The notes below the pieces were generated by a model. That model saw only the letters and a program-made list of their open reading frames with translations. It did no database searches and was not told the origin of the DNA. Position numbers and translations under genes: made by a program. Positions 1 through 64,000 of a stretch of 64,000 bases of DNA are shown one piece after another. The stretch's first letter is position 1. Each line of letters opens with the position of its first letter. The stretch is from contig NZ_CP066339.1 of assembly GCF_016406125.1 (NCBI RefSeq), positions 1,240,001-1,304,000 on the forward strand, given 5' to 3'. Source of the DNA: Alicyclobacillus sp. SO9. GTDB lineage: Bacteria; Bacillota; Bacilli; Alicyclobacillales; Alicyclobacillaceae.

Positions 1-83
1 TTGATTCCAGTGAGATTGGTCAGTCCATGTCTGAAATCGTAGCCTATGGAACAGCTGTCATTGTCCGCGAAGAAGAACAATGA
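1..83 (+). CDS. 3' end of an unidentified CDS
   Basis: The frame starting at base 3 is open from the window edge and ends at TGA 81-83, giving about 26 C-terminal residues that finish VIVREEEQ. The stop overlaps the ATG of the next gene, which suggests translational coupling in one operon. Too little is visible to assign a family. Confidence 0.5.
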   Translation, partial: DSSEIGQSMSEIVAYGTAVIVREEEQ

Positions 84-313
84 TGGTTGCAGCCGTGTTG
101 GTACTGTATGTTCTCGTATCAGCAGCCGTTATTTTTGGAGTTTTCTTGTTTACAGCCTGGATGAGGCAGCGGCGTTTGCAGGGTCCGAGTAAAGTCCCGC
201 CAGGCTTTAAAAGAACCGAGGAAATATACTACGACCCGACGACGGGTGTGAGGCAGCGAGTATGGTATAACGAAGCTACCGGCGAACGGTTTTATCAAAG
301 AGAAGAGAAATGA
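80..313 (+). CDS. Small single-span membrane protein, unknown function
   Basis: This 77-residue protein has one N-terminal hydrophobic helix (about residues 3-25), then a basic stretch (WMRQRRLQ) and a soluble tail containing EEIYYDPTTGVRQRVWYN. The tail's regular alternation suggests a small beta structure on the cytoplasmic face. The start overlaps the stop of the preceding gene (ATGATG at 80-85), so ATG 80 or ATG 83 could be used. I do not recognise a named family. The coupled arrangement and protein-like composition support a real gene. Confidence 0.6.
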   Translation: MMVAAVLVLYVLVSAAVIFGVFLFTAWMRQRRLQGPSKVPPGFKRTEEIYYDPTTGVRQRVWYNEATGERFYQREEK

Positions 314-360
314 GAGTCTCAGGGCTGGAGACTTGGCGATGGGTGGAGCCTCTAGCCTTT

Positions 361-600
361 TCACACGACCATGGAAAGAAAGGAATATGTTTGCCAAATA
401 AATGCCATAACCCAAACCAAGAGCAGGAACAGGTTTAGCAACCGCAGCCGTTTTGCATTTTCAGATGCGAGCAATCGTAAGAAGGTAAGGGTTGATGTAA
501 TGAATACGAGAATAAGGACTGGAATGGGATTAATTGCAAAGGCCATGAGTAGCGTTGATACAAGTGCTGCCATTGTGAGAATCCAGAGGGCAATTAACAA
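361..600 (-). CDS. Small hydrophobic membrane protein, unknown function
   Basis: A 79-residue, very hydrophobic protein with two or three predicted helices (about residues 1-35 and 55-79) separated by a basic loop, ENAKRLR. It begins with TTG at 600-598. On the minus strand a near-perfect ribosome site, GGGAGGTGAT, lies about eight bases upstream, which strongly supports both the gene and the TTG start. It is transcribed convergently toward the 80-313 gene. No family is recognised. Confidence 0.6.
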   Translation of the reverse strand: MLIALWILTMAALVSTLLMAFAINPIPVLILVFITSTLTFLRLLASENAKRLRLLNLFLLLVWVMAFIWQTYSFLSMVV

Positions 601-940
601 AAGATATCACCTCCCAATATGAATTTTCTTCGACAATTCCACCGAGTATATCTATTTCACCGTTACATCCATTGTTCCTGCTTGTGTGTCGAAATCCCCT
701 ATCAGCGAGTATATACGTCCGCCGCATGTTGGTAGCCTATGCTCAGAACCTTTGCTCGTCACGACCAATGAGTGTTTGTTTCATACCAGATATCTGCAGA
801 TGTCTAAGAAACGAAAAGTTTCATACACATTCATACATAGATCTGACACATCAGGTAAACAGTAATGCGAGAAACGCGTCAATCTGGTAGACCATGGTGG
901 TCATACCGAGCGTAACACCGCTAGCTAAAGGGTGATGGTT
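601..940. other. Intergenic region upstream of the ger operon
   Basis: About 330 bases with no convincing gene. It should hold the promoters for the minus-strand membrane protein and for the germination operon. CATACACATTCATACATA near 820-840 resembles a sporulation-type -10 (CATA followed by TA), as expected for sigma-G control of ger genes, but no -35 can be placed confidently. Confidence 0.35.
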
Positions 941-2581
941 GTGACACTGTGGAGAACTCTGTTTACAAAGCGGCTCTCATCCCAGGCGGGAAAGCTTCCT
1001 CCGGATGAAGAGCTTAACAAGATGAGAGGTACGGAATACAACGGCAATATGAAGCCTGCCGTGGACTTCATCGAGGATTTGCTGGGAGTCAATGACGATT
1101 TGGTAATTAGAAGTCTGCGGGTTTTTACGCACTACGATGCAGTTCTCATTTACTTCTCGAACCTTGTGAATCGAGAGGTCATTAACGACAGCATTGTCAA
1201 ACCCCTGATGAATACGGCCAACTATCAGGCAGGTAAGAAACCGAAACGACAGGACATTCAAGAACTGATTAGCAAGGATATTGTCTTTTTCGGCCAAATT
1301 CATTGGGAAAATAACATCCCTCAAGCAGTCGAGGCTCTGCTTCGCGGAGATACCTTGGTTTTTATGGACGATGTAGACAAAATCCTTTGCATCAGCACTC
1401 GGAACGTGGAGCACAGGGGCATTGAACAGCCACAGACGGAGCAGGCCGTGCGCGGGTCGCGGGATGGGTTCATAGAATCCATGGCGACCAACATTACGTT
1501 GCTGCGGTACCGTCTGCAGACTCCCAATTTTCGCATCAAAATGCAGACACTTGGGCGGTTGAGTAAAACAAAGGTTGGGATTTGCTACATTGAAGGCATT
1601 GTAAATCCAGCCTTGGTGGAAGAGGTGGAGCGACGTCTAAACAGCATTGATGTCGACGTGATTTTGGATGCTGGCACAATCGAGCAGTACGTAGAGGATA
1701 ATCACTGGAGTCCATTTCCGCAACTTGAAAACTCAGAGCGTCCCGACAAGTGTGTGAGTAATCTTTGCGAAGGCCGGGTCGTGTTACTGATTGACGGGAC
1801 GCCCTTCGCCTTGATTGCACCCGCAGTCTTTACACAGTTCTATCAAACTGTGGACGATTATTCAGAGCGCCCCCTTATGGGCAGCTTAATTCGGATGGTG
1901 CGGGTGGTCGCCCTTCTGTTTTCACTGGTTTTTCCAGGTATCTACGTGGCGGTTATCTCCTTCAATCCAGAGTTAATCCCAACGCAGTTTGCCGTGGCAA
2001 TCGCCGGGGCACGAGCTGGAGTTCCTTTTCCAGCAGTAGTAGAAGTACTCATTATGGAAATCTCTATGGAAGTGCTTCGGGAAGCAACGCTTCGATTACC
2101 GCAGCAAGTTGGCGGCGCCTTGTCCATTGTGGGGGTGTTGGTCATCGGACAAGCTGCTGTGGCAGCCGGTTTTGTCAGTCCCATTACCGTTGTTATCATA
2201 GCTCTTACAACTATTGGGAGTTTTGCGACTCCAGCTTACAATGCTGCTGTCGCAATGCGCATTCTCCGTTTCTTAATAACGATACTTGGCGGTATTTTTG
2301 GCTTATACGGAGTTGTTATCGGAATGATTGTCATTACAAATCACATGCTGTCCCTTCGGTCATTTGGGGTTCCTTATATGAGCCCCATCGTTCCCGTTGA
2401 GTGGCAGGGCTGGAAAGATGCTTTGATGCGTGCGCCAATTTGGTGGATGCCTGTTCGACCCCAGCAGGTTCATCCTCAAAATAATCGAAGGTTGGGAAAG
2501 GGCACTCTGGAGAAAGTGTTTCAGAGACCTCATCACCCCCTCGATCCCGTTGATCCAAAAGGGGACAGACAAAAATCATGA
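941..2581 (+). CDS. gerAA: Spore germination receptor A subunit (GerA family)
   Basis: The A subunit of a GerA-type nutrient germinant receptor, an inner spore membrane complex that triggers germination. The first ~250 residues form the soluble N-terminal domain, with family words such as ESMATNITLLRYRLQTP and TKVGICYIEGI. The rest is a membrane domain with hydrophobic helices between about residues 290 and 480. I prefer GTG 941 (546 aa) because AAAGGG lies eight bases upstream; GTG 932 or ATG 935 would add three or two residues. The stop overlaps the gerB start (ATGA), so the operon is translationally coupled. Germinant specificity cannot be read from sequence, and the A/B/C order is the classical one. 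Confidence 0.93.
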   Translation: MTLWRTLFTKRLSSQAGKLPPDEELNKMRGTEYNGNMKPAVDFIEDLLGVNDDLVIRSLRVFTHYDAVLIYFSNLVNREVINDSIVKPLMNTANYQAGKKPKRQDIQELISKDIVFFGQIHWENNIPQAVEALLRGDTLVFMDDVDKILCISTRNVEHRGIEQPQTEQAVRGSRDGFIESMATNITLLRYRLQTPNFRIKMQTLGRLSKTKVGICYIEGIVNPALVEEVERRLNSIDVDVILDAGTIEQYVEDNHWSPFPQLENSERPDKCVSNLCEGRVVLLIDGTPFALIAPAVFTQFYQTVDDYSERPLMGSLIRMVRVVALLFSLVFPGIYVAVISFNPELIPTQFAVAIAGARAGVPFPAVVEVLIMEISMEVLREATLRLPQQVGGALSIVGVLVIGQAAVAAGFVSPITVVIIALTTIGSFATPAYNAAVAMRILRFLITILGGIFGLYGVVIGMIVITNHMLSLRSFGVPYMSPIVPVEWQGWKDALMRAPIWWMPVRPQQVHPQNNRRLGKGTLEKVFQRPHHPLDPVDPKGDRQKS

Positions 2582-3708
2582 AGACCGCAGACTCGTTTCA
2601 TTCGATAACTGTCCTCGAAGTTACAGCCATTGTTACCAGCAGTATTGTGGGAGTCGGAGTCCTTGCCGTTCCACGATTTGCGGCAATGGCAGCAGATACA
2701 GGAGCTCCTCTGGTAACCGTTGCAGGCACAGTTGTCGCAATGATAAGTGTTGCAATCATTAGTATTTTGGGAAGTCGTTTTCCGGAAGACAGTTTTGTCT
2801 CGTACAACGAACAATTGTTGGGGAAATGGCTTGGGAGACTCGGACCATTGGTCCTTGCTTTGTTTTTCTTGGTGATTACCGCTCTAACAGCCAGGGAATT
2901 CGGAAAAGTAGCGATTACTTCTGTACTTCCAAAAACACCAATCGAAGTGACCACTTTAATCATGCTCTTTTTAGCGATGACGGCTTCCAGGAACAACTTA
3001 AGTACATTTGCGTATATTCAGACCTTCTATATCCCATTTTTGCTGGCACCAGGATTTGTCATAGTCATCCTGTCGTTGAAAAATGCAAACTGGGTAAATG
3101 TACAGCCGTTTGTTGGAGGTTCCTTCACGACATTTGCCAACGGTGCACTGGTGGTAGCAGCTCTCTTTCAAGCAAGTTTTGTACTCACCATTGTCATTCC
3201 GGCCATGCGTCATCCACAGAAAGCGCTGCGCGCAAGTATCGTTGGTACCGCAGTTGCCGGAATTTTGTATGTCGCAATTGTGGTTGCATGTGTGGGGGTG
3301 TTTAGTTATGAAGGGGCTAAAGTGCTATATTGGCCAACTCTGGAATTGGCAAAAACAACGCAGATACCCGGTCAAATCCTCGAACGGTTGGATGCTGTCT
3401 TTATTTCTGTTTGGGTAGTGGCAGTCTTCACGACGCTGTATTCAAGTTACTTTTTTACAGTATGGGTACTGAAGGAGATATTCCATCTGCAGGACCACAA
3501 GTTTTGGACAATTACGCTTTTGCCAGTCGTGTTTTTATTAGCCATGTTCCCTCCTGACATTTTTCACCTATATCCAATCATTCAATTTGTTGGTAAGTGG
3601 GGACTGGTGCTAACCATCGGCTACCCATTTATGCTTTTTATGGTAGCTGTACTTCGTGGAAAAAGGGGGGAGATTCGTGTTTCTCAGCCGTCTCGTCCGA
3701 AGAAGTAA
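2578..3708 (+). CDS. gerAB: Spore germination receptor B subunit (GerAB/APC-type permease)
   Basis: A 376-residue integral membrane protein with about ten hydrophobic helices, matching the endospore germination permease family in the APC transporter superfamily. It opens with EVTAIVTSSIVGVGVLAVPR, the glycine-rich helix 1 typical of GerAB proteins. In known receptors the B subunit binds or transmits the germinant. Its ATG overlaps the gerA stop by four bases, and its 3' end overlaps the start of gerC, so A, B and C are made together. Confidence 0.93.
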   Translation: MKTADSFHSITVLEVTAIVTSSIVGVGVLAVPRFAAMAADTGAPLVTVAGTVVAMISVAIISILGSRFPEDSFVSYNEQLLGKWLGRLGPLVLALFFLVITALTAREFGKVAITSVLPKTPIEVTTLIMLFLAMTASRNNLSTFAYIQTFYIPFLLAPGFVIVILSLKNANWVNVQPFVGGSFTTFANGALVVAALFQASFVLTIVIPAMRHPQKALRASIVGTAVAGILYVAIVVACVGVFSYEGAKVLYWPTLELAKTTQIPGQILERLDAVFISVWVVAVFTTLYSSYFFTVWVLKEIFHLQDHKFWTITLLPVVFLLAMFPPDIFHLYPIIQFVGKWGLVLTIGYPFMLFMVAVLRGKRGEIRVSQPSRPKK

Positions 3709-4951
3709 TAGATGGGTTGCAGTTCTCGCGGTTCTGTTGACGACACCTTTTGTCTCTGGCTGCTGGGACCGGGTTGAACTCGAACAGCGTGCCATCATAT
3801 TAGGACTAGCCGTTGACGAGGCACAATCTGCAGATTCAAACAATGAAACCAGCATGGCTCACGATAGTAAGGCAACCTTGAGTGATCCAAAATTATACAA
3901 TCAATTACAAGAGAAACAAAAAATCAGTGTGACGGCACAAGTTGCTGTTCCGGGCAGAATTCCATTGGGACCGGGGGGCGGTGACGGCGGGGGTGGAGGT
4001 GGCAGCAATCCGGCGACTTCTGTCTGGGTTGTGAAGGCCACTGGTACCTCACTTGGAGACGCCATGCAGGAACTGCAGCAGCATCTGGGAGAGCGGATTT
4101 TTTTGGGACACTTGCGCATCATTACAATTTCCGAGGAAGTTGCGAAAGACATTGGGACAAAACCATATCTGGATTATTTGCGTAGAAATCCGCAAATTCG
4201 CCGCACAGCGTGGCTGACTGTCAGTAAAGGCAAAGCAGCCACACTGATGAAGACGGCGCCGCCTTTAGAGCGAGTTCCGACTTTGTACTTGCTGTCGACG
4301 ATGCAAAGTGCCATACGCCTTGGAAAACTGCCTCATGACTTTCTCGGTAGTTTTGAAAGCAAAGAGACAATGTGGGGTCGCGAGCCAATTCTGCCTTACT
4401 TAGAAGTGACAGGGAAGCAAGTCAAAGTTGCAGGAATTGCCGCTTTTTGCGACGGCAAAATGAAATACACGCTGAATCCATCTGAGGTTACATCCTATGA
4501 ACAGCTTGATGGGTCTCGTTCCACCCACACGACCATTATGGTTCCCATGGGTTCAAAAGGAGATTATGTTGTCTGGACCTCTTTCGCGAGAGCCCATCGC
4601 ATTAAAGTGAAAATGGTTAAGGGGAAACCGGTTGTCACAGTCTATGTCCATGTAGACGGGAATGTGGAAGAAAAATCTCGCAACAGAGTTGACCTGCAAA
4701 ATCATGTTTTTAGAACGAGACTAGAAAATGAAATGGCAAACTGGTCTGAAATCCATATGAAAAAAATTATTGATAAAACGAAAGTTTATCATACCGACAT
4801 TTTTGGATTTGGGGAGTACGTCAGAGCCTATGAGCCAGGATACTGGAGACAACACGTTCACCACAAAACGGATTGGAGAAAACTGTACGCAGACTTGAAT
4901 ATCAATGTGGTCGCTACATTTCAAACCCATCGCAGCGGCATGAAAGTCTAA
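3677..4951 (+). CDS. gerAC: Spore germination receptor C subunit (Ger(x)C lipoprotein)
   Basis: The lipoprotein subunit of the germinant receptor. A signal peptide of about 28 residues ends in the lipobox FVSGC, followed by WDRVELEQRAIILGLAVDEA, the hallmark of GerAC proteins. GTG 3677 is preferred because AAAGGGGGGAGA precedes it closely; GTG 3656 is an alternative. A glycine stretch (GPGGGDGGGGGG) near residue 105 is a low-complexity insertion not usual in the family. It overlaps the end of gerB by 32 bases. Confidence 0.92.
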   Translation: MFLSRLVRRSNRWVAVLAVLLTTPFVSGCWDRVELEQRAIILGLAVDEAQSADSNNETSMAHDSKATLSDPKLYNQLQEKQKISVTAQVAVPGRIPLGPGGGDGGGGGGSNPATSVWVVKATGTSLGDAMQELQQHLGERIFLGHLRIITISEEVAKDIGTKPYLDYLRRNPQIRRTAWLTVSKGKAATLMKTAPPLERVPTLYLLSTMQSAIRLGKLPHDFLGSFESKETMWGREPILPYLEVTGKQVKVAGIAAFCDGKMKYTLNPSEVTSYEQLDGSRSTHTTIMVPMGSKGDYVVWTSFARAHRIKVKMVKGKPVVTVYVHVDGNVEEKSRNRVDLQNHVFRTRLENEMANWSEIHMKKIIDKTKVYHTDIFGFGEYVRAYEPGYWRQHVHHKTDWRKLYADLNINVVATFQTHRSGMKV

Positions 4952-4966
4952 TGAAAGGCGGACGCC

Positions 4967-5191
4967 ATGAGTTTTATAACCTTTGATTTCACCCAACTTT
5001 ATCCTGTCTTGGCTGCATTTTTGTTCCTTTTCACTGGTTTGTATCTTTCTCTCGTTGAAGTTCAGTTGTACAGGCACCTGAGATTAGCAAGAGAGCGGAT
5101 ATGGGCACGGCGGCTTGGGTGGGGCAATATCGCTATTGGACTCGGATTGTTCGTTCTGAATTGGATGTACCACCAAATGTTGTGGCTATAA
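4967..5191 (+). CDS. Small two-helix membrane protein of the ger operon
   Basis: A 74-residue protein with two transmembrane segments (about residues 10-32 and 50-70) joined by a basic loop, RHLRLARERIWARRLGW. It starts 15 bases after gerC, preceded by GAAAGGCGG. Small two-span 'D' proteins encoded with GerA-type receptors are known to modulate germination in some Bacillus species. The size, topology and operon position fit that role, but this is inferred from context only. Confidence 0.6.
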   Translation: MSFITFDFTQLYPVLAAFLFLFTGLYLSLVEVQLYRHLRLARERIWARRLGWGNIAIGLGLFVLNWMYHQMLWL

Positions 5192-5369
5192 ACTTCAGTT
5201 CATTATCTATAGTTTGTTCAAATATCTGTCATTGTGTACTTTGCCACAATAAGGTAACCTATTTATGAGTGGAATCAAAGTGGTAGATTTATTTCAGAGT
5301 ATTCAATCTGATCTGCTTTTGAGTAATTAGTTTAGACTATTTATTATATTTTTTACATTAGAAAATGAT

Positions 5370-5469
5370 GCCATCGAATCAAGGCAAACCGTCGGAAACG
5401 TCGGCAACGCAAAGCTACAAGGGGCTACCGCGATTTGTATCGCCAAGCCAGCCAGCTGCTCGTCTGCGA
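5370..5469 (+). ncRNA. Cyclic di-GMP-I (GEMM) riboswitch aptamer
   Basis: GGCAAACC at 5383-5390 is followed by a GAAA-capped hairpin (GTCG-GAAA-CGTC), then GGCAACGCAAAGCTACA and GGGGCTA, and after a variable hairpin by AGCCAGCCAGCTGC at 5446-5459. These are the conserved landmarks of the c-di-GMP class I aptamer, in the right order. The terminator at 5470-5496 follows directly and leads into the FapA gene, so this is most likely a transcription-attenuating switch. The outer limits of stem P1 are approximate. Confidence 0.88.
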
Positions 5470-5496
5470 AACCATCCGACACTGGATGGTTTTTTT
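5470..5496 (+). terminator. Riboswitch expression platform (intrinsic terminator)
   Basis: AACCATCC pairs with GGATGGTT around a six-base loop and is followed by a run of T. CCATC at 5371-5375, beside the aptamer, could pair with GGATGG as an antiterminator. Whether c-di-GMP turns the gene on or off cannot be decided from sequence. Confidence 0.9.
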
Positions 5497-5547
5497 GTAA
5501 ATAGGGGTGTGGGCAACTAAACCGGGGTTCCAGGAAAGGTGACTTAC

Positions 5548-7416
5548 ATGCTAAAAGGACGATTTGGGAGAAAGAGTAAAGAAGAGAAAGCGGGATTGAA
5601 GACAACAACTTCTTTTCATGACGAGGCGAATGTTGCAAGTCAAGGCGTTATTGATGCAGCGAGACAACGGCGAACTCATCTTACTGTTGACGGAACTGTC
5701 GACGGAACTGTCTCGATTTTGGACGGCGAGGTCTTTGTCGCGGCACCCCACGAAAACGGAGTGAAAGCTTCTTTGTTCATACCTGAAGACCCTCGGATTT
5801 CTGTCACGATTGATGGAACTACAATGGAGTCCGGATTATATGAGTTGTCTGGCAGTGAACAAGTCACACTCACGCCAATTCAGATTGACCCTCACTGTGA
5901 AATACGTCTTATTCCTGCATCTGGAAATATGGAGTTAATTATGTCAATTGATTTACAACCGGGCATCTTATACCAGCCGGAAGACTCTCCTCCTGAAAAT
6001 AAACTATCGTTGGAGTGGAATGAAGTTGAAATTTCGGCTGCTCCACCCACCGAGGCTGACTTGTTGAACATCCTGGAGCAAAGTGAGTACAAAGGTGAAG
6101 TTGACAGAAGCGCACTTTCAGAACTTGCTTTAGCCACAGACAGCGTAGAACGCGTTGTGCTGCGGGGACTGGAAGCCTATCCTAGCAAACCTGAAGAGTT
6201 CAGGGAGATTCCACTCCCAGACCCGGATTATGTAGATCCGCTTCACCGTCGGATGAAACTGCAGGCGGTACAATCAGGGACTGCAGTTGGCGTTGTTGAT
6301 GCTCCTGTTCCTCCTCACACTGGTACGGACATTTTTGGACGCGAAGTTTCACCTAAACCCAGGCCAAGACAGAAACCTCCTGAACTCGGACCCGGCGTTA
6401 TTCGCAATGACAATACGATTTTAGCGGCTCGTGCAGGCCGGCTTGTGTTTACCGCCCGAATCATTGACGTTGTTCCGACAGTGGAGATGAATCGGTTAAC
6501 AGCAAAGGATGGACAGATTGTATTTGACGGAGATGTGAAAGTTTACGGCGACGTAGAGGATGGGAGCCTGATCAAGGCTACAGGCATGATTCAAGTGCAA
6601 GGCGGTGTCTATGGTTCTGTATTAGTCGGTGAAAACGGCATTTTGATTGGTGGACACTGTGTCAAGACAAAAGTCTATGCCGGTTGGGCAAAGGATATGG
6701 CATCCCAGACACTGACCGTCGTTAAGGAAACCGTGGAACGACTGGAACGATATTTGAAAGATGTCAGCCGGGTTCTGGACGATGCGCGCGAAAAGCTTGG
6801 AAACGAAGCATCAACCCAATTACAAGTTTTGCCGTCTGCTGTACTGGATAAGTACCACGTTGCTTTACCGAGGCATCTGTCGACGCTCGTGGAGCAGTAT
6901 GCAAAGACAAGCCAGCACAGTCTTGGAAAGCATTTGGAACCTTGCATTCGTTTAATCCAGACCGATTGGATTGGACCTCGACTAAAGGAGCTTACGCTGG
7001 AAAAGGGAATTCAACTTCTGAACCAACTTCAAGCCTATGAAGAGTACCTTGAAGAACACTTGCACGCAGATGCTGCCAGCGTGGAAATCAATGCACTTAC
7101 TTCTAGCACTGTGGATGCTACAGGACCGGTGTCCATTGTGGGACGGGGAACATACGCAAGCCATATCGACAGCGGGAAGAGCATTCATGTTGCAGGATTT
7201 GCGCGAGGCGGCGGGCTGAAGGCCGTTGATGCAATATCCGTGAGAGAACTAGGCTCTCCTTCAGGTACAGAGACGAGGGCTTCTGTCACTTCTCGAAGCG
7301 GAATAATTCAAGTGGAAACGAGACACCCCAACACTTTGTTAGAAGTCGGCGGAAATGTCAACCGAAACCTGACACAAGAATCCCACATCACATTTACGGA
7401 TAAAAGACAAGACTAA
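5548..7416 (+). CDS. FapA family (DUF342) polymer-forming protein
   Basis: This 622-residue protein matches the FapA/DUF342 family, whose centre is a right-handed beta-helix with a coiled coil. The repeated hydrophobic-glycine pattern (DGQIVFDGDVKVYGDVEDGS, then IQVQGGVYGSVLVGENG) at about residues 315-375 is the beta-helix. A helical region (VKETVERLERYLKDVSRVL onward) follows, and the helix resumes near residue 510. ATG 5548 follows GAAAGGTGA. The upstream c-di-GMP riboswitch implies a role tied to motility, surface or sporulation lifestyle, but the family's biochemical function is poorly known. Confidence 0.85.
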   Translation: MLKGRFGRKSKEEKAGLKTTTSFHDEANVASQGVIDAARQRRTHLTVDGTVDGTVSILDGEVFVAAPHENGVKASLFIPEDPRISVTIDGTTMESGLYELSGSEQVTLTPIQIDPHCEIRLIPASGNMELIMSIDLQPGILYQPEDSPPENKLSLEWNEVEISAAPPTEADLLNILEQSEYKGEVDRSALSELALATDSVERVVLRGLEAYPSKPEEFREIPLPDPDYVDPLHRRMKLQAVQSGTAVGVVDAPVPPHTGTDIFGREVSPKPRPRQKPPELGPGVIRNDNTILAARAGRLVFTARIIDVVPTVEMNRLTAKDGQIVFDGDVKVYGDVEDGSLIKATGMIQVQGGVYGSVLVGENGILIGGHCVKTKVYAGWAKDMASQTLTVVKETVERLERYLKDVSRVLDDAREKLGNEASTQLQVLPSAVLDKYHVALPRHLSTLVEQYAKTSQHSLGKHLEPCIRLIQTDWIGPRLKELTLEKGIQLLNQLQAYEEYLEEHLHADAASVEINALTSSTVDATGPVSIVGRGTYASHIDSGKSIHVAGFARGGGLKAVDAISVRELGSPSGTETRASVTSRSGIIQVETRHPNTLLEVGGNVNRNLTQESHITFTDKRQD

Positions 7417-7504
7417 CCTTCCATCAAAGACGCCAACTGGTTGCGTATATCCATTTGCAGAGAGAGGCACCGTAATAAGACAACCCAAAGGGCAGGTGCA
7501 AACG

Positions 7505-8935
7505 ATGAGACGATTGGTCCTCTCTCTATTTGGCGGAATACTGTTTGTGAGTTCGCTGCTTGCCGTACTCATTCATCCGATTTCCTTTGCGGCGAATCAG
7601 GAATCTACGCAACCAGACAAGAAATCTATACAACCAGATAAGGCACCTACAGACAGTGAAGGACGAGCACAGGCACAAGTACGCGGGAAAATTGCCTTCG
7701 TACGTCAGGGGCAGCTTTGGCTGCGGGATGAAAACGGCGAACGTAGAGTTCTGCAATTAGGCATTTTGAGCTCCCCAAAGTGGTCCCCAGACGGTCATTT
7801 TGTTGCTGTCACGGGAAAGTCCAAAGGGCCCCACGGAAAGCAGGATTTTGTGTACCTGCAGGTAGTGAACGCGGCAACCGGACACACGCAAATGGTGACG
7901 CGTTATTTATTTCCTGACACAATCACATTTAAATGGGGACCGAAGGGTCACCAGTTGGCTTTCGCACACAAGGGTGTGTTGAGTTCTGTCAATGTTGCAC
8001 CCCGGTCGAGTGTGCATAGAGTTGCCGCGGGGATACAGAGTTTTGCCTGGGCACCGAACGGACTTGGATTCATCATCTCAGCACCAGCCCATGTGCTTCC
8101 TGACGGTTGGACGCGAGCCAAAGTTTATCAAGTTTCTGTCGGTGAAAAACCTTCGAAAAGTGCAGCAAATCATGATCCGACGTTGCTCTTCACACTGCCG
8201 AAAACGGTGCCTGGAACCGACCGTTCCATGTTAATTACGGGACTGACATCCATGAAATGGTCTTACGATGGCAAATGGGTTGCTTTCATTGCCCATCCAA
8301 CTGCGGCATGGTCGAAGGACGAGAACAGACTTTGTGTTTTGTCAAAGGACGGCAAGAAATTTATTGTAGTGGGCACAATGCTGCAAAAATCTGAATGGTT
8401 TCGCTGGTCCCCTGGTGCGGATACATTGGCGTATATAAGAGGCAATCACCATGATATTTCACATGGGAAAAAGCTGAATATTGCCGCCGCGCCATTGTTC
8501 AAGTCACGGAATCTGGCTCCGATTGGAGCCGTAGACAACGGCTTGACTTGGATTGACCCCAAGCACATTATTGTGTCTCGCCGCCAGGAATCACTTCCTT
8601 CCAAGTCACCGGTACAGCTGGAATCCTCCATGTTTCCGTCACTGTATAACATTGATGTGGAGAGACCGACAGTTCAAAACCGAATTACGGCTCCTTCTCA
8701 GGGTGTTGGGGATTACAGTCCAGTTGCACAGGGGTGGCAAAAGGTTGTATGGGTCCGCTCTCCAAATGAGTCGAGTAAAGGTGAGATCTTCGTCGGAAAA
8801 GCGGACGGTACGGCTGCCCAATTGTGGCTGGAGGATGTCAATGCCGGAATGTGGGCTGTAGCACCGAAGGAAAAGAAACGCACCCGAAGGACGCCTGATA
8901 TTCTGCCGAAAATAAGTACATCATTGGACAAATAA
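7505..8935 (+). CDS. Secreted TolB-like beta-propeller protein
   Basis: The 476-residue product has a signal peptide (MRRLVLSLFGG then a hydrophobic core, cleavage near ISFAA) and a beta-propeller with at least five blades recognisable from TolB-type motifs: KWSPDGHFVAVTG, KWGPKGHQLAFAH, FAWAPNGLGFIIS, MKWSYDGKWVAFI and FRWSPGADTLAYI. A short repeat (IQPDK) follows the signal peptide. ATG 7505 is chosen for GGCAGGTG seven bases upstream. It may be co-transcribed with the FapA gene 89 bases upstream, under the riboswitch. No enzyme motif is visible, so a binding or envelope role is likely. Confidence 0.75.
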   Translation: MRRLVLSLFGGILFVSSLLAVLIHPISFAANQESTQPDKKSIQPDKAPTDSEGRAQAQVRGKIAFVRQGQLWLRDENGERRVLQLGILSSPKWSPDGHFVAVTGKSKGPHGKQDFVYLQVVNAATGHTQMVTRYLFPDTITFKWGPKGHQLAFAHKGVLSSVNVAPRSSVHRVAAGIQSFAWAPNGLGFIISAPAHVLPDGWTRAKVYQVSVGEKPSKSAANHDPTLLFTLPKTVPGTDRSMLITGLTSMKWSYDGKWVAFIAHPTAAWSKDENRLCVLSKDGKKFIVVGTMLQKSEWFRWSPGADTLAYIRGNHHDISHGKKLNIAAAPLFKSRNLAPIGAVDNGLTWIDPKHIIVSRRQESLPSKSPVQLESSMFPSLYNIDVERPTVQNRITAPSQGVGDYSPVAQGWQKVVWVRSPNESSKGEIFVGKADGTAAQLWLEDVNAGMWAVAPKEKKRTRRTPDILPKISTSLDK

Positions 8936-8939
8936 ATCC

Positions 8940-9020
8940 GGAGATAAGTCAGTCACCGGATAAGTCAGTTACTGGATAAATTAAGTCGCTGCAGAAGTCA
9001 GTCACTGGATAAGTCAATCC
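8940..9020. repeat. Imperfect tandem repeats of GGATAAGTCAGT
   Basis: Directly after the propeller gene's stop, the words GATAAGTCAGTCACCG, GATAAGTCAGTTACTG and GTCAGTCACTGGATAAGTCA form three to four imperfect copies of a ~16-base unit. No function is evident; it resembles the slippage duplications found after other genes here. Confidence 0.6.
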
Positions 9021-9031
9021 GCAAACACGAC

Positions 9032-9072
9032 AAAACCAAGGACGGTTCTGTTTTAAACTCGTCCTTGGTTTT
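9032..9072. terminator. Bidirectional intrinsic terminator
   Basis: AAAACCAAGGACG (9032-9044) pairs perfectly with CGTCCTTGGTTTT (9060-9072). A/T runs on both sides let it serve the propeller gene on the plus strand and the coiled-coil gene on the minus strand. Confidence 0.85.
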
Positions 9073-9136
9073 ATGGAGTCCATACCTGCGCCGTTGTGAA
9101 CAGGTTTGCATCAACAAGTTGTAATGCCTAACATTT

Positions 9137-9415
9137 TTAGTTCTCGGCTATTTGATTTTTCGCCTCTGCCAAATCTGTTTGCACCTGACTCAATTGCTCT
9201 TTTGCCTGTTCAACAGCGCTAAAGTTCTCATCTGACTCTGCTGCCGTCATTGCATGCCAGGCACGTGACACTGCATTTTCTGCTTGCTGTACGGAGGTTG
9301 AAGACGCGTGAGATTGGGCCTCATTGACTGCGCGTTGAGCCTTGTTCACAGCATCCTGGGCATCTGAGAGCGGTGACTGTTTTTGCATACTGGACTTCTG
9401 ATTGGGATTGGCCAT
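9137..9415 (-). CDS. Small alanine/glutamine-rich coiled-coil protein
   Basis: A 92-residue hydrophilic protein, MANPNQKSSMQKQSPLSDAQ..., whose body is a run of heptad-like helices (AVNKAQRAVNEAQ, AVSRAWHAMTAAE, AKEQLSQVQTDLAEAKNQ). The start is set by AGAGGAGGA five bases upstream on the minus strand; a longer frame exists upstream but has no ribosome site. It has no signal peptide or membrane helix. I do not recognise a family. Small proteins of this type occur in spores, but nothing here proves that. Confidence 0.65.
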   Translation of the reverse strand: MANPNQKSSMQKQSPLSDAQDAVNKAQRAVNEAQSHASSTSVQQAENAVSRAWHAMTAAESDENFSAVEQAKEQLSQVQTDLAEAKNQIAEN

Positions 9416-9663
9416 ATGAATCCTCCTCTGAGAACACGTCTGCCAAACCTGCGGCCGACGGGAAGCTGTAATTAATGAGATTTTCCTCAGTTGTAATATG
9501 GACGTGAGTACGTATTTTATGCCTGAAGTCAATTCCTGCGTATCGGAGCGTCAGCCTTGTGTTCATGTATCAGTGTAGAGTCTCTGCTAAAATGAAATGA
9601 GTGGTGAAGGAAAACTTATCCCTTGGTATACCGAGTGCCAAGTGAGAAGTGAGGCGATGCCAA

Positions 9664-10335
9664 ATGTGCGGACGTTATACACTGGCTTATGAAGACTTTG
9701 ATTTTATGTTGGAATACTACGGTATTCATCACGCGGATTTTAGTTATCCGCCGCGATATAATGTAGCGCCAGGACAACACGTTCCGGCAGTGATTCACGA
9801 TGGAAAAGAGAGAAGAATCGGTCTCTTGAAGTGGGGACTTGTTCCCTCGTGGGCCGAGGATGCTAAAAGCGGATTCAAGATGATTAATGCGAGAGCAGAG
9901 ACCATTACAACGCGCAAAACCTTTCACAAATTGATTCAACGAAAGCGTTGTCTGATTCCGGCGGACGGCTTTTATGAATGGAAAAAGTCAGACGACGGGA
10001 CACAGCCTATGAGAATCGTTCTCAACTCAAGAAAGTTCTTTTCCTTTGCAGGCTTGTATGATACCTGGGTCTCCAGCACGGGAGAGAAGTTAAGTACATG
10101 TACCATTATTACCACCCGACCGAATGAATTAATGCAGCAGATTCACACGCGTATGCCTGTAATCCTCGACAAATCGAAGGAAGAAGAATGGGTTGACAGG
10201 AACTTCACAGATGCAAACCACATGGCTTCGCTTTTAACCAGCTATCCGTCTGAGGATATGAGAGCCTACCCTGTTTCTAAAATCGTGGGGAACGTAAATA
10301 ACGACGTCCCGGCGTGTGTGGAAATGATTTCTTGA
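9664..10335 (+). CDS. SOS response-associated peptidase (SRAP/HMCES/YedK family)
   Basis: A 223-residue protein starting MCGRYTLAYEDF. The cysteine at position 2, exposed after Met removal, forms a thiazolidine crosslink with abasic sites in single-stranded DNA in this family. Other family signatures are INARAET, CLIPADGFYEWKK, FSFAGLYDTW and MPVIL preceded by an active-site His in QQIHTRMP. ATG 9664 is fixed by the need for Cys2. It shields abasic sites in ssDNA. It stands alone with no obvious SOS operon partner. Confidence 0.9.
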   Translation: MCGRYTLAYEDFDFMLEYYGIHHADFSYPPRYNVAPGQHVPAVIHDGKERRIGLLKWGLVPSWAEDAKSGFKMINARAETITTRKTFHKLIQRKRCLIPADGFYEWKKSDDGTQPMRIVLNSRKFFSFAGLYDTWVSSTGEKLSTCTIITTRPNELMQQIHTRMPVILDKSKEEEWVDRNFTDANHMASLLTSYPSEDMRAYPVSKIVGNVNNDVPACVEMIS

Positions 10336-10388
10336 CGATAGAATCTGTCTCAATGCCAACAGCTTGAATAAACCGGGGGGCAGAGAAG

Positions 10389-11357
10389 ATGAGGTTGCAA
10401 GCACACGGGTTTAGTCAAACGTCGCCTGGAAATCTGCTTCACTACTGGGACGGTCTGAGTTATCGATTTTTGAACGGGATCGGCAATTGGAAAATCTGGT
10501 ATGGGATTGTATTTTCGGTGGTTGGAATCGTGGCGAATATTGCACCCGTATTCGATGGCGCTTTGAACAATCCCTCCGCCAGCATCGTTCAAATGCTAAC
10601 GCCTGCGGGCCTAGTGTTTGTTTTCAGCAGTTTGCTGTATATCCTCATGTCTCTCGCTTCCATTCCTATTTTGGGGTGGACATACTACAGAGCGCTGCGT
10701 ACTGGCATGAAGCGGTTGACGCCTTCTCCTGCAGCCAAATCGCAAGTATCGGCTTCTACTCTCCTTGTGTATCGCTTTGCTGTTGTACTGTTCTTGTATG
10801 TGCTGCTTCCTCTGGCGGCACTCTCATTATTTGTCCTGCTTGGTTTTATTAGTTACCTGTTCAGCCCTCATTTTGCCTCCGATCAGCATGTACCAAGCGC
10901 TGTCCACCACATCCTTCGCGGAGTCGGGTTGTCGCTCCTGGCCAGCCTGGAGGAGATTTGGCGATGGGCAATGATTGCCTCTGCCTTGTATCTTGGGAAG
11001 GCATTGTTTCGGCGCCGGTGGCTGAGGAGTTCAAGATACCGCTTTTGGCTGTTTGCAGCCGCCGTTGCTGTAAGCTCATTTTTCTTCGGAATGGCGCATG
11101 TTGCCGAATTCAATCTCAATTACAGAATGATGGCACTGATCGTCCTCGGGGCATCAGGTGCGTTGCTGGCCGGTGTAGCGATTGTAACCAGGCGCTTATG
11201 GCTGGCTATGTTAGTTCATGCCATCTATGATTTTCTCGCCATGACAAATCTATTTGGGGTGGTTGCTCCCTATCTTCTCATTGCAGCCATTGCCGGAAGC
11301 ATCACTGTTTTTCCGCTGTTCTATATACTCTACGGCCGTGTGCAAACTGGAGTCTGA
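10389..11357 (+). CDS. CPBP family intramembrane metalloprotease
   Basis: A 322-residue polytopic membrane protein. The C-terminal half carries the CPBP/Rce1-like motifs: an EE pair in LEEIWRWAM, FFFGMAH, and HAIYDF, which contribute catalytic Glu and His residues within membrane helices. The first motif reads EExxR rather than the usual EExxxR, so activity is less certain. The N-terminal half adds about four helices of unknown role. ATG 10389 follows GGGGGGCAGAGAAG. Substrate unknown. Confidence 0.75.
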   Translation: MRLQAHGFSQTSPGNLLHYWDGLSYRFLNGIGNWKIWYGIVFSVVGIVANIAPVFDGALNNPSASIVQMLTPAGLVFVFSSLLYILMSLASIPILGWTYYRALRTGMKRLTPSPAAKSQVSASTLLVYRFAVVLFLYVLLPLAALSLFVLLGFISYLFSPHFASDQHVPSAVHHILRGVGLSLLASLEEIWRWAMIASALYLGKALFRRRWLRSSRYRFWLFAAAVAVSSFFFGMAHVAEFNLNYRMMALIVLGASGALLAGVAIVTRRLWLAMLVHAIYDFLAMTNLFGVVAPYLLIAAIAGSITVFPLFYILYGRVQTGV

Positions 11358-11370
11358 CCTCTACTGTGTA

Positions 11371-11415
11371 CAACCGGTTTAGGAAAACAGGTTTAGGAAA
11401 GCCGGTTTAGGAGGC
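11371..11415. repeat. Three copies of GGTTTAGGAAA-type unit
   Basis: GGTTTAGGAAAACA, GGTTTAGGAAAGCC and GGTTTAGGAGGC follow one another just after the CPBP gene. It is a short imperfect tandem duplication without visible function. Confidence 0.6.
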
Positions 11416-11557
11416 ATTTACAAGCAGGACAATCGTGTAAAATCGATTTCCAACTTGAGATTTGAGGCACAAGCTGACTTTCCGAAGGCTTCTATCGTTG
11501 ACTTTGCATGACTGTTTCAGGACAATATGTGTAGATTTTGTGAAAGGTGTGACCCAT

Positions 11558-12121
11558 ATGAGCCGATTGGACGATATTTTGACTTTTAACGAACAGTTTG
11601 TTGAAAACAAAGAGTACGAGCAATACCGCACGTCAAAGTTTCCCGATAAAAAGTTGGTTGTGCTGTCGTGCATGGATACGAGACTTGTGGAGTTGTTGCC
11701 ACATGCCATGAACCTAAAAAATGGGGACGCTAAGATCGTCAAGAATGCAGGGGCCGTGGTTACACATCCTTTTGGCAGTATCATGCGCAGTATCCTTGTA
11801 GCCGTCTACGACCTTGGTGCCGAAGAGGTTTGCGTAGTCGGTCACCATGGCTGCGGCATGGCCAGCATTAACCCCGATGCAACGCTGAAGAAAATGACGG
11901 AGCGGGGCGTCTCGCAGGAGGTTATTCAAACCCTTGAATACTCTGGGGTGGATTTACATACTTGGCTGCAGAGAATCGAGTCCATTCCGGACAGCGTAAA
12001 GCAAAGTGTTGATTTAATCAAAAATCATCCACTGCTCCCTGCAGGTGTCAAAGTCCATGGGCTCGTCATCCATCCCGAAACCGGGAAACTTGACGTGGTT
12101 GTAAAGGATGAAGGCCAGTAA
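11558..12121 (+). CDS. Beta-class carbonic anhydrase
   Basis: A 187-residue enzyme that hydrates CO2 to bicarbonate. The zinc ligands are visible as Cys in SCMDTRL and His/Cys in GHHGCGM, and the Asp-Arg dyad of the active site is in CMDTRL. The length is typical of the short bacterial beta class. ATG 11558 is preceded by AAAGGTGTGA. It is a single gene followed by a repeat region. Confidence 0.92.
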   Translation: MSRLDDILTFNEQFVENKEYEQYRTSKFPDKKLVVLSCMDTRLVELLPHAMNLKNGDAKIVKNAGAVVTHPFGSIMRSILVAVYDLGAEEVCVVGHHGCGMASINPDATLKKMTERGVSQEVIQTLEYSGVDLHTWLQRIESIPDSVKQSVDLIKNHPLLPAGVKVHGLVIHPETGKLDVVVKDEGQ

Positions 12122-12239
12122 CATTAAGGTGGACACGTCAACGCCCGCCTTCGGAATGGGGATGGCGTCTGGTCCCATTTCGCAGGTTCTCAGTCCAAGC
12201 GAGCTTGGACGGGATGGGGTGCGTTGATAAGGCTTTTGT

Positions 12240-12481
12240 TTAATGATCCCGTTGATCACTATCACGATACCCGTCAAATGAATAGTGATCGATTCCATCA
12301 CTATTGCCACGAGGGCGTCAAAATAAGGATCCCATTGCTCCTTAGGACCGACCTTCCAGCATGACGCTGCCCACATTAGTGTCCATTGATGACACTAATG
12401 TCTTGGGAAAGTGGCATTAGTGATCATCGGGATCACAATTGCACAGCCGCTTCGGCGAATAGTGATCGTTCCAGTCACTAA
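12240..12481 (-). repeat. Family I six-palindrome array, copy A (inverted)
   Basis: Six 23-bp two-fold-symmetric sites centred at 12251, 12293, 12334, 12387, 12428 and 12470 (spacings 42, 41, 53, 41, 42). Read on the minus strand they follow the same order as the other copies, with the TAGTGTC/GACACTA site (12375-12399) third. Typical arms are ATAGTGATC and GATCACTAT around five bases. It lies between the carbonic anhydrase and the kinase gene and contains no ORF. Function unknown. Confidence 0.88.
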
Positions 12482-12482
12482 C

Positions 12483-12558
12483 TGCCTCTCAGCCTCTCAG
12501 CCGTGCCCGATCGCGTTAGATACTTGCCGCCGTGCCTCTCAGCCTCTCAGCCGCGCCA
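12483..12558. repeat. GTGCCTCTCAGCCTCTCAGCCG repeats beside array A
   Basis: Two blocks built from doubled CTCTCAGC words (around 12484-12504 and 12533-12553) flank a short unique stretch. They sit between array A and the 3' end of the kinase gene. Confidence 0.6.
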
Positions 12559-14112
12559 CTATTCAACGTCCAAACTGTTTGATTCAATGGCTTGCTGCAA
12601 TGTTCCAACAATCTCAACCTTGTCCGTCAGCACAATGCCTTGTTCGATGATGGTGTTGACAATGGTTGGCCTTAGGCCAGTCAGCACAGTCTTACAGCCA
12701 AGGAGCCTAATCCCCTCAATAATCCGGAACATGTGTCCTGCAATCGCAGTATCCATGAAAGCAACACCGGATAAATCTATGACTAACCGCAGCAACCCGA
12801 ACTCTGCGATTTTTTCCAAGACGGTCTGTTGAATCCGTTTGGCTCGACTGGTATCAATCATGCCGATGATTGGAAGAATGGCGACGGATGGGGAAAGTGG
12901 AATTACGGGAACGGATAAATCATCAATTAATTCCATTTGTGCTCGGATTTGTTCATTCTTCAATTCCGTAAAACTGGCGGAAAAGTGTTTCAGGAAGCTA
13001 TCCATGTTGTGGTTCACAGTTTGAATAGAATCGAACATTCTCTTCATTTTAAAATCAGAGGAATGAGTCCAATAATGCTGAAGCAACTCCAAATATGCTG
13101 TTCGCAGGAATTGAAACCATTCCAGCTTCACAATGAGTGTCAAGTCATGTTCCGCCCATATTTTTCCACGTCTTTTCGCTTCAAGAACTAAACCGTGTTC
13201 ATTGTCCTCATTGAGCAAGCGAATGACGGAATGGGCGCCTTCGAGGATGTATGCCTCACTGATTCGCCCTCGTCCGTAGATGTCTCCAAACAGGTTCCGT
13301 GCGTTTCTTCGCAATGTCTCATTTAGCGCTTCCATGTTTCCACTATAAAATTCGTCGAAGCTTTCTTCTTTCTGGTACGACAAATCCATTAATTTAGCAC
13401 CCCTTACTGTATGGCGTTTGATAGGTAAATCAATGAGGAATGCGGTTCCCTTGCCAACCTTGCTTGTTACGTCTATGGTGCCGCCGCTTTGGTAGATTGC
13501 TGAAAAAACCTGTGTCAATCCCATGCCTGTGCCGTCGCTTTTTGTCGTGAAAAACGGGGTCCCAAGCAGCGCCAACTTCTCTTCAGGAATTCCACTGCCG
13601 GTATCACGGACAATAATTCGGCATCTTCCGTTACTGACTTCCTGTTCAATTACAAGTTTGCCGCTTCCGTTTAGAGCTTCAAAAGCATTTTTGATTAAAT
13701 TGAAAAATGCTCTTTTAATTTGGTTCCGCTGCCCGGTAATAACGGCTGACGGATCCCTAAAAAATTTTTCGACCTCTACTTGGTAAGATTGATCCTGAAA
13801 CAGGAAGAGAAGTGATTCCAGCTCCGCACATATATTGATATCCACAAACACTTCTTCATCCATAACAGGCTTTGAGACGTTCAACAGGTTTTCCAGTGTA
13901 GCCAGAGCCCGCTCTAATTCAGACTGTGCCAAATTAATGTATGTATTTTCTGATTCTTCTTGAAGAAGTTGTAAAAATCCTTTTACAACGGTCAGCGGAT
14001 TCTTTACTTCATGTGCTATCCCGGCAGAAATTTGTCCTATGGACGCCAGTCGGCTCATTGTTTGGTCATCTGTTGATTGTTGCTTGGGTTGAGGTGTTTC
14101 GCTTGCTGACAC
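12559..14112 (-). CDS. Histidine kinase fused to RsbR-like/STAS domains
   Basis: A soluble protein of about 517 residues with an unusual domain order. A HisKA H-box (GIAHEVKNPL) lies near the N-terminus, then an HATPase domain with NLIKNAFEAL, DTGSGIP and GTGMGL. An RsbR-like helical domain begins near residue 250, and a C-terminal STAS domain near 400. The STAS part retains both threonines that RsbT-type kinases phosphorylate in RsbR (IDTSRAK and LTGLRP) and the core VIDLSGVAFMDT. It starts inside the RsbT-like gene; GTG 14112 with AAAGGGG upstream is preferred, TTG 14142 is possible. It probably joins a phosphorelay to a stressosome-like switch. Confidence 0.8.
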   Translation of the reverse strand: MSASETPQPKQQSTDDQTMSRLASIGQISAGIAHEVKNPLTVVKGFLQLLQEESENTYINLAQSELERALATLENLLNVSKPVMDEEVFVDINICAELESLLFLFQDQSYQVEVEKFFRDPSAVITGQRNQIKRAFFNLIKNAFEALNGSGKLVIEQEVSNGRCRIIVRDTGSGIPEEKLALLGTPFFTTKSDGTGMGLTQVFSAIYQSGGTIDVTSKVGKGTAFLIDLPIKRHTVRGAKLMDLSYQKEESFDEFYSGNMEALNETLRRNARNLFGDIYGRGRISEAYILEGAHSVIRLLNEDNEHGLVLEAKRRGKIWAEHDLTLIVKLEWFQFLRTAYLELLQHYWTHSSDFKMKRMFDSIQTVNHNMDSFLKHFSASFTELKNEQIRAQMELIDDLSVPVIPLSPSVAILPIIGMIDTSRAKRIQQTVLEKIAEFGLLRLVIDLSGVAFMDTAIAGHMFRIIEGIRLLGCKTVLTGLRPTIVNTIIEQGIVLTDKVEIVGTLQQAIESNSLDVE

Positions 14113-14476
14113 AGACCTTTGTACCCCTTTCTGAACTCTCAATGGCGAACTCGTCCATCAGTCGTTTGGTACCGGAGAGACCGAGGCCCAGTCCTTTGGC
14201 ATCTGCACGCGGTGCGACAGTATCCAAAATTTCCGAAAGATTCTGTATACCAGGACCGTTGTCTTCCACCGTGATACGGATGGAGTTACTGACTACCTGC
14301 CAGGAGATAAGGCCAAATCTACTACCGTGATCGAGAATGTTTCTTGTCAATTCGGCTACACTGACAAGCACCTTTTGCTGGTCGGCTTCCGGAAATGCCG
14401 CTGACTTTAAGGTGTGCTTAACCAAGGATACCGCAATAAAAATGTCTTTCTCAGCGTAAATGTGCCAACTTTGCAC
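14066..14476 (-). CDS. rsbT: RsbT-like serine kinase (GHKL anti-sigma-type)
   Basis: A 136-residue single-domain GHKL ATPase with ELTRNILDHG (N box), DNGPGI (G1) and GLGLGLSG (G2), closest to RsbT. RsbT phosphorylates STAS proteins of the stressosome and then activates a partner phosphatase. GTG 14476 is chosen for AAGGA six bases upstream; ATG 14482 would leave no spacing. Its 3' end overlaps the downstream kinase-STAS gene, its likely substrate. No RsbU, RsbW or sigma-B gene is nearby. Confidence 0.8.
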   Translation of the reverse strand: MQSWHIYAEKDIFIAVSLVKHTLKSAAFPEADQQKVLVSVAELTRNILDHGSRFGLISWQVVSNSIRITVEDNGPGIQNLSEILDTVAPRADAKGLGLGLSGTKRLMDEFAIESSERGTKVCVSKRNTSTQATINR

Positions 14477-14583
14477 TCCCATTCCTTATACGACTCCCAG
14501 CACGTCAGTATTTTACACCATCATTTTAAACTATTGAGTTTAGTTGTAAAGATTGGAAGACGCCGCAACTTCCTGTATATGAC

Positions 14584-14627
14584 AAAATGACCACCTCATT
14601 GTTCGAAACAAACAGAGAAAGTGGTCA
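14584..14627 (-). terminator. Terminator of tRNA-Pro
   Basis: TGACCAC (14588-14594) pairs with GTGGTCA (14621-14627), with further inner pairing around TTCGAA. On the minus strand the stem is followed by TTTTG, so it likely ends the tRNA transcript. Confidence 0.6.
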
Positions 14628-14702
14628 GTGGAGCATTATCATCTTAACTTGTCTCTCAAAACTGGGGGCCCTATCATGACTGGTATCCTCAATTTCCAAG
14701 TT

Positions 14703-14778
14703 TGGTCGGAATGACAGGACTTGAACCTGCGACCTCACGGTCCCGAACCGTGCGCTCTACCACCTGAGCTACATTCCG
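14703..14778 (-). tRNA. tRNA-Pro (anticodon CGG)
   Basis: On the minus strand CGGAATG pairs with CATTCCG as the acceptor stem. The D arm carries TAGCTCAGGTGGTAGAGC, the anticodon loop TTCGGGA lies in a CACGG/CCGTG stem, and the T arm has GGTTCAAGTCC. CCA is encoded. The anticodon CGG reads CCG codons. Confidence 0.95.
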
Positions 14779-14946
14779 GCGCTGTGGCTTCCTGACTAGA
14801 CGAAGGTCGTTCAGTTACCTTACTAACAAAGGATGCAATCATGTGTGTCATGCAGACAACAACAGGTACTATACCACGGTCTGAAAAGCGGAGTCAACTC
14901 CAAGATATCTGGGATAACATTGGTTCTGCATGGAGAGCCGTTCACT

Positions 14947-14955
14947 TGCTATAAT
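14947..14955 (+). promoter_or_regulatory. Extended -10 promoter of pcrA-ligA
   Basis: TGCTATAAT is a perfect extended -10; no good -35 is seen. Transcription would begin near 14962, after the first in-frame start, which supports GTG 15018 as the pcrA start. Confidence 0.6.
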
Positions 14956-15017
14956 GGACTGTGACAGTTAAGGGACGAGACACAATACTTGATGACTTTG
15001 AACTGAGAGGTGGCGGC

Positions 15018-17564
15018 GTGTTGTTTGCGGCAACTCCTAGTGTAGAGGAAATTTTAAATGGCTTGAATAAGCCACAAAGGGAAGCTGTTGAGACCACAGA
15101 AGGGCCTCTCCTGGTTGTCGCAGGAGCAGGCAGCGGCAAGACCAGCGTCTTAACCAGGAGAATTGCTTATTTAATCGCTGAACGAAGAGTGGCACCATGG
15201 AGCATCCTGGCCATCACCTTTACAAATAAAGCGGCGCGGGAAATGCGCAATCGCCTGGAACAACTGATTGGCGCTTTTGCCTCGGACGTGTGGGCAGCGA
15301 CGTTTCACTCCACCTGCGTGCGAATTTTGAGACGAGATATCGATAAGCTGGGATGGGATAGAAACTTTACCGTGTTGGACGATTCCGATGTGATGTCTGT
15401 TATCAAACGCATACTTACAAATCAAAACGTAAATACAAAACAGTTTGATCCCAGAGCGGTAAGAGGGGCCATCAGCAGCCATAAAAATGTACTCCGGACG
15501 GCCGACAGAGCCAAGGATGGGGCTCAAACACCGTTTGAGGAAGTTGCAGCAGACGCCTATCTGGAGTATCAAAGACAGTTGCGCATGAACAACTCTCTTG
15601 ATTTTGACGACCTAATAATGAAGACGGTGCAACTGTTCGAACAGGCCCCGGACGTGTTGGAGTTTTATCACAACAAGTTCCGCTATATCCACGTAGATGA
15701 ATATCAAGATACGAACCATGCGCAGTATCGATTGGTTCATCTGCTTGCGAAGAAGCATAAGAATTTGTGTGTGGTGGGGGATTCAGATCAGTCGATTTAT
15801 GGATGGCGCGGCGCAGACATACGCAATATCCTTCAGTTTGAACGGGATTACAAAGAGGCAAAAGTCATACGACTGGAGCAGAATTACCGTTCTACCAAGG
15901 TGATATTGAATATTGCCAACGAAGTTATTAAAAACAACAGCGAACGAAAGGCAAAAACACTGTGGACGGAAAATGCAGAAGGCGGGAAAGCCGTCTTGTT
16001 TACAGCGGATGATGAGCGCTCTGAAGCCCACTACGTAGTGGACACGATTGAAGGACTTCGCAAGGACAACCGAGGATACAGCGATTTTGCAATCCTCTAT
16101 CGAACCAATGCACAGTCTCGCGTCATTGAAGAAATTCTGATGCAACGGGGTGTCCCGTACCGAATATATGGAGGTCTAAAGTTCTACGATAGAAAGGAAA
16201 TTAAAGATATTCTCGCTTATCTGAGGCTCGTCGCAAATCCCTCCGACGAAATCAGTCTGCGCAGAGTCATTAACGTACCAAAGCGCGGCATTGGTGCTAC
16301 AACACTGCAAAAGCTGCAGGACCTGGCAGATGCTCGTCAGTTTTCCTTGTTTGATGCTCTGCAGTTTGCCGAGCAGGCTAACATTAGAGGGAAAATTCTT
16401 AAGGCCGTCACGGAGTTCACTGAGCAAATTGTTCAGTTAAACAAGCAGGTCACGTACCTGAATGTTACTGAATTGACCCAAGAGATTTTAAAGCGGACAG
16501 GCTATAGACAGCAGCTTCATCTCGAAAACACACTGGAGTCTCAGAGCAGGATTGAAAACCTGGATGAGTTTCTGACAGTGACCATGGAATTCGACAAGAC
16601 GTGGGATGCAGAGATTGAAGCATCCGAAGCACAGAGACCAGCCTCCGATAATTCACAACCTGCGGATGATACACAATCTGCATTGGCAGTTACAGAGGGA
16701 AATGCGGAGGAAGCCGCTCCGGCTGAACTAGTATTTACAGCGGATGTAGGCCCAGTGATTACGGGTCCAGAACAGCGTTTAACGGATTTTTTGGCAGAAG
16801 TGGCGCTAGTGGCCGATACTGACCTGAACGGAGGTAAACCAGACGGCGCTGAAGCCGATTCCAATCAAGTCGTGCTCATGACCCTACACAGTGCCAAGGG
16901 GTTGGAATTTCCACATGTGTTCCTGGTCGGTATGGAGGAAGGGATGTTTCCTCACAGCCGATCACTTTTCGACGACGGTGAAATGCAGGAGGAACGTCGG
17001 CTCTGCTATGTGGGGGTAACAAGGGCGCAGAATCAGCTGTACCTGACCTTTAGTCGCGTACGTACCATTTTCGGGGAGTTTCGCCGGCAGCGTCATTCCC
17101 GGTTTCTCGACGAAATACCTGCTCAATTATTGGAGCCTGTCGGAGGAAATCTCAGCAGCTTCGGCAGCGACGGGGGCGGTGCAGGATTCCAGAGCGACAC
17201 GGAACGGAGTGAATTTGGAATACGAGATGGATTCAGAGGTGGAAATCATCAGGAATCAAGTCACTTTGGGAAAGAAGGCGCCCGGCTGCAACGAGAAAAA
17301 GCGGGACGTTCAAAGGGCTTTGACTCCACCCGAGCACAGCTACAAACACAAGGAACTGGGAACCCAACAAATGACGGTGGGCAGGCTAAGACTTTTGAGT
17401 ATAAACCAGGTGATAAAGTAGAACACCGAAAATGGGGACAAGGCACTGTAATTCAAGTACGTGGAGAAGGCGAAGACCTCATGGCCAAAATTGCTTTTCC
17501 GGCTCCCGTCGGTATTAAAGAACTGGCCGTCAAGTTTGCACCGATTCAAAAAGCTGAAGACTAG
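15018..17564 (+). CDS. pcrA: ATP-dependent DNA helicase PcrA (UvrD family)
   Basis: A superfamily 1A 3'-5' helicase for repair, plasmid replication and removal of RecA and stalled polymerase. All motifs are present: AGAGSGKTSVLTRR (Walker A), VDEYQDTNHAQY, GDSDQSIYGWRGAD, QNYRSTKV, TLHSAKGLEFPHVFLVG and EERRLCYVGVTRAQ. The end, YKPGDKVEHRKWGQGTVI, is the Tudor-like domain that binds RNA polymerase. GTG 15018 follows GAGAGGTGG. At 848 aa it exceeds the usual ~730-750 because of an acidic/alanine insert (about residues 535-600) and a low-complexity linker before the Tudor domain. It forms an operon with ligA. Confidence 0.95.
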   Translation: MLFAATPSVEEILNGLNKPQREAVETTEGPLLVVAGAGSGKTSVLTRRIAYLIAERRVAPWSILAITFTNKAAREMRNRLEQLIGAFASDVWAATFHSTCVRILRRDIDKLGWDRNFTVLDDSDVMSVIKRILTNQNVNTKQFDPRAVRGAISSHKNVLRTADRAKDGAQTPFEEVAADAYLEYQRQLRMNNSLDFDDLIMKTVQLFEQAPDVLEFYHNKFRYIHVDEYQDTNHAQYRLVHLLAKKHKNLCVVGDSDQSIYGWRGADIRNILQFERDYKEAKVIRLEQNYRSTKVILNIANEVIKNNSERKAKTLWTENAEGGKAVLFTADDERSEAHYVVDTIEGLRKDNRGYSDFAILYRTNAQSRVIEEILMQRGVPYRIYGGLKFYDRKEIKDILAYLRLVANPSDEISLRRVINVPKRGIGATTLQKLQDLADARQFSLFDALQFAEQANIRGKILKAVTEFTEQIVQLNKQVTYLNVTELTQEILKRTGYRQQLHLENTLESQSRIENLDEFLTVTMEFDKTWDAEIEASEAQRPASDNSQPADDTQSALAVTEGNAEEAAPAELVFTADVGPVITGPEQRLTDFLAEVALVADTDLNGGKPDGAEADSNQVVLMTLHSAKGLEFPHVFLVGMEEGMFPHSRSLFDDGEMQEERRLCYVGVTRAQNQLYLTFSRVRTIFGEFRRQRHSRFLDEIPAQLLEPVGGNLSSFGSDGGGAGFQSDTERSEFGIRDGFRGGNHQESSHFGKEGARLQREKAGRSKGFDSTRAQLQTQGTGNPTNDGGQAKTFEYKPGDKVEHRKWGQGTVIQVRGEGEDLMAKIAFPAPVGIKELAVKFAPIQKAED

Positions 17565-17654
17565 GGTACAAGCCCGGCGGTAAAAATGCATAGATATCGA
17601 AGAAGTCGCAGATGGATGACGGATATATGCGCGTTGATTGTCAGTCTGTTATGA

Positions 17655-19763
<2,109 letters not shown>

Positions 19764-19780
19764 ATTTGAGATTTGCGACC

Positions 19781-19810
19781 AAAACGAAAATCCCGGCCGA
19801 GAGGCCGGGG
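19781..19810 (-). terminator. Intrinsic terminator (minus strand)
   Basis: CCCGGCC-GAGA-GGCCGGG at 19792-19809, flanked on the plus strand by AAAACGAAAA, gives a GC-rich hairpin with TTTTCGTTTT after it on the minus strand. It ends the small gene at 19834-19989. Confidence 0.75.
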
Positions 19811-19833
19811 GAAGGTAACACCGTGTGCAGGTG

Positions 19834-19989
19834 TTATTGGTGATCACGCATGAATTCCGGAACAGAGTACTTTTCTTCTGTCCGCGCGTGAAACCAGGTA
19901 ATCCGATTGGAGTAGCGTCCCAGTGCAAAGACAACGGGTACCCCAACCACAACGATGGCGCCAATTAATTCGTAGATATGGAGTGTCAT
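19834..19989 (-). CDS. Small single-span membrane protein, unknown
   Basis: A 51-residue protein beginning MTLHIYELIGAIVVVGVPVV, with one N-terminal helix and a polar tail (RYSNRITWFHARTEEKYS). ATG 19989 is preceded by GGAGGG with good spacing, and a strong terminator follows, so it is probably a real monocistronic gene. No family is recognised. Confidence 0.6.
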   Translation of the reverse strand: MTLHIYELIGAIVVVGVPVVFALGRYSNRITWFHARTEEKYSVPEFMRDHQ

Positions 19990-20423
19990 AACCATTTCCC
20001 TCCATTCCTGTGGTTTGGTAATACGGGTTTTGTGTGCTGCGGCTTGGCAAAAGGAATAGGACATATCTTCTCTGCATCTATATCTATGAATGGACGGTCT
20101 CAGACATGCCAACTTGGCCACTGCAACTTGGCGATTGAAGTATGGCGATTGGAGAATTCGGAAGGCTGCGGCTGAAGCATGAAGTATGCCGATATGATTG
20201 GAGCATGGGGATTGGAGAATTCGGAAGGCGGGAGGCTCATAACGATTTGGGCGGCGTATCGTTTAATTCGACTTTCAGAGATTTTGTAACCTTGTGTACA
20301 CCGCCGTCGTCCAATATAATGGAGCCGATTTCCGAACTGCGTACGTGATAAGATAGCGGTTGAATGGGTTTTGTGGCTTTAGCAGATACTAACAATAGCC
20401 GCAGAGTGAAGTGGAGGGTCTCT
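19990..20423. other. Intergenic region with a 24-bp direct repeat and tagO promoter
   Basis: Holds the promoters of the small minus-strand gene and of tagO. GATTGGAGAATTCGGAAGGC occurs at about 20146-20165 and again at about 20210-20229, a ~64-bp duplication. No gene is convincing. Confidence 0.5.
20292..20320 (+). promoter_or_regulatory. Sigma-A promoter of tagO
   Basis: TTGTGT (20292-20297) and TATAAT (20315-20320) are separated by 17 bases, a good sigma-A match 104 bases before the preferred start. Confidence 0.6.
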
Positions 20424-21383
20424 ATGCACCCGGCGTGGTATTATATGATTAGTTTTAGTGTGGCCTTTTTAATCGTTTTTTTAATGGTTCCTTCAATACG
20501 AAAAATCGCATTGAGAATTGGATTTGTAGACAAGCCGAATCAGCGAAAAACCCACACCGAACCCGTTCCACTGTTGGGTGGTATTGGAATTTACATAAGT
20601 TTTGTTATCACCGCAGGCTTATTTGGTAAAGCTGGCAAGACTTTTTGGGGAATCGCATTAGGCGGCTTGTTAATTTTGGCTATCGGTGCCTTGGATGACT
20701 TTTACAAAACCAAAAGCCGAGATTTCAAACCTTGGCCCAGATTTTTGACGCAAATTCTGGCCGCACTGATACTCGTTGGTTGCAATATCACCATTAACGG
20801 TATCAACGATCCCTTTAGCGGCCACTACTATACCTTCCCCCTCTGGCTGTCCATTTTGACAACCGTGATTTGGACCGTGGGCATCACAAACATGATTAAC
20901 TTTCTCGATGGCATAGACGGACTTGCTGCTGGGATTTCTGCAATTTCCGCTATGTCTTTGTTTTTCATCGCTCTGCTTAAAGAACAGTATCCAATGGCAG
21001 TTCTTTCACTAGTCCTGATGGGTTCCGCTCTCGGATTTCTCAGACACAACTTCTACCCAGCCCGCATTTTCATGGGGGATGCAGGTGCTACTTTTCTCGG
21101 TTTTGTCCTCGCTGCAATTGCCGTAGAAGGTGCGTTCAAGAGCGCAACACTGATATCGGTCATTGTGCCAGTGCTGGCTTTAGGAGTCCCTATCGCCGAC
21201 ACGGTCTGGGTTATCACAAAACGGTTCCGTGAGAATCGTCCCATTTACTTAGGGGACAGAGGCCATACATTCCATATCCTCATGAGGTTTGGATTAACCC
21301 AGATTCAGACTGTAGCCATCTTCTATGTTGTGGGACTTTTCTTTTCAATTGCGTCCATTGCCGTGTTGCTCGTGGCCAAGTAG
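20424..21383 (+). CDS. tagO: Undecaprenyl-phosphate GlcNAc-1-phosphate transferase (TagO/WecA)
   Basis: A 319-residue polytopic membrane enzyme of the MraY/WecA family that transfers a sugar-1-phosphate to undecaprenyl phosphate, starting cell-wall teichoic acid or other envelope polymers. Visible motifs are DKPNQRKTHTEPVPLLGG, ALDDFYKT, NMINFLDGIDGLAAG and MGDAGATFLGF, whose aspartates bind Mg2+, and the late RGHTFHILMRFG. ATG 20424 follows GTGGAGGG. The WecA/TagO subgroup is preferred over MraY because there is no mur gene nearby, but the exact sugar is uncertain. Confidence 0.88.
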   Translation: MHPAWYYMISFSVAFLIVFLMVPSIRKIALRIGFVDKPNQRKTHTEPVPLLGGIGIYISFVITAGLFGKAGKTFWGIALGGLLILAIGALDDFYKTKSRDFKPWPRFLTQILAALILVGCNITINGINDPFSGHYYTFPLWLSILTTVIWTVGITNMINFLDGIDGLAAGISAISAMSLFFIALLKEQYPMAVLSLVLMGSALGFLRHNFYPARIFMGDAGATFLGFVLAAIAVEGAFKSATLISVIVPVLALGVPIADTVWVITKRFRENRPIYLGDRGHTFHILMRFGLTQIQTVAIFYVVGLFFSIASIAVLLVAK

Positions 21384-21419
21384 TGGCTGCTATCCGAAGG
21401 TCGAGAATTGTAGCTGGCG

Positions 21420-21650
21420 AAGGTAGGCTGAAGGTAGGCTGAAGGTAGGCTGAAGGTAGGCTGAAGGTAGGCTGAAGGTAGGCTGAAGGTAGGCTGAAGG
21501 TAGGCTGAAGGTAGGCTGAAGGTAGGCTGAAGGTAGGCTGAAGGTAGGCTGAAGGTAGGCTGAAGGTAGGCTGAAGGTAGGCTGAAGGTAGGCTGAAGGT
21601 AGGCTGAAGGTAGGCTGAAGGTAGGCTGAAGGTAGGCTGAAGGTAGGCTG
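21420..21650. repeat. Microsatellite: 21 exact copies of AAGGTAGGCTG
   Basis: An 11-bp unit repeated 21 times without interruption (231 bp), starting 37 bases after tagO and ending at the first base of array B. Because 11 is not a multiple of three and the unit lacks minus-strand stop codons, long spurious minus frames run through it. Perfect identity indicates recent expansion. Confidence 0.97.
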
Positions 21651-21891
21651 ATAGGGATCGGAATGATCACTATTGCTCGAGATGCGCTGATATAGTGATC
21701 GCAAAGATCACTACCCGGAGACAGAGGAAGGTCATAGTGTCGGAAAAGATCACTATTGGCACAGCGTAGCGGCAGGGGAGTTGGAAATAGTGATCAATCG
21801 GATCACTAAGCGCGCCGACAAATTGGGATAGTGATCAGTGGGATCACTAATGTCCGAGGAGCGTGCAAATAGTGATCAATCGGATCACTAA
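21651..21891 (+). repeat. Family I six-palindrome array, copy B
   Basis: The cleanest copy. Sites are centred at 21662, 21703, 21745, 21798, 21839 and 21880 (spacings 41, 42, 53, 41, 41). Five sites are ATAGTGATC-type pairs around GCAAA, AATCG, AGTGG and similar loops; site 3 has the characteristic ATAGTGTC arm. It abuts the 11-bp microsatellite directly. No ORF. Confidence 0.92.
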
Positions 21892-22369
21892 ATTCGGCGG
21901 CACCCACCGCCCCCACGGCCCCCACGGCACCCACCGCCACGTAAGCATGGAACCATGAAGTTCAGCGGAATGTGAAGGCCGCGATTCCTGTGAACCAGGA
22001 TAGCTCAAGTGTTCCGTTCCCTTTCACTGTGCCAACTTGGTGCAGCCGTAGTCCAAGGAACACGGAGCAACCGTGGTCTTTTGATGAAAAACTCCATTTC
22101 ACCCTCGTGTTTCCCTTATAATCGGATTTTCTGCCGGCTGTGCTTCAACACAAGAGGAGGATGTGGATAAACGGAAAACTTCCGTTTATCTTCTCGATAA
22201 TCCCATTATATGGAACCGCATGACATTCACTGTCTGACATTCACTGTCTGGCACTCACTGTCTGGCCTCATTTGCGCTCGCCGGGAGAGCTTCGCTGCAA
22301 TCAGTTGGCAGTCACCGTCACCCCGTGCCTGCGATTGTTGGTGTCGATATGCGAGGGTGGCGCAGGTTA
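21892..22369. other. Intergenic region upstream of gatCAB
   Basis: Contains CCCACGG/CACCCACCG short repeats (21900-21945), a perfect hairpin at 22166-22190 and three 14-16-bp repeats of CATTCACTGTCTG (22221-22264). No gene and no T-box motif was found. Confidence 0.5.
22166..22190. repeat. Perfect 11-bp-arm palindrome upstream of gatC
   Basis: GATAAACGGAA and TTCCGTTTATC flank a three-base centre, AAC. There is no following T run, so it is not a standard terminator; an operator or leader hairpin is possible. Confidence 0.6.
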
Positions 22370-22378
22370 TGCTATAAT
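22370..22378 (+). promoter_or_regulatory. Extended -10 promoter of gatCAB
   Basis: TGCTATAAT, identical to the pcrA promoter core, lies 41 bases before the gatC start. No strong -35 is visible. Confidence 0.6.
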
Positions 22379-22418
22379 CCCGGAAGAAATGCGACAAATT
22401 CTTAGAGGAGGGATCCCG

Positions 22419-22709
22419 TTGAAAATAACCGAAGAAACGGTCAAACACGTGGCCAAACTGGCACGCCTTGAGCTCAGTGACGAAGAAGCGCATGTTTTCA
22501 CTCCTCAGTTGAGCAAAATTCTGGACTATGCAGAACAGCTGCAACAGCTAGACTTGGCGGATGTGGAGGCGACAAGCCATCCATTTGCTCAATACAATGT
22601 GTTGCGGAAGGACGAGCCGAGACCGAGTGCGCAGAGAGACATCATGCTGGCTTGCGCAGCGGACGAAGATGGAGAACATGTACGCGTACCAGCGGTGTTG
22701 GAGGGGTAG
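22419..22709 (+). CDS. gatC: Asp-tRNA(Asn)/Glu-tRNA(Gln) amidotransferase subunit C
   Basis: The 96-residue C subunit wraps around and stabilises GatA-GatB. It starts at TTG 22419 after AGAGGAGGG, and the N-terminus [20 protein letters not shown] is the conserved GatC signature. It is first in the gatCAB operon, with gatA two bases after its stop. Confidence 0.95.
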
Positions 22710-22711
22710 AC

Positions 22712-24157
22712 ATGAGTATACATAATGTGAAGGAAATCCTGGAGTCGCTGGATAGGCACGATTCTAAACCCTCGGAATGGGTCCGTGAATCACTGGATAA
22801 CATTGAGCACAAGGACAAAAAAGTAAACGCCTTTTTGACTGTGGACCGAGAGCGGGCAGAGGCACAAGCTCGGCATTTGGATGAGACAGCACCGGATGCC
22901 TATATGTACGGAGTGCCTTATGCGCTGAAGGACAACATGATTACGAAGGATGTCCGGACCACGGCTGGCAGCAAGATTCTTGAACACTACATTCCGCCGT
23001 ATTCTGGAACAGTCGCACAAAAACTGAAACAACAACACGGTGTTCTTGTCGGAAAGACCAATTTGGACGAATTTGCAATGGGTTCTTCCACGGAAAATTC
23101 CGCTTATAACCCAACGAGAAATCCGTATGACTTGAGTCGTGTACCAGGCGGATCGTCTGGGGGTTCCGCAGCTGCGGTGGCTGCTGGCATGGTACCGTTT
23201 GCTCTCGGTTCTGACACAGGGGGTTCCATTCGTCAGCCTGCTGCATTTTGCGGTGTTGTGGGTCTGAAACCCACCTATGGATTGGTGTCACGGTTTGGGT
23301 TAATTGCTTTCGCGTCGTCGTTGGACCAAATTGGTCCCCTTACTCAGAATGTAGAGGATTCAGCGTATGTGCTGGAGGCGATTGCGGGAACCGATGCCTA
23401 CGATTCCACATCAGCAGACAGAGAGCCAGTCAACTATACGAAGAACCTGAACAAAGGTGTGAAAGGTCTGCGTATTGGGGTTGTCACAGATATGGACAGC
23501 AGCGGCCTGGACGATGAAGTGAATTCTGCGGTACAGCGCGCTATTCAACAACTGCAGGATGCAGGCGCTGAAATCGTAGAAATCAACTTACCGCATGCTG
23601 AGTATGCAGTCTCCACCTATTACTTGATTGCTCCGGCAGAGGCCTCTTCTAACCTAGCCCGTTACGACGGTGTCCGTTACGGCTATAGAGCCGCGGGGGA
23701 AACACTGCTGGAGATGTACGAGCAGACCCGCAGTGAGGGGTTTGGTCCTGAGGTCAAGCGACGTATCATGCTTGGCACATACGCGTTGTCTTCCGGCTAC
23801 TACGATGCGTACTACAAACGTGCTCAGCAGATGAGAACGCTCATTCGTCAGGACTTTGACCATGCGTTTGAGAGCTGTGATGTGATTATCACGCCTACGA
23901 CACCGACCACAGCGTTCAAGTTTGGTGAAAAAGTTGACGATCCGTTGCAAATGTACCTAAACGACATCTACACCATACCGGCCAACCTTGCGGGTATTCC
24001 GGGACTGAGTGTTCCCTGCGGCGTTTCCAAGGACGGTCTGCCCATTGGATTACAGCTATTGGGACAAGCATTTGATGAAGAAACACTGCTTCGAGTCGGC
24101 CATACGTACGAACAAGTTCGCGGCTTTTCCATGCCGCTGCCAAGGTTGGAGGGATAA
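22712..24157 (+). CDS. gatA: Asp-tRNA(Asn)/Glu-tRNA(Gln) amidotransferase subunit A
   Basis: A 481-residue amidase that releases ammonia from glutamine for GatB. The amidase signature triad is visible: Lys in ALKDNM, then the Ser/Ser pair in [15 protein letters not shown] and [16 protein letters not shown] 22712 follows GGAGGGG. In organisms lacking GlnRS or AsnRS this complex makes Gln-tRNA(Gln) or Asn-tRNA(Asn) from misacylated precursors. Confidence 0.97.
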
Positions 24158-24160
24158 AGG

Positions 24161-25594
24161 ATGGCGTACGAAACCGTTATCGGCTTGGAAGTCCACGTCG
24201 AATTAAACACACAAACAAAGATTTTCTGCGGCTGCAAGACGTCTTTCGGAGACCCGCCCAATACAAATGTTTGCCCCATTTGCATGGGTCACCCTGGTAC
24301 GCTGCCTGTACTCAACGAGCAGGCTGTGGAACTGGCGATTCGGGCAGCGACTGCATTGAACTGCAAGATCAACCAGGACTGCAAGTTTGACCGAAAGAAC
24401 TACTTCTACCCAGACCTGCCGAAGGGCTATCAGATATCGCAGTATGATGAGCCTGTTGGGGAGCATGGGTTTATCGAGATCGACGTGAATGGTGAAACAA
24501 AGCGCATCGGTATCACTCGTGTTCATCTTGAGGAGGATGCGGGTAAGTCGATGCATGCAGAAGACGGCACACACACATTGGTGGACTACAACCGGACGGG
24601 TGTACCTCTGATTGAGATTGTGTCTGAACCGGATATTCGCTCACCAGAGGAAGCGCGCCTGTATCTGGAGACGCTCAAATCCATCATGCGTTACTGTGAT
24701 ATTTCCGACTGTAAGATGGAAGAAGGTTCCTTGCGCTGTGACGCCAATGTCTCTCTGCGCCCGGTTGGACAGGAGGAGTTCGGTGAGAAGACGGAACTCA
24801 AGAACATGAACTCGTTCCGCAATGTCCAGCGCGGCCTCGAATACGAAGTTGAGCGGCAGACAGAAGTGCTGACGGAAGGCGGCGAGGTATTTGCGGAAAC
24901 CCGTCGTTTCGATGAAAGCAAGCAGCAGACGGTACTCATGCGGAGTAAGGAAGGAGCTCATGACTACCGGTATTTTCCCGAGCCCGATCTCGTTCGTGTC
25001 CACATCGACGACAACTGGATGAGCGCTGTCAAAGATTCGCTCCCCGAACTGCCGGCAGAAAAACGCCGCCGCTATGTGGAAGAGCTGAACTTGCCTGCTT
25101 ATGATGCAGGTGTTCTGACATCTGAGCAGGAAATCGCGCAGTACTTTGAGCGGGTTGTGGGAGAAGGGACAGACGCCAAAGCCGCCAGCAACTGGGTCAT
25201 GAGCGACTTGTTGGGGTATTTGAACTCCAATGATGTAGCCATTGAAGCGTCACCTGTTTCCGCGAAGCAGTTGTCAGAGTTGATTCAGACCGTTGATTCC
25301 GGAAAAATCTCATCCAAGCAGGCACGTGAGGTTTTTAAATTCATGTGCGAAACTGGAGACGATGCGGCAAAAATCATCAAGGACAAAGGGTATGAGCAAA
25401 TCAGTGACGAAGGCGCCTTGATTCCAATTGTGGATGAAGTCATCGCGAATAATCCCAAGTCTGTTGAGGACTACAATAACGGGAAGAAGAAAGCCATTGG
25501 AGCGTTGGTTGGACAAATCATGAAGGCCACCAAAGGCAAGGCCAACCCGCAGATGGTCAATGAACTGATTTTGGAGCGGCTCGATAACCAGTAA
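24161..25594 (+). CDS. gatB: Asp-tRNA(Asn)/Glu-tRNA(Gln) amidotransferase subunit B
   Basis: The 477-residue kinase/transamidation subunit. It phosphorylates the misacylated tRNA and amidates it. It opens with [19 protein letters not shown] and has the [21 protein letters not shown] zinc-cysteine region (shown in part) and the conserved [17 protein letters not shown]. The C-terminal tail/YqeY-like domain begins near residue 330. It starts three bases after the gatA stop, behind GGAGGGATAAAGG. Confidence 0.97.
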
Positions 25595-25737
25595 TCAGGA
25601 GAGTTGAAATGGACTGGTGATGTCGATATTAAAAGAGAACGCAGCACTGGCTCCACAAGTTTACTAAGTTGCTTGAAAAATAGAAGTTGAAATGACTGAT
25701 GAAAGCGAAAGTAAGTAAGCCGAATAGAGGGGAACGT

Positions 25738-27294
25738 ATGGCAAAACAACAGGTTGTGTCCGTTGGAGACATCCATGAAGTCGAAGCTATTCGGTTGAAC
25801 GATGACGGTGAGGGCGTGGTTTCCATCCACGGCTTCACCGTTTTTGTTCCCGGATTGCTCCCTGAGGAACAGGGGCGCATCGAAATCAGTTCTACCGGGA
25901 AGTCATTTGCACGAGGACATTTGTTGCAGCGGATGTCTGTATCGAATCGTCGAGTTGTCGCACCTTGTCCTGTCTTTGACACCTGCGGCGGATGTCAACT
26001 TCAGCACGTGTCGTATCAGGACCAACTCCTTCATAAGCAGCAAACAGTGCAGGGTGCACTTCGCGGCGTAGGAAAATTTGAAACCGCACGCAGCGACGGA
26101 GGAGTTACGTTAGAGGCTAATTCAGGGGCTAATTCAGATGTTGGTTCAGATGTTGGTTCAGATGCTGAATCCAGCAACGCTGACTCAGGAGGTGCTGGTC
26201 TCTATACACCTGACCGTGATTGTCACCGTGATTGTAACATCACGGAAGCGGGGATGGACGCCGGTGTGTTTGAAAATGCCAGCGATGTGATTCAGGTGAG
26301 GCCTGTGCTCGGAATGGAGACGCCGTGGCGCTATCGCAATCACGTTCAGGTTCCGATTCAGTTTGACGGAAAGGGCAACTACAAAATGGGTTTTTACGCC
26401 CCAGAGAGTCACACCCTGGTCCCTGCGGATGTGTGTCTGCTGGAGCCTGCGGAGATGGAACAGACTGCAAGACGAGTTGCGGCGTACGCGGCTGAGAACA
26501 TGGGCGACGCTGCCAGACACATCCATCACCTTATTCTGCGGTACTCGTTTTCAATGAACGAAGTGATGGTAGTGTTGTCTGTTGGAAAACCGATTTCACT
26601 GCAACATCATGCCGAGAACCTGCGGTTACTCCCGTATGTTGCTTCTGTCGCGGTTACTGTGCAACCGAATCTGGGCGGCGGTTCAGTATGGGGGCCAAAA
26701 GTTGAACTGTTGGCGGGTAAGTCTGTTTTGACGGAGCGGTTGAAGGGTGTTGAGTATCGGATTTCGCCGCGATCGTTTTTTCAAGTGAACCCAGTCCAAA
26801 CACAGGTGCTATATCAACAGGTAGAGCAAGCCGTGAAAATAGAGGCGGGAACGCGGGTTCTTGACGCGTATTGCGGAACAGGAACCATCGCACTATGGTT
26901 GGCCAAGGCTGGTGCAGAGGTCACGGGGATAGAGAGCATTGAAGCAGCTGTTGATGACGCGCGTCTGAATGCGAAGCTAAACCACATTCACAACGTTCGC
27001 TTCGTCTGCGGTAAGGTGGAAAAAGAACTGCCGCGTTTAGTGAATCAGGGACACAACTTTGATATTGTGGTGGTCGATCCCCCGAGAAAGGGACTGGACA
27101 GACGGGTAGTGGACACTTTACTGAACGAGAAGCCTGAAAAGATTGTGTATGTCTCCTGCAACCCGTCTACATTGGCTCGGGACCTTCGGATTTTTCATGA
27201 GGGTGGCTACCGTATTGGCTCTGTCCAACCTGTGGATATGTTTCCGCAGACTTCACATGTGGAGTGTGTAACGGCGTTGACGTACCATCCATAA
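25738..27294 (+). CDS. rlmD: 23S rRNA (uracil-5-)-methyltransferase, RlmD/RlmCD type
   Basis: A 518-residue SAM-dependent m5U methyltransferase of the TrmA/RlmD family. It has an N-terminal TRAM domain, iron-sulfur cysteines in APCPVFDTCGGCQLQH plus a later one in ADVCLLEP, a SAM fold (VLDAYCGTGTIALWLAKAG), and the catalytic cysteine in YVSCNPSTLARDL. ATG 25738 follows AGAGGGGA; ATG 25699 lacks a ribosome site. A repetitive insert rich in Gly, Ser, Asp and Asn (SGANSDVGSDVGSDAESSN) near residues 125-150 is not part of the family fold. Specificity for U747 versus U1939 is uncertain. Confidence 0.88.
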   Translation: MAKQQVVSVGDIHEVEAIRLNDDGEGVVSIHGFTVFVPGLLPEEQGRIEISSTGKSFARGHLLQRMSVSNRRVVAPCPVFDTCGGCQLQHVSYQDQLLHKQQTVQGALRGVGKFETARSDGGVTLEANSGANSDVGSDVGSDAESSNADSGGAGLYTPDRDCHRDCNITEAGMDAGVFENASDVIQVRPVLGMETPWRYRNHVQVPIQFDGKGNYKMGFYAPESHTLVPADVCLLEPAEMEQTARRVAAYAAENMGDAARHIHHLILRYSFSMNEVMVVLSVGKPISLQHHAENLRLLPYVASVAVTVQPNLGGGSVWGPKVELLAGKSVLTERLKGVEYRISPRSFFQVNPVQTQVLYQQVEQAVKIEAGTRVLDAYCGTGTIALWLAKAGAEVTGIESIEAAVDDARLNAKLNHIHNVRFVCGKVEKELPRLVNQGHNFDIVVVDPPRKGLDRRVVDTLLNEKPEKIVYVSCNPSTLARDLRIFHEGGYRIGSVQPVDMFPQTSHVECVTALTYHP

Positions 27295-27527
27295 CGCCGA
27301 TATGGAATGACTATAGTACAGTTGGCGATGCTGTAGACAATTCAGACTATTTATTAAGAGATCCACTTTAGTTAATAGTAAAATGAAGGGAAAGAGCCTT
27401 TAATTCTCGAACTAGTAGTTTAGATAGTGGATAGAAGCGTGCAACGGTTTGAGGCATCGGTTTGAAAGAGAGAGAAACGACACAGGGCGAATAAGGCACG
27501 CGGTTCTCACAATAGTGGCTCTCAGTC

Positions 27528-29609
27528 ATGTTGGAGAGGCGGGATGAACGGGTGAAGACGAGGCTTCTTTGCTACAAGTCGACAGGCGTGTTCCTTCGGG
27601 CGTTGTGGATTATTCTTTTAGTCGAAGCGGTGAACGAATTTGTTGTGGCCGCTCTGCTCCATCAACTTGGACTCACTTTTGGCAGCTTTGCAATTCATTT
27701 AGTTAAAACGGTAATTGTACTGATAGTGGGACTCCCCATCCTAATGGTCTACGTATTCTATGACCACAGACAGCTTTTGCATGAGCGAAGGGTCTCCGCT
27801 CAGGTGCAGGATGATTATTATCAGCTCTTTGATGCGAACCCTGACGGCGTTTGTTTGATGACTGTCAGCGGGCGCTTCATTCATGCAAACAAGGCTTTTC
27901 TCAATTTTGTCGGTCACGATATTCAAACCTTAAAGGAACTGCCCTCGCATCCTTTCTTAACCGCAAAAAATAAAGACAGAATCTTAAATAAATTTGAATT
28001 GGCAAAGAGCGGGGAGACAGTTCAGTTTCAAGCAGACTTGACCGACAAAGACGGACTGGAACATCCTCTTGAAGTGGTTTATGTGCCGAAATTCGACGCA
28101 GGAGAGGTCAGAAGTATCTACATCGTACTCCGGGACGTCAGTGAAGTTGTTTCCGCAGCAAATCAGCTTGAGGAGATGCGTAAATACCTGGATTCGCTGA
28201 TAGACAACACAAGTGATGCCGTCATTATTTTCAAGAAAAATACGGAAATCATCCGTGTCAACCAGGCCTTTACAACAATGTTTGGGTGGACAGCCGAAGA
28301 AATCCTTGGGAAAAGTATGCCTGGGGAGATGTTTGGAGACAAGTGTGAGGAGGAACGACAACTCATTGGTCAGGTGTTTAAAGGACAAGTGGTAGCGGGT
28401 ATAGAGGCAAGGAGGTACACGAAAAGCGGACGGGTCATTGATACCAATCTGACTGTTTCGCCCATTAAGAACGAAGCTGGAGATATTATCGCTGCAGCGG
28501 GTACATCGCGGGACGTATCTGCACAAAAGCGGATTGTTCGGGAACTTCAGCACACTACGCGCGTGTTAAACTCGCTGTTTCGTTATGCAGCAGATGCCAT
28601 CACTATTACAGACGCGAGGGGTCGAATAACATCTGTGAACCCAGCCTGGATAAGGCTCTTTGACTGGAGGATGGAAGAAGTCAAAGGGAAGCAGCTGGCC
28701 ACTGCTGTACAAGGCGACATGCTGGATGAAGTGTTGCGGGGTAACACGTGGATTTCTCAGGAACAGCTTGTCAGACGGCGGGATGGGAGGGGGTTTTATG
28801 TGAGTGTAACGGGATCGGCGATGTATGACGAGGAAACGGGTCGAATTACAGGTGCCATTCTTATATACCGTGACTTAACAGAGAAAAAGCACGTTGAAGC
28901 AAGCCTCCTGAGGTCGGAGAAACTGGCTGTCGTAGGCGAACTGGCGGCTGGAATTGCACACGAAATCAGGAATCCCCTGACAGCGATTAAGGGCTTCTTG
29001 CAGATGATGCGCGATTCCCGCGGACCCCAGCACTTGGACATCCTCCTTTCGGAAGTCGAACGCATTTCCGATATTACAAACGAGTTGCTGTTTTTGGCCA
29101 AGCCGCAGGCGGCTTCGGTACAACGGGAAAACGCCGCTTCCATTCTTGACGAAGTTGTCGCATTCATGCGAACACAGGCAAATCTGTTTAGCATTTCCAT
29201 TGAACCCACTTACTTACCGGGCGACGAGGATTTGGAGTGTGTCCGCAATCAAGTGAAGCAAGTTCTGATAAACCTGATTAAAAACGCGATTGAAGCAATG
29301 CCGAAGGGCGGAACGGTATACGTTGGATTGTCGGCGTCGGACGACGAGATTAGATTTGTAATTGAAGATACGGGAAGCGGTATTCCACAAGAAAAAATTC
29401 AAAGCCTGGGTCAGCCGTTCTATACTACCAAGAAGCGCGGAACCGGCCTGGGGCTGACAGTGAGTTATCGCATTGTCGAAAACCATCACGGAACCATCGC
29501 GGTTTCAAGCTCTGTTGGAAACGGGACACGCTTTGAAGTAGTTCTTCCACGCACAGCGGTGCCAAGTGAAGCATTGAACTATAACAATGCAAAAAAATAT
29601 GCCCTTTAA
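27528..29609 (+). CDS. Membrane PAS-domain sensor histidine kinase
   Basis: A 693-residue kinase with two N-terminal membrane helices (about residues 18-75), three PAS domains (near 90-205, 215-330 and 335-455), HisKA with GIAHEIRNPLTAIKGF, and HATPase with NLIKNAIEAMP, DTGSGIPQEK and GTGLGLTV. The triple-PAS plus KinA-like H-box form resembles Bacillus phosphorelay kinases that feed Spo0F, and no cognate response regulator is adjacent, as for those. The start is uncertain: ATG 27528 has no clear ribosome site, GTG 27552 is an alternative. Confidence 0.85.
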   Translation: MLERRDERVKTRLLCYKSTGVFLRALWIILLVEAVNEFVVAALLHQLGLTFGSFAIHLVKTVIVLIVGLPILMVYVFYDHRQLLHERRVSAQVQDDYYQLFDANPDGVCLMTVSGRFIHANKAFLNFVGHDIQTLKELPSHPFLTAKNKDRILNKFELAKSGETVQFQADLTDKDGLEHPLEVVYVPKFDAGEVRSIYIVLRDVSEVVSAANQLEEMRKYLDSLIDNTSDAVIIFKKNTEIIRVNQAFTTMFGWTAEEILGKSMPGEMFGDKCEEERQLIGQVFKGQVVAGIEARRYTKSGRVIDTNLTVSPIKNEAGDIIAAAGTSRDVSAQKRIVRELQHTTRVLNSLFRYAADAITITDARGRITSVNPAWIRLFDWRMEEVKGKQLATAVQGDMLDEVLRGNTWISQEQLVRRRDGRGFYVSVTGSAMYDEETGRITGAILIYRDLTEKKHVEASLLRSEKLAVVGELAAGIAHEIRNPLTAIKGFLQMMRDSRGPQHLDILLSEVERISDITNELLFLAKPQAASVQRENAASILDEVVAFMRTQANLFSISIEPTYLPGDEDLECVRNQVKQVLINLIKNAIEAMPKGGTVYVGLSASDDEIRFVIEDTGSGIPQEKIQSLGQPFYTTKKRGTGLGLTVSYRIVENHHGTIAVSSSVGNGTRFEVVLPRTAVPSEALNYNNAKKYAL

Positions 29610-29630
29610 ACTAGACACATACCGTCTAGT
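29610..29630. promoter_or_regulatory. Perfect inverted repeat ACTAGAC-N7-GTCTAGT
   Basis: Immediately after the kinase stop and 55 bases before the YjcZ-like gene. With no T run it is more likely an operator than a terminator. CATACGAT at about 29647-29654 could be a sporulation-type -10 for the next gene. Confidence 0.45.
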
Positions 29631-29684
29631 GGCTCCTCCCAGCTACATACGATGGACTATCGCTCAAGAGAGGAGGATGTAAAG

Positions 29685-29816
29685 ATGTACGGAGTATTCG
29701 GAGGATACACACGCTGGGCGGTTGTGTTTCTCATCATCTTCGTTCTGTTCTTCCTGCTCGTACCTGGCTATGGATATGGCGCGGGAGCAGGTGCTGGTGC
29801 CGTAGGCGGCTACTAA
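29685..29816 (+). CDS. YjcZ-like small sporulation peptide
   Basis: A 43-residue peptide: MYGVFGGYTRWA, then a strongly hydrophobic span (VVFLIIFVLFFLLVP), then a Gly/Ala/Tyr tail, YGYGAGAGAGAVGGY. Glycine/tyrosine ends around one membrane helix are typical of YjcZ/SVM-type sporulation proteins. A strong AGAGGAGGATGTAAAG ribosome site precedes it and a terminator follows, so it is a single-gene unit. Function in the family is unknown; assignment is by composition and size. Confidence 0.7.
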   Translation: MYGVFGGYTRWAVVFLIIFVLFFLLVPGYGYGAGAGAGAVGGY

Positions 29817-29917
29817 TAAGCAAGCAACAAGATGACTACATCCGTCGACTACTATCACAACGCGTACACGTTCATGGAGTTCGTGCAAACGCAAATCAGT
29901 TGCAAATCTCTGTTTCA

Positions 29918-29943
29918 CCCGCCCACAGAGGGCGGGATTTTCG
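29918..29943 (+). terminator. Intrinsic terminator after the YjcZ-like gene
   Basis: CCCGCCC-ACAGA-GGGCGGG followed by ATTTT. A strong GC stem about 100 bases after the peptide gene. Confidence 0.85.
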
Positions 29944-29976
29944 TGTTGTAACGCTTTTTGCCGGCTGACTTTCAGG

Positions 29977-30004
29977 TTGACATCTGTATAATTATCCTTA
30001 AAAT
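29977..30004 (+). promoter_or_regulatory. Candidate sigma-A promoter of lysA
   Basis: TTGACA (29977-29982) and TAAAAT (29999-30004) are 16 bases apart. The predicted start of transcription (~30011) lies beyond ATG 30008, favouring a later lysA start. TATAAT at 29986-29991 is an alternative -10. Confidence 0.45.
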
Positions 30005-30034
30005 TGAATGCATTCTATCAGGGCGGTGAGTAGT

Positions 30035-31405
30035 TTGGAGTTTCCAGAAACGAGAGTGTTTCCAGGAACCATGCAGATCTCTGAGGACGGACAACTTTAT
30101 ATTGGCGGCTGCAGTACCACACAACTTGCCCAAACATATGGTACACCTTTGTTTGTTTATGATGAAGACTTATTACGAGCAAATATCCAGGCCTTTCACA
30201 AGGCTTTTCAGCAGTTTGATGTGGATTACAGCGTGGCTTACGCTTCCAAAGCGTTTTGTACAAAAGCCATTATACAACTGGTACAGGAAGAAGGCTGTGC
30301 ACTTGACGTCGTTTCAGGCGGAGAGTTATACACAGCTTTGGCGGCTGGTATGAAGCCGGAGCACATCCATTTTCACGGCAATAACAAGACAAGAGACGAA
30401 CTGGAGTATGCTGTGGAGCAGAGCATTGGTACGGTTGTCGTAGACAATTTTGATGAATTGATTCTGCTAAACAACATTGCCAAGGCTAAAGCAAAGGCAG
30501 TACGAATCTTGTTGCGAATTTCGCCCGGCGTGGAAGCACATACCCATGAATACATTGCGACAGGGCAACAGGACAGCAAATTTGGCTTTGACTTGGAGTC
30601 CGGTCAGGCGCATGACGCAATAGTTCGCTTGACCGAATTACCACACCTTCAATGCATTGGGTTGCACGCACACATCGGATCACAGATTTTTGACAGCCGA
30701 GGTTTCATGGAGGCGGTGTCCAGACTTGGCAAGTTGTTTGATGAAGCACAGCGGCTGGGTCTGGACTTTCCTGTTATGAATCTTGGCGGCGGATTTGGTA
30801 TTCGATATACGGATGAGGACCATCCCATTCCAATCGTAGACATGATCCGTGACACAGTTCAAGCTGTCATCCAACATTTTGCGGAGAAAGGCCGCCCGTG
30901 CCCGGAAATCTGGGTGGAACCCGGACGCGCCATTGTTGGACCGGCGGGTGCCACGCTCTATACAGTCGGATCACGAAAACAGATTTCCGGCATCCGCAAC
31001 TATGTTTCCGTTGACGGGGGCATGGTTGACAACCCGCGTTTGGCGCTGTACGGGGCCAGATACGAAGCGTTGCTGGCCAATCGAGCCAATGATACGGATG
31101 ACGGCATCTGGTCTGTTGCGGGTAAGTCGTGTGAAAGTGGAGATATGTTAATTTGGGATATTCCGCTGCCTCATCCTCAGCCTAATGATATTTTGTGTGT
31201 ACTTTCAACGGGTGCCTACAATTATTCGATGGCAAGTCACTACAATCGCATTCCTCACCCCGCGGTGGTTTTTGTTCGAGACGGTAAAGCACGGAAGGTG
31301 GTTCGCCGCGAGACGTGGGAAGACGTTACTCGGTTTGACTGTGATTGCGATGATGAACCCGTTTCACTTGCTGCGGTCAGTGCCAGTGTAAATGACGAAG
31401 TGTAA
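30035..31405 (+). CDS. lysA: Diaminopimelate decarboxylase
   Basis: A PLP enzyme that makes lysine from meso-diaminopimelate. The PLP lysine is in YASKAF; HIGSQI, NLGGGFGIRY, EPGRAIVGPAG and CESGD are conserved fold type III motifs. TTG 30035 (456 aa), preceded by GGGCGGTGAG, is preferred; ATG 30008 has no ribosome site, and ATG 30071 (MQISEDG) is also possible. The gene stands alone. A 15-bp tandem repeat runs through its stop. Confidence 0.93.
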   Translation: MEFPETRVFPGTMQISEDGQLYIGGCSTTQLAQTYGTPLFVYDEDLLRANIQAFHKAFQQFDVDYSVAYASKAFCTKAIIQLVQEEGCALDVVSGGELYTALAAGMKPEHIHFHGNNKTRDELEYAVEQSIGTVVVDNFDELILLNNIAKAKAKAVRILLRISPGVEAHTHEYIATGQQDSKFGFDLESGQAHDAIVRLTELPHLQCIGLHAHIGSQIFDSRGFMEAVSRLGKLFDEAQRLGLDFPVMNLGGGFGIRYTDEDHPIPIVDMIRDTVQAVIQHFAEKGRPCPEIWVEPGRAIVGPAGATLYTVGSRKQISGIRNYVSVDGGMVDNPRLALYGARYEALLANRANDTDDGIWSVAGKSCESGDMLIWDIPLPHPQPNDILCVLSTGAYNYSMASHYNRIPHPAVVFVRDGKARKVVRRETWEDVTRFDCDCDDEPVSLAAVSASVNDEV

Positions 31406-31433
31406 GAAGACGAAGTGTAAGAAGACGAAGTGT
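31394..31433 (+). repeat. 15-bp tandem repeat across the lysA stop
   Basis: GACGAAGTGTAAGAA occurs twice and is followed by a truncated third copy. The first copy contains the lysA TAA at 31403-31405, so again the stop codon lies within a tandem duplication. Confidence 0.85.
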
Positions 31434-31585
31434 CAGTCGTAACGATTTATCCCTAGAATGTTCTTTGTCTTGGCAACACGACGGTACTTTTGAGTGTTAG
31501 TATAGAGACGGGAGCACATGTCAGTCTGCCCAAAAAGGGGTGTTTCTGGGCCTCATTTCGTATGCAGCTATGAAGGTGGTGGACC

Positions 31586-32482
31586 ATGCCGTTTGTGGCA
31601 CTGTTGCTGGTCAGCGCATTATGGGGAATTCACCCTGTGGTAGGGAAAGTGGCTGAGCAGGAATTAAATCCAACCGCATTGACGGTGTGGCGCTTTACGC
31701 TTGGAGCCCTTTGCTATTTGCCTTTTTACGGACGTTTTCGGAGATGGTTCCAGTTATCAGCGCGAATGGTGATTTTTCTTGGCTTGGGCACCCTGTGCTG
31801 GGCCATGCTGTATCCCTTGTTTTACTATCAGTCGTTACATGACTTACCGCCTGTTGAGACTTTACTTATCATCAATACAGCTCCGCTTCTCGCCGCTGTG
31901 TTTGGATGGATGTTTCTGCGTGAACGGCTGACGGGTCGGGAGTGGAGCGGAATTACCTTGTCTTTTCTCGGTATTCTTGTGCTAGTCGCAGGAGAATGGA
32001 CAGGAACCCATCACATCCTTGGTGTTGTTTACGCTGGTTTGGCAGTGTTGGCTTTTTCCGCCTATACGCTGTTGTCCCGCGTCATGTTTAAAGAGTTACC
32101 GTTATTGGATGTGCTGGTGATGACATCGACAACCGGTGCTGTAATGCTGTGGGTGTACACTCTTGTTACGGGTCAGTTCGTACCCACTGCAAACGCTTTA
32201 GGCGCTTTGACAGCATCCGGCTGGATGCAACTTTTATACATTGTCCTGTTTGTAAGTACTTTGGCGTACGCCTTGTATGGGTATGGGTTGCGGCGCGCAC
32301 CTGCTGGAATTGGCTCAGCCCTAACCTTTTATCCACAAGTGATCTTTACAGCGCTGGCCCAATGGCTTTGGCTTGGCCAGGCTCCAACGGGTCTGACTCT
32401 GATGAGCGCTGCTGCAATTCTTGGCGGTACAGCGCTTGTCAGTTTGCGCTTGAGAAAGGGGGAATCTGAACCAAGTGGCTGA
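31586..32482 (+). CDS. EamA/DMT family transporter
   Basis: A 298-residue inner-membrane protein with ten hydrophobic helices in two EamA repeats. The first begins LVSALWGIHPVVGK and contains ALTVWRFTLGAL; the second begins near residue 150 (HHILGVVYAGLAVLAFSAY). Such proteins export metabolites or amino acids; the substrate is unknown. ATG 31586 has GAAGGTGG upstream. Its 3' end overlaps the next gene by eight bases, so the two are co-transcribed. Confidence 0.85.
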   Translation: MPFVALLLVSALWGIHPVVGKVAEQELNPTALTVWRFTLGALCYLPFYGRFRRWFQLSARMVIFLGLGTLCWAMLYPLFYYQSLHDLPPVETLLIINTAPLLAAVFGWMFLRERLTGREWSGITLSFLGILVLVAGEWTGTHHILGVVYAGLAVLAFSAYTLLSRVMFKELPLLDVLVMTSTTGAVMLWVYTLVTGQFVPTANALGALTASGWMQLLYIVLFVSTLAYALYGYGLRRAPAGIGSALTFYPQVIFTALAQWLWLGQAPTGLTLMSAAAILGGTALVSLRLRKGESEPSG

Positions 32483-32939
32483 CGATCTCGTTCTATATTT
32501 CGCATTTGGATCATGCATGAGCCCACAGGACTTTCAGCGGACGGTACCGCAGTTTGAGATCCTCGGCCCGGCAGTATTGCAGGATTACAAAGTAGCGTTT
32601 ACCCACTATGCAGCGGGACGTGCCGGCGGTGTCGCAGATATTGTGAGCGCACCTGGACGGCAAGTTGAAGGTGTCCTTTATCAGTTTCCTGTTGTGTATC
32701 TTAGTAGACTTGATGAACGGGAAGGTGTTCCCGAAAATACTTATGAACGCATCACAGTGGACGTCTCCCTCAATCATCAAACAAAATCTGCTGTGACGTA
32801 TACCATTGTTACGAAGTCGGAGACTGAATTGGCACCGAGTAATCTCTACCGTGATATCATTCTTGACGGAGCTGCACTGCTCAGTGAAAATTACCGGCGA
32901 CAGTTGCGGGAGCATATGGAGCAGTTGCAATCGGAGTGA
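32475..32939 (+). CDS. Gamma-glutamylcyclotransferase-like protein
   Basis: A 154-residue protein with the GGCT/AIG2-like fold signature YFAFGSCMSPQDF (family form YGSN/S near the N-terminus) and a probable catalytic Glu in SRLDEREGVPENTYER. The family cleaves gamma-glutamyl groups to 5-oxoproline; bacterial members have varied or unknown substrates. GTG 32475 overlaps the transporter gene, suggesting a shared metabolite, but this is speculative. Confidence 0.75.
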   Translation: MADDLVLYFAFGSCMSPQDFQRTVPQFEILGPAVLQDYKVAFTHYAAGRAGGVADIVSAPGRQVEGVLYQFPVVYLSRLDEREGVPENTYERITVDVSLNHQTKSAVTYTIVTKSETELAPSNLYRDIILDGAALLSENYRRQLREHMEQLQSE

Positions 32940-33079
32940 GGGATTTTAGCTTTTTTGGCTTTTTTGGCTTCGGGAGTCAATCGCTGAGTATTGAGTTTTG
33001 GTGCGTGTTTCAATGCTGTATTTGAGTTGGTCCACTGCATTCGCATGCGGGTTAACCAGACAGGAGAGGGGAACAGATA

Positions 33080-34609
33080 ATGCTGACAGCCAGACAACAG
33101 AGTTTGTTGGACTTAATTGTAGAGACATCCACCAATCTTCCGCCAGATGTAAGGCGCGCTTTGAAAAAAGCTCAAATTGAGGAAGAGACAGGAACGCGGG
33201 CCTCTCTTGCCCTGAACACGATTGTCGACAACATTGTGTCCGCTGAGGAAGACACTCAGCCAATTTGTCAGGATACTGGAATGCCTACGTTCATTGTCCA
33301 TACTCCAGTCGGTTTCAATCAAATGGACTTTTCAAAAGACATTGAGGTTGCAATACAGGAAGCTACAAAGCTGGGGAAATTGCGTCCGAACTCCGTCGAT
33401 CCGTTGACAGGCAAGAACACCGGGGACAACATCGGCCCTGGGACACCTGTCATTCATTATCACCAATGGAATCGTGACGATGTAGAAGTGAAATTGATCC
33501 TGAAAGGCGGCGGATGCGAAAACAAAAACATCCAGTATGCGCTGCCGACGGAATTAGAAGGCTTAGGACGAGCCGGCCGTGATTTAGAGGGAATTCGCAA
33601 GTGTATTCTTCACGCAGTGTATCAGGCTCAAGGATACGGCTGCAGTGCTGGCTTCATCGGCGTAGGCATCGGCGGGGACAGAACTGCAGGCTATGAACTC
33701 GCCAAGGAGCAGTTGTTTCGCCCGCTGGAAGACACCAACCCCAATGAGACCCTGGCCAAGTTGGAAGAGTACGTCATGGAGAAAGGCAATCAATTAGAGA
33801 TTGGCACCATGGGATTTGGCGGCAAGGTCTCCCTGCTTGGCTGCAAAATTGGCGTCATGAACCGAATTCCTGCCAGTTTCTACGTATCTGTGGCTTATAA
33901 TTGCTGGGCCTTCCGTCGCTTGGGTGTCATCATGAATGCACAAGACGGAACGATTACGAAGTGGCAGTATCGTGACAAGCCGGAAGGTATGGAGCGTCCA
34001 GAAGGCAGTTTCGATGAAGACAGTGCCATTGTTTTGCAAGCTCCTGTATCCGAAGAACAGATTCGCAGCTTAAAGGTCGGCGATGTGGTACTCATTAAGG
34101 GTGAAATTCATACCGGCAGAGATGAGTTGCATAAATACCTGATGCAAAACGACGCGCCGGTAGACCTAAGAGGCGGTATTGTGTATCACTGTGGGCCCGT
34201 CATGCTGCAGGATGATGACGGGAACTGGCAAGTGAAGGCAGCAGGACCCACTACAAGTTCCCGTGAAGAGCCTTATCAAGCGGACATTATTGAGAAGTTT
34301 GGATTGCGGGCTGTTATTGGAAAAGGCGGTATGGGACCGAAAACCTTGGCCGGCCTGCAGAAAAGCGGCGCAGTCTACCTGAACGCAATTGGCGGCGCAG
34401 CACAGTACTATGCACGCTCAGTGAAACAGGTCAAGAGTGTCGATTTTCTTGAAGAATTTGGAGTTCCAGAAGCCATGTGGCACCTTGAAGTAGAAGGATT
34501 CCCTGCAATTGTCACAATGGATGCCAACGGCAACAGTCTGCACAAAGAAGTGGCAGATGGTTCCATGGTAAAACTCGTTGAATTAAAGGACGACCCGGTT
34601 TTGATTTAA
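33080..34609 (+). CDS. fumA: Class I fumarate hydratase (iron-sulfur)
   Basis: A single-chain 509-residue fumarase of the oxygen-sensitive [4Fe-4S] class, interconverting fumarate and malate in the TCA cycle. Cluster cysteines are visible in PICQDTGMP, GGGCENKN and YGCSAGF. The C-terminal half holds the second domain (IHTGRDELHKYLM and GPTTSSREEPYQADIIEKF, given in part). ATG 33080 follows GGAGAGGGG. A strong terminator follows. A related tartrate dehydratase is less likely because the two domains are fused as in fumarase. Confidence 0.92.
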   Translation: MLTARQQSLLDLIVETSTNLPPDVRRALKKAQIEEETGTRASLALNTIVDNIVSAEEDTQPICQDTGMPTFIVHTPVGFNQMDFSKDIEVAIQEATKLGKLRPNSVDPLTGKNTGDNIGPGTPVIHYHQWNRDDVEVKLILKGGGCENKNIQYALPTELEGLGRAGRDLEGIRKCILHAVYQAQGYGCSAGFIGVGIGGDRTAGYELAKEQLFRPLEDTNPNETLAKLEEYVMEKGNQLEIGTMGFGGKVSLLGCKIGVMNRIPASFYVSVAYNCWAFRRLGVIMNAQDGTITKWQYRDKPEGMERPEGSFDEDSAIVLQAPVSEEQIRSLKVGDVVLIKGEIHTGRDELHKYLMQNDAPVDLRGGIVYHCGPVMLQDDDGNWQVKAAGPTTSSREEPYQADIIEKFGLRAVIGKGGMGPKTLAGLQKSGAVYLNAIGGAAQYYARSVKQVKSVDFLEEFGVPEAMWHLEVEGFPAIVTMDANGNSLHKEVADGSMVKLVELKDDPVLI

Positions 34610-34630
34610 CAGCAATCCTGTTGTGAATTG

Positions 34631-34672
34631 TTAGGGCTGCGTTGTTCTCACGGACAACACAGCCCTAATTTT
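34631..34672 (+). terminator. Intrinsic terminator after fumarase
   Basis: TTAGGGCTGCGTTGT (34631-34645) pairs with ACAACACAGCCCTAA (34654-34668) with one mismatch, followed by TTTT. Confidence 0.92.
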
Positions 34673-35009
34673 GTAGTGCGAGCAGCAACTCTCAGCATGG
34701 CAATGTACCTGCTGCCTGCTGCCACTGAGCCTTGAGCATTTGAAACACACCGCTCGCGCGGATTGCCAAGCCGATGGTATGCCTCCATGGCAAGCCGCCC
34801 TCGTTCCCTGCCTGCAACGAACAATATACGATTCTCCTGATGCAGTTGCTTTTTTCATCAAATCCAGTGACTCCTAATGATTCTATTCATACCGTTCATA
34901 CCATTTATGGTGTGGATCCCGTTGCCCTCGTTGCCCCTGTTGCCCCGGTGCTAGGTCTGGGACCGGTGCCAGGGCTGGTGCTGATGAGGGGTCAGGCTCG
35001 GTGAGGCTG
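34673..35009. other. Non-coding region before array C1
   Basis: No convincing gene. From about 34918 to 34985 there are imperfect repeats of GTTGCCCC and GGTGCTGG-type words that lead directly into array C1. The whole interval 34610-36421 is devoid of genes. Confidence 0.5.
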
Positions 35010-35251
35010 TTAGTGACTCGAAAGATCATTATTGGCGGATGTCGCGATGCCTTAGTGATCGGAAAGATCACTAAGGCCACCTGACCAAGGTATTAGTGTC
35101 ATGAATGGACACTAAACTCCCGAGCGTGCGGCGGGAGCGTAGGTAATAGGAATCAACGGGATCCCTATTGTAGAGGGACCGCTGGCAATAGTGAGAGAAT
35201 CGATCACTAATGCTTCACCGGTGCCGTGATAGGGAGCGAAAGGATCACTAA
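35010..35251 (+). repeat. Family I six-palindrome array, copy C1
   Basis: Sites are centred at 35021, 35063, 35104, 35157, 35199 and 35240 (spacings 42, 41, 53, 42, 41). Site 2 is a perfect TTAGTGATC-GGAAA-GATCACTAA and site 3 is the TTAGTGTC/GGACACTAA type. From site 4 to the end it is almost identical to copy C2. Confidence 0.92.
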
Positions 35252-35332
35252 CCGGCAGGAGCGAGAGCAAACTTGCCTATAACGGGAGCTTGGAACGGTT
35301 CGCTGCCGGCCAGGACTGGGTGAGCGAGGCAG

Positions 35333-35573
35333 TTAGTGATCGCGATGATCCTTAATGGTGCTGGCCCAATGGGATTGTGATCCCAAAGATCATTAATGTC
35401 AGGTTGCCCAAGCCATTAGTGTCATGAAAGGACACTAATCTGAGTAGAGTCAGGGGGGACGTGGATTATAGGGATCAACGGGATCCCTATTGTAGAGGGA
35501 CCGCTGGCAATAGTGAGAGAATCGATCACTAATGCTTCACCGGTGCCGTGATAGGGAGCGAAAGGATCACTAA
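35333..35573 (+). repeat. Family I six-palindrome array, copy C2
   Basis: Sites are centred at 35344, 35385, 35427, 35479, 35521 and 35562 (spacings 41, 42, 52, 42, 41). Site 4 is a perfect ATAGGGATC-AACGG-GATCCCTAT. The centre of its first site lies 104 bp from the last site of C1, again close to whole helical turns. The spacer between sites 1 and 2 is identical to that in copy E. Confidence 0.92.
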
Positions 35574-35875
35574 GCAACGGCATCACGAACCAACTCGCCA
35601 AAATTCACGCCCGCATCAATTTAACGGGTTCTAAGTGTATGAGGAGCATTTTCCCGCCCGTCTTTTTCGCCAATATCGTTCGAACTCGCGGACCCCAGCG
35701 CGGTGCTGCCGAGACTGGGATGGGGCTGGAAACGGAAGGAGCAGAGACAAAGCGACCGCGTAGAGAGGACCGCCGGGCAGATGGCTGAGCAGGAGGTGAA
35801 GACGCGATCGCGGAGAGGGAGGACTAGGACCGTGGGTGGCGACGACTTCGAAGTATAACACCAGAGTCGAGGAAA
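35574..35875. other. Non-coding region between C2 and the family II array
   Basis: About 300 bases in which I see no credible gene, promoter or terminator. An open minus-strand frame exists but has protein-unlike composition. Confidence 0.5.
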
Positions 35876-36062
35876 ATAGAGATCCGAGAGGTGCTTATCG
35901 TCTAAAATCAGTATCCGACCATCCAAATAAACCGCTGAGACAAGCTTATTTCCAAGTTTGTCTCAGAATTCGACAGCCATTGGGGTGGTTAAGCACTTGG
36001 GAGGAGCTTATTTGTATGGGCATAGAGCCTCAAGCCCATATAAGCGTCCCAGGGATCGCTAT
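35876..36062. repeat. Family II four-palindrome array, copy 1
   Basis: Four 23-bp sites centred at 35887, 35938, 36000 and 36051 (spacings 51, 62, 51). The outer sites are mirror images: ATAGAGAT-N7-GTGCTTAT and ATAAGCGT-N7-ATCGCTAT. The inner sites end in AAGCTTAT and GAGCTTAT. The ends therefore act as 23-bp terminal inverted repeats. No ORF; function unknown. Confidence 0.82.
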
Positions 36063-36421
36063 TTGTGCTGACCAGCTTCACGGGATCACCCACCGTCACA
36101 GTCTCGTCACATCTCAACTGCGTCAGGTGCCCATTTGTGGCGGATTTGTGAAGGGAGTGCTCTAGGAGTGCTCTAAGAGTGCTCTACCTGGGGCGGTCGA
36201 TTGCTCCTCTCGTTCCGGCTGGAACAATGCTGTTTTCCGTTGGTGGAGTGTTTGCGTGAAGTGACTTGTGAAGTCACGATGGAAATGAAGTACAATACAA
36301 GGACACACGGATGCTATGTGGGTAAAAGCAGTTATCGCGAGCCTGACAGCAAAGGCTGCGGTTTTAGCTTGGATTTCAGTGAAGTAAAGTGAAAAGGTCA
36401 TGACTTTGGGGGATTGTCCAA
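36063..36421. other. Upstream region of the phosphorylase-deaminase gene
   Basis: Contains three tandem copies of GGAGTGCTCTA-like units (36155-36187) and a perfect palindrome GTGACTT-GTG-AAGTCAC at 36261-36277. TACAAT at about 36291-36296 could be the -10 of the downstream gene, with the palindrome acting as an operator at its -35 side. Confidence 0.4.
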
Positions 36422-38338
36422 ATGACTGAGCAAGTGGATGCACAGAACCTGATTCATAAGAAACGAACAGGAAATGCCTTGACGGATGCCGAACTGCAGA
36501 ACCTGATTCGAGCCTACGTCGAGGGACAAGTTCCTGACTATCAAATGAGTGCGTTTGCGATGGCTGTTTGTCTTAACGGAATGTCTGATATGGAGACTAC
36601 GGCCTTGACACTAGCCATGGCACATTCCGGCGATACGCTGGATCTGACATCCATTCCGGGTATTCCGGTGGATAAGCACAGTACCGGCGGCGTCGCAGAC
36701 ACCACGACGTTAGTGCTGGCCCCTCTGGCTGCGTCCATTGGCATTCCAGTAGCAAAGATGTCAGGGCGCGGCCTCGGCCACACAGGCGGAACCATCGACA
36801 AACTCGAATCCATTCCAGGTTTTTCGACGCAACTTTCCACTGAAGAGTTTCTGCGTCAAGTCCGTGAAGTTGGCATTGCCGTAACAGGTCAGACGGGCGA
36901 TTTGGCTCCCGCCGACAAAAAACTCTACGCATTGAGAGATGTCACTGATACGGTTCAATCCATTCCACTCATAGCAAGTTCAATTATGAGTAAAAAATTG
37001 GCTAGTGGTGCTAAAGCAATTGTTCTTGACGTAAAAGTGGGCACAGGGGCATTTATGAAGACGGAGGCTGAGGCTCGCAAACTAGCCGAGACGATGGTCA
37101 ACATCGGACGACTGGCAAAGCGCCCGGTGACTGCGGTGCTGACAAGAATGGATGAACCTTTGGGGCGGGCTGTCGGAAATGCCCTGGAAGTACGAGAAGC
37201 CATTTTGACTTTGCGAGGGCAAGGGTCTCCCGAGTTACGAGAACTGTGTCTCGTGTTAGGAAGTGAGATGGCCGTATTGGCAGGCAAGGCGGCGGATATA
37301 AAAGAAGGAAGGAGATTGCTCGAGGACGCATTGTCTTCTGGAATGGCGCTGAAAAAGTTTAAAGAGTTTGTTGTGGCGCAACACGGTGACTCAAGAGTGG
37401 CAGACGATCTGACGCTGCTTCCGCAAGCCAAAGTCGTGAAGTATCTAAAAGCGGACGTGGACGGCAGTGTGCAAGAAATTATTGCCGATCAACTGGGATT
37501 AGAAGCCATGCATTTGGGTGCGGGAAGAGCCAACAAAGAAGACCGGATTGATGTCAGTGTTGGCATTGTGTTGCACCGCAAGACGGGACACCCAGTGGTG
37601 AAAGGGGAAGTCCTTGCCGAAATTCATGCAGATTCCGAGGAAGCTGCACAAAGAGCACTGGATGGGGTTCGTGCATGTATTGTCATTGGCCCGATGGCTC
37701 AGTTCCCCACTCCTTTGGTGATTGACACCATCCGTTGGGTGAATTCGAAGACACCCGAAGGGAGTCGACGCGCTTCGGACAAAGTCGATGCCGCGATGAA
37801 TAAAAGGGAGAGCAAGAGAATCGTCGCGAGCGAGGAAACAGTGGAGAGCAAGCGTCAGGTTCGGGAAATCAACAAGGATGAGTCAGGAGAGTCAGAAGAG
37901 TCACATGAATCAAAGGGATCCCTCAGTGCATCAGACCCGTCTTTGCACTTGCTCCACGAAGCAGAATCAGCTCTTAAAAAGGCATATGTTCCCTATTCCC
38001 ATTTTCCTGTTGGCGCCGCTGTGCAATTGGCAAATGGTCAAGTGTTCACGGGATGCAACATCGAAAATGCTTCTTACTCACTGACAAATTGTGCTGAGCG
38101 TACCGCTGTGTTCACTGCAATCATGAATGGACTATCTCGTGATAATCCTCCAGTAGCGCTGGCGGTCACAGCACAAAGCAATGTACCAGTGGCCCCCTGC
38201 GGCGCTTGCAGGCAGGTTCTTGCTGAATTTTGTCCTCCGAGCATGCCTGTCTATTTGAGCAATGTTAACGGTGACACAAAGTTTACAACTGTAGGAGACC
38301 TGCTTCCGTACGCCTTTGACAGCAGTCAGATGGAGTGA
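36422..38338 (+). CDS. Pyrimidine-nucleoside phosphorylase fused to cytidine deaminase
   Basis: A 638-residue two-enzyme fusion. Residues 1-~435 are a pyrimidine-nucleoside phosphorylase (KHSTGGVADTTTLVLAPL, SGRGLGHTGGTIDKLESIPG, SSIMSKKLASGA), which splits uridine or thymidine with phosphate. Residues ~505-638 are a cytidine deaminase with NIENASYSLTNCAERTAVF (the CAE motif) and PCGACRQVL as zinc site. A charged linker of ~60 residues, rich in Glu, Ser and Lys, joins them. Cytidine could thus be deaminated and phosphorolysed by one protein. ATG 36422 has a weak GGGGGA site. The domains are usually separate genes (pdp, cdd). Confidence 0.92.
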   Translation: MTEQVDAQNLIHKKRTGNALTDAELQNLIRAYVEGQVPDYQMSAFAMAVCLNGMSDMETTALTLAMAHSGDTLDLTSIPGIPVDKHSTGGVADTTTLVLAPLAASIGIPVAKMSGRGLGHTGGTIDKLESIPGFSTQLSTEEFLRQVREVGIAVTGQTGDLAPADKKLYALRDVTDTVQSIPLIASSIMSKKLASGAKAIVLDVKVGTGAFMKTEAEARKLAETMVNIGRLAKRPVTAVLTRMDEPLGRAVGNALEVREAILTLRGQGSPELRELCLVLGSEMAVLAGKAADIKEGRRLLEDALSSGMALKKFKEFVVAQHGDSRVADDLTLLPQAKVVKYLKADVDGSVQEIIADQLGLEAMHLGAGRANKEDRIDVSVGIVLHRKTGHPVVKGEVLAEIHADSEEAAQRALDGVRACIVIGPMAQFPTPLVIDTIRWVNSKTPEGSRRASDKVDAAMNKRESKRIVASEETVESKRQVREINKDESGESEESHESKGSLSASDPSLHLLHEAESALKKAYVPYSHFPVGAAVQLANGQVFTGCNIENASYSLTNCAERTAVFTAIMNGLSRDNPPVALAVTAQSNVPVAPCGACRQVLAEFCPPSMPVYLSNVNGDTKFTTVGDLLPYAFDSSQME

Positions 38339-38437
38339 TGTCAATTCCATTGTGACCTTTGCCAGGTTGCTGCGTAAGCTGGTGTTTCAGTGTACAGTAT
38401 AGGAATAAGATGTAATTCAGGAAACGGAGGTTGTCTA

Positions 38438-40309
38438 ATGTTGATGGGAAACAATCATTTCGTAAATCACAGGTTGGACAGTGCAACAGATACAGAAGGT
38501 ACCGCAGGAAAACTGCCGGCACGCGAGGAAGTCAGCGCTGCATATCGCTGGCGGCTGGAAGACATTTATGAGACCCAGGCGCAATGGGACGTAGATGCCA
38601 AGACTGTGCAGGAACTGGCAGCAAAGCTTGCTGCACTGCAGGGGAAACTCTCTGAGTCATCAGCCGTTTTGTTGCAAGCACTACAACTCGAAGATCAAAT
38701 CGGAGAAAAAATTGGCCGATTATTTGCCTTTGCAAAAATGAAACGCGACGAAGATAACCGAAATACTACATACCAAGCACTGACAGACAAAGCGATGTCC
38801 ATACTCGTACAGCTTGAGTCTGGCAAAGCCTTTCTCGTTCCAGAAATTTTAGCTATGGAAGAAGCGAGACTCGAAAAATTCCTTTCAGAGAACGAGCAAC
38901 TACAACTGTATCGATTCATGATTGACGAGATTTTGCGGGAGAAGCCGCATGTACTTTCCGCAGAGGCCGAACAGTTGCTTGCAGCAGCAGGTGAGGTGAC
39001 CGAGGCGCCAAGCCAGATCTTCACAATGTTCAACAATGCGGACATGACCTTTCCGATGGTCAAAGACGGTGACGGCAACGAGATTGAACTGACTCACGGT
39101 AGATTTATGCAATTGCTGGAAGACCCAAATCGTGAAGTTCGCCGCGAAGCTTTTGACAAAATGTACAGCACCTATGTCAAAAGTAAAAATACGTTGGCGT
39201 CCATTTACGCAGCCAGTGTTAAAAAGGACGTTTTCTATGCTCAGGTCCGCAACTATGAATCAGCTCGGCAAATGATGCTTGATGGAGACAATGTACCGCT
39301 GTCCGTATACGACAATCTGATTGCAGCGGTCGATGAGGCACTGCCGGCGCTGCACAAATACATCGGTTTGCGCCGTCGGATTTTGAATTTGGATACAGTT
39401 CATCCCTATGATTTGTATACGCCGATTGTAGGCGAGTTAAATGAGAAAATTCCATATGATGACGCAGTACAGACCGTTATCTCGTCACTGTCCGTGTTAG
39501 GTGAGGATTATCAGCGAATTGCACGGGACGGTTTAGCGGGCGGATGGGTAGACGTGTACGAAACAAGAGGTAAGACAAACGGCGCTTATTCGTGGGGTTC
39601 ATACGGCGTACACCCATATATTCTGTTAAATTATCAGGATTCTCTCGACAACATGTTTACGCTTGCTCATGAACTCGGTCACGCTATGCATACCTACTTC
39701 TCTAATGCGTCACAGCCTTATGTTTACTCCAACTACACAATTTTTGTGGCGGAAGTTGCTTCCACCTGCAACGAGGCGCTGCTTTTGGACCATCTGCTGC
39801 AGACGACGGATGACAAGCGCCGAAGAGCATATCTAATAAACCATCAGCTCGAATCTTTGCGAGGAACGTTATTTCATCAAACCATGTTCGCTGAATTTGA
39901 AAAAGCGACTCATGAAAAGGTTGAACAAGGGGTTCCATTAACACCGGAAGTTTTGAACCAATTGTATTACGACTTGAATCAGAAGTATTATGGGTCAGCG
40001 GATTCTGTGGTGGATAAGGACATGGAAATTGGCTGGGCCCGGATTCCCCACTTCTACCGAGCGTTCTACGTCTACAAGTACGCAACAGGAGTATCGGCGG
40101 CAACAGCATTGTCACAGAAAATCCTGCGCGAAGGGCAGCCAGCCGTAGATGACTACTTGTCTTTCTTGCGAAGCGGTGGTTCGGACCAACCCATCAACTT
40201 GTTGAAAAAGGCTGGAGTCGACATGGAATCGCCAGAGCCAGTTCGGGCAGCGTTGCATCAATTCTCACAACTTGTTGACGAATTGAGCCAGTTGCTTGAT
40301 TCCAACTAA
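38438..40309 (+). CDS. pepF: Oligoendopeptidase F (M3 family)
   Basis: A 623-residue cytoplasmic zinc metallopeptidase that degrades oligopeptides. The zinc motif is HELGHAMHTYF near residue 405, with the third-ligand Glu downstream in FVAEVASTCNEALL. The N-terminal helical region and C-terminal IPHFYRAFYVYKYATG are typical of PepF. ATG 38438 follows ACGGAGGT; upstream in-frame starts lack a site. It stands between the fusion nucleoside enzyme and a GNAT gene in the same direction. Confidence 0.95.
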   Translation: MLMGNNHFVNHRLDSATDTEGTAGKLPAREEVSAAYRWRLEDIYETQAQWDVDAKTVQELAAKLAALQGKLSESSAVLLQALQLEDQIGEKIGRLFAFAKMKRDEDNRNTTYQALTDKAMSILVQLESGKAFLVPEILAMEEARLEKFLSENEQLQLYRFMIDEILREKPHVLSAEAEQLLAAAGEVTEAPSQIFTMFNNADMTFPMVKDGDGNEIELTHGRFMQLLEDPNREVRREAFDKMYSTYVKSKNTLASIYAASVKKDVFYAQVRNYESARQMMLDGDNVPLSVYDNLIAAVDEALPALHKYIGLRRRILNLDTVHPYDLYTPIVGELNEKIPYDDAVQTVISSLSVLGEDYQRIARDGLAGGWVDVYETRGKTNGAYSWGSYGVHPYILLNYQDSLDNMFTLAHELGHAMHTYFSNASQPYVYSNYTIFVAEVASTCNEALLLDHLLQTTDDKRRRAYLINHQLESLRGTLFHQTMFAEFEKATHEKVEQGVPLTPEVLNQLYYDLNQKYYGSADSVVDKDMEIGWARIPHFYRAFYVYKYATGVSAATALSQKILREGQPAVDDYLSFLRSGGSDQPINLLKKAGVDMESPEPVRAALHQFSQLVDELSQLLDSN

Positions 40310-40406
40310 AAGGCAGACTAGACTGTAAGACGTTGTTCTAAGTCTTCTTCGTTTTTTGGCGGCTGGTATCGCTTCAAAACGGTTGAGAGAGGTATAACTC
40401 TTTATT

Positions 40407-41498
40407 ATGGATAAAATCGGGAGAAAAGTTGTTTTGACAGTTTCATTTCTTGTGGCCGCAGTTGCATTTGCGGCCGCGTTCTTGTTTCATCAATCTCTTA
40501 CACCTATACCGCTTTGGGATAAGGTTGCAATGAGTTACGGCGGTGTGTTTTGCGTTTTCTGGTTCTTTGACACGGCAGGGAAGAAAGTATCCAAGAAGTT
40601 TGCCGGTGATGACGAAGAACCCCCTCGGCCAGCACCTCGGCCGCCGTCAGACACCAGGCAGCGGGTTGTTCTTCCTGGGGAGTCGCGGTATTCCAATGAG
40701 GGGTCTTCGTATGAATCTTTTAGTTTGACACAGACCCCCGAGGTCTCTTTGCAACCGGACCGTGAGCCGTGGATTGGTGACAATTCAGGTCAGGGGAGAA
40801 ATGCTTCTCCGTCTCTTTCCTTGGAACGTGTGCGCACTCACCAAAAATTGCAGTGGCAAGAAATGTTGGACGTGTTCGCAGGCGAGATTTTAGCCCTTGA
40901 CGGCGTGATGCCAGAAACCGATGAGGAGGGCCATGCAAAGGACTGGAGAGCAGAAAAGCTTCTTACTGCAGAAGGAGTCTACAGTTTTTGGATTGAGCTT
41001 GACAACGAGAAGATTGGAACCATTGTAGGCAGGATAGTGCAGAAGAATACAGCGGATACAGCAAATGATATCGAGAACGATGCGGATTCGAGTGCGAATG
41101 CGAAGACTCATGCGGATACAGCCTCGAAAAAAGCTGACGTGAAAACTGACGATGCAGTTGCGAAGTCGGACGTGAAAGCTGATGCGGTGGTGGAAATTCG
41201 AGTTGTTTTTGTACACACAGCCTGGCGGAGACGTGGAATTGCCCGGGCAAGTCTGGAGAAATTGACGGAATTCCTCTTGTTGCTGGAAGAGAGCTGTAAG
41301 CTCCACTGTGAGATTTCAGACAACAACTACCGAGCCCGGCGGTATCTTGAAGCCTGCGGGTTCAGGGCAGAGGCAGAGAATGCTGTGAACAATCAATTGA
41401 AAGAGCGGCGTCAAAGGGACTTGGAACATACCAAATTGGATGACGAAAAATCCCTCACCACAAATTCGCGTCAGATCTGGATACGTGTCATCTCGTGA
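40407..41498 (+). CDS. Membrane-anchored GNAT acetyltransferase with low-complexity insert
   Basis: A 363-residue protein. Two N-terminal hydrophobic helices (about residues 7-28 and 38-55) are followed by a proline-rich linker (EEPPRPAPRPPSDT), then a GNAT fold. The acetyl-CoA motif is WRRRGIARASLEKL near residue 275 and DNNYRARRYLEACGF marks the C-terminal strand-helix. Between two strands of the GNAT core lies about 45 residues of Asp/Ala/Lys/Thr repeats (KADVKTDDAVAKSDVKADA). Substrate unknown. The start is uncertain because no strong ribosome site is present. Confidence 0.7.
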   Translation: MDKIGRKVVLTVSFLVAAVAFAAAFLFHQSLTPIPLWDKVAMSYGGVFCVFWFFDTAGKKVSKKFAGDDEEPPRPAPRPPSDTRQRVVLPGESRYSNEGSSYESFSLTQTPEVSLQPDREPWIGDNSGQGRNASPSLSLERVRTHQKLQWQEMLDVFAGEILALDGVMPETDEEGHAKDWRAEKLLTAEGVYSFWIELDNEKIGTIVGRIVQKNTADTANDIENDADSSANAKTHADTASKKADVKTDDAVAKSDVKADAVVEIRVVFVHTAWRRRGIARASLEKLTEFLLLLEESCKLHCEISDNNYRARRYLEACGFRAEAENAVNNQLKERRQRDLEHTKLDDEKSLTTNSRQIWIRVIS

Positions 41499-41508
41499 AC
41501 ACAGAAAA

Positions 41509-43101
41509 TTAACCCGCTGACTCGGAAATTTGCCTGGGATTTTTCAGAAGTTCCAGCGTGATTCTAACTGTTGTACCCTGATTGGGTTGGCTTTCAATTG
41601 CGATTTTGCCTCCGTGATCTTCGATAATACGCCGAGAAATAGCGAGTCCCAGTCCCGTTCCGCTCTCCTTGGTAGTAAAAAACGGCTGGAATATTTTATC
41701 CATCTCCTGTTTCGGTATACCAATACCTGTGTCGTGGATCTCGATGACACAAGCCGCGTCCATCTGTTTGACTGCGAGTGTCACCGTTCCTCGATTACTG
41801 GTACATGCATGCAGTGCATTTTGGACGACGTTTAGCAACACCTGCTTCAGATGATTCGCATCTCCCCAAGTCCACAACGGTTCGTCACTCATGTCCACTT
41901 CGAAGTTGACACCGTGTAATGCCGCTTCCGGTTGTGTAAAGTGGACTGCTTCGCTGACTGCTTGGGAGAGATCGATGCGGTTGTACTCTGTTTGTACCGG
42001 TCTGGCCAGTGACATAAAGTCCTTTACCAGTGCATTGATTCTATCCAACTCCGTCACCGTCAAGTCCAGAAATCTTCGCTCTTCGACGTCACTAATCCGC
42101 TCTGTAAACAACTGTAAAAAACCTTTGGCTGCTGTCAAAGGATTCCGAATTTCATGAGCAATTCCAGCCGCCAGCGAAGTAAGTGTAGACATCTTTTCCA
42201 TATCTTTCAGTTGTGATTCCCATCGTTTGTGCTGGCTTAAATCGTGAAAGAGACCCAGCGTTCCTTTACTTTCTCCTTTATGGTCTGTTAGTTGGCGAAT
42301 ATCCACAAGATAGGTCCGCCGATCAATTTGCACCTCTTCATGCAACGGAGCCCCGTTCAGTGTTAGCGATTGCATCTGCGTTCGAGCAGTCTCGCTAATT
42401 GGAATCGGATGGCGTTCATCCAAGACGGACGAGCTTTCGTCGGTGAAAATCACGTGATAATCCAGCTGACTGATGAGACTGTGGTGAATCCGCGTAATGT
42501 TTCTTTTTGTCTCTTCAAGCTCCATCCAGTTGGACAATGCAACACTTGACGACTGCAACAGCATTTTCGCTGCAGGTAACGTGTCTGCCTGAGGGGTCGC
42601 AACAGCCAATACGCCGACAAGTAGACCACTCTCTCTGAACTCTACTTGAACTCCAGCCCAATTCCAGGATTGCCACTGTGACGAAGAATCGGATGAGCTA
42701 TAAATCGTTGTATCTGATTGTTCCGCCAAAGTACATGCAATTACATTTTTTTCGTCAGTGCAGTCCCCTGCGACAATCCCCGGTCCAATGCCAGCTCGGT
42801 GAAGAGACGAAATGACACTCTCATCCCCGAAGTCTGCGAGCACAATTCCATAAGGATCGCTGACAAGAATAGCGCATTGAAAACTGTCCATCGTCGCAAA
42901 CAGACGTTTGAAGTGTTTTTCCGCAGCCTTTACGAAAATAGCATTTGCTGTACGCCGGGACTCAAGTTCTGATTGAATTACGTGTTCGGGTTTGTGTGAC
43001 AGGAGGGATGGTTGAAAGACGACTTCAGAACGTCTCCAAGGTTCCGCCGCAGATTTACGGCGGGATTGCGATGACCCTCTTTTTACCACTTTTGAACCCA
43101 C
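41509..43101 (-). CDS. Soluble sensor histidine kinase with GAF-like domain
   Basis: A 530-residue kinase without membrane helices. The N-terminal ~230 residues resemble a GAF domain of the sigma-54-activator sort (CAILVSDPYGIVLADFGDE, GIVAGDCTDEKNVIACTLAE). A PAS-like segment follows, then HisKA with GIAHEIRNPLTAAKGF and HATPase with NVVQNALHAC, DTGIGIP and GTGLGLAI. Like the 27528 kinase it has no adjacent regulator, as in phosphorelay systems. GTG 43101 lacks a clear ribosome site, so the start is provisional. Confidence 0.82.
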   Translation of the reverse strand: MGSKVVKRGSSQSRRKSAAEPWRRSEVVFQPSLLSHKPEHVIQSELESRRTANAIFVKAAEKHFKRLFATMDSFQCAILVSDPYGIVLADFGDESVISSLHRAGIGPGIVAGDCTDEKNVIACTLAEQSDTTIYSSSDSSSQWQSWNWAGVQVEFRESGLLVGVLAVATPQADTLPAAKMLLQSSSVALSNWMELEETKRNITRIHHSLISQLDYHVIFTDESSSVLDERHPIPISETARTQMQSLTLNGAPLHEEVQIDRRTYLVDIRQLTDHKGESKGTLGLFHDLSQHKRWESQLKDMEKMSTLTSLAAGIAHEIRNPLTAAKGFLQLFTERISDVEERRFLDLTVTELDRINALVKDFMSLARPVQTEYNRIDLSQAVSEAVHFTQPEAALHGVNFEVDMSDEPLWTWGDANHLKQVLLNVVQNALHACTSNRGTVTLAVKQMDAACVIEIHDTGIGIPKQEMDKIFQPFFTTKESGTGLGLAISRRIIEDHGGKIAIESQPNQGTTVRITLELLKNPRQISESAG

Positions 43102-43347
43102 CTATTCTTTGTCAATGTATCTGTTACTTTGTCAATGTATTGGTTCATTTGTTATAGTACACAATTGTATTATCCTTTTTTTGAAGAAGAAGAACAACCC
43201 TTGGGAGAAGGAATAGTCAGGATTCGACAAAGGTTCTTAGTCTTCGCCGAATCCTGGAAGTGTTTTATAGATCGGTGTGTGATGCAATCAACGGTGCGTG
43301 ATGCAATCAACGATGTGTGTAGCAATCAAGGAAGGTCAGCGGGGGGG
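43102..43347. other. Intergenic region with short repeats
   Basis: TTTGTCAATGTAT occurs twice (about 43107-43139) and GTGATGCAATCAACG-like units occur two to three times (43278-43328). On the minus strand the first repeat contains two TTGACA words that could serve as -35 elements for the kinase gene. No gene seen. Confidence 0.4.
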
Positions 43348-44151
43348 TCACGCGCTCCCTATTTTGACCGCACCAGAACTTGGGCGGTGTCCTTGTGTTG
43401 CTTCGTGCAAATGTACAAACAAATCTTGTGTATTTCGATGAAGGGACTTAACTCCGGTTTCGGTTACCCCTCCTGGGACAGACACCTTTTCGACAACTTC
43501 GGAAAGTGTCATTCCCTGCTGTAGAAGTTCCGCCAGCCCAATGACCATTTTTGTGAGCAGGTATTCTGCTTCACCGTGGCTGACTCGTCCTGTGCCGGAC
43601 GCAGCTTTCGCCCACTTGCCAAGCAACAGGGATAAAAACGCGGGGCCGCAGCTTGCGAGATCGGAAGCGATACGGATTTGTTCCGGATAAACCACATAGG
43701 GTGTCGCAATCTTTCTCAACAACTCTTCAAACTCTTCTTGGCTCTCGTCGTCAAAACGACCTCCGTAATTGACAAGTATAACTCCACTATGCGCCGTTTG
43801 TGTGATACTGGGAATCACTTTTGCGACCTTTGCTTTCGTGAAGCTCTCCATTGTGTCAGATGGGAGGGAACTGATGGTTGTAACGAGCATTTGATGAGGA
43901 TCCATTTGTGGCCCAATACGTTGAAACAGCTTCAATCCGTCAGCATACTTAGTGCATACGAATACGATGTCGCTGTGACTTGTCAGTTCCTGAACACTTG
44001 AGGAGATTTTAATAGTGGTGGCGTCTTGTTGCAGTTTCTTTGCCTTTGCGGTTGTACGGTTAAAGATCCGCACAGTCAGGTCCCTGTGTGCCGCAAACGC
44101 TTTGGCCAGCATTCCTCCCATATTGCCGGTGCCAATCACGCCGATGTTCAT
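43348..44151 (-). CDS. comER: ComER-like late competence protein (ProC superfamily)
   Basis: A 267-residue protein of the pyrroline-5-carboxylate reductase superfamily with an N-terminal Rossmann motif GVIGTGNMGGMLAKAF and a C-terminal helical domain (ASCGPAFLSLLLGKW, VSVPGGVTETGVKSL). The divergence from true ProC fits ComER, reported to influence sporulation and biofilm formation. ATG 44151 follows GAGGAGGGAGAG on the minus strand. The usual comEA neighbours are absent. A true ProC cannot be excluded. Confidence 0.8.
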   Translation of the reverse strand: MNIGVIGTGNMGGMLAKAFAAHRDLTVRIFNRTTAKAKKLQQDATTIKISSSVQELTSHSDIVFVCTKYADGLKLFQRIGPQMDPHQMLVTTISSLPSDTMESFTKAKVAKVIPSITQTAHSGVILVNYGGRFDDESQEEFEELLRKIATPYVVYPEQIRIASDLASCGPAFLSLLLGKWAKAASGTGRVSHGEAEYLLTKMVIGLAELLQQGMTLSEVVEKVSVPGGVTETGVKSLHRNTQDLFVHLHEATQGHRPSSGAVKIGSA

Positions 44152-44450
44152 GGCTCTCCCTCCTCGCCCATTTTCAACGATTACTGTATATCTATTCGAG
44201 CAGCGCCCATTTGCTCACCATAAATTTTTTTGCATCTAAACTACGGTTACAGCATACATTGGTAAGAGCTTCTAGCAGGAATCGTGCCAATACATATTGA
44301 ATATAACACAACGAACGATTATGACTATCGGAATTTATGAGAAATGTGCTATACAGCAGGGCATTATTAGTTATAATGAAACTGTCTATATGCATTATTT
44401 TATGGTAAAAAGAAGGCTCTATAGAGTGTGTCTGGAGAGGGGGGCTCATT
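44152..44450. other. Divergent promoter region comER / rpoN
   Basis: AT-rich, gene-free. TATAAT at 44372-44377 is the best -10 for rpoN; no strong -35 lies 17 bases upstream. Confidence 0.4.
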
Positions 44451-45788
44451 ATGAATATGGAGCTTGGGTTGTACCAGGAACAAACACAAAGACTGGTCAT
44501 GACCATGCAGATGAAACAGGCCATCCAAATGCTTCAGTTTACAATGGAGGAATTGGACACGTATTTGCAGCAACAGTTTAACGAGAATCCCTTGCTGCAG
44601 TACCGTCCAGCGTCTGTACTTCAGGAAACATCCTACCCCGGCAGCGGATACAAGGTTCGCCAAAATCATAGTGGAAATTCAGGGACTCTGTCTTTTGAGC
44701 AATATGCACGCTCCCAAGAAACAATGCAGACCTATTTGTCTAACCAGGTCTCGATTCAGGATAAGCCGAGGCATATTTTGAGGGCTGCCCAGACTCTCGT
44801 TGGGTGCTTGGATGAAAGCGGTTACTTGCGGGGCAGCGATGAGGAACTGCAGTCGTTGTGCAAGTGTGACAAGGAGACACTGGAGGGTGCTATTGGGGTG
44901 CTCCAGCAATGTGATCCCGTTGGCATAGGTACCCGCAGCCTAACACAGTGCCTGCTGCTCCAAGCCGAACGTTTGCCGAATCCACTTCAATACCATGCGA
45001 CTCTCGTTATCTCACATTACCTCTCGGATGTCGCCACCAGCAGACTTCATCATATTGGCAAGGAGCTTAACCTAACCCTGACTGAGGTTCAAGAAGCCGT
45101 TGACGCTATCCGGATTATGAATCCAAGACCAGGTATGAGTCTTGGCGACAATAATGCACAATATATCGTGCCCGAGGTTTTTGTTCGCAAGGAAGGGGAC
45201 TTTTTCCGGGTCTTTACCAATGCGGATGCAGAGCCTGAGGTTCACATCGACAAAACCTACCAGGCCCTCTTGGCGCAGCAGTCTGACCCTGCAGCAAAAC
45301 GCTTTCTGCAGCAAAAATTACAAGGTGTATATTGGCTGCGCAAAGCGCTTGTGCAGCGCCAAATCACATTGGCTCGCGTTGCGACAGCCATTGTCGATGT
45401 TCAGCAGCGCTTTTTTACCCAAGGCCCGTCGGGACTTCAGCCTTTGACACTAAAACAGGTGGCAGACACCGTTGATCTGCATGAGTCCACAGTCAGTCGA
45501 ACCGTGCGAGGGAAGTATATGGAAACGCCTGTCGGCGTGTTTGAGTTAAAGTACTTTTTTACCTCCGAGTTACAAACCAGTTCCGGGAATCACAGTGTTT
45601 CCGCTCATTCTGTCAAACACCTGATTCGGACCCTGGTAGGCAGGGAAGACGCCCTCCATCCACTGTCGGACGAAGCCCTGTCAAAACAACTGCTTGAGCA
45701 CGGCATCCGGGTCTCTCGTCGTACCGTAGCCAAATACCGTGACGAGATGCGGATTCCCGCATCGTCAAAACGCCGGCGGTTTGCATAG
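44451..45788 (+). CDS. rpoN: RNA polymerase sigma-54 factor
   Basis: A 445-residue sigma-54 (SigL/RpoN). Region I is glutamine-rich (MELGLYQEQTQRLVMTMQMK and ENPLLQ), followed by the core-binding domain. A helix-turn-helix near LKQVADTVDLHESTVSR and the diagnostic RpoN box SRRTVAKYRDEM at the C-terminus complete it. ATG 44451 follows GGAGAGGGGGG. It lies upstream of cggR-gapA in the same direction, as in several Bacillota. No enhancer-binding activator gene is in the window. Confidence 0.95.
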   Translation: MNMELGLYQEQTQRLVMTMQMKQAIQMLQFTMEELDTYLQQQFNENPLLQYRPASVLQETSYPGSGYKVRQNHSGNSGTLSFEQYARSQETMQTYLSNQVSIQDKPRHILRAAQTLVGCLDESGYLRGSDEELQSLCKCDKETLEGAIGVLQQCDPVGIGTRSLTQCLLLQAERLPNPLQYHATLVISHYLSDVATSRLHHIGKELNLTLTEVQEAVDAIRIMNPRPGMSLGDNNAQYIVPEVFVRKEGDFFRVFTNADAEPEVHIDKTYQALLAQQSDPAAKRFLQQKLQGVYWLRKALVQRQITLARVATAIVDVQQRFFTQGPSGLQPLTLKQVADTVDLHESTVSRTVRGKYMETPVGVFELKYFFTSELQTSSGNHSVSAHSVKHLIRTLVGREDALHPLSDEALSKQLLEHGIRVSRRTVAKYRDEMRIPASSKRRRFA

Positions 45789-45840
45789 GTCTCATGGTGT
45801 CGGTCATAGGAGGAAGATAGGGGGAGATAGGGAGGGAGGC

Positions 45841-46032
45841 AGCAGGAGAGGTAGCAGGAGAGGTAGCAGGAGAGGTAGCAGGAGAGGTAGCAGGAGAGGT
45901 AGCAGGAGAGGTAGCAGGAGAGGTAGCAGGAGAGGTAGCAGGAGAGGTAGCAGGAGAGGTAGCAGGAGAGGTAGCAGGAGAGGTAGCAGGAGAGGTAGCA
46001 GGAGAGGTAGCAGGAGAGGTAGCAGGAGAGGT
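45841..46032. repeat. Microsatellite: 16 copies of AGCAGGAGAGGT
   Basis: A 12-bp unit repeated 16 times exactly (192 bp), 52 bases after rpoN. As a multiple of three it opens long frames on both strands that encode only monotonous repeats (RGSR; LLLP; SPAT) and are not genes. It lies about 100 bp before family II copy 2. Confidence 0.97.
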
Positions 46033-46130
46033 AGGTCCACGTTCACACATTGGACACAAATGCGGCTCCCTTCAGCTGGAAATGTGACGAGAGTGTGTCA
46101 GACGGGCGCCCGGGCCGGTCGTGCGGGAAA

Positions 46131-46316
46131 ATAGCGATCCCACAAGTGCTTATATGGGATATGCCTCTTATCAGCTACAAAATAAGCTTGTCAGAAGTGC
46201 TTAAGTCCCCAAAATCACAAGAAACTCGGGCTTTGATCACCAATAAGCTCTTCTGAAGAGTCTATTTGTGTCACGGGTTACCGATGGTGGCGAATAAGCG
46301 CGTCTGGGATCTCTAT
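46131..46316. repeat. Family II four-palindrome array, copy 2
   Basis: Sites are centred at 46142, 46193, 46254 and 46305 (spacings 51, 61, 51), matching copy 1. Site 1 is ATAGCGAT-N7-GTGCTTAT and site 4 its mirror, ATAAGCGC-N7-ATCTCTAT. Site 2 is ATAAGCTT-N7-GTGCTTAA. Site lengths and spacings are conserved while spacers differ. It is sandwiched between the 12-bp and 8-bp microsatellites. Confidence 0.82.
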
Positions 46317-46321
46317 TTTGT

Positions 46322-46425
46322 ACTCGGGCACTCGGGCACTCGGGCACTCGGGCACTCGGGCACTCGGGCACTCGGGCACTCGGGCACTCGGGCACTCGGG
46401 CACTCGGGCACTCGGGCACTCGGGC
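46322..46425. repeat. Microsatellite: 13 copies of ACTCGGGC
   Basis: An 8-bp unit repeated 13 times exactly (104 bp), five bases after the last family II site. Frames through it are artefacts. Confidence 0.97.
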
Positions 46426-46428
46426 ACC

Positions 46429-46470
46429 CCGATTCCGATTCCGATTCCGATTCTGATTCTGATTCTGATT
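46429..46470. repeat. Microsatellite: 7 copies of CYGATT
   Basis: Four CCGATT units followed by three CTGATT units, then CTGATC. The split into two unit types indicates a point change that then spread by slippage. Confidence 0.9.
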
Positions 46471-46486
46471 CTGATCCCGTTTACCT

Positions 46487-46516
46487 CAGTATTTGTAACA
46501 CATGTTACAAATACTG
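46487..46516. promoter_or_regulatory. Perfect 30-bp palindrome upstream of the cggR promoter
   Basis: CAGTATTTGTAACA and its exact reverse complement TGTTACAAATACTG flank a two-base centre. It ends 25 bases before the cggR -35. No T run follows, so it looks like an operator for an unidentified dimeric regulator. Confidence 0.65.
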
Positions 46517-46540
46517 GATGAGTTCTCGCCAGATTTTTAG

Positions 46541-46569
46541 TTGCGAAGCAAATCTAGGAGAGGTAAAAT
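46541..46569 (+). promoter_or_regulatory. Sigma-A promoter of cggR-gapA
   Basis: TTGCGA (46541-46546) and TAAAAT (46564-46569) with 17-bp spacing. Predicted transcription start near 46576, just upstream of the CggR operator. Confidence 0.65.
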
Positions 46570-46599
46570 AACCCTAGCAGCGGTCACTTTTGCTATCAG

Positions 46600-46635
46600 T
46601 GGGACTAATTTTGTACCACCGGGACTACGAGAGTC
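46600..46635 (+). promoter_or_regulatory. CggR operator
   Basis: GGGAC-N6-TGTA-N4-CGGGAC-N6-AGTC reproduces the Bacillus subtilis CggR operator layout (CGGGAC-N6-TGTC-N4-CGGGAC-N6-TGTC). It lies downstream of the promoter, as in that species, where bound CggR blocks transcription until fructose-1,6-bisphosphate relieves it. Confidence 0.85.
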
Positions 46636-46786
46636 CCTCGCCAGGCACCTCGCCGCGCACGCGCATGATACCTGCACGGCATCTGGATGATACTTGCATG
46701 GTATCTGCAGCAGATATGCAGCGACGGTGCCGGATATTTGGTTCCACACTGTGATGTGATTAGGACGTCGTGCAAGGAGGTTCGTC

Positions 46787-48837
<2,051 letters not shown>

Positions 48838-49072
48838 TGTACATCCAACTCTGCAACTTTTGAGTCTGCAGAGGGTCTGATACAATAGAAGCCAATGGGG
48901 AGGATCCGCGTGTTCTCCCCATTTTACTGGGGAAAACACGTGATCTGCTGGTGTGACATTGATGTTGTTAAGGCATGAATGAAGTGCATGCACCCATGAA
49001 CATGAACGCCGCCGTAAGGAACCACGAAAGACCGGAGAACGAAGCTCGTACGAGCCAAGGAGGCTTCTTTCC
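48838..49072. other. gapA-pgk intergenic region with hairpin
   Basis: CGTGTT-CTCCCC pairs with GGGG-AAAACACG around ATTTTACT (about 48911-48942), without a T run. It may be an mRNA-processing or stability element between gapA and pgk. A 33-codon frame runs from ATG 48975 to a TGA overlapping the pgk ATG. Confidence 0.45.
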
Positions 49073-50263
49073 ATGAACATGAACAAGAAAACGATTCGCG
49101 ACGTGGACTGGCAAGGTAAGAGAGCGCTGGTACGCGTGGACTTTAACGTGCCGATGAACGGAGATACGATTACCGACGACACGCGGATTCGCGCCGCCCT
49201 TCCTACAATCCGTTATTTGATTGAAGAGGGTGCGAAAGTCATTTTAATGAGCCACTTGGGACGTCCAAAAGGAGAGCGGATGCCTGAGTACTCGCTGCAA
49301 CCGGTAGCGTTGCATTTGATGGAGCTTTTGAAGGAAGCTAACGTCAAGTATGTGCGTGATTGTGTCGGCGACGATGCGGAGTCCGCGGCAGCAGCCATGG
49401 AAAACGGGGACGTACTGTTGCTGGAAAACCTCCGTTACCATAAAGAAGAAACTAAGAATGATGAGAGCTTTGCGAAGCAGTTGGCTGGTCTTGGCGATGT
49501 GTATGTCAACGATGCCTTTGGCACAGCCCATCGGGCTCATGCATCGACAGCTGGTGTTGCAGCGTACTTGCCAGCAGTCGCAGGTTTTTTGATGGAGAAG
49601 GAAATTGCGGTTATGGGGGAAGCGTTGGCTAATCCTGATCGTCCCTTTGCAGCCGTTATTGGCGGTGCCAAAGTATCTGACAAAATTGGAGTCATTGAAA
49701 ACCTGTTGGACAAGGTCAACCAAATTTTGATTGGCGGCGGAATGGCCAATACGTTTTTGAAGGCTCAAGGTAAACAGCTTGCCCAATCGCTAGTTGAAGA
49801 AGATGCGCTCACTACAGCTTCTACATTACTCAAAGCGGCTGAAGCCAAAGGATGTGAGTTTTTACTTCCCACCGATTTGGTCGTGGCAGAGAGTTTCGAC
49901 AAGAACGCTGCATACGAAACCTATGCCGTCGATGCTATGCCTGAACAGGGGATGGCTCTCGATATTGGACCGGAAACTGCCAAGCGCTACCAGTCCGTCA
50001 TCGAAGCGGCGAAGACGGTCGTCTGGAACGGCCCCATGGGCGTCTTTGAAATGCCTTCATTTGCAGTGGGTACCAAAGCGATTGCAGAGGCTATGGCAAA
50101 AGTCGACGGGACTACGATTGTAGGCGGCGGAGACTCCGTGGCTGCAGTTGAAGAAATGGGCCTGGGGAACAAAATGTCCCATGTTTCAACAGGCGGCGGC
50201 GCTTCCTTGGAATTTCTTGAAGGCAAAGATTTGCCAGGCGTAGAAGCTCTTACAGACAGGTAA
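49073..50263 (+). CDS. pgk: Phosphoglycerate kinase
   Basis: A 396-residue glycolytic kinase making ATP from 1,3-bisphosphoglycerate. RVDFNVPM (N-terminal substrate site), [45 protein letters not shown] and the nucleotide-site [10 protein letters not shown] with [14 protein letters not shown] are present. ATG 49073 (or 49079) follows CCAAGGAGG. The ATG overlaps the stop of a short upstream frame. Confidence 0.97.
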
Positions 50264-50336
50264 TTGGTTCGGTTTTAGCTTGCATCCTGGTTTAGCACCA
50301 AAGACTCACAGGAAAAATTCAAAGGAGGACTGCTGC

Positions 50337-51101
50337 GTGGCGAGAAAACCTTTGTTAATGGGGAATTGGAAGATGAATAAAACCGTTGCAGAGGCTCGTG
50401 AGTTTGCCGAGCAACTTGGACAACAGTCGCAAAGCCTGTGCAACGATGCGGACTATGCTGTCTGCGCCCCTTTCACAAGCTTACATATTCTTCGTGTGAT
50501 GCTGCCGGCCAATGTGAAACTGGGGGCACAGAACGTACACTTTGAAGAACACGGTGCATATACCGGCGAAATTTCCGCGTCTATGTTGAAAGAGTTTGAG
50601 ACAGTCTATGTGTTGGCAGGTCACTCAGAACGCAGACAACTCTTTGGAGAGACCGACGAAATCATCGCCAAGAAAGTAAAGGCCATACTCAGTCAGCAAA
50701 TGACGCCCGTGCTTTGCGTCGGTGAAGTGCTCGACCAACGAGATGCGGGGAAGACTTTGGATGTAGTTCGGAATCAGTTGAACAAGGGACTGGCCGAACT
50801 AACCGAAGCAGAAATAGGCCGCTGCGTCGTGGCTTACGAGCCAGTTTGGGCAATCGGCACAGGCCGTACCGCCACGTCCGAGCAAGCTGAAGAAGTCATA
50901 GCGGAGTTGCGCGCCGCTCTCCGTCAAAAAGTCGGTGCTACAGCAGACGACATTCGCATTCTTTATGGCGGCAGTGTCAAACCCGCCAATGTAGCTGAAC
51001 TGTGCTCACAGCCGAATATTGACGGTGGACTTGTCGGTGGAGCCAGCCTGCAGGCGGATTCTTTTGCGCAAATGGCGGCTGAAATTTGTAAGGGGGTGTA
51101 A
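50337..51101 (+). CDS. tpiA: Triosephosphate isomerase
   Basis: A 254-residue TIM-barrel enzyme interconverting DHAP and GAP. NWKMNKT holds the active-site Lys, GHSERRQLFGE the His, VAYEPVWAIGTGRTA the catalytic Glu and flexible loop, and YGGSVKPAN binds phosphate. GTG 50337 is fixed by AAAGGAGGA upstream. gpmI follows after three bases. Confidence 0.97.
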   Translation: MARKPLLMGNWKMNKTVAEAREFAEQLGQQSQSLCNDADYAVCAPFTSLHILRVMLPANVKLGAQNVHFEEHGAYTGEISASMLKEFETVYVLAGHSERRQLFGETDEIIAKKVKAILSQQMTPVLCVGEVLDQRDAGKTLDVVRNQLNKGLAELTEAEIGRCVVAYEPVWAIGTGRTATSEQAEEVIAELRAALRQKVGATADDIRILYGGSVKPANVAELCSQPNIDGGLVGGASLQADSFAQMAAEICKGV

Positions 51102-51104
51102 CCC

Positions 51105-52661
51105 ATGGACAACGCAGACTTTACACGTCAGAAGGCGCCTGGGACGAGCCCGGTTGCGCTTATCATCCTAGACGGCTTTGGCATGCGTGATACGGTCGTC
51201 GGAAACGCAGTCGCTCAAGCTAACAAGCCAGTTTTTGATGGTATCTGGAAGGAGTATCCGCACAATTATCTACGTGCCAGTGAGTTAGCTGTGGGATTGC
51301 CTGAAGGACAGTTCGGAAACTCGGAAGTCGGACACTCAAATATCGGGGCAGGCCGCATTTTATATCAGGACTTGACCCGTCTGAACGAAGATGTGAAGAC
51401 AGGTGGATTTTACGAGAATCCAGTTTTGAAGCAAGCCGTCAACCACGCGTCGGAGCATAACAGCAGTCTTCATCTCTTGGGTCTTGCGTCTAACGGCGGC
51501 GTGCACAGTCATATCCGGCACTTGTACGCATTGCTAAAACTTGCAAAGAATAGCGGACTGAAGAAGGTCTATGTGCACGTTGTGACAGACGGCCGCGATG
51601 TATCTCCCACATCTGGAATCGACTTTGTACGCAATTTACAGCAACAGATGGATGAAATTGGTGTGGGTCAGATTGCGTCTATTGTGGGCCGGTATTATGC
51701 AATGGACAGGGATAATCGCTGGGAGCGCACCGAACTGGCATACAGAGCCATGGTTTACGGCGATGGCAAGAAAATGACAGACGCGGTTCAGGGCGTTCAA
51801 GAAAGCTATGATGCGCATGTGACAGACGAATTTATTAAGCCCATTGTCATGACAGATGAGAACGGCAATCCGGTGGGTCAAATCAAGAGTGACGACGCCG
51901 TCATTATGTTCAACTTCCGTCCTGACAGAGCAATTCAGATTTCTCGAGCTTTCACCAACGAAGACTTTCGCGAATTTGACAGAGGAGCGGATTCCCCTCA
52001 TGTCTACTATGTTTGTATGACAAAGTTCAGTGAGTCCGTCAATGCAGACGTCGCCTACAAGCCCGTCAGTCTGGACAATACTATGGGAGAGGTCCTGGCT
52101 CAAAATGGACTAACCCAACTGCGGGTCGCAGAAACTGAAAAGTACCCTCATGTCACATTCTTTTTCTCGGGTGGACGGGAAGCAGAATTTCCTGGGGAAG
52201 AACGCGTTTTAATTCCTTCGCCCAAGGTCGCAACCTATGACCTGCAGCCTGAAATGAGCGCTTACAAAGTGGCGGATGCCGCAGCCAAGCGAATCAAATC
52301 AGGGGATATTGACGTAATGATTCTCAACTTCGCCAACCCGGATATGGTTGGACATACGGGTAGTCTGGAAGCTGCCATTAAAGCTGTAGAAGCGGTGGAT
52401 ACATGCCTTGGAACAGTCCTGGAGGCCATCGAAGAGCAGGGTGGGGTCGCCTTAGTTACGGCCGATCACGGTAATGCCGACATCATGATTGACGACAAGG
52501 GTGATGTCTGCACAACACATACCCTCAGTCTCGTACCGCTGGTGGTGACGAAGCGCGGTGTCACTGTGCAAGAAGGCATACTGGCAGACCTGGCTCCCAC
52601 AATGCTGAAGCTCTTGGGAGTAGCACAGCCTGAAGAAATGACGGGCAAACCGCTGATTTAA
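51105..52661 (+). CDS. gpmI: 2,3-bisphosphoglycerate-independent phosphoglycerate mutase
   Basis: A 518-residue Mn2+-dependent mutase of the alkaline phosphatase superfamily, interconverting 3- and 2-phosphoglycerate. [11 protein letters not shown] and [13 protein letters not shown] carry the metal site and catalytic Ser; [20 protein letters not shown] and [11 protein letters not shown] give further metal ligands. ATG 51105 follows AAGGGGGTG. A tandem duplication of 18 bp covers its stop codon. Confidence 0.96.
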
Positions 52662-52686
52662 GTAATAGCGCTGATTTAAGTAATGG
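52651..52686 (+). repeat. 2 x 18-bp tandem repeat across the gpmI stop
   Basis: CGCTGATTTAAGTAATAG is followed immediately by a copy with one change. The first copy encodes PLI and the TAA stop. Confidence 0.85.
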
Positions 52687-52779
52687 CGAGGTAAGACCGG
52701 TATGGTGCAGATTCCGCCTCCGTGCCATAATAAGGGGCGGTACATAACCGGATAGTTGAGAAGGATGCAAAGGTCTTAA

Positions 52780-54096
<1,317 letters not shown>

Positions 54097-54141
54097 TAGA
54101 CTTAATCTCACGTATGCGGGGACGAGTGGAGGTGACACGGG

Positions 54142-54381
54142 ATGTTAACGGCTGCCAAGATTGTCTTGGTCATCCTATGTGTCTTGTTGATAACAGTGAT
54201 TTTGTTCCAATCTGGACGAAGTGCAGGACTGTCCGGAGTCATCACAGGAGGTGCAGACCAGTCCGTAAATAGGAAGTCGAGAGGACTGGATTCCTTCCTT
54301 GCCAAAGTCACTGTGGTCATTGCAGTTCTGTTTTTTGCAACGACACTTTTTATTGCTTATATGTTTACGCACACACTCTAA
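54142..54381 (+). CDS. secG: Preprotein translocase subunit SecG
   Basis: A 79-residue protein with two transmembrane helices (about residues 5-22 and 52-72) and the conserved loop SGRSAGLSGVITGGADQS. It assists SecYE in export. ATG 54142 has GGAGGTGA upstream. The eno-secG-esterase-rnr order is common in Bacillota. Confidence 0.93.
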   Translation: MLTAAKIVLVILCVLLITVILFQSGRSAGLSGVITGGADQSVNRKSRGLDSFLAKVTVVIAVLFFATTLFIAYMFTHTL

Positions 54382-54582
54382 GAGAAAGGCGTCGTCCTCG
54401 CAGGTCGGCGCCTTTCCTGCGGCTATTGTGGACAAGGCGAATGGCAGGTACATATGACGGTACATGCAATTTCTATTTGAACTGCAGGATTTGGAAATTG
54501 ACGAGGATGGACGCCGGGAAGTACACTCGCAGAGTCTCGAGATTTCTTGTGTTCACAGGAACAACCGTGGGAGGAACGTAGC

Positions 54583-55305
54583 ATGGGCAAAGACGCGTGT
54601 ATCCTTGTGCACGGATTTACAGGGAGCCCAGAGGAATTAGAACCCTTAGCCAGTGTGTTGGAGAAATCCGGATACCAGGTTCTGTTGCCAGTTCTCGCAG
54701 GGCACTGCGGAACCAAGGAAGACCTGAAGAAAGCCACGGCTGTCGGATGGATACGGGGTGTAGAAGAAACCCTGAAGGAAGCTATGCACCAGTACGAAAA
54801 AGTACATTTAATCGGATTTTCTGCAGGTGCTATGGTCTGCGCAGTTTTAGCCGCAAAATACCCCGTTGAATCGGTCACCATGTTGGCTCCAGCAGTGTAC
54901 TACCTTGGCTCAAAGCAAACGTTTCGAGAAATGGCCAACCTGATTAAGGCAACATGGAACTCCAATGGCTTCTCTCGTGATGACCTCAAAACGCGGATGG
55001 ATAAAATGTCTCAGGTTCCTCTTAAGAGTGTTCAGCAGATGCGGCGCCTAGTCACCAGAGGAAAGGCAGCTCTTCCTGATATATCGCAGCCAGTGTGCAT
55101 TATACAGGGCCGCCAGGACGAAATTGTAGAACCAAGAGGTGCTGAATACGCCCACGCGACCGTCTCTTCATTTATTAAAGAGATTCACTATTTAGAAAAT
55201 TCCGGTCATATGCTTTGTCTCGAAGGAGACCGAAACAAGGTGCAACAGTACGTATTAGACTTCCTTGACAGTCTGCAAGTGGAGCAACAGCGGAATTCGT
55301 CTTAA
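54583..55305 (+). CDS. est: Alpha/beta-hydrolase carboxylesterase (Est/YvaK type)
   Basis: A 240-residue serine hydrolase. LVHGFTGSPEE is the oxyanion-hole segment, GFSAGAMV the nucleophile elbow (GxSxG), GRQDEIVEP the Asp and NSGHMLCLE the His. This matches the thermophilic Bacillus carboxylesterase family acting on medium-chain esters or monoglycerides. ATG 54583 follows GGGAGGAACG. It lies between secG and rnr as in many Bacillota. Confidence 0.92.
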   Translation: MGKDACILVHGFTGSPEELEPLASVLEKSGYQVLLPVLAGHCGTKEDLKKATAVGWIRGVEETLKEAMHQYEKVHLIGFSAGAMVCAVLAAKYPVESVTMLAPAVYYLGSKQTFREMANLIKATWNSNGFSRDDLKTRMDKMSQVPLKSVQQMRRLVTRGKAALPDISQPVCIIQGRQDEIVEPRGAEYAHATVSSFIKEIHYLENSGHMLCLEGDRNKVQQYVLDFLDSLQVEQQRNSS

Positions 55306-55465
55306 GTTGACGTTGATGTTGTTAAGGTTGTCAGGACCGGATGGGTGCGGGCGTTAAGGTGAGGCAGTTGGAGTTAATACGGTTAGAGTTGGTGCGGTGA
55401 GTCAGGGAGGGTGCGGTTCAGGTGGGGCTGTTAGAGTTGGTACGGGGTGAGTTGGTGAGGGCGGT
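55306..55465. repeat. GT-rich imperfect repeats before array D
   Basis: Words such as GTTAGAGTTGGT-CGG and GGTGAG recur irregularly up to array D. No gene is seen. Confidence 0.45.
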
Positions 55466-55708
55466 TTAGTGCCTGAAAAGATCCCTATTCACCGTAACGG
55501 CTGTGGGATTGTGATCCCAATGATCTCTAATGCCACCTTGCCGAAGAGATTAGTGTCATAAATGGACACTAATCTCGGCAGCGTCAAAAGGGTGCGGGGG
55601 TGTTAAGGAGCAAAGGGATCCCTATTTTGGAGGACCTGTTGGTGATAGTGATCGAAACCATCACTATTGTCTGGGAGGTATCAAAATAGGGAGCGAAACG
55701 ATCACTAA
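55466..55708 (+). repeat. Family I six-palindrome array, copy D
   Basis: Sites are centred at 55477, 55519, 55561, 55614, 55656 and 55697 (spacings 42, 42, 53, 42, 41). Site 3 is a perfect ATTAGTGTC/GACACTAAT; site 5 is ATAGTGATC-GAAAC-CATCACTAT. Followed within seven bases by an 11-bp tandem repeat. Confidence 0.9.
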
Positions 55709-55714
55709 GCCACA

Positions 55715-55758
55715 ATCTTCCTCATATCTTCCTCATATCTTCCTTATATCTTCCTCAT
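55715..55758. repeat. 4 x 11-bp tandem repeat ATCTTCCTCAT
   Basis: Four head-to-tail copies (one with a single change) start seven bases after array D. Confidence 0.88.
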
Positions 55759-56006
55759 ATCATTCCTCGAATCGAAGCAGTTTTCAATTTTCCACCAATC
55801 TCTAGTTGGAAGTTGCGTTCCTTTTTACCACATTAGCTTTTCGTCGATGTCATCAGAGACCGCGCACCGGCTCTGCTGTGCATCGAACTGGATGTAACAG
55901 TATTCAAAGTTAATAAATTCCTCTATTCTGCTCATGTCTTGTTCAAACCCGTTAAATCCTGTCGATCCCGCTGCCGTGGCAGGCTGGCAGGACTGGCGTG
56001 CGGCAG
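55759..56006. other. Non-coding region between arrays D and E
   Basis: About 250 AT-richer bases with no recognisable gene, promoter pair or terminator. Confidence 0.4.
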
Positions 56007-56248
56007 TTAGTGATCGCCGTAGTCCTTAATGGTGCTGGCCCAATGGGATTGGGATCTCAATGATCCTTAATGCTCCGTGCCCGGGAACGTTATTGTCATA
56101 AATGCTCCCTAATGTGGGAGACGGCAGAAAGGAGGGTAGGTAATAGGGAGCAACGGGATCACTATTCAAGACGGTCCGCTTGCAATAGTGATCGAATGGA
56201 TCACTATTCTTTGGCGCGCTTAGTGATAGGGAGCAAAAGGATCCCTAT
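56007..56248 (+). repeat. Family I six-palindrome array, copy E
   Basis: Sites are centred at 56018, 56059, 56101, 56154, 56196 and 56237 (spacings 41, 42, 53, 42, 41). Site 3 is the most degraded of all copies (TATTGTC/CTCCCTAA). Site 6 extends into a longer perfect palindrome, with CTTAGTGATAGGGA and TCCCTATCACTAAG as arms. Confidence 0.88.
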
Positions 56249-56649
56249 CACTAAGCGCACTGGACAGGAGAACTGAGCCCGGACGAAGAACCTTAGAGCG
56301 ACGCTCAGCTGCGTTCAGCACCATCTTCCTCCACTCCATTTCCGAAAGTGTATTTGTCCATGGCCAAACCCGCTCTTTGCTTTTTTGACATTATGGTATA
56401 AAGTGGACGCTTAGAGTATTGTCAAGCTGTGCCTGGAAACAATGATAGTAAGACAGCGCTGAAGACAGCAGTTGCTTGCTGCGCGAGTAATTGTAGACCC
56501 TTGTTGTAGAAGTAAGTCCAGTTGCTTACTGGGAAAGTAAATCCAGGTGATCTACTGGAGAAGCGACGGCGGCTGCTTTACTGGAGAAGTACAGCAATGA
56601 CGGTGACGTCAAAGTACAGGGCTAGTTCAGGCCAGCGTGAAAGCGGGAG
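56249..56649. other. Upstream region of rnr
   Basis: TGGTATAAA at about 56393-56401 could be an extended -10. Downstream, phrases like AGTTGCTTACTGGGAAAGTAA recur imperfectly (56460-56600), suggesting old duplications. No gene seen. Confidence 0.4.
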
Positions 56650-56658
56650 TTGAGTGTA

Positions 56659-59328
56659 TTGTTTGACCGTGAAACGGTTTTGGAATTTATGAGGCACGAT
56701 GTGTACAGGCCTCTTACCGTGCAAGAACTGACAGAGGAATTTCAAGTGGAAGCGGCAGATGACTTCAAGGAGTTTGTACGGCTTTTGAATGAAATGGAGG
56801 ATAACGGAGACGTTGTCCGGACCCGAACCAATCGCTACGGTGTGCCGGAGCGGATGAACCTTGTGGTGGGCAAGTTGCAGTTGAAAGCACGGGGGTTTGG
56901 GTTTCTGTCACCGGATCAATCCGATGAAGAAGACGTCTACGTCGCTGCCACCGATTTAAACGGGGCCATGAGCGGTGACCGAGTGATGGTGCGCATCGAA
57001 AAGCGGGCCTCAGGGAATCTGCGCGAGGGCCAGGTGATTCGGATATTGGAGCGGGCTCAACAGCGAGTCGTCGGTGTTTTTACCCGCCATCGGAACCACG
57101 CCTTTATTGCACCCATGGACAGGCGGTTCCCTCAAGATATTTTCATTGACAAGGACGACATGGCAGATGCCCATGACGGCTATGTTGTCGTTGTTGAAAT
57201 TACGTCGTTTCCGACCGTAACCAGGGGGCCGGCAGGCAGGGTTGTAGAGGTTCTGGGTCATCCGGATGCACCAGGCATCGACATTTTAGCTGTGGTTCGC
57301 AAGTACGGTCTGGAGGAAACCTTCCCTGAAGACGTTCTGACCGCTGCTGAGGAAATTCCCTTGGAGTTGTCCGAGAAGGATTACGAAGGCCGCAGAGATT
57401 TGCGGGATGAGACTATTGTCACCATCGACGGCGAAGATGCCAAAGACTTGGATGATGCCGTTCACGTGCGGCTTCTGGAAAACGGAAATTATTTGCTTGG
57501 TGTCAGCATCGCGGACGTCGGCTATTACGTGAAGGAGAACGGTGTGCTCGACAGGGAGGCTTTGAGCCGTGGTACCAGTGTCTACCTGGTCGATCGCGTT
57601 ATTCCCATGCTCCCCCAACGCCTCTCCAACAACATCTGCTCTCTGAATCCTCACATTGACAGGTTGACCATGACCTGTGAGATGGAGTGGACACCTGATG
57701 CTGAGTTGGTGCGGCACGACATTTACCCAAGTGTCATCCGGACAACGGAGCGTATGACCTATACCAATGTCAAGAAGATTCTCGCCGATCACGATGAAGC
57801 CGCTCGCCAAAGGTACCGCCCGCTGATTCCAATGTTTGAGCATATGGAAAAGTTGGCGTTGGTCTTGCGGGGTCGGCGGATGAAACGCGGCGCAGTCGAC
57901 TTTGACTTTGACGAAATCAAGGTTGCCGTTGACAACCTCGGGCGTCCTATCGATATTGCTCCGCGCCAGCGATCGATTGCCGAACGCATCATTGAAGAGT
58001 TCATGCTCGCTGCCAACGAAACCGTTGCAGAGCACTTCCACTGGCTCAATGTACCATTTTTGTACCGTGTTCACGAAGAACCGGATGTCAGTAAGATGTC
58101 CGAGTTCAACGAGTTCATCCATAACTTCGGTTATCACGTAAAGGGCGTCGGGAACGTTGTGCATCCCCGTGCACTGCAGGAAGTCTTGGATAAAGTGCGG
58201 GGCAAACGCGAGGAGCGGGTGATTTCAACCTTAATGCTGCGATCGATGCGGCAAGCTCGCTATGCACCTGACTGTACAGGCCACTTTGGTCTTGCTGCTG
58301 ACTACTATACCCACTTTACGTCACCCATTCGTCGTTATCCGGATCTTATGATTCACCGGATTATGCGTGAGATTCTCACGAAGGGCAAACTGTCCGAACA
58401 GCGGGAAGAGCAATTGCATGAAAAGGTTGACTACGCAGCCCTTCGTTCCAGTGACAGGGAGAGGAATGCGCAGGATGCTGAGCGCGAATGTGATCAACTC
58501 AAAATGGTCGAATACATGCAGCAGCACCTCGGTGAAGAATTCGATGGTCTCATCAGCGGTGTGACTCAGTTCGGTTTATTCATCCAGTTGAAGAACGGTG
58601 TGGAAGGCCTGATTCACATCAGTTACTTGACCGATGATTATTATGTTTTAAACGACAGGCAGATGGCTCTGGTGGGTGAGCGAAACCGACGTGTTTTCCG
58701 CCTCGGCGATCCCGTTCGCGTCAAAGTTGCCGCCGCCAACAAGGAAGCCCTCACCATCGACTTTGAGATGATGGAGCATTACAGAGAAGGTACAATGGTC
58801 TTTGCATCAGGGCAGGCCGTCGTCGAATACGACGAAGACTTGGGTCCCGAAGACAGAGAGCGCCGCGTTGCAGAGCGCGAATACCTCTCGCGGCCCCAGC
58901 GTCCCGGCAGAGGCGGCCGAGGACGCGACAGGTCTGCACGAGGTAGAGACGACCGAGACAGGAACGACAGCAGAGGCGGTCGGAGTCGAAGCCAAGGAAA
59001 ACGGAACGGACCCGGAACCCGCAAGGGCTCAGCAACCCGGAGAGCAGGCGGGTTTGGTGCCGGGGATGACAGCCGCACAGGCAGCAGCCAGAGCAGCAGT
59101 AAAGGCAGTAGCAAGGGCCGAAAAGGAAAGTATACCAAGACCAGGTATGGAAAAGGCAAGGGCAAAGGTAGAAGTAAAGGTGCCGTAGAGACTTTGGACC
59201 ATGACGTTGATGGTGCAGTGCCCGGGACTTCAGAAATTGAGAGTAAAGCCAAGTCCAGCCAAAAGAACGGAAAAAAAGGCAAGAAGAAGCGTAAAAAGAG
59301 CAAGAGCAAGGCAGCCAAGTCAGAGTGA
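56659..59328 (+). CDS. rnr: Ribonuclease R
   Basis: A 3'-5' exoribonuclease of the RNB family, about 889 residues from TTG 56659 (GGGAG nine bases upstream; TTG 56650 is also possible). It has an N-terminal winged helix, cold-shock domains, and an RNB domain with TIDGEDAKDLDDAVHV holding catalytic Asp residues. An S1 domain (GLISGVTQFGLFIQLKNGVE) follows. The last ~150 residues are an unusually long RG/KG/SK-rich basic tail (RPGRGGRGRDRSARGRDDRD; GKKGKKKRKKSKSK). RNase R degrades structured RNA and works with tmRNA-SmpB, consistent with ssrA downstream. Confidence 0.95.
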   Translation: MFDRETVLEFMRHDVYRPLTVQELTEEFQVEAADDFKEFVRLLNEMEDNGDVVRTRTNRYGVPERMNLVVGKLQLKARGFGFLSPDQSDEEDVYVAATDLNGAMSGDRVMVRIEKRASGNLREGQVIRILERAQQRVVGVFTRHRNHAFIAPMDRRFPQDIFIDKDDMADAHDGYVVVVEITSFPTVTRGPAGRVVEVLGHPDAPGIDILAVVRKYGLEETFPEDVLTAAEEIPLELSEKDYEGRRDLRDETIVTIDGEDAKDLDDAVHVRLLENGNYLLGVSIADVGYYVKENGVLDREALSRGTSVYLVDRVIPMLPQRLSNNICSLNPHIDRLTMTCEMEWTPDAELVRHDIYPSVIRTTERMTYTNVKKILADHDEAARQRYRPLIPMFEHMEKLALVLRGRRMKRGAVDFDFDEIKVAVDNLGRPIDIAPRQRSIAERIIEEFMLAANETVAEHFHWLNVPFLYRVHEEPDVSKMSEFNEFIHNFGYHVKGVGNVVHPRALQEVLDKVRGKREERVISTLMLRSMRQARYAPDCTGHFGLAADYYTHFTSPIRRYPDLMIHRIMREILTKGKLSEQREEQLHEKVDYAALRSSDRERNAQDAERECDQLKMVEYMQQHLGEEFDGLISGVTQFGLFIQLKNGVEGLIHISYLTDDYYVLNDRQMALVGERNRRVFRLGDPVRVKVAAANKEALTIDFEMMEHYREGTMVFASGQAVVEYDEDLGPEDRERRVAEREYLSRPQRPGRGGRGRDRSARGRDDRDRNDSRGGRSRSQGKRNGPGTRKGSATRRAGGFGAGDDSRTGSSQSSSKGSSKGRKGKYTKTRYGKGKGKGRSKGAVETLDHDVDGAVPGTSEIESKAKSSQKNGKKGKKKRKKSKSKAAKSE

Positions 59329-59330
59329 GC

Positions 59331-59370
59331 TCGTAAAAGCTTGTAAAGGCTTGTAAAGGCTTGTAAAGGC
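59331..59370. repeat. 3-4 x 10-bp tandem repeat after rnr
   Basis: TTGTAAAGGC occurs three times (59341-59370), preceded by the related TCGTAAAAGC, immediately after the rnr stop. Confidence 0.8.
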
Positions 59371-59405
59371 CGAAGTCACCTCAAGTTGCATGGTCGGGAA
59401 CCAGG

Positions 59406-59435
59406 TTGACGCTTTTGACCATTCCGCGGTATAAT
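59406..59435 (+). promoter_or_regulatory. Sigma-A promoter upstream of ssrA
   Basis: TTGACG (59406-59411) and TATAAT (59430-59435), 18 bases apart. Transcription is predicted to start near 59442, at the first base of a CCGCCC stem. Confidence 0.65.
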
Positions 59436-59440
59436 TGCAA

Positions 59441-59560
59441 CCCGCCCCGAAGGCCATGACTGACTGCGTCGGTCATGTCGCCTGATGACAGGGCGGAAAA
59501 AGCAGGAAACGACGGAACGAATTTAGACTGTCGTAAAGTCGCCGCATGATGTAGAATAGA
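59441..59560 (+). ncRNA. Candidate structured leader/ncRNA upstream of tmRNA
   Basis: CCGCCC (59442-59447) can pair with GGGCGG (59491-59496), enclosing CATGAC/GTCATG (59455-59460 with 59472-59477). A further stem, ACGACGG with CTGTCGT, follows. It begins at the predicted transcription start, so it is either a 5' precursor of tmRNA or an independent small RNA. No known family is recognised. Confidence 0.35.
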
Positions 59561-59737
59561 AGTGTAGCCAAGCGCAGTAAGTACTGTGTGCTACGCGTAC
59601 TTCGTGCAAGGCAACAAACAGGCATTACAGGAATTACAAGCACTACGGTGTTTAACCAGTTACCACTTGTGCTCGAGCTGTACAGCTATGCTGGTGTTAT
59701 GCAGTTGTGTTGTGCAGTGACGTCGAGCCTCATACAT

Positions 59738-60112
59738 GGGGGCGTTTTGGATTCGACGGGGATTGTTTGAGCATGAATGGCGGGTCGTGGGGCTGCGAGG
59801 CCACGTAAAAAACGCAGACCTAAATGTAACTGGCAAAGCAAAAAGCTTTACCTCAAACAGCAATTTAGCCCTAGCTGCTTAATTGTAGTTAGGCCATCAC
59901 ATTGAGTGTCGCCCGTGCACACGCTGTGATGCCAACCTAGCGGGATAGCTGACGGTAGATGTTCGCGGACCGCCAGCGAAAAATCGCGAACTTACTCATG
60001 GCGGAGCGTGTGCGTCCGCGTCGTCTGAGGACATCTAGTAGGCGTACTACACCCGTAGAAGTTCATGTGGCGAGGTCTTCGGACGCGGGTTCGATTCCCG
60101 TCGCCTCCACCA
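59738..60112 (+). ncRNA. ssrA: Transfer-messenger RNA (tmRNA)
   Basis: GGGGGCG at the 5' end pairs with CGCCTCC before the encoded ACCA. GGATTCGACGGGGATTG is the conserved 5' tRNA-like part and GGGTTCGATTCCCGTC the T arm. The tag frame at 59832-59882 encodes GKAKSFTSNSNLALAA then TAA, ending in the usual ALAA degron. tmRNA rescues stalled ribosomes and tags the products for proteolysis. Confidence 0.97.
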
Positions 60113-60146
60113 CACGAAAGCACCCGAAAGGGTGCTTTTTTCGTGT
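60113..60146 (+). terminator. Terminator of ssrA
   Basis: AAAGCACCC-GAAA-GGGTGCTTT followed by TTT, with outer CACG/CGTG pairing. Confidence 0.92.
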
Positions 60147-60505
60147 GGTGGAAGGGATGAGGCAGAAAGGCCGCCACGGGTTCAGTCCCGCGCGGACGAG
60201 CGGTCTGTGCGAGGAGCACGGCATCTGTTTCAGTCCGCTAAGGTTTGCATCGTGGAGTTGGCGTCCGCAGGCAAAAATTAATGGAGAAACGGATATTCCC
60301 GTCGCCTTCACCAAGGACGTGCCAGTGCATTCATAACTCCACCGCAAGATACACGAACTTCATGCCAGGAACCGACCCGACTTATATCAATCTACTCCAC
60401 ATTCGTTCGATTATGGCTAAACAAACACAGACCAGTCCGCGATTGCAAAAATCGTCTATACGCTCAATGACTTTCAGCTAGTGTCTAACAGCCAATCATC
60501 TGGAA
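60147..60505. other. Intergenic region with a copy of the ssrA 3' end
   Basis: At 60295-60313 the 19 bases ATTCCCGTCGCCTTCACCA repeat the last 19 bases of ssrA (60094-60112) with one change. A second T-arm-like word, GGGTTCAGTCCC, lies at about 60179-60190. This suggests an old integration (att) site or decayed element. No gene seen. Confidence 0.5.
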
Positions 60506-60994
60506 CTACATATTCGTATCATCGAAAAACTCTAGCGCCAGCTTCTCGAGTTCGCCGAGTTTTCGGAGCAAGTCGTCCTCTTCAATCATCCGTATTACTT
60601 TTTGCAGGACATTCTGTTGACTCTTACTGAATTTGAATACATTCTGAACCATTGCTTCTCCTTGCGAACTGAGAGAAAGTTCGGTGATTCGGCCATCGTC
60701 TGGATAGGGATGTTTCTGGATAACACCCGACTTAACAAGTCCCTTGACTAAAGTGGAGACGGAATTGTGGGACAAGCTAGTGCGTTTTGCAAGTTGCGTA
60801 TACGAGAGTCTCGAACTGCTGAGTGCCAGTGCCCGGACCAAATAGTACTGAGCTTCAGTTAGACCAATACTCTTGCCAACTTTGGTTCGGATGCGTTCCT
60901 GTACTTTACAATAACGGCGCATGGCCATGTATAACTGAAATGGTAAGTCAGAATCAGTCGTTGAAACATTAATTTGTTGGTCGACATCGGACAT
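60506..60994 (-). CDS. MarR family transcriptional regulator
   Basis: A 162-residue winged-helix regulator. LTEAQYYLVRALALSSSRLSYTQLAKR and SLSHNSVSTLVKGLVKSG form the HTH (each cited in part), and DDGRITELSLSSQGEAM is the wing signature of MarR proteins. ATG 60994 follows GGAGGATATTTTC on the minus strand; TTG 61009 would be upstream of that site. It diverges from the large secreted protein gene, a possible target, but ligand and targets are unknown. Confidence 0.88.
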   Translation of the reverse strand: MSDVDQQINVSTTDSDLPFQLYMAMRRYCKVQERIRTKVGKSIGLTEAQYYLVRALALSSSRLSYTQLAKRTSLSHNSVSTLVKGLVKSGVIQKHPYPDDGRITELSLSSQGEAMVQNVFKFSKSQQNVLQKVIRMIEEDDLLRKLGELEKLALEFFDDTNM

Positions 60995-61466
60995 GAAAAT
61001 ATCCTCCAATCCTTATGGGGTAACAGGGCGACATCATGACATCAGAAAATCTGTATTGCATATCAACATATCGTCCTGTAACACCAGCCCGGAACCATTG
61101 ACCATCTGATGAAGAAGGCGTCTTGTCCTAAGATCTCTACCTTGTCTTGTCATCTCCAATACAAGAATCCCAATTCATGTGTAGCCAACTCATTACGTGA
61201 GGTTATCAAATAAGGCTTATTACTAATCTCGTTTGGACATATGTCGTTATTGATATTTTATAGTATAATTGTGCATGTCAAATATGTTCAACTGGGGTCG
61301 AAAGTGGTGTAACAAGTGAAGAATCATATCTGCAATTCCTACCTCCCTATGTGGACCACTCCAAGAGCAAGTGTGGAATTACTTTCGTGATAATCCCCCA
61401 ACGTGTTGGAATAACCCGATAACCAAGAACGGATAACGACGTGCACTCATTAAAGGGGAGAAAAAT
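60995..61466. other. Divergent promoter region marR / secreted protein
   Basis: AT-rich, gene-free 470 bases. TATAGTATAATTG near 61257-61269 provides a -10 candidate for the plus strand, but no matching -35 was found. Confidence 0.4.
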
Positions 61467-64000
61467 GTGAAAAAACGCAAGCATTGGCTACGAAGTGGTG
61501 CTGCTCTTATGGCAGCTGGGTGGGTGATGCTGCTTACACCTGCACCATCCGCTTTTGCAGGCACAACGGTTTCTGCGCCTACGCAGACCACTAATCTCGG
61601 TGGAAAAACATATTACGAAATCACTTCGGTTGGACAACTAGAATACATCGATGAGCACCAGACTTCTACGTGGTTGTCTCGGAACTATTTGTTGATGAGC
61701 AATATTGACCTCAGTGGTTACAACTGGGTCCCGTTTGGGAGCAGCAGTATTTCATTTACCGGCACATTCGACGGTGGCGGCTATACGATATCCCATGTAA
61801 CCATCAATAATAAGACGTTTTATACAGGTTTCTTCGGTTATATTCTTAAAGCTGGAACTATTGAAAACGTCGGATTGACTAGCGTGAATGTAGCCGGTAC
61901 CGGTTATGTCGGTGGGTTAGTGGGAGAAAGCTTTGGAAGCATTACAAATGCCTATGTCTCCGGGAGCGTGAAATCAACCGGATCAAACGTCCCTGCCGGC
62001 GGTTTAGTGGGAATGAACTACGGATCCATTACAAACGCCTTTGCCATCGGGAGTGTGAGGGGAGGGAGCGCTTCTAATGCCGGCGGATTAGTGGGAGACA
62101 ACGAAAGTTCCATTTCGAATGCCTATTTCACCGGAAGTGTGAGTGTTGGCAGTGGCGCTAAGGCCGGAGTTGTGGCATATAACCATGGAAGTGTGAGTGA
62201 TAGTTATACGAATGTTTCTCCATTAAGTGCTTACAATGTAAAAGGATGGAGCTCCGTCACTGGATCTTCCGTGCAGTCGTTATCGAATATGGAACTACAA
62301 TCGACCTACGGTTCCGGGTGGGATTTTACGACCTCGGCAACAGTTGGAATTCCCAGTCCAAAAACATTTCCTACTAATCTTAATTCAGTCACGGTATCCG
62401 GTACCACAGGGGCGGCAATCACGAAAGGAAACAAAATAACTTATAAATATCTAGAAAATACGATTGGTACAATAACGCTCAGTGATTCTAGTGGACACTC
62501 ACAAAATGTGTCTGTTAGTCCCGGTCAGTCAACGGTAACTATCACCAATGGGGCATTTCAAGGTTTGACGCTTCATTATACGGATCACAATAATAATCAA
62601 ATATATGCAAATACCATCACCATTACAGGACCCTCGTGGGGGATTCGATCCGGGAGCACGACACCCTATTTGCTTGGGTTCAAGCCAAGTCTTACTGTGA
62701 ATCCGCTCGCGCCGACGACGTATGGTCATTCGGCCGCGAAGGATACGTTGTCAGTGACCAGTTCGCTAGTTGACGGAAGCATCGGAGAACCTATCACTAT
62801 GAAATATGACATTTTCAACCACTCGAATGTTTCCGTAGCCAGTCTCACCTCTACCGTGTACGCTACCGGCGGCGCCCAATCAATCAATTACCCGATTTCC
62901 CTTGCTGGACTGGCCGCTGGAACCTACACCTTGCACGTGAGTGCAAAGGATACTTATAATACGGCAGTGTATGCGACGCAGCAGTCTTTTTCTATCGAGC
63001 CGACTTTAAGCGGCCTGAGTCTAAACCAAGGGACGCTGTCATCTCCTTTTGCGAGCGGGACAACAAGCTACACCGACAGTGTGGCATATAGCGTGAGTTC
63101 CATCACGGTGACACCAACTGTGGGAGACCCTGGGGATACTGTGAAAGTCGATGGCAACACCGTGGCAAGCGGCAGTACGTCAGGCAGTATTCCACTGACC
63201 GTTGGAAGCAACCCGATTACAGTCGTGGTGATCGCGAAAGACGGCACGACGACGAAAACCTACACGGTTGACGTAAATAGAGCGCCGGCGAGCAGTAACG
63301 CCAACTTGAGCGGTTTGACGCTATCCAGCGGCAGTTTGAGTCCAACGTTTACATCCGGGACAACGAGCTACGCAGCGAGTGTGGCAAATAGCGTGAGTTC
63401 CATCACCGTGATCCCAACCGTGTCTGACAATACTGCTGCGGTCACGGTGAATGGGAAGTCGGTGACGAGCGGAAGTGCTTCGGGCCCAGTCGCCTTGACC
63501 GTTGGAAGCAACCCGATTCTGGTGGTGGTGACAGCACAAGACGGAACGACAACCAATACCTACACAGTTGATGTAAACCGCGCGAAGAGCAGCAACGCCA
63601 ACTTGAGCGGTTTGACGCTGTCCAATGGCAGTTTGAGTCCAACATTTGCTTCTGGGACAACGAGCTATACAGCGAGTGTGGCAAATAGCGTGAGTTCCAT
63701 CACCGTGACGCCAACCGTGTCCGACAATACTGCTGCGGTCACAGTGAATGGGAAGTCGCTGACGAGCGGAAGTGCTTCAGGTCCAGTCGCATTGACGGTC
63801 GGAAGTAACACCATCTCCATTGTGGTGACTGCACAGGATGGAGTTACACAGAAAACTTATACACTGAAGGTTTCAAGGGCAGTCGGCCATACGGTGACAT
63901 ACAACGGAAATGGAAGCACAAGCGGCACGGTGCCGACAGACAGCAACATCTATGCGAATGGGTCACTTGCCAGAGTGCTGGGAAACGCGAGCAACCTGAC
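61467..64000 (+). CDS. Large secreted protein with GLUG, cadherin-like and InlB-type repeats (3' truncated)
   Basis: Open from GTG 61467 (GGGGAG upstream) to the window end, at least 844 residues. A signal peptide (MKKRKHWLRSGAALMAAGWV onward, ending PSAFA) is followed by three to four GLUG repeats of the form AGGLVG-NxGSITNAY--GSV (residues ~145-245). A linker follows, then three cadherin-like beta-sandwich domains (LSGLTLSSGSLSPTF...GTTSY...VTVNGK...TYTVDVNRA) at ~515-805. An InlB-type repeat begins at VTYNGNGSTSGTVP. Domains 2 and 3 are nearly identical in DNA. The architecture is that of surface adhesins or exoprotein modules; function unknown. The C-terminus, including any wall anchor, is outside the window. 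Confidence 0.85.
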   Translation, partial: MKKRKHWLRSGAALMAAGWVMLLTPAPSAFAGTTVSAPTQTTNLGGKTYYEITSVGQLEYIDEHQTSTWLSRNYLLMSNIDLSGYNWVPFGSSSISFTGTFDGGGYTISHVTINNKTFYTGFFGYILKAGTIENVGLTSVNVAGTGYVGGLVGESFGSITNAYVSGSVKSTGSNVPAGGLVGMNYGSITNAFAIGSVRGGSASNAGGLVGDNESSISNAYFTGSVSVGSGAKAGVVAYNHGSVSDSYTNVSPLSAYNVKGWSSVTGSSVQSLSNMELQSTYGSGWDFTTSATVGIPSPKTFPTNLNSVTVSGTTGAAITKGNKITYKYLENTIGTITLSDSSGHSQNVSVSPGQSTVTITNGAFQGLTLHYTDHNNNQIYANTITITGPSWGIRSGSTTPYLLGFKPSLTVNPLAPTTYGHSAAKDTLSVTSSLVDGSIGEPITMKYDIFNHSNVSVASLTSTVYATGGAQSINYPISLAGLAAGTYTLHVSAKDTYNTAVYATQQSFSIEPTLSGLSLNQGTLSSPFASGTTSYTDSVAYSVSSITVTPTVGDPGDTVKVDGNTVASGSTSGSIPLTVGSNPITVVVIAKDGTTTKTYTVDVNRAPASSNANLSGLTLSSGSLSPTFTSGTTSYAASVANSVSSITVIPTVSDNTAAVTVNGKSVTSGSASGPVALTVGSNPILVVVTAQDGTTTNTYTVDVNRAKSSNANLSGLTLSNGSLSPTFASGTTSYTASVANSVSSITVTPTVSDNTAAVTVNGKSLTSGSASGPVALTVGSNTISIVVTAQDGVTQKTYTLKVSRAVGHTVTYNGNGSTSGTVPTDSNIYANGSLARVLGNASNL

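What the first reader, a model, noticed from the sequence alone, without database searches (positions are those of the whole stretch)
21651..21891. Family I: an unrecognised 242-bp element with six ordered palindromic sites, present six times
Six intergenic copies (12240-12481 inverted; 21651-21891; 35010-35251; 35333-35573; 55466-55708; 56007-56248) each contain exactly six 23-bp two-fold-symmetric sites with arms such as ATAGTGATC / GATCACTAT. All copies are 241-243 bp long. Site order is conserved: the third site always carries a TAGTGTC arm (degraded to TATTGTC at 56089-56113), and sites 4 and 6 often carry TAGGGA arms. No gene lies inside any copy and the flanking genes are unrelated, so it behaves as a dispersed element with its own function. 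I know of no described family with this layout.
Basis: partly seen in the sequence, partly recalled or inferred. Interest (0 to 1): 0.92.

Follow-up and report, generated by a model that had tools for sequence, protein, structure and literature searches.

The report
Six-site phased DNA array, 105 copies
This acid-loving bacterium carries about a hundred copies, mostly near its replication origin, of a 240-base block with six mirror-symmetric protein-landing-type sites at fixed distances of four or five DNA turns, and selection has kept those sites while the DNA between them drifted, which points to an undescribed system that marks or organises the chromosome.

Summary
All six window copies exist at the stated coordinates (±1 bp). 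The genome (5.29 Mb, family Alicyclobacillaceae) holds 105 near-full copies and 21 fragments in 62 intergenic clusters. Site spacing is almost invariant: 41–42, 41–42, 53, 41–42, 41 bp, about 4, 4, 5, 4, 4 helical turns. Pairs of copies whose spacers have drifted below 35% identity still match at 71% in the sites. On a tree built from spacers, arm positions T1/A2/G5 change at 3–6% of the spacer rate, also on terminal branches, so resident copies are under selection. Half-sites vary independently and no strand bias is seen, which argues for DNA sites of a dimeric protein, not RNA hairpins. Two related genera carry plain tandem arrays of a similar palindrome at exactly 42 bp, so the element looks like a six-unit higher-order repeat of a family satellite. 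Clusters concentrate near the origin (p=3e-6), prefer convergent gene pairs and avoid divergent ones. All three copies of an IS110-family element sit in site 5. The binding protein is unidentified. Most likely: a chromosome-marking or organising site array, analogous to Noc/SlmA sites or BIMEs but a member of neither.

The parts
12241..12480 (-). element copy, six sites
   Evidence: profile match 1-240, 200 bits; aligned
21652..21890 (+). element copy named in the finding; a divergent subfamily with near-consensus sites
   Evidence: profile match 1-240, 129 bits; spacing 41,42,53,41,41; median spacer identity to other copies 0.37, site identity 0.77
21652..21672 (.). site 1 TAGGGATCGGAATGATCACTA
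21693..21713 (.). site 2 TAGTGATCGCAAAGATCACTA
21735..21755 (.). site 3 TAGTGTCGGAAAAGATCACTA (TAGTGTC arm)
21788..21808 (.). site 4 TAGTGATCAATCGGATCACTA, 53 bp from site 3
21829..21849 (.). site 5 TAGTGATCAGTGGGATCACTA
21870..21890 (.). site 6 TAGTGATCAATCGGATCACTA
35011..35250 (+). element copy, first of a tandem pair
   Evidence: profile match 1-240, 194 bits
35334..35572 (+). element copy, second of the pair (83-bp gap)
   Evidence: profile match 1-240, 204 bits
55467..55707 (+). element copy, first of a tandem pair
   Evidence: profile match 1-240, 215 bits
56008..56247 (+). element copy, second of the pair (300-bp gap)
   Evidence: profile match 1-240, 203 bits
21419..21651 (+). 11-bp minisatellite GAAGGTAGGCT x21 abutting the element's upstream edge; such minisatellites abut many copies

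Best explanation
The element is a fixed array of six binding sites for a dimeric, sequence-specific DNA-binding protein. Each 21-23 bp site has two half-sites (consensus TA[G/A][T/G]GA[T/G]C) facing each other across 5 bp. Spacings of about 42 bp (four turns) and one of 53 bp (five turns) place all six dimers on one face of the helix, so they could bind together as one nucleoprotein complex. About 105 such arrays, single or in head-to-tail clusters of up to five, sit between genes and are densest near the replication origin. Most likely they mark or organise the origin-proximal chromosome (nucleoid organisation, segregation, or timing of division, as Noc and SlmA sites do). The element probably arose as a six-unit higher-order repeat of a 42-bp palindromic satellite that still exists as plain tandem arrays in two other genera of the family. 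Shown by computation: copy number, architecture, spacing, DNA-level symmetry, selection on sites, origin bias, related 42-bp arrays. Inferred: that a protein binds (about 0.75 likely), that it binds as a phased complex, and that the role is chromosomal (about 0.5).
For: 105 near-full copies with spacings 41/42, 41/42, 51-53, 40-43, 40-42. 895 pairs with spacer identity <35% keep 71% site identity. 1-bp shifts of site 2 are compensated so that site 1 to 3 stays 83 bp (Fisher p 4e-7). On a spacer-only tree arm/spacer change is 0.33 on terminal and 0.27 on internal branches; for T1/A2/G5 0.06 and 0.03; on 64 short terminal branches 0.44 and 0.09, p 8e-8. G.U-type and A.C-type mismatches are equal (145 v 135), and half-sites are mixed freely, including conserved T.C mismatches. 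Other-genus arrays have an exact 42-bp period (67 of 69 and 31 of 31 intervals) and equal T.G and C.A at the variable pair (11 v 11). Origin bias: chromosome sixths 24, 10, 5, 5, 4, 12 clusters, KS p 3e-6, with all 494 sites in hand. Convergent 28, codirectional 34, divergent 6 v 31, 93, 45 for element-free gaps, p 1.6e-4.
Against: No binding protein has been found. The 5-bp centre keeps AA on one strand (sites 1-3, 94-100% of copies; GAANG in other genera), which a perfectly symmetric dimer does not need. Origin bias could reflect older, more stable DNA near the origin rather than function. Most of the about 40 other family genomes searched lack detectable copies, so the function is not general. 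No binding, expression or phenotype data exist.
Confidence: 0.5

Rival explanations
1. BIME-like supercoil or gyrase sites: arrays between convergent and codirectional genes absorb transcription-driven supercoils or stop read-through, without a dedicated chromosome-organising protein.
For: Enriched between convergent genes and depleted in divergent ones; palindromic arrays in intergenic DNA; targets of an IS110-family insertion sequence, as REPs are known IS targets (PMC1525189).
Against: Strong base-specific constraint at half-sites, spacing held to about 1 bp, and origin bias are not expected of gyrase preference alone; no RAYT (Y1_Tnp) in the genome.
Confidence: 0.2
2. A non-autonomous mobile (MITE-like) repeat whose sites are conserved because an unknown transposase needs them; resident copies are dead.
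For: Dispersed and lineage-specific; the wecA-gatC gap is much shorter in three Alicyclobacillus species.
Against: Arm positions are nearly as constrained on terminal as on internal branches (0.06 v 0.03 at T1/A2/G5; 0.09 on short terminal branches), so copies are kept after insertion; no evident target duplication in the flanks shown; not in plasmids, phages or viral contigs.
Confidence: 0.15
3. RNA-level function: tandem hairpins in transcripts (3'-end stabiliser, terminator or small RNA).
For: Often downstream of genes; palindromes can form hairpins; AA kept on one strand of the loop.
Against: Folding z-scores are similar on both strands; no G.U over A.C excess; conserved non-pairing positions (T.C at site 1 position 4 in 71 of 81); sense and antisense to codirectional genes not significantly different (22 v 12, p 0.12; 20 v 16, p 0.62).
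Confidence: 0.07
4. Operators of a large regulon: a transcription factor controls the neighbouring genes.
For: Palindromic dimer-type sites.
Against: Avoids divergent (promoter) gaps; six sites with fixed spacing are unusual for operators; neighbours of the related arrays are unrelated in function.
Confidence: 0.05

Closest known systems
Noc (NBS) and SlmA (SBS) binding sites
   Same: Dozens of palindromic dimer sites spread over the chromosome and under-represented near the terminus (PMC4726725)
   Different: Those are single short sites; here six-site phased arrays. The genome has its own Noc and Spo0J and canonical parS; this motif is neither NBS nor parS
REP / BIME elements
   Same: Intergenic palindromic repeats, over 100 copies, targets of insertion sequences (PMC1525189, PMC2817692)
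   Different: No RAYT transposase gene; exact six-site order and helical spacing; half-sites under selection
Pneumococcal BOX / RUP / SPRITE repeats
   Same: Modular dispersed intergenic repeats in a Gram-positive bacterium
   Different: Those were judged likely parasitic and partly transcribed with RNA structure (PMC3049150); here DNA-level symmetry and selection on resident copies
42-bp palindromic tandem arrays in two other Alicyclobacillaceae genera (found here, loci L172-L179)
   Same: Related palindrome with GATC-N5-GATC core, 42-bp phase, intergenic
   Different: Plain tandem arrays of 8 or more units (some cut off by contig ends) instead of a six-site unit with one 53-bp step

Membership tests
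REP/BIME | associated RAYT (Y1 tyrosine transposase) in the genome | tested here: not met
   No PF01797 match in the genome; control genomes ring
REP/BIME | intergenic palindromic units, convergent or downstream location | tested here: met
REP/BIME | binds gyrase, IHF or Pol I | not testable with these tools
   needs a binding assay
Noc binding sites | matches NBS consensus ATTTCCCGGGAAAT (consensus recalled from memory) | tested here: not met
   Motif is TAGTGATC-N5-GATCACTA; Noc itself is present and encoded next to gidB; element sites differ from NBS
Noc/SlmA-type chromosome marker | sites depleted near terminus, denser near origin | tested here: met
   KS p 3e-6
Noc/SlmA-type chromosome marker | bound by a division or segregation protein | not testable with these tools
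   no protein identified
parS | TGTTTCACGTGAAACA (consensus recalled from memory) | tested here: not met
   parS exists separately
MITE | terminal inverted repeats, target duplication, matching transposase | tested here: inconclusive
   Ends are TTAG...CTAA within the outer sites; no evident target duplication in the flanks listed (by eye); no transposase linked
Structured RNA (Rfam) | match to a covariance model or strand-specific pairing | tested here: not met

The most novel reading that the evidence does not exclude
A previously undescribed bacterial chromosome-organising system: an unknown dimeric protein assembles on phased six-site arrays at about 60 origin-biased loci, evolved from a 42-bp satellite into a higher-order repeat, in the way centromeric satellites form higher-order repeats in eukaryotes.
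Probability: 0.35. Interest if true: 0.9.

Novelty: new variant of a known kind. Interest (0 to 1): 0.75.

Why it matters
More than a hundred intergenic loci in one genome carry the same phased six-dimer array under purifying selection, which is strong evidence for an unknown chromosome-wide function and gives a ready bait for finding the protein. It also shows a bacterial satellite turning into a higher-order repeat, with simpler 42-bp arrays in other genera of the family, and it names a natural target of an IS110-family (bridge-RNA type) insertion sequence.

Tried and rejected
RNA hairpin reading: rejected by equal G.U/A.C counts and similar folding scores on both strands. REP/RAYT reading: no Y1 transposase. 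parS/NBS: motif differs, genuine parS and Noc present. Phage or plasmid origin: no matches. Tandem period between element copies as a phased distance: periods range 316-643 bp with no common phase. Orientation relative to replication: 38 of 62 leading, p 0.10, not significant. A local-duplication-only origin: rejected because copies lie in 62 clusters around the chromosome. Looking for a shared neighbour gene in the other-genus arrays gave unrelated genes. A two-site pattern scan of genome contigs found nothing. Literature searches for a described family in Alicyclobacillus or with a 42-bp palindromic repeat found nothing fitting.

Full report
Check of the observation. The six stated intervals align as one element, and a genome-trained profile recovers each at the stated place within 1 bp. 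The site pattern is far above chance in the window (26 v 0.22 expected) and in the genome (488 v 6 in the reversed control). The window lies at C1:1240001-1304000 of a 5.29-Mb, two-contig genome. Its GatB is 77% identical to three Alicyclobacillus species, so the host is an Alicyclobacillaceae member; the genus is not named by the tools. dnaA at C1:367 places the origin at the contig start.

Anatomy. Iterated profile searches gave 105 near-full copies and 21 fragments in 62 clusters of one to five copies, in one orientation within a cluster in all but one case. All 494 sites counted genome-wide by a degenerate pattern lie in the stretches I fetched, and in the first batch only three pattern matches lay outside copies. 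Centre-to-centre spacings are 41-42, 41-42, 53 (52 in 15 copies, 51 in one), mostly 41-42, and 41 bp: about 4, 4, 5, 4 and 4 turns at 10.5 bp per turn. Half-sites read TA[G/A][T/G]GA[T/G]C; site 3 usually carries TAGTGTC, site 6 often TAGGGAGC on the left. Short tails, GGCGGT before and ACCAACGG after, are also conserved.

Selection. Among pairs of copies whose spacers are below 35% identical, sites are still 71% identical. Even between the closest pairs, arm divergence is 0.15-0.5 of spacer divergence. On a tree built only from spacers, positions T1, A2 and G5 of the half-sites change at 0.06 of the spacer rate on terminal branches and 0.03 on internal ones; for leaves with short terminal branches the ratios are 0.44 (all arm positions; p 8e-8) and 0.09 (T1/A2/G5). 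A dead mobile repeat would show ratios near 1 on terminal branches. Pairs and branches are not fully independent, so the p-value is approximate. Length changes are nearly absent while spacer bases are saturated, and a 1-bp move of site 2 is balanced on its other side (57 and 22 v 22 and 4 copies; p 4e-7).

DNA or RNA. In hairpin RNA, G.U pairs should exceed A.C pairs on the transcribed strand; they do not (145 v 135; 11 v 11 in a related genus). Several mismatches are nearly fixed (T.C at site 1 position 4 in 71 of 81 copies). The element strand folds to a lower energy than the opposite strand in 79 of 81 copies, but against dinucleotide shuffles the z-scores of the two strands are similar in eight sampled copies, so the difference is composition. 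Elements lie sense and antisense to codirectional genes without a significant difference (22 v 12 or 20 v 16). I therefore read the sites as DNA sites of a two-fold symmetric protein; this is inference. One feature is not explained: the 5-bp centre keeps AA on one strand.

Relatives. A sequence model of the element found divergent relatives in three other genera of the family. In G020 and G005 these are plain tandem arrays of a palindrome with the core GATCGAANGGATC at exactly 42 bp (67 of 69 and 31 of 31 intervals), next to unrelated genes in G020. G006 has another, less similar array. Most other family genomes searched show chance-level counts. The simplest history, inferred, is a family satellite with a 42-bp unit that in this genome became a six-unit higher-order repeat with one 53-bp step, which then spread. 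In three Alicyclobacillus species wecA and gatC lie roughly 100-250 bp apart, against about 900 bp here, so at least this copy is lineage-specific.

Place in the genome. Clusters are dense near the origin (sixths of the chromosome 24, 10, 5, 5, 4, 12; KS p 3e-6), prefer convergent gaps and avoid divergent ones (28/34/6 v 31/93/45; p 1.6e-4; gene calls are open reading frames of at least 130 codons, a crude method; 170 codons gives the same result). Noc and SlmA sites are likewise under-represented near the terminus (PMC4726725). Noc, Spo0J and parS of the usual kind are present here, so this array would be an additional system.

Insertion sequences. One IS110-family element (PF01548 + PF02371) has three copies in the genome, and all three lie inside site 5 of an element copy. 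A Mutator-family element lies in site 5 of a fourth copy. Insertion sequences that select REP palindromes are known (PMC1525189), and IS110 elements choose targets by bridge RNA (PMC11208160).

How it most likely works. A dimeric protein binds each palindrome; the 42- and 53-bp steps keep the bound dimers in register, so that one element, or a cluster of up to five, nucleates a larger complex. Placed at about 60 intergenic loci rich near the origin, these complexes could tether, condense or mark origin-proximal DNA. The first two steps follow from the anatomy and the selection pattern; the last is an analogy to Noc and SlmA sites and is the weakest link. A supercoil-related role as for BIMEs is the main rival, because of the preference for convergent gaps.

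Verdict. It is a real, selected, phased six-site DNA array with a likely chromosomal role; the protein and the exact role remain unknown.

Noticed in passing
L083, L088, L106 (C1 4234139-4235818, 4968774-4970452, 501830-503509): All three genomic copies of an IS110-family insertion sequence sit inside site 5 of an element copy, in both orientations relative to the palindrome; a bridge-RNA target match could be tested.
   Followed up: partly
L096, C1 84783-86276: A Mutator-family (PF00872) insertion sequence also sits in site 5 of an element copy, with GTGATAGGGAT repeated at both junctions.
   Followed up: partly
window 21419-21651, 55715-55768 and many other copies: Minisatellites of short unit length directly abut the element edges, mostly the upstream edge (GAAGGTAGGCT x21 here); they differ from copy to copy.
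   Followed up: no
window 45836-46034, 46322-46479: Further pure minisatellites (12-bp x16.6, 8-bp x13, 6-bp): the genome is rich in young tandem repeats.
   Followed up: no
L138 (G006:C305): Another Alicyclobacillaceae genus carries a tandem array of a different imperfect palindrome (AATAGCGGTCCCGTAGGGCCTTRTTGCC), suggesting fast turnover of such satellites in the family.
   Followed up: no
window 5373-5463: c-di-GMP-I riboswitch upstream of the reading frame at 5539.
   Followed up: no
window 36422-38338: One open frame joins a pyrimidine-nucleoside phosphorylase (residues 9-423) with a cytidine deaminase (509-637).
   Followed up: no
window 63056-63809: 297-bp tandem repeat, 2.5 copies, possibly inside a repetitive protein gene that runs off the window.
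   Followed up: no
all element copies, site centres: The 5-bp centre of the symmetric sites keeps AA on one strand; unexplained by a symmetric dimer.
   Followed up: partly
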